Origin: Desulfobacterales bacterium
GTDB taxonomy: Bacteria; Desulfobacterota; Desulfobacteria; Desulfobacterales; UBA2174_A
DNA length: 10,497 nucleotides
Reading direction: 5' to 3'
Assembly (NCBI GenBank): GCA_025454075.1
Contig: JALOPD010000209.1
Span: 1 to 10,497 of the forward strand
The notes under the pieces were generated by a model, which did no database searches, had not been told where the DNA came from, and saw nothing but the letters and a program-made list of their open reading frames with translations. The translations under genes and the position numbers were made by a program. Below, in pieces: positions 1-10,497 of this stretch (positions are counted from its first letter, which is position 1; every line of letters starts with the position of its first letter).

Positions 1-1503
1 GGTGCTGGGGCTGAGGATGAAGATGGGGTTGGGGTCGCTGTCGAACAGCGTGCGGTATTTTTCCTCGGATCGGGCCACTTGCTCCTGCAGCGTTGCGTTT
101 TCGATGGCCGCTGCAATGCGGTTGCCGATCACCTCCAGCACGTTTTTCAGGTGCGGTGAAAATTGTTGGGGCTGCTTACGGCCGATGCGGATCACGCCGA
201 GGCTGCGGTTCTCCTTGGAAAGGATCGGGATGTAGGCCAGGGCGTGCAGGCGTTCGTCCTCCAGCAGGCGAATCTCGTCGAAGCAGCCGCCCGGCAGCTC
301 TTCCAGCGTGGTGAACCCGCCGCTTTGGGCCGCCTGGTGGACCGCGCTGTCCGGGTCGGCGACCGGCAGGAGGCGGCAGGCATCCGCCGACAGGCCGAGC
401 CCGTGTTTCAGGTGATACCGGCCGTCGTCTCCCAGAAGAAAAAGGCAGATCCCGTCCGCGCGCACCAGCTGCTTGAGTTCGGCCAGGGCGGCGCGGATGC
501 GCTCGTCCAGGCCGCCGGGCGCGTTCAGCGCCGAGTGAATGGAAACCAGGGCGCTCAATTCCGCCGTGTGACGCTCCCGCTCTTCCTCCGCGCGCTTGTC
601 GTCGGTTTTGTCCCAAAGGGTTTCGATGGCGCCGACGATGCGGCCTTCCGGGGACTTGATGGGGGCGGCCGTGAACCAGCACCATGTTCCGCCTTGCCCC
701 AGGTGGGGGAAAAACCCCTCGGCCTCGTAGGCGTCCTCTATGAGGGCGGACTTGCGCCACGTGTTCCCGTAGAGCCGGCGGATTTCCTCCTCCTCGGTCT
801 GAGCGAGGATGACGTCCGCCATCGTCGGCCGCGGGCTTCCATAGAAGGGGGCCCACTGGCGGTCGGTGCCGATCTGCCGGCTTGCCGGGAGGCCCGTCAA
901 CTTCTCGAGGGCTCGGTTCCAGTGCGTCAGCATATGGTTCTGATTGATCACGAACGTCGGGATGGTGCTGCCCTCGATGATCTGGTACAGGGTGCGTTCC
1001 TTGCCTACGAGCTCTATTTCGATTTCACGCGAGCGGCGGTTGCGGCGCTCGATGATGGTGGCAAAGCGGTCCATCACCCGGTTTAAAAAATCGGCCAGCC
1101 GCTCCGGGTGGTGTTTGACGGACTCCAGCTCACGGCAGGATTCGATCTTGACCTTGCCGACCATCAGGAAATCCCGGATGGCCCTGGCCTCGAAGTGGTC
1201 GATCAGCCTCAGCGCGGGCGGCTTCGTGTCCCGGAGGGTTTCGATGATGGCGTGGCTGTTGGTCAGCTCCAGCAGGGTCTCCAGGCGGTCCAGGCGGAAG
1301 AGGTCCGTGTAGTCCGCGAAGGTCGGGATGTTGAGGGCGCGCGCGTACCGGATGCCGTCGGCGTCCTGGTTGATGTCGGCCACCCCGAGGATCTCAGGGC
1401 GCTGCCCGGCGAAAACGGCGTCCGTCAGGAATTCCAGAAAGGCCCTGCAGGCCCGGCCGCCGCCGACAATCGCTATGCTGGATCCCAAGAACTGACGGAT
1501 CAT
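1..1503 (-). CDS. Rossmann-PAS-GAF-PAS signal sensor, probably a histidine kinase (C-terminus beyond window)
   Basis: A continuous reading frame of 501 codons starts at the ATG at 1503 and runs off the left edge. Residues 9-110 resemble a nucleotide-binding Rossmann fold: a beta strand then a glycine-rich turn (SIAIVGGGRACRAF), followed by a VADIN strand end. Residues about 170-300 form a PAS domain (STIPTFVINQNHMLTHWN, then WFTAAPIKSPEGRIVGAIET and a WDKTD linker). Residues about 305-470 form a GAF domain (ADGICLFLLGDDGRYHL; LAYIPILSKENRSLGVIRIG). A second PAS begins near 480 (SEEKYRTLFDSDPNPIFIL). No membrane segment or signal peptide is visible, so it should be cytoplasmic. Proteins of this layout usually end in HisKA/HATPase_c or a diguanylate cyclase; the output domain is not visible here, so 'kinase' is inference. 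It starts 7 bases after the antiporter stop, which implies co-transcription. The ribosome site (GTGAGAAAG) is weak, so coupling to the upstream gene is plausible. Confidence 0.85.
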   Translation of the reverse strand, partial: MIRQFLGSSIAIVGGGRACRAFLEFLTDAVFAGQRPEILGVADINQDADGIRYARALNIPTFADYTDLFRLDRLETLLELTNSHAIIETLRDTKPPALRLIDHFEARAIRDFLMVGKVKIESCRELESVKHHPERLADFLNRVMDRFATIIERRNRRSREIEIELVGKERTLYQIIEGSTIPTFVINQNHMLTHWNRALEKLTGLPASRQIGTDRQWAPFYGSPRPTMADVILAQTEEEEIRRLYGNTWRKSALIEDAYEAEGFFPHLGQGGTWCWFTAAPIKSPEGRIVGAIETLWDKTDDKRAEEERERHTAELSALVSIHSALNAPGGLDERIRAALAELKQLVRADGICLFLLGDDGRYHLKHGLGLSADACRLLPVADPDSAVHQAAQSGGFTTLEELPGGCFDEIRLLEDERLHALAYIPILSKENRSLGVIRIGRKQPQQFSPHLKNVLEVIGNRIAAAIENATLQEQVARSEEKYRTLFDSDPNPIFILSPST

Positions 1504-1510
1504 GTCTTTC

Positions 1511-2977
1511 TCACTTCATAAAGAAGACCAGGGTGACGAGGGCGAAACAGGGGATCAGGAAGACCAGTGCGTACTTTACGACATACCCGAAAAAACTCGG
1601 CATTTTCGTCCCGGCCTCCTCGGCAATGGAGCGCACCATGAAGTTGGGGGCGTTGCCGATGTAGCTGCAGGCGCCGAAAAAGACCGCGCCGGCCGAGATG
1701 GCCGCCAGGTATTCCGGCAGTTCCCCCATCAGGTGCGTCACGCTCACGGCCTCGGGCACGCCCGGGTAGAAGCTGCCGAGCGCCGTGCTGAAAAAGGTCA
1801 GGTAGGTGGGGGCGTTGTCCAGGAAGGCCGACAGGGCGCCGGCGGCCCAGAAATAGTGGGCGGGCTGGTTGACGGCTTTGATGAGAAACGCCATGGCGCC
1901 GTTCGGGCCCGCCTTCAGGATCAGCAGGCAGGGCAGCATGGTGATGAAGATGCCGATGAAAAGCAGCGCCACCTCGACGATCGGCGCCCAGGTGAAATTG
2001 TTGTCCTCGCGCACGTCCACGCGCGTGGTCAGCAGCGACAGGGCGCCGATGACGATCAGCAGCCCGTCGCGGACCCAGTCCTGGAGGCCGCGGTGGACGC
2101 CGAGGGTGTCGACCTCCCCCCAGTTCACAACGCCGCTCATGAGCACGGCGCCGACGATCCCCGCCAGGAGAAGAAAATTGTGGGTGCCTTCCAGCTTGAG
2201 GGGCTCCTTGGGCCCCTTGGACGGGCGGTCCTTGGCGCCCTCCTTGCGGTAGTTGTAGGAATCCAGGATGAAATAGGCCGTCAGCAGCAGCCCCACGACC
2301 AGCAGCATGTGCGGCAGGATCTTCAACGTCCAGAAAAACGAGACCCCGTGCAGGAACCCGAGAAACAGCGGCGGGTCGCCGAGCGGCGTCAGGCTGCCGC
2401 CGACGTTGGCCACCAGGAAGATGAAGAACACCACCATGAAGGCGCGGTTCTTGCGATAAGCGTTGGCCCGCAAAAAGGGCCGGATGAGCAGCATGGCTGC
2501 GCCCGTGGTGCCCATCCAGGAGGCGATCGCGGTGCCGATCAGCAGCATCAGGGTGTTGACGACGGGCGTGCCCCGCAGCGAGCCGCGCAGCAGGATGCCG
2601 CCGGAAACCGTGTAGAGGGACCAGAGCAGGATGATGAAGGGGACATAGTCCGCCAGGATGATGTGGACGATTTCGTGGGCGGCGGTGCCGCCGAAAGCGA
2701 TCAGGAACGGGACGGCCATGGCGGCCGCCCAGAAGATCGAGACCTTGCCGTAGTGGTGATGCCAGAAGTTGGGCAGCGCCAGGGGCATCAGCGCAATCGA
2801 CAGCAGCATGCCGGCAAAGGGGATGCTGCTCCAGATGGGGAGCAGTTCGCCGAGATCGTGCGGTGCGGAAGCGGCAGCCGCCTGGGCCGTCGCCGCGTGA
2901 ACCAACGCGGCGGTCACCGGGAGAAACATCACAATCGAAAGACCCGCCGGCACACCCAACGATAGAAACCGTTTCAT
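1511..2977 (-). CDS. Ion-transporter superfamily membrane protein (sodium:proton antiporter / putative citrate transporter type)
   Basis: This is a 488-residue polytopic protein. Its first 35 residues are a hydrophobic export signal or first membrane span ending in an Ala-rich stretch. About 11 further hydrophobic segments follow, split by a basic cytoplasmic loop (residues 241-263, KEGAKDRPSKGPKEPLK). Conserved-looking motifs occur as two related halves: WMGTTGAAMLLIRP (154-167) with ANVGGSLTPLGDPP (190-203), and ALSAFLDNAPTYLTF (381-395) with ACSYIGNAPNFMV (436-448). These are the helix-break motifs of the ion-transporter superfamily (ArsB/NhaD/CitM), and the whole resembles the group annotated as sodium:proton antiporter or 'putative citrate transport'. 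The transported substrate cannot be read from the sequence. The ATG at 2977 was chosen because AGAAAGGG lies upstream at suitable spacing and it gives a proper N-terminal signal; a longer start at 3040 would put hydrophilic residues before it. It is the first gene of the leftward pair with the PAS/GAF sensor. Confidence 0.88.
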   Translation of the reverse strand: MKRFLSLGVPAGLSIVMFLPVTAALVHAATAQAAAASAPHDLGELLPIWSSIPFAGMLLSIALMPLALPNFWHHHYGKVSIFWAAAMAVPFLIAFGGTAAHEIVHIILADYVPFIILLWSLYTVSGGILLRGSLRGTPVVNTLMLLIGTAIASWMGTTGAAMLLIRPFLRANAYRKNRAFMVVFFIFLVANVGGSLTPLGDPPLFLGFLHGVSFFWTLKILPHMLLVVGLLLTAYFILDSYNYRKEGAKDRPSKGPKEPLKLEGTHNFLLLAGIVGAVLMSGVVNWGEVDTLGVHRGLQDWVRDGLLIVIGALSLLTTRVDVREDNNFTWAPIVEVALLFIGIFITMLPCLLILKAGPNGAMAFLIKAVNQPAHYFWAAGALSAFLDNAPTYLTFFSTALGSFYPGVPEAVSVTHLMGELPEYLAAISAGAVFFGACSYIGNAPNFMVRSIAEEAGTKMPSFFGYVVKYALVFLIPCFALVTLVFFMK

Positions 2978-3156
2978 GAGGCTTGACCCTTTCTGCCGAA
3001 GCGCTGTAAATTTCAAAACAGCCGGCGGAGCCGCTCCCAAGCCATACCAAACTCTTTATTATTTAAAAAGATTTTTTTATCTGATATCCATTTAAAACGG
3101 GATCGCAAAACCGGTCGCTTCGACGGCAACGAGCGATTGCGGAAAGGAGGAGTGGG
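2978..3156. promoter_or_regulatory. Divergent intergenic promoter region with AT-rich core
   Basis: This region separates the leftward antiporter operon from the rightward redox operon, so both promoters should lie here. An AT-rich core at about 3051-3098 stands out against GC-rich flanks and holds several runs resembling -10 boxes (TTATTATTTAAAAA; CATTTAAAAC). A small inverted repeat AGAT-T(n)-ATCT lies near 3069-3082. I could not choose one clear -35/-10 pair for either direction. A very strong ribosome-binding site (AAAGGAGG, 3143-3150) precedes the rightward gene by 6 bases. Confidence 0.45.
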
Positions 3157-3732
3157 ATGAAAACGCTTCGGGTGGTCTTTTACCTTGCTATCTGGCTGGG
3201 GGCGACCTTCGGCCTTGCCGCCGCGGCCGAGAGCCAGGCGCCCGCCGAAGGGGCGCCCTTGCCGGAGTTCACGCTGCCGGCGCCCAAGGATGCCGCTCAC
3301 GGCGCTTATCTGGGGGTAAGCGGCAAGAAGGAGTTCACGGTGGCCGACATCAAGGCCGAGGTGGTGATCATCGAGATCTTCAACATGTACTGACCGCACT
3401 GCCAGAGGGAGGCTCCTTCTATCAACGAGGCCTACCGGAAAATCGAGAGCAACCCGAACTTCAAGGGCAAGGTCAAGATGATCGGCATCGGTGTCGGCAA
3501 CTCGGCTTTCGAGGTCGATTATTTCAAGAAAAACTACAACGTGCCGTTTCCGCTTTTTCCGGACCCGGACTTCAAGATCCACAAGCTGGTGGGGGAGGTT
3601 CGGACGCCTTACTTTATCGGTTTGAAAAGTCAGAAAGGAGCCGCCCCCAAGGTGTATTATTCCAAGCTCGGCGGCGCCAACGACGCGGAGGAGCTGCTCA
3701 ACAAGCTGCTGGCCGACGCGGGGCTGCAGTGA
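3157..3732 (+). CDS. Secreted thioredoxin-like selenoprotein (Sec-Pro-His-Cys active site), UGA read as selenocysteine
   Basis: Read through the TGA at 3391-3393, this is one 191-residue protein. Residues 1-24 are a Sec-type signal peptide ending in Ala-Ala-Ala. Residues 34-45 ([12 protein letters not shown]) and 69-82 form the thioredoxin/TlpA-like beta strand leading to the active site EIFNMY-Sec79-Pro80-His81-Cys82. The frame continues as [15 protein letters not shown] and [15 protein letters not shown]. The conserved cis-proline is probably Pro151 in VRTPYFIG, and the protein ends in ADAGLQ. The TGA replaces exactly the attacking Cys of a CxxC redox motif, and coding character is unbroken on both sides, which argues against a pseudogene. 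A hairpin with a G-containing apical loop follows the TGA at SECIS distance. The start has a strong AAAGGAGG site. Family knowledge: such proteins are extracytoplasmic thiol:disulfide reductases or peroxiredoxin partners. The next gene, 9 bases downstream, is a secreted peroxiredoxin, so reducing it is a reasonable guess. The sel genes needed for Sec insertion are not in this window. Confidence 0.9.
3404..3420 (+). promoter_or_regulatory. Candidate bacterial SECIS hairpin downstream of the Sec UGA
   Basis: AGAGGGA (3404-3410) pairs with TCCTTCT (3414-3420) as a 7-bp stem with one G-U pair, and the loop is GGC (3411-3413). The apical loop starts 18 bases after the TGA. Known bacterial SECIS elements have a short stem, at least one G among the first loop bases, and a UGA-to-loop distance of roughly 16-37 bases, so this fits. 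It lies inside the coding sequence, as expected for SelB-dependent decoding in bacteria. The assignment is by hand folding only. Confidence 0.7.
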
Positions 3733-3741
3733 GGAGAAAAA

Positions 3742-4302
3742 ATGAAAACGATCATGGTCGGATTCGCCGTGATGATGGCATTGCTGATCGCCCCCGCCTG
3801 GGCGGGGGCGCAGACACTGAAGGACATGCTCTACGACCCCGGGGTGCTCAAGCCGATCGACAGCACGCTGAAGGTCAAGGTGGGGCAGACGGCCCCTGAT
3901 TTCACGCTGCCTGCGATCTCCGGCGAAAAGGTGCGCCTGAGCCAGTACCGGGGCAAAAAGAACGTCGTGATTTCCTTCGTGCCGGCGGCCTTCACGCCGG
4001 TGTGCTCGGATCAGTGGCCCGGCTACAACATGGCGCGCGGCCTGTTCGAGCAGCACGACGCGATCCTGCTCGGCATCACCGTGGACAGCATCCCCACGCT
4101 GTCGGCCTGGCTGTCGGATTTCTGGCCCCACGGTGCGGTCGCCTCCAAATACGGGCTGCTTCGAAAGGATGGGGTTGCCGAGCGGGCGCTGATCTTCATC
4201 GACAAGAAGGGCGTCATCCGGGACATCGTGGTTTCCGACATCAACAAGCGTCCCGATTTGGAGAAATGCGCCATAGGCTTGGACAAGCTGGACAAGAAAT
4301 AA
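3742..4302 (+). CDS. Secreted thiol peroxiredoxin (AhpC/TSA, PrxQ/AhpE-like)
   Basis: This is a 186-residue peroxiredoxin that would reduce H2O2 or organic hydroperoxides. Residues 1-23 are a signal peptide (hydrophobic core, then AWAGA before Gln24), so it acts outside the cytoplasm. The redoxin fold begins at VGQTAPDFTLPAISGEKV (47-64). The peroxidatic site is intact: Pro81-Ala-Ala-Phe-Thr85-Pro-Val-Cys88, matching PxxxTxxC. Arg148 in ERALIFID is the usual active-site arginine. Cys176 near the C-terminus is the only other Cys and could act as resolving residue, but its position is not that of a classical 2-Cys enzyme. The peroxidatic residue is Cys (TGC), not Sec. The ATG follows GAGGAGAAAAA, and the stop of the selenoprotein gene overlaps this ribosome site, so the two are translated from one message. 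The likely reductant is the neighbouring selenothioredoxin (inference). Confidence 0.9.
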   Translation: MKTIMVGFAVMMALLIAPAWAGAQTLKDMLYDPGVLKPIDSTLKVKVGQTAPDFTLPAISGEKVRLSQYRGKKNVVISFVPAAFTPVCSDQWPGYNMARGLFEQHDAILLGITVDSIPTLSAWLSDFWPHGAVASKYGLLRKDGVAERALIFIDKKGVIRDIVVSDINKRPDLEKCAIGLDKLDKK

Positions 4303-4375
4303 GGGAGTCAAGCGCTCGAGGGAGTAAAGGCGAATCCCCATTCCCCGATAAGGTTGTCCCGATAAAACCCAAATA

Positions 4376-4421
4376 AAAAAATCAGTGCATGCCCCTCCCA
4401 AGGGGCACGCACTGATTTTTT
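4376..4421. terminator. Bidirectional intrinsic terminator between convergent genes
   Basis: The left arm (4376-4396) and right arm (4401-4421) pair over 21 positions with one A-C mismatch around the tetraloop CCCA. The outer pairs are A6/T6 runs, so either strand yields a GC-rich stem followed by a U tract. It ends the rightward redox operon and the leftward PA2779-family gene. The TAA stop of that leftward gene (4420-4422) lies partly within the right arm. Confidence 0.9.
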
Positions 4422-4839
4422 AGCGGTGCTTCTTGGTGAAGGGGAACACGCTGGTGTAGCCCAGGATGTCGGTGATCAGCAGGATGATGAAGACGATCAG
4501 CAAGGTGCCGACGACGATCCCCAGTGCGCCTACGTCGCCGCCGGCGGGAAGGCTTTCGACCCTGTCGGCCAGCCGCACCGCCTCGGCATCCGACAGGGCT
4601 GCGGCGCGCGCCCGTGCTTCCTGGGGGTCGATGCCCTGTTGGGCGAGGGCCGCCTGGATGTCCTCCCGGGCCATCAGGTTGCGGACCAGTTCGCGCGCGT
4701 TCTGGACGCGGGTCCCATCCAGGACGGTTTCGGTGCCGACCAGGGCGGCCATGGCGGCCTGATGCGGCCCGGAAATCATGAAAACATACACGGCGAGAAC
4801 AAGACTGACAGGTCTGGCGATGCGGTAGATTCTTTTCAT
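4420..4839 (-). CDS. PA2779-family small membrane protein
   Basis: This 139-residue protein has an N-terminal hydrophobic segment (11-31; signal peptide or anchor, ending HQAAMAA). A charged helical middle (residues 43-97) carries ARELVRNLMAREDIQAAL, QQGIDPQEARARAAALSDAEA and RLADRVESLPAGGD. A second membrane helix (103-124) and the tail TDILGYTSVFPF-TKKHR complete it. This order matches the PA2779 family of uncharacterised proteins, including the 'GIDPxEAxxRxxxLxDxE' and 'LPAGGD' stretches. In Pseudomonas the family gene sits next to a C39-like peptidase/TPR gene (PA2778); no such partner is in this window. Function is unknown. The start is supported by GGGAGGAAG nine bases upstream. The gene is convergent with the redox operon and shares its terminator. 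Confidence 0.85.
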   Translation of the reverse strand: MKRIYRIARPVSLVLAVYVFMISGPHQAAMAALVGTETVLDGTRVQNARELVRNLMAREDIQAALAQQGIDPQEARARAAALSDAEAVRLADRVESLPAGGDVGALGIVVGTLLIVFIILLITDILGYTSVFPFTKKHR

Positions 4840-5066
4840 GAGATTCTTCCTCCCCTTCCTTTGTCGGCGATGGATGCCGTTTGACGCCGCCGTCTTTCGC
4901 CCGCTGTTTTAATCCATAATATTGCGGCCTCGTGCAATGAGCCATCCTAACTATTAAAGACTCCTCAGTCAACGCCCTGCTGCCGCTCTGCCACCGGTTC
5001 CGTCCGCAGTCAATCGGCGTAGATTTGAAAAACTTCAGAAATCACGTACAGGCTGTCAATTTACGC

Positions 5067-5095
5067 AAAAGGCCGAGCTGTTTTTCAACTCGGCC
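5067..5095 (-). terminator. Intrinsic terminator of the lipoprotein / small membrane protein operon
   Basis: On the minus strand GGCCGAGTTG pairs with CAGCTCGGCC (10 bp, one T-G wobble) around an AAAAA loop, followed directly by TTTT (5070-5067). It lies about 20 bases past the stop of the 33-residue ORF and points the same way. Confidence 0.85.
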
Positions 5096-5116
5096 CTCTG
5101 CTGAAGTTTTATTTGG

Positions 5117-5218
5117 TTAAGCGGATTTCTTGTCTCTGTCCTTACAAACCGTTATGCCGATCCACACCGTAAGAGCCATTCCCGCCGAAATCGCCAAGAT
5201 TCCAAGGATAATTTCCAT
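5117..5218 (-). CDS. 33-residue single-span membrane protein
   Basis: An ATG at 5218 opens a 33-codon frame: MEIILGILAISAGMALTVWI for the first 20 residues, then a short stretch ending in the charged tail KDRDKKSA. One membrane helix covers residues 3-24, and the tail is positive, which suggests a cytoplasmic C-terminus. The ribosome site AAGGAAGG overlaps the stop codon of the lipoprotein gene just upstream (16-base gap), and an intrinsic terminator follows, so the ORF sits inside a complete transcription unit. No family is recognised. Small hydrophobic proteins of this kind often modulate a membrane partner, but nothing here names the partner. Confidence 0.6.
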   Translation of the reverse strand: MEIILGILAISAGMALTVWIGITVCKDRDKKSA

Positions 5219-5234
5219 AGTCGGTCGACCTTCC

Positions 5235-5606
5235 TTAAATCTTTACACGCTCTAAATTTTCCGTCTCGCCGTCGTGCTCGAATTTCAGCATGAACGATTT
5301 CCCGGTGTCGTCCCACACTCGGGAAAGTTTCCATTCCTTCTCCCCCAAGCTCGTGTCTGAAATACGGAGGATGTAGTTGTCCGATGTGAGCGGTTTCATC
5401 GTGACCGATAGCGTTTTGTCGCCGACAACGATTGTGGTTTTATCACTGCTGAAATTGATGGTAACTTTTTGCTTCGTCGATGGGTTTTGCCATGCACCGC
5501 TGAGGTTGGACATGTCGTTGCCGCCCGAATCGCCGCAGCCGGATACCATCAAAGCCACCGCAACAACGATCAGCAGCCACCAGGGGATCATTTTTGCCCT
5601 TCTCAT
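5235..5606 (-). CDS. Small lipoprotein of unknown function
   Basis: This 123-residue protein begins MRRAK, followed by a hydrophobic core (7-20) and the lipobox VSG-Cys24, a signal peptidase II site. Gly-Asp after the Cys would favour the outer membrane by E. coli rules, which may not apply here. The mature part (about 100 residues) is rich in short beta-like strands (KVTINFSSDKTTIVVGD; SVTMKPLTSDNYILRIS; SFMLKFEHDGETENLERV), suggesting a small beta-sandwich or barrel with one leading tryptophan (LSGAWQNP). No known family is recognised. The first ATG is chosen because GGAGG lies 6 bases upstream; a second ATG at 5591 also has a ribosome site. The gene has lower GC than its surroundings. It is followed by the 33-residue membrane ORF and a terminator. 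Confidence 0.8.
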   Translation of the reverse strand: MRRAKMIPWWLLIVVAVALMVSGCGDSGGNDMSNLSGAWQNPSTKQKVTINFSSDKTTIVVGDKTLSVTMKPLTSDNYILRISDTSLGEKEWKLSRVWDDTGKSFMLKFEHDGETENLERVKI

Positions 5607-5614
5607 TTTTGCCC
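5588..5614 (-). repeat. Tandem duplication of ribosome-site/start segment
   Basis: The 12-base unit GGGCAAAAATGA (minus strand) occurs twice with a 15-base period, at 5603-5614 and 5588-5599. Each copy carries a purine-rich ribosome site and an in-frame ATG of the lipoprotein gene. The upstream copy has the stronger GGAGG. Confidence 0.85.
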
Positions 5615-5655
5615 TCCTGTCAGTTTCGATTATTGGTCACCGCCCCATTTCCCGT

Positions 5656-5684
5656 ATTTTCTTTTGAGACACAAATAAAGTCAA
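5656..5684 (-). promoter_or_regulatory. Candidate sigma70-type promoter of the lipoprotein operon
   Basis: On the minus strand TTGACT (5684-5679) and GAAAAT (5661-5656) are separated by exactly 17 bases, in an AT-rich stretch about 50-80 bases upstream of the lipoprotein start. The -35 match is good and the -10 match is moderate. Confidence 0.4.
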
Positions 5685-5689
5685 TCGTT

Positions 5690-6289
5690 ATTTTCTTCTA
5701 AAACTTTTATTTTGTATGTGATAACAAACATTTATGTTAACATGGAATATTTATGTAAGATTTCGTTAGCTAATTTAGTAGTAATTATTTCATGTAAAAT
5801 CATTTGGATGACGCCAAAGCCGATCCGGCAACCAAGCTGAGGGTGTCGACGTGTTGCCTCGAAGCCCGCACCATTGTTGCTCGGCGGAATTTATAAGAGG
5901 GGCCAAAATTTGGACTCGATTAAAAATGAACCATACCTGGGCGGGATCGGATTGCGATCGAAAGGCTCACGACGGTCGGATGAGGATGGCGATGGATTAG
6001 TCGAAACCAGCGGAATGCATTGAGCCCGCACCCGAAGTTGGGCCGGCCGTCAAACGATCAACGGGGATACGTTGTGTCTTCCTATCGGCGCGATGCCCAG
6101 GCCTGCGCCTCTTGCCGCACATGGCGGGTGGCCGCGTCCAAGCGTGTTGGGGATGCGGTGGGCGGCCGGAATCACCGCATCGTGGACGATCTCGTCGCCC
6201 GCCCAACGCCATTTCTGATACGGACTCACACCCGTCATCTGCATGCACATGGGGCCCCCCTCAAGATCCTTTCGCCGACGGGCCCCACC
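5690..6289. other. About 600 bases without a supportable gene
   Basis: The first part (to about 5810) is AT-rich and contains only promoter-like and palindromic sequence. From about 5820 onwards GC rises. Open frames exist on both strands (for example 6020-6763 plus and 6050-6295 minus), but their translations are rich in Arg, Pro, His and Ala with no recognisable motif, no convincing ribosome site and no hydrophobic core, as expected of random frames in GC-rich DNA. I see no tRNA, IS ends or terminal repeats. A decayed gene cannot be excluded. Confidence 0.5.
5734..5743. promoter_or_regulatory. Perfect 10-bp palindrome ATGTTAACAT, possible operator
   Basis: It lies in the AT-rich stretch (about 5640-5810) some 50 bases upstream of the candidate -35 box of the lipoprotein operon. 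Short palindromes arise often in AT-rich DNA, so a regulatory role is only possible. Confidence 0.2.
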
Positions 6290-6321
6290 GCGCACGCACG
6301 CCGAATGCGGCGAGCGTGCGC
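6290..6321 (-). terminator. Strong 3' hairpin downstream of the SWIB gene, lacking a U tract
   Basis: GCGCACGC (6290-6297) pairs with GCGTGCGC (6314-6321). After one A-A mismatch, CGCCG (6299-6303) pairs with CGGCG (6308-6312) around the loop AATG. This 13-bp structure starts about 10 bases past the SWIB stop codon. On the minus strand no T run follows, so it may stabilise the message end or mark a non-canonical terminator. Confidence 0.45.
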
Positions 6322-6331
6322 GGGAAGGGTT

Positions 6332-6664
6332 TTACGTGAGGTGCTGGCTGATGATCTTGGTCATCTCGAACATCGACACCTGCGCCTTGCCGAAGACCGC
6401 CCTCAGCTTATCGTCGGCATTGATCATGCGCTTGTTGCCGGCGTCCTGCAGTCGGTTCTTCTTGATGTAATCCCAGATTTTTTTCACCACCTCCGTGCGC
6501 GGCAGCGGTGCGGCACCCACCACGGCGGCCAGCACGGTGCTCGGGGTCATCGCCTTCATGAAGCCGGCATTGGGGGTGCGCTTTCCCGCCGGCTTGGCGG
6601 CTTTCCTGGGAACGGCTTTCTTCGCGGCGGGCTTCTTGGCAGCAGGCTTCTTCGTTGTAACCAT
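6332..6664 (-). CDS. SWIB/MDM2-domain protein with histone H1-like lysine/alanine tail
   Basis: This is a 110-residue basic protein. Residues 2-30 are a disordered tail built from repeated AAKKP-like units (KKPAAKKPAAKKAVPRKAAK), resembling histone H1 and bacterial HU/H1-like tails. Residues about 35-109 are a SWIB domain (FMKAMTPSTVLAAVVGAAPL, PRTEVVKKIWDYIKKNRLQD, KRMINADDKLRAVF, VSMFEMTKIISQHL) close to the family consensus. In eukaryotes SWIB occurs in chromatin-remodelling subunits. In bacteria it is a small stand-alone protein of unproven role, best known in Chlamydia; DNA or nucleoid binding is inferred from the tail. Start choice: AGGAG abuts the ATG at 6670 with no spacing but lies 6 bases before the ATG at 6664, so the latter is preferred (two residues shorter). 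It is apparently monocistronic, with a dyad upstream and a hairpin downstream. Confidence 0.92.
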   Translation of the reverse strand: MVTTKKPAAKKPAAKKAVPRKAAKPAGKRTPNAGFMKAMTPSTVLAAVVGAAPLPRTEVVKKIWDYIKKNRLQDAGNKRMINADDKLRAVFGKAQVSMFEMTKIISQHLT

Positions 6665-6700
6665 ACTCATCTCCTATTTTGGGGTTGCACCTTAACCGCT

Positions 6701-6750
6701 TCCGGACCCACTCCCCTGAATGTAAAATCACAGAGTGGGTTTTTCCGGAG
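6701..6750. promoter_or_regulatory. Large interrupted dyad upstream of the SWIB gene
   Basis: TCCGGACCCACTC (6701-6713) and GAGTGGGT-TTT-TCCGGA (6733-6750) are inverted copies around a 19-base AT-rich spacer. The inner 8 bp pair perfectly; the outer TCCGGA pairs after a short unpaired run. It lies 37-86 bases upstream of the SWIB start, where an operator or 5' leader hairpin would sit. Read on the plus strand, the inner arm is followed by TTTTT, so it could also stop rightward transcription. Confidence 0.4.
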
Positions 6751-6944
6751 GAACGTCGAATGATACTTCAATTCCCTCAAGAGTTGCAACATCGAAGTAA
6801 TATCGTTTGGACCGGTGGTTGAAACAATGCCGGCCCGGGGACATGCCCCGCGCTTCCTTGTCATAAAATCAAAGCTCTGCTATGGCCCTGCCATAATTCC
6901 ATTCCAGGAACATCCATGGCCCTCGACGGAGAGGACCGGCTTTT

Positions 6945-9900
6945 ATGGCTTCTGATAAAACGATACACCCCCTGGCGCTCGAAAGTCTCTTCGGGCCCGC
7001 AGGCATCGCCGCGGATGAAAACGGCGACGGGTACCCGGATCGGTTGAAGGTCGGCATCCGTGTCGAACCCCGGCTTTCCGATGCAAACCTTTGGGCTCAA
7101 ATACTGAACCTCGCGGCGCGGCTGGCGGGCGAGGTGACCGCGCTGGACCTGCCGGTCGTCAAGGCCTTGCCCCGTGCCTCCGCGGGCGCGGCGGCGCTCG
7201 TCGTCCACCGGCCGTCGAAGCGTCACCCCTGCGAGGTGGAGCTGCGGCGGTCGGCCCGAGCGGTCCATCTGGCAGGCCGCTCAGCGGCACGCATGGCCGA
7301 AGTGCTTTACTCCCTGGCCGTGCACGGCGGCCGGCCGCGAGGCGAGAGCAGGCCGTGGTCGTCCCTGCGTGTCGCCGAAAACGAAGCCCTGGTGCTGGAG
7401 GCCTTCGACCGGCGGGGGAGAGGGGTCGGCCGTTTTCAGCTGTCGCCGGCGCGCCCGGCGGCCGAGAAGAAGGGCGTCGAGCGCTTCGATCTGCTGGACC
7501 TGGCGGGTGCGCTGTATCGCGTTTCCGCCGAAAACCCGCGTGCCAAGGAGCTTGCGCTCGCCATCGAGCTTCCCCGCCTCAGGCTTTCCTTCCAGGCCGG
7601 GCTCGCCCTGTCGGAAGCGGTCGTGCGCGCGGCGCTGGAGGCCACGCGCGTGGAGCTGCCGCTGGCCGTCTCCGGGCCGGGCCGGGCGGGCGGGGTGGTG
7701 TTGCGGGTCGCGGAGCGCCCCAACCGCGGCGCCCGACTATCCGTCGAGAAGGGGGAGAACGCCAGCGGGGTCATCGTCCGTGCCGAGGGCGACGCGCGCA
7801 GCCTGGCGGCCCTGCTTCGGGATTGGGCGAGCATCGGCTTTGCCGCAGGGGGGCCGGCCGGCGAGGGAGTCCGGCGCCTGCGCGGCCGCATCGATGGGCT
7901 CCTGGACATGATCGCTGCCGGAGCGCCGCCGGCGGCCCGGGATGTGCCGGCGGCGGTCCGGCGTCGGCTGGCCTGGCGCCCGGAGACCGAGCGCCTGATC
8001 GCGGTCGTGCGCCGCGTTCCGCCCGGCCGCGGCGTCCTCCACGGTTTGGCCCTGGTCAGCCGGCCCGGGAAGGCGAGAACGCAGGTGCGGCGCGACATCG
8101 AGAGCATCCTGCGCGCCAAGGGGTATGCGCCCGCGATCGTCGTCCTGAACGCCTACAAGCCCGGGCTCTCCTGGCTGCGGGAGGTCGTGCAGCCGGCGCT
8201 CGAAGCCATTCCCCGGCTGGAGCGCGTGCGGATCGCCTTCCGCGGGTTCGCACCCGACCCGCCGGCCCTCGAGATGCGATCCCGCTGGCTGCAGGAGCTC
8301 TATCCCGGGCCGGACCTGCTGGCGACCGCGCTGGGGCTGCCCCTGGAGCGGGTGCGGCTTTCCATGCGCACACGGCAGCGCGAGGCCTATGCCGTAACGG
8401 CCTGGGACCGCGACGGCACCCGGGTCTATCGAGCGGGCTTCACGCCGCGGGCGAGCCGTTTGCCGTACCTTCCCGGCTACCCGGAGGCGGGATGGGTGCA
8501 CCCGAGCACCGGGGGAATCCGGTTGACTCAGTCCGGCCGCGTGCTTGTGGACGAGAGCCTCCCGACCGACCGCGAGCGTTTCTGGCGCTTCTTTCAGGAG
8601 AGCATCCTGCCGGCGCTCGAAAACGGCATGACCGACAGAATTGCCGACGGCGGGGGCCTGCCGACGGCGTTCTGGGAAGAGGCGGCCATCGATGTGCGCA
8701 TCCCTGAGACCGACGAGCGCCTGGGGATCGGCGAGGAGCGCATCGCGCCGCTGGAAGCCCTGCACGAGGACCTTTATTTCGTGCTGCTGGATCATTTCCG
8801 GCTTTTCGCCGAGAAGCACGGGCTGCCGGTCGAAAGCCAGTTCGGGCGGATCCTGCCGCGGGTTTCGGCGGCTGCGCCGCGCGGGCGGCCTGACGCCCGC
8901 TTCCGGGCGCGGCCGTTCACGCAAGCTCCGGCGTCCTGCGCCGTTGCCCCGGCTGCGGCCGCCAGGGTCGCGTCCATCGGAATGGAGGCGGGGCGTTTGG
9001 GGTTCGAGATCGAGGCCGGCCAGCCGCTCGCCGCAAACGGCATGGCGGAGGAGCTGTGCCGGAGGGCGCGCTCCCGCGGCCTGGACCTCGGCATCGACGC
9101 CCGCACAGGCTGTTTCATTTTCCGAGCGGCGCGGCCCCGGCCGCCCGCCATCGTCAGGCGCAGTACCGCCAAGAAAGCCGCGCCGCTCGCGCCGCCGCTC
9201 GACCGGCTGCTCCCCATGCGGGAGGTGGGGCGCCGGGTCCGGCGGCTCGCGGATCTGCCCCACCTCAGCGCCTGGCAGGCCGGAACCACTTGGCAGGGCC
9301 GCGGCATCTGGGCACTGGAGGCGGTTCTATCGGGCGGCGGAGGGCTTGCCTCGCTCGCCCGCGCCCGGCTGCTCAAACCGACGCTGCTCATCAACGCCCG
9401 GCACCACGCCAACGAGGTGTCCAGCACCAACGCGGCCCTGCGGCTGGCCTGGGAGCTCGCCGCCACGCCCTGGGGGCGCGAGGCCCTCCAGCGGGTGAAC
9501 GTCGCCATCGTCCCGCTCGAGAACCCGGACGGGGTCGCCACCCTGGAGGCGCTGCTGCCCGGCTGCGCCGACCACAAGCTCCACGCCGCGCGCTACAACG
9601 CCCTTGGGGCGGAGTGGTACGGCGACTATTTCCGGGAGCCGCCGCGCTTTCCCGAGGCCCGGGTCAAGCCGCTCCTGTGGCGGCGCTGGCTGCCGCTCGT
9701 CGTCCTGGACGCCCACGGGGTGCCCAGCCACGAGTGGGACCAGCCCTTCTCGGGCTGCGCCCCCGGCCGCTTCCGGCAGTTCTGGATCCCGCGGGCGTTC
9801 ATCTATGCGATCGTGCCGTTCATCGATGAAAATTCCCACCCCGGCCATAGGCCGGCGCGGGAAATTTCAAAATTCATGGCCCGGGCAATCAGGGCCAATC

Positions 9901-10265
9901 AAGAAATTCAAAAATTGGACCGCGAGCTGAAGGACCGATATGCCCGCTACGCTCGGTCGTGGGACCCGGAGGTGTTCCCTCCGACGGGCGGTAGAGGCCT
10001 AACGGTGCTTCCGAGCGAGAAACGTCTGGCCGGCATGAACTTCGGCGTGCAGCGCTTTCCGGTGACGATTTCCGAGATCGTCACCGAGGTGACCGACGAG
10101 GTGGTTTCCGGCCGATTGCTGGGACTATGCGCCAAAGCCCACCTGGCGGCCGCCAAGGCGCTGCTGGGATGGCTCGGGCGCCAGGCGCCGGGCCGGCTGG
10201 TGCGGAAACGATCGCGGGAGAGCGGGCTGGTGCTCTCCTGGGAGGCCGGGAAGCGCAAGCGATGA
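6945..10265 (+). CDS. Very large M14-family zinc carboxypeptidase-like protein with N-terminal calcium-loop motif
   Basis: This is a 1106-residue protein with no signal peptide or membrane segment. Near the N-terminus DENGDGYPD (24-32) matches a DxNxDGxxD calcium-binding loop. Residues about 35-790 are not assigned to a known family; they include Arg/Ala-rich alpha/beta stretches and a conserved-looking core around 400-690 (LNAYKPGLSWLREVVQPALE; YLPGYPEAGWVHPSTGGIRL; EDLYFVLLDHFRLFAEKHGL). The C-terminal domain carries M14 hallmarks: His821-Ala-Asn-Glu824 (HxxE zinc ligands), the substrate-pocket-like ENPDGV (859-864), and DAHG with His924 as the probable third ligand, about 100 residues after the first. 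ISEIVTE (1042-1048) may supply the catalytic Glu. Activity would be release of C-terminal residues or hydrolysis of an amide; the substrate is unknown. GGAGAGG precedes the ATG. The GC content is very high, which creates long meaningless frames on the other strand. It appears to stand alone. Confidence 0.88.
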   Translation: MASDKTIHPLALESLFGPAGIAADENGDGYPDRLKVGIRVEPRLSDANLWAQILNLAARLAGEVTALDLPVVKALPRASAGAAALVVHRPSKRHPCEVELRRSARAVHLAGRSAARMAEVLYSLAVHGGRPRGESRPWSSLRVAENEALVLEAFDRRGRGVGRFQLSPARPAAEKKGVERFDLLDLAGALYRVSAENPRAKELALAIELPRLRLSFQAGLALSEAVVRAALEATRVELPLAVSGPGRAGGVVLRVAERPNRGARLSVEKGENASGVIVRAEGDARSLAALLRDWASIGFAAGGPAGEGVRRLRGRIDGLLDMIAAGAPPAARDVPAAVRRRLAWRPETERLIAVVRRVPPGRGVLHGLALVSRPGKARTQVRRDIESILRAKGYAPAIVVLNAYKPGLSWLREVVQPALEAIPRLERVRIAFRGFAPDPPALEMRSRWLQELYPGPDLLATALGLPLERVRLSMRTRQREAYAVTAWDRDGTRVYRAGFTPRASRLPYLPGYPEAGWVHPSTGGIRLTQSGRVLVDESLPTDRERFWRFFQESILPALENGMTDRIADGGGLPTAFWEEAAIDVRIPETDERLGIGEERIAPLEALHEDLYFVLLDHFRLFAEKHGLPVESQFGRILPRVSAAAPRGRPDARFRARPFTQAPASCAVAPAAAARVASIGMEAGRLGFEIEAGQPLAANGMAEELCRRARSRGLDLGIDARTGCFIFRAARPRPPAIVRRSTAKKAAPLAPPLDRLLPMREVGRRVRRLADLPHLSAWQAGTTWQGRGIWALEAVLSGGGGLASLARARLLKPTLLINARHHANEVSSTNAALRLAWELAATPWGREALQRVNVAIVPLENPDGVATLEALLPGCADHKLHAARYNALGAEWYGDYFREPPRFPEARVKPLLWRRWLPLVVLDAHGVPSHEWDQPFSGCAPGRFRQFWIPRAFIYAIVPFIDENSHPGHRPAREISKFMARAIRANQEIQKLDRELKDRYARYARSWDPEVFPPTGGRGLTVLPSEKRLAGMNFGVQRFPVTISEIVTEVTDEVVSGRLLGLCAKAHLAAAKALLGWLGRQAPGRLVRKRSRESGLVLSWEAGKRKR

Positions 10266-10436
10266 AGACTGAGAAGGCCAAACAGCAAAATCAAAGATCC
10301 GGACGCCCAAACACCCAGCACACCCCATTGCAGGCGCCGCGGATTTGAGCTATGACTCCGGCAGTTAAATTTGCCGATTCCAGGCAGATCTTGGCACGTT
10401 TATTAATCGTCTCGAAATAGTATGGACCGAGAGCGA
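10266..10436. other. Intergenic DNA after the M14 gene
   Basis: No convincing gene, ribosome site or U-tract terminator is visible between the M14 stop and the palindrome. Base composition drops from the very high GC of the M14 gene to a more mixed sequence. Confidence 0.5.
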
Positions 10437-10491
10437 CCCCCTCTCCCTTACCCTCTCCCCCAGTCCTGGGGGAGAGGGCAGGGTGAGGGGG
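10437..10491. repeat. REP-like long imperfect palindrome of the CCCTCTCCC / GGGAGAGGG type
   Basis: The left arm 10437-10463 and right arm 10466-10491 are inverted copies with a TC loop. The inner 12 bases (CCCTCTCCCCCAG / CTGGGGGAGAGGG) pair perfectly, and the outer parts carry a few mismatches and one extra base. Very similar C-rich palindromes occur as dispersed intergenic elements in many GC-rich bacteria. It lies in the intergenic DNA after the M14 gene and may extend past the window edge. Confidence 0.8.
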
Positions 10492-10497
10492 CGTCCG

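Follow-up and report, generated by a model that had tools for sequence, protein, structure and literature searches.

An internal UGA in a ResA/TlpA-like redoxin gene of Desulfobacterales very probably encodes selenocysteine

Does a TGA codon in the middle of a redoxin gene end a broken reading frame, or does it specify an amino acid? The question is raised by a gene on contig JALOPD010000209.1 from a Desulfobacterales bacterium, of which we analyzed a stretch of 10,497 nucleotides (nt), here called the window. A preliminary description, made from the letters of the window, had proposed an easily missed selenoprotein with a Sec-Pro-His-Cys site. Reading of the open reading frame (ORF) from 3157 to 3732 bears out the starting point of that proposal: the frame is interrupted solely by a TGA at codon 79 (3391 to 3393). 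The TGA also falls, as described, on the first Cys of a CxxC (CPHC) site, a position at which 86 of 115 homologous genes have a Cys codon. The continuous thioredoxin-like fold claimed to run across it is recovered in the read-through protein, which matches PF00578 over residues 32 to 159 (E = 7e-12; 45.8 bits against a cut-off of 26) and has a thioredoxin fold in an AF2 model. The resulting motif, UPHC at residues 79 to 82, is of the UxxC and not the TxxU type. Judged by comparison with homologs, UGA codon 79 almost certainly encodes selenocysteine (Sec), which would make this a real selenoprotein gene. Its features are collected in Table 1.

Table 1. Features of the redoxin gene and its surroundings, in window coordinates
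Feature	Position	Strand	Basis
Shine-Dalgarno-like aaaggagg, with the ATG 6 nt further	3143..3150	+	Sequence
Predicted selenoprotein gene for a 191-residue ResA/TlpA-like oxidoreductase (PF00578) with Sec79	3157..3732	+	Homologs, Pfam, structure model
In-frame TGA, codon 79, predicted to be read as selenocysteine, first residue of UPHC	3391..3393	+	Only TGA, TGC, or TGT across 115 homologs
Codon of Cys82, second redox residue of UxxC	3400..3402	+	Invariant in 39-row alignment
Predicted SECIS hairpin, type 1, 7 bp, loop GGC (3411-3413), 17 nt from UGA to loop	3404..3420	+	Folding, conservation, covariation
84-aa orphan ORF called by gene callers in place of the second half	3478..3732	+	Table 11 ORFs, database matches
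Thr-Pro codons 150-151, probable cis-Pro loop of the thioredoxin fold	3604..3609	+	Invariant in 39-row alignment
Terminal TGA, taken as the real stop	3730..3732	+	Similar end points in homologs
Peroxiredoxin (PF00578), PAAFTPVC (PxxxTxxC) site, 9 nt past the redoxin stop	3742..4302	+	Pfam, neighborhood
Strong terminator-like hairpin past the redoxin-peroxiredoxin pair	4376..4421	.	z = -7.64; A-run and T-run on both sides; scan finds it on the - strand only

The 115 homologous genes with DNA consist of the window gene and 114 loci, each aligned to residue 79. They comprise all matches listed with E ≤ 1.3e-45, plus L001 to L007; L012 was left out as a duplicate of L001, and the weaker matches in the list, flagged as being without internal stops, were left out as well. 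The codon at site 79 is TGA in 29 of these genes, TGC in 54, TGT in 32, and nothing else, and the motif at the site in this branch is YUPxC, where x is H, F, Y, or T. Cys likewise occupies position 79 in 117 of the 120 full-length database relatives listed, so that homologs with Cys at this position, which the preliminary description had suggested looking for, were found, and not every homolog ends at the TGA. This predominance of Cys, together with the single base that separates TGA from TGC and TGT, is what could be said for an ordinary CPHC redoxin hit by a nonsense mutation or misread in sequencing, in which case the gene would be a pseudogene or its sequence wrong. We hold this to be very improbable. 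The same TGA occurs in 28 other genes, which in practice rules out a sequencing error at this codon, and a shared hairpin accompanies TGA but is mostly absent where the codon is for Cys. Moreover, between the window gene and L001 the differences after the TGA number 18, 11, and 37 at codon positions 1, 2, and 3, respectively (111 codons). Since they lie mainly at third positions, the second half appears to have been kept in frame, and the frame downstream of the TGA looks selected.

A reading of TGA as tryptophan in the window organism (code 4/25) is more improbable still, although 3 of the 120 listed relatives, P0002, P0012, and P0013, do have Trp at the Sec position (MYWPFC). The Cys found at the site in all other listed relatives and in the majority of the DNA rows speaks against it, as does the use of TGA to terminate both this gene and the gene at 6945 to 10265; the neighboring genes are also open under table 11. 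(We take the terminal TGA of the redoxin gene as a true stop because the ends of its homologs about coincide.) Around that residue the three relatives read like Sec genes, for instance L016 and L027 (MY-x-PFCQKEAPS), and their Trp probably comes from a gene caller applying code 4 to TGA on short contigs.

We return to selenocysteine and to the hairpin that would direct its insertion. A hairpin with a G-rich loop had been noted just after the UGA; it is present, with 7 bp, a GGC loop, and a folding energy of -7.3 kcal/mol. It is conserved together with the TGA: in 24 of the 29 Sec genes at least 6 of the 7 pairs can form around a GGC loop at the same spacing, whereas 5 of 86 Cys genes reach 6 or 7 pairs. 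The 24 genes (type 1) were separated from the remaining 5 by eye, before pairs were counted, and the codon and pairing counts were repeated on all 29. Across all 29 Sec genes, unselected, 170 of 203 cells are paired; for the Cys genes the figure is 268 of 602. The clearest sign of a SECIS element is the synonymous codon choice at Ala86, which keeps the predicted hairpin. GCT encodes Ala86 in 24 of the 29 Sec genes and in 15 of 86 Cys homologs (Fisher P = 4e-10); elsewhere in the Sec genes it accounts for 54 of 316 Ala codons (Fisher P = 7e-13). Both P values are indicative only, given the kinship of the rows. Within the 24 hairpin-bearing Sec genes, GCT stands at Ala86 in 23.

Covariation points the same way. 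Columns 17 and 27, in which the Lys/Arg codon faces the wobble position of Pro87, are G-C in 12 of the 24 type 1 genes, A-U in 9, and G-U in 3, with no mismatch, and pair 16-28 is open in 7. In total, 94.0% of cells in the type 1 helix are paired in these genes, a figure that is partly by construction because the rows were chosen for having the hairpin, while shifted partners give 49 to 63%; the covariation score of 0.168 was equalled or exceeded by 0 of 500 shuffles. Folding energy discriminates less. For the 48 nt starting at the UGA, folding is no stronger than in shuffled sequence (z = -0.12; 85/200 as good), and the 19-nt hairpin gives a z of -1.96, with 5 of 200 shuffles as good, so that it is conservation across homologs, not folding energy, that sets the hairpin above chance.

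Section 5 of PMC13188914 gives a SECIS rule: an apical loop of 3 to 9 nt with a G in its first two positions, 16 to 37 nt from the UGA, a stem of 4 to 16 bp, and a minimum free energy of ≤ -7.5. The window site passes the rule as we coded it (GGC loop at 17 nt; 11 pairs and -8.5 kcal/mol for the best stretch; no upper stem limit being set). The coded rules are also satisfied downstream of 134 of the 300 codons sampled from four other window genes, and we rejected them as a stand-alone test, unspecific as they are in this GC-rich window. At the site itself they pass in 21 of 29 Sec genes and in 5 of 86 Cys homologs. The eight Sec genes that fail are L027, L028, L040, and L055, which are of type 1 with too weak a fold, and L053, L054, L056, and L057, whose hairpin lies in another register. 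Competing folds of the longer stretch occur in some type 1 genes (L027, L040).

The TGA genes without the hairpin at +17 are these last four and L060 (2 or 3 of 7 pairs each). L053, L054, L056, and L057 share CGUUC-CGGGU-GAACG (-4.3 kcal/mol), which has a stem of 5 bp and places the loop 24 nt past the UGA; the loop of L056 reads CGUGU instead of CGGGU. L060 has CGGGU at the equal offset (+24) within a different stem, and it passes the coded rules via another hairpin. The +24 hairpin is a candidate for an alternative SECIS, drawn from four close relatives. The four are placed elsewhere in the tree, where they and five Cys genes make up a supported group of nine.

The window gene itself groups with L001, L013, and L014, all of them Sec forms (support 100/99). 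When the Sec label is laid on the tree, 9 changes are needed, 5 of which are forced by well-supported branches. An AU test rejected a single clade of Sec forms (P = 9e-7), whose log-likelihood was lower by 149.9; the group was named by codon rather than taken from the tree, the bootstrap was unsettled, and some rows were long-branched. Among the Cys genes, L066 (7/7 pairs) and L033 (6/7) keep the type 1 hairpin with its GGC loop, remnants that fit a recent change from Sec to Cys.

Does an organism of this kind have the means to read UGA as Sec? Here the evidence comes from the genomes of relatives. In the nearest of them, G001, the redoxin (locus L001) is 77% identical and syntenic, and six window genes are shared in synteny at 75 to 84% identity: a PAS/GAF protein, CitMHS, the redoxin, the peroxiredoxin, a DUF6627 protein, and an M14 protein. 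The small window genes at 5235 to 5606 and 6332 to 6670 have no match in L001. G001 carries a tRNA-Sec with anticodon tca, selA, two selB over cut-off, and two selD over cut-off with one TGA inside each. Among the 28 Sec-form genomes, SelB is over cut-off in 23, and tRNA-Sec is found at E ≤ 1e-9 in 22, with only 103 candidates per genome scored; of the six misses, four are fragmented assemblies, and G158 and G282 have nearly all bases on one contig. SelA is over cut-off in 27 of the 28, and also in 81 of 85 Cys-form genomes (49/52 plus 32/33). Because nearly all genomes carry SelA, its co-occurrence does not discriminate, and we rejected it as evidence for the Sec form.

In 3 of the 28 Sec-form genomes, a divergent tRNA-Sec (55 to 58 bits) lies about 35 to 45 nt upstream of a divergent selB match, at L051 4805-6342 (G001:C11), G134:C100:12719-14739, and G264:C246:1622-3666, the tca anticodon being confirmed in L051 only. 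All three hold a stronger selB elsewhere, and a second, stronger tRNA-Sec was seen in G001 only. A short selB-like frame of 366 to 422 aa, matching only the first 275 to 332 of the 581 SelB model positions (185 to 193 bits), occurs in 9 of the 28 genomes: G072, G152, G063, G179, G095, G207, G264, G158, and G035.

Elsewhere in the window, the 1,106-aa product of the gene at 6945 to 10265 has an M14 carboxypeptidase-like match at residues 776 to 865 and no other Pfam match, and is 77% identical over its length in L001. A GC-rich palindromic repeat (ccctctcccc...ggggagaggg) at 10433 to 10494 is perhaps a dispersed repeat. An Rfam scan of the window (E ≤ 5) returned 10 matches, none at its family gathering score, and seven of these were microRNA models on this repeat.

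How new is the gene? The preliminary description had called it unrecognised, which holds for the branch and its annotation but not for the kind, since deltaproteobacterial Prx-like UxxC selenoproteins are in print (PMC1794560, PMC13188914). Table 1 of PMC13188914, a survey of 119 selenoprotein families and subfamilies, includes a "Prx-like thiol:disulfide oxidoreductase" with PF00578 and UxxC, and passages of PMC1794560 and PMC1088965 place the Prx-like UxxC family in Desulfotalea, Geobacter, and Syntrophus as well as in the Sargasso Sea. The window protein resembles that family in PF00578, UxxC, the thioredoxin-like active site, and the deltaproteobacterial hosts described in PMC1794560, whereas the window branch is distinguished by YUPxC and by its peroxiredoxin neighbor. 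By domain and motif it would fall under this family, whose listed representative is WP_010940744.1, and it looks like a new, under-annotated member or branch of an already known kind. Literature searches found no paper on UPHC with selenocysteine and none joining selenoprotein, TlpA, Desulfobacter, and UGA, although the branch may still be in print. Of the related surveys, PMC8318568 reports 34 putative selenoproteins in a marine deltaproteobacterium, itemized in its supplementary tables, and a passage of PMC12013277 gives selenoprotein counts for Desulfosarcina genomes with the families unnamed there.

Annotation tells how such genes come to be missed. Both the truncated 78-aa ORF (3157 to 3393) and the 84-aa orphan expected from automatic annotation are present as table 11 ORFs, and the orphan stands in databases as a separate protein, P0122 (84 aa, 96% identical), which is called "peroxiredoxin" in one source; many relatives are named hypothetical protein. 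The 84-aa tail matches 277 protein clusters, and all of the 120 listed start at residues 89 to 108, downstream of the UGA. This failure fits with the NCBIfam collection, which has no model above cut-off for the window redoxin. The ResA model NF002854 scores it at 42.9 bits, below its cut-off of 170. NF041054, by its name a ResA-like selenoprotein (WAxxUGC) and so likewise a ResA-like redoxin with Sec, has no match to it at E 0.01 and matches only the neighboring peroxiredoxin, weakly (15.8 bits against a cut-off of 300).

What might the protein do? The AF2 model, built from a 39-row alignment with Cys in place of Sec (pLDDT 89.8, pTM 0.81), has as its best PDB matches in Foldseek the ResA-type structures 4nmu, 3c71, and 1su9, and 3c71, a ResA CPHC variant, is matched in sequence as well (E = 1.3e-9). 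Its likeness to the ResA/TlpA/CcmG oxidoreductases thus extends to both fold and sequence, the difference being the Sec that replaces their first Cys. Columns invariant in the alignment include Pro80, Cys82, Thr150, and Pro151. The first 24 or so residues resemble a signal peptide, and the protein is probably periplasmic; the N-terminus of the neighboring peroxiredoxin looks like a signal peptide too. A relative of this peroxiredoxin lies downstream of the redoxin in 50 of 54 rows (the window included, counting rows with at least 450 nt there), starting 7 to 357 nt past the end of the redoxin match and retaining its cysteine in 50 of 50. Cys and Sec forms both show the pairing; the rows without it are L002, L018, L032, and L060. 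CitMHS was rejected as a functional partner, being a divergent neighbor in just 10 of 55 rows. The window peroxiredoxin is 11 to 12 residues shorter than the four relatives shown, with a gap between (S/Y/H)AW and LSDFWPHG, and a 7-base direct repeat, ctgtcgg, lies inside its gene at 4099 to 4105 and 4111 to 4117; the gap may reflect either a true loss of sequence or a collapse during assembly.

From these features we propose that SelB and tRNA-Sec would recognize the hairpin and decode the codon-79 UGA as selenocysteine. The product would be an exported ResA/TlpA-like thiol-disulfide oxidoreductase of thioredoxin fold, in which a Sec79-Cys82 selenenylsulfide cycle would pass electrons to extracytoplasmic substrates (disulfides or sulfenic acids), foremost among the candidates the peroxiredoxin encoded just downstream. 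Sequence comparison shows the Sec/Cys exchange at one codon, the conservation of the hairpin, the predicted fold, and the pairing of the genes, whereas export, redox activity, and the role of the peroxiredoxin as substrate are inferred. We favor an exported two-protein unit for peroxide or disulfide reduction, with the Sec-redoxin presumably reducing the peroxiredoxin, because of the ResA-like fold, the signal-peptide-like N-termini, the pairing in most rows, and the terminator-like hairpin after the pair. The selenoprotein could itself be a peroxidase or a general disulfide oxidoreductase that is merely cotranscribed with the peroxiredoxin, a reading of substantial though clearly less than even probability: PF00578 is common to peroxiredoxins, gene pairing is the one link between the two proteins, and the neighbor is missing in 4 rows. 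Its UxxC site, however, is unlike the TxxU/TxxC of peroxiredoxins, ResA is nearest by fold and sequence, and the pairing is kept widely in both forms.

Taken jointly, the gene would belong to a distinct selenoprotein subfamily of Desulfobacterales and their kin that is without a model of its own and forms a selenium-boosted extracytoplasmic peroxide-reduction pair, the Sec-redoxin reducing a PxxxTxxC peroxiredoxin. In it, one codon would have gained and lost Sec repeatedly, and SECIS elements would have been built in different registers of that coding sequence in at least two such lineages (GGC at +17, CGGGU at +24). We offer this joint reading tentatively, as falling a little short of an even chance.

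The chief interest of the family lies in the scale of its misannotation, its genes often being cut in two in public databases, in the recurrent exchange of Sec and Cys with its SECIS remnants, and in the frequent peroxiredoxin partner. It offers a dense natural series of Sec/Cys exchanges in one gene pair, with remnants of the SECIS in some Cys genes, on which one could test directly in what order the SECIS is lost, the codon changes, and the partner adapts.
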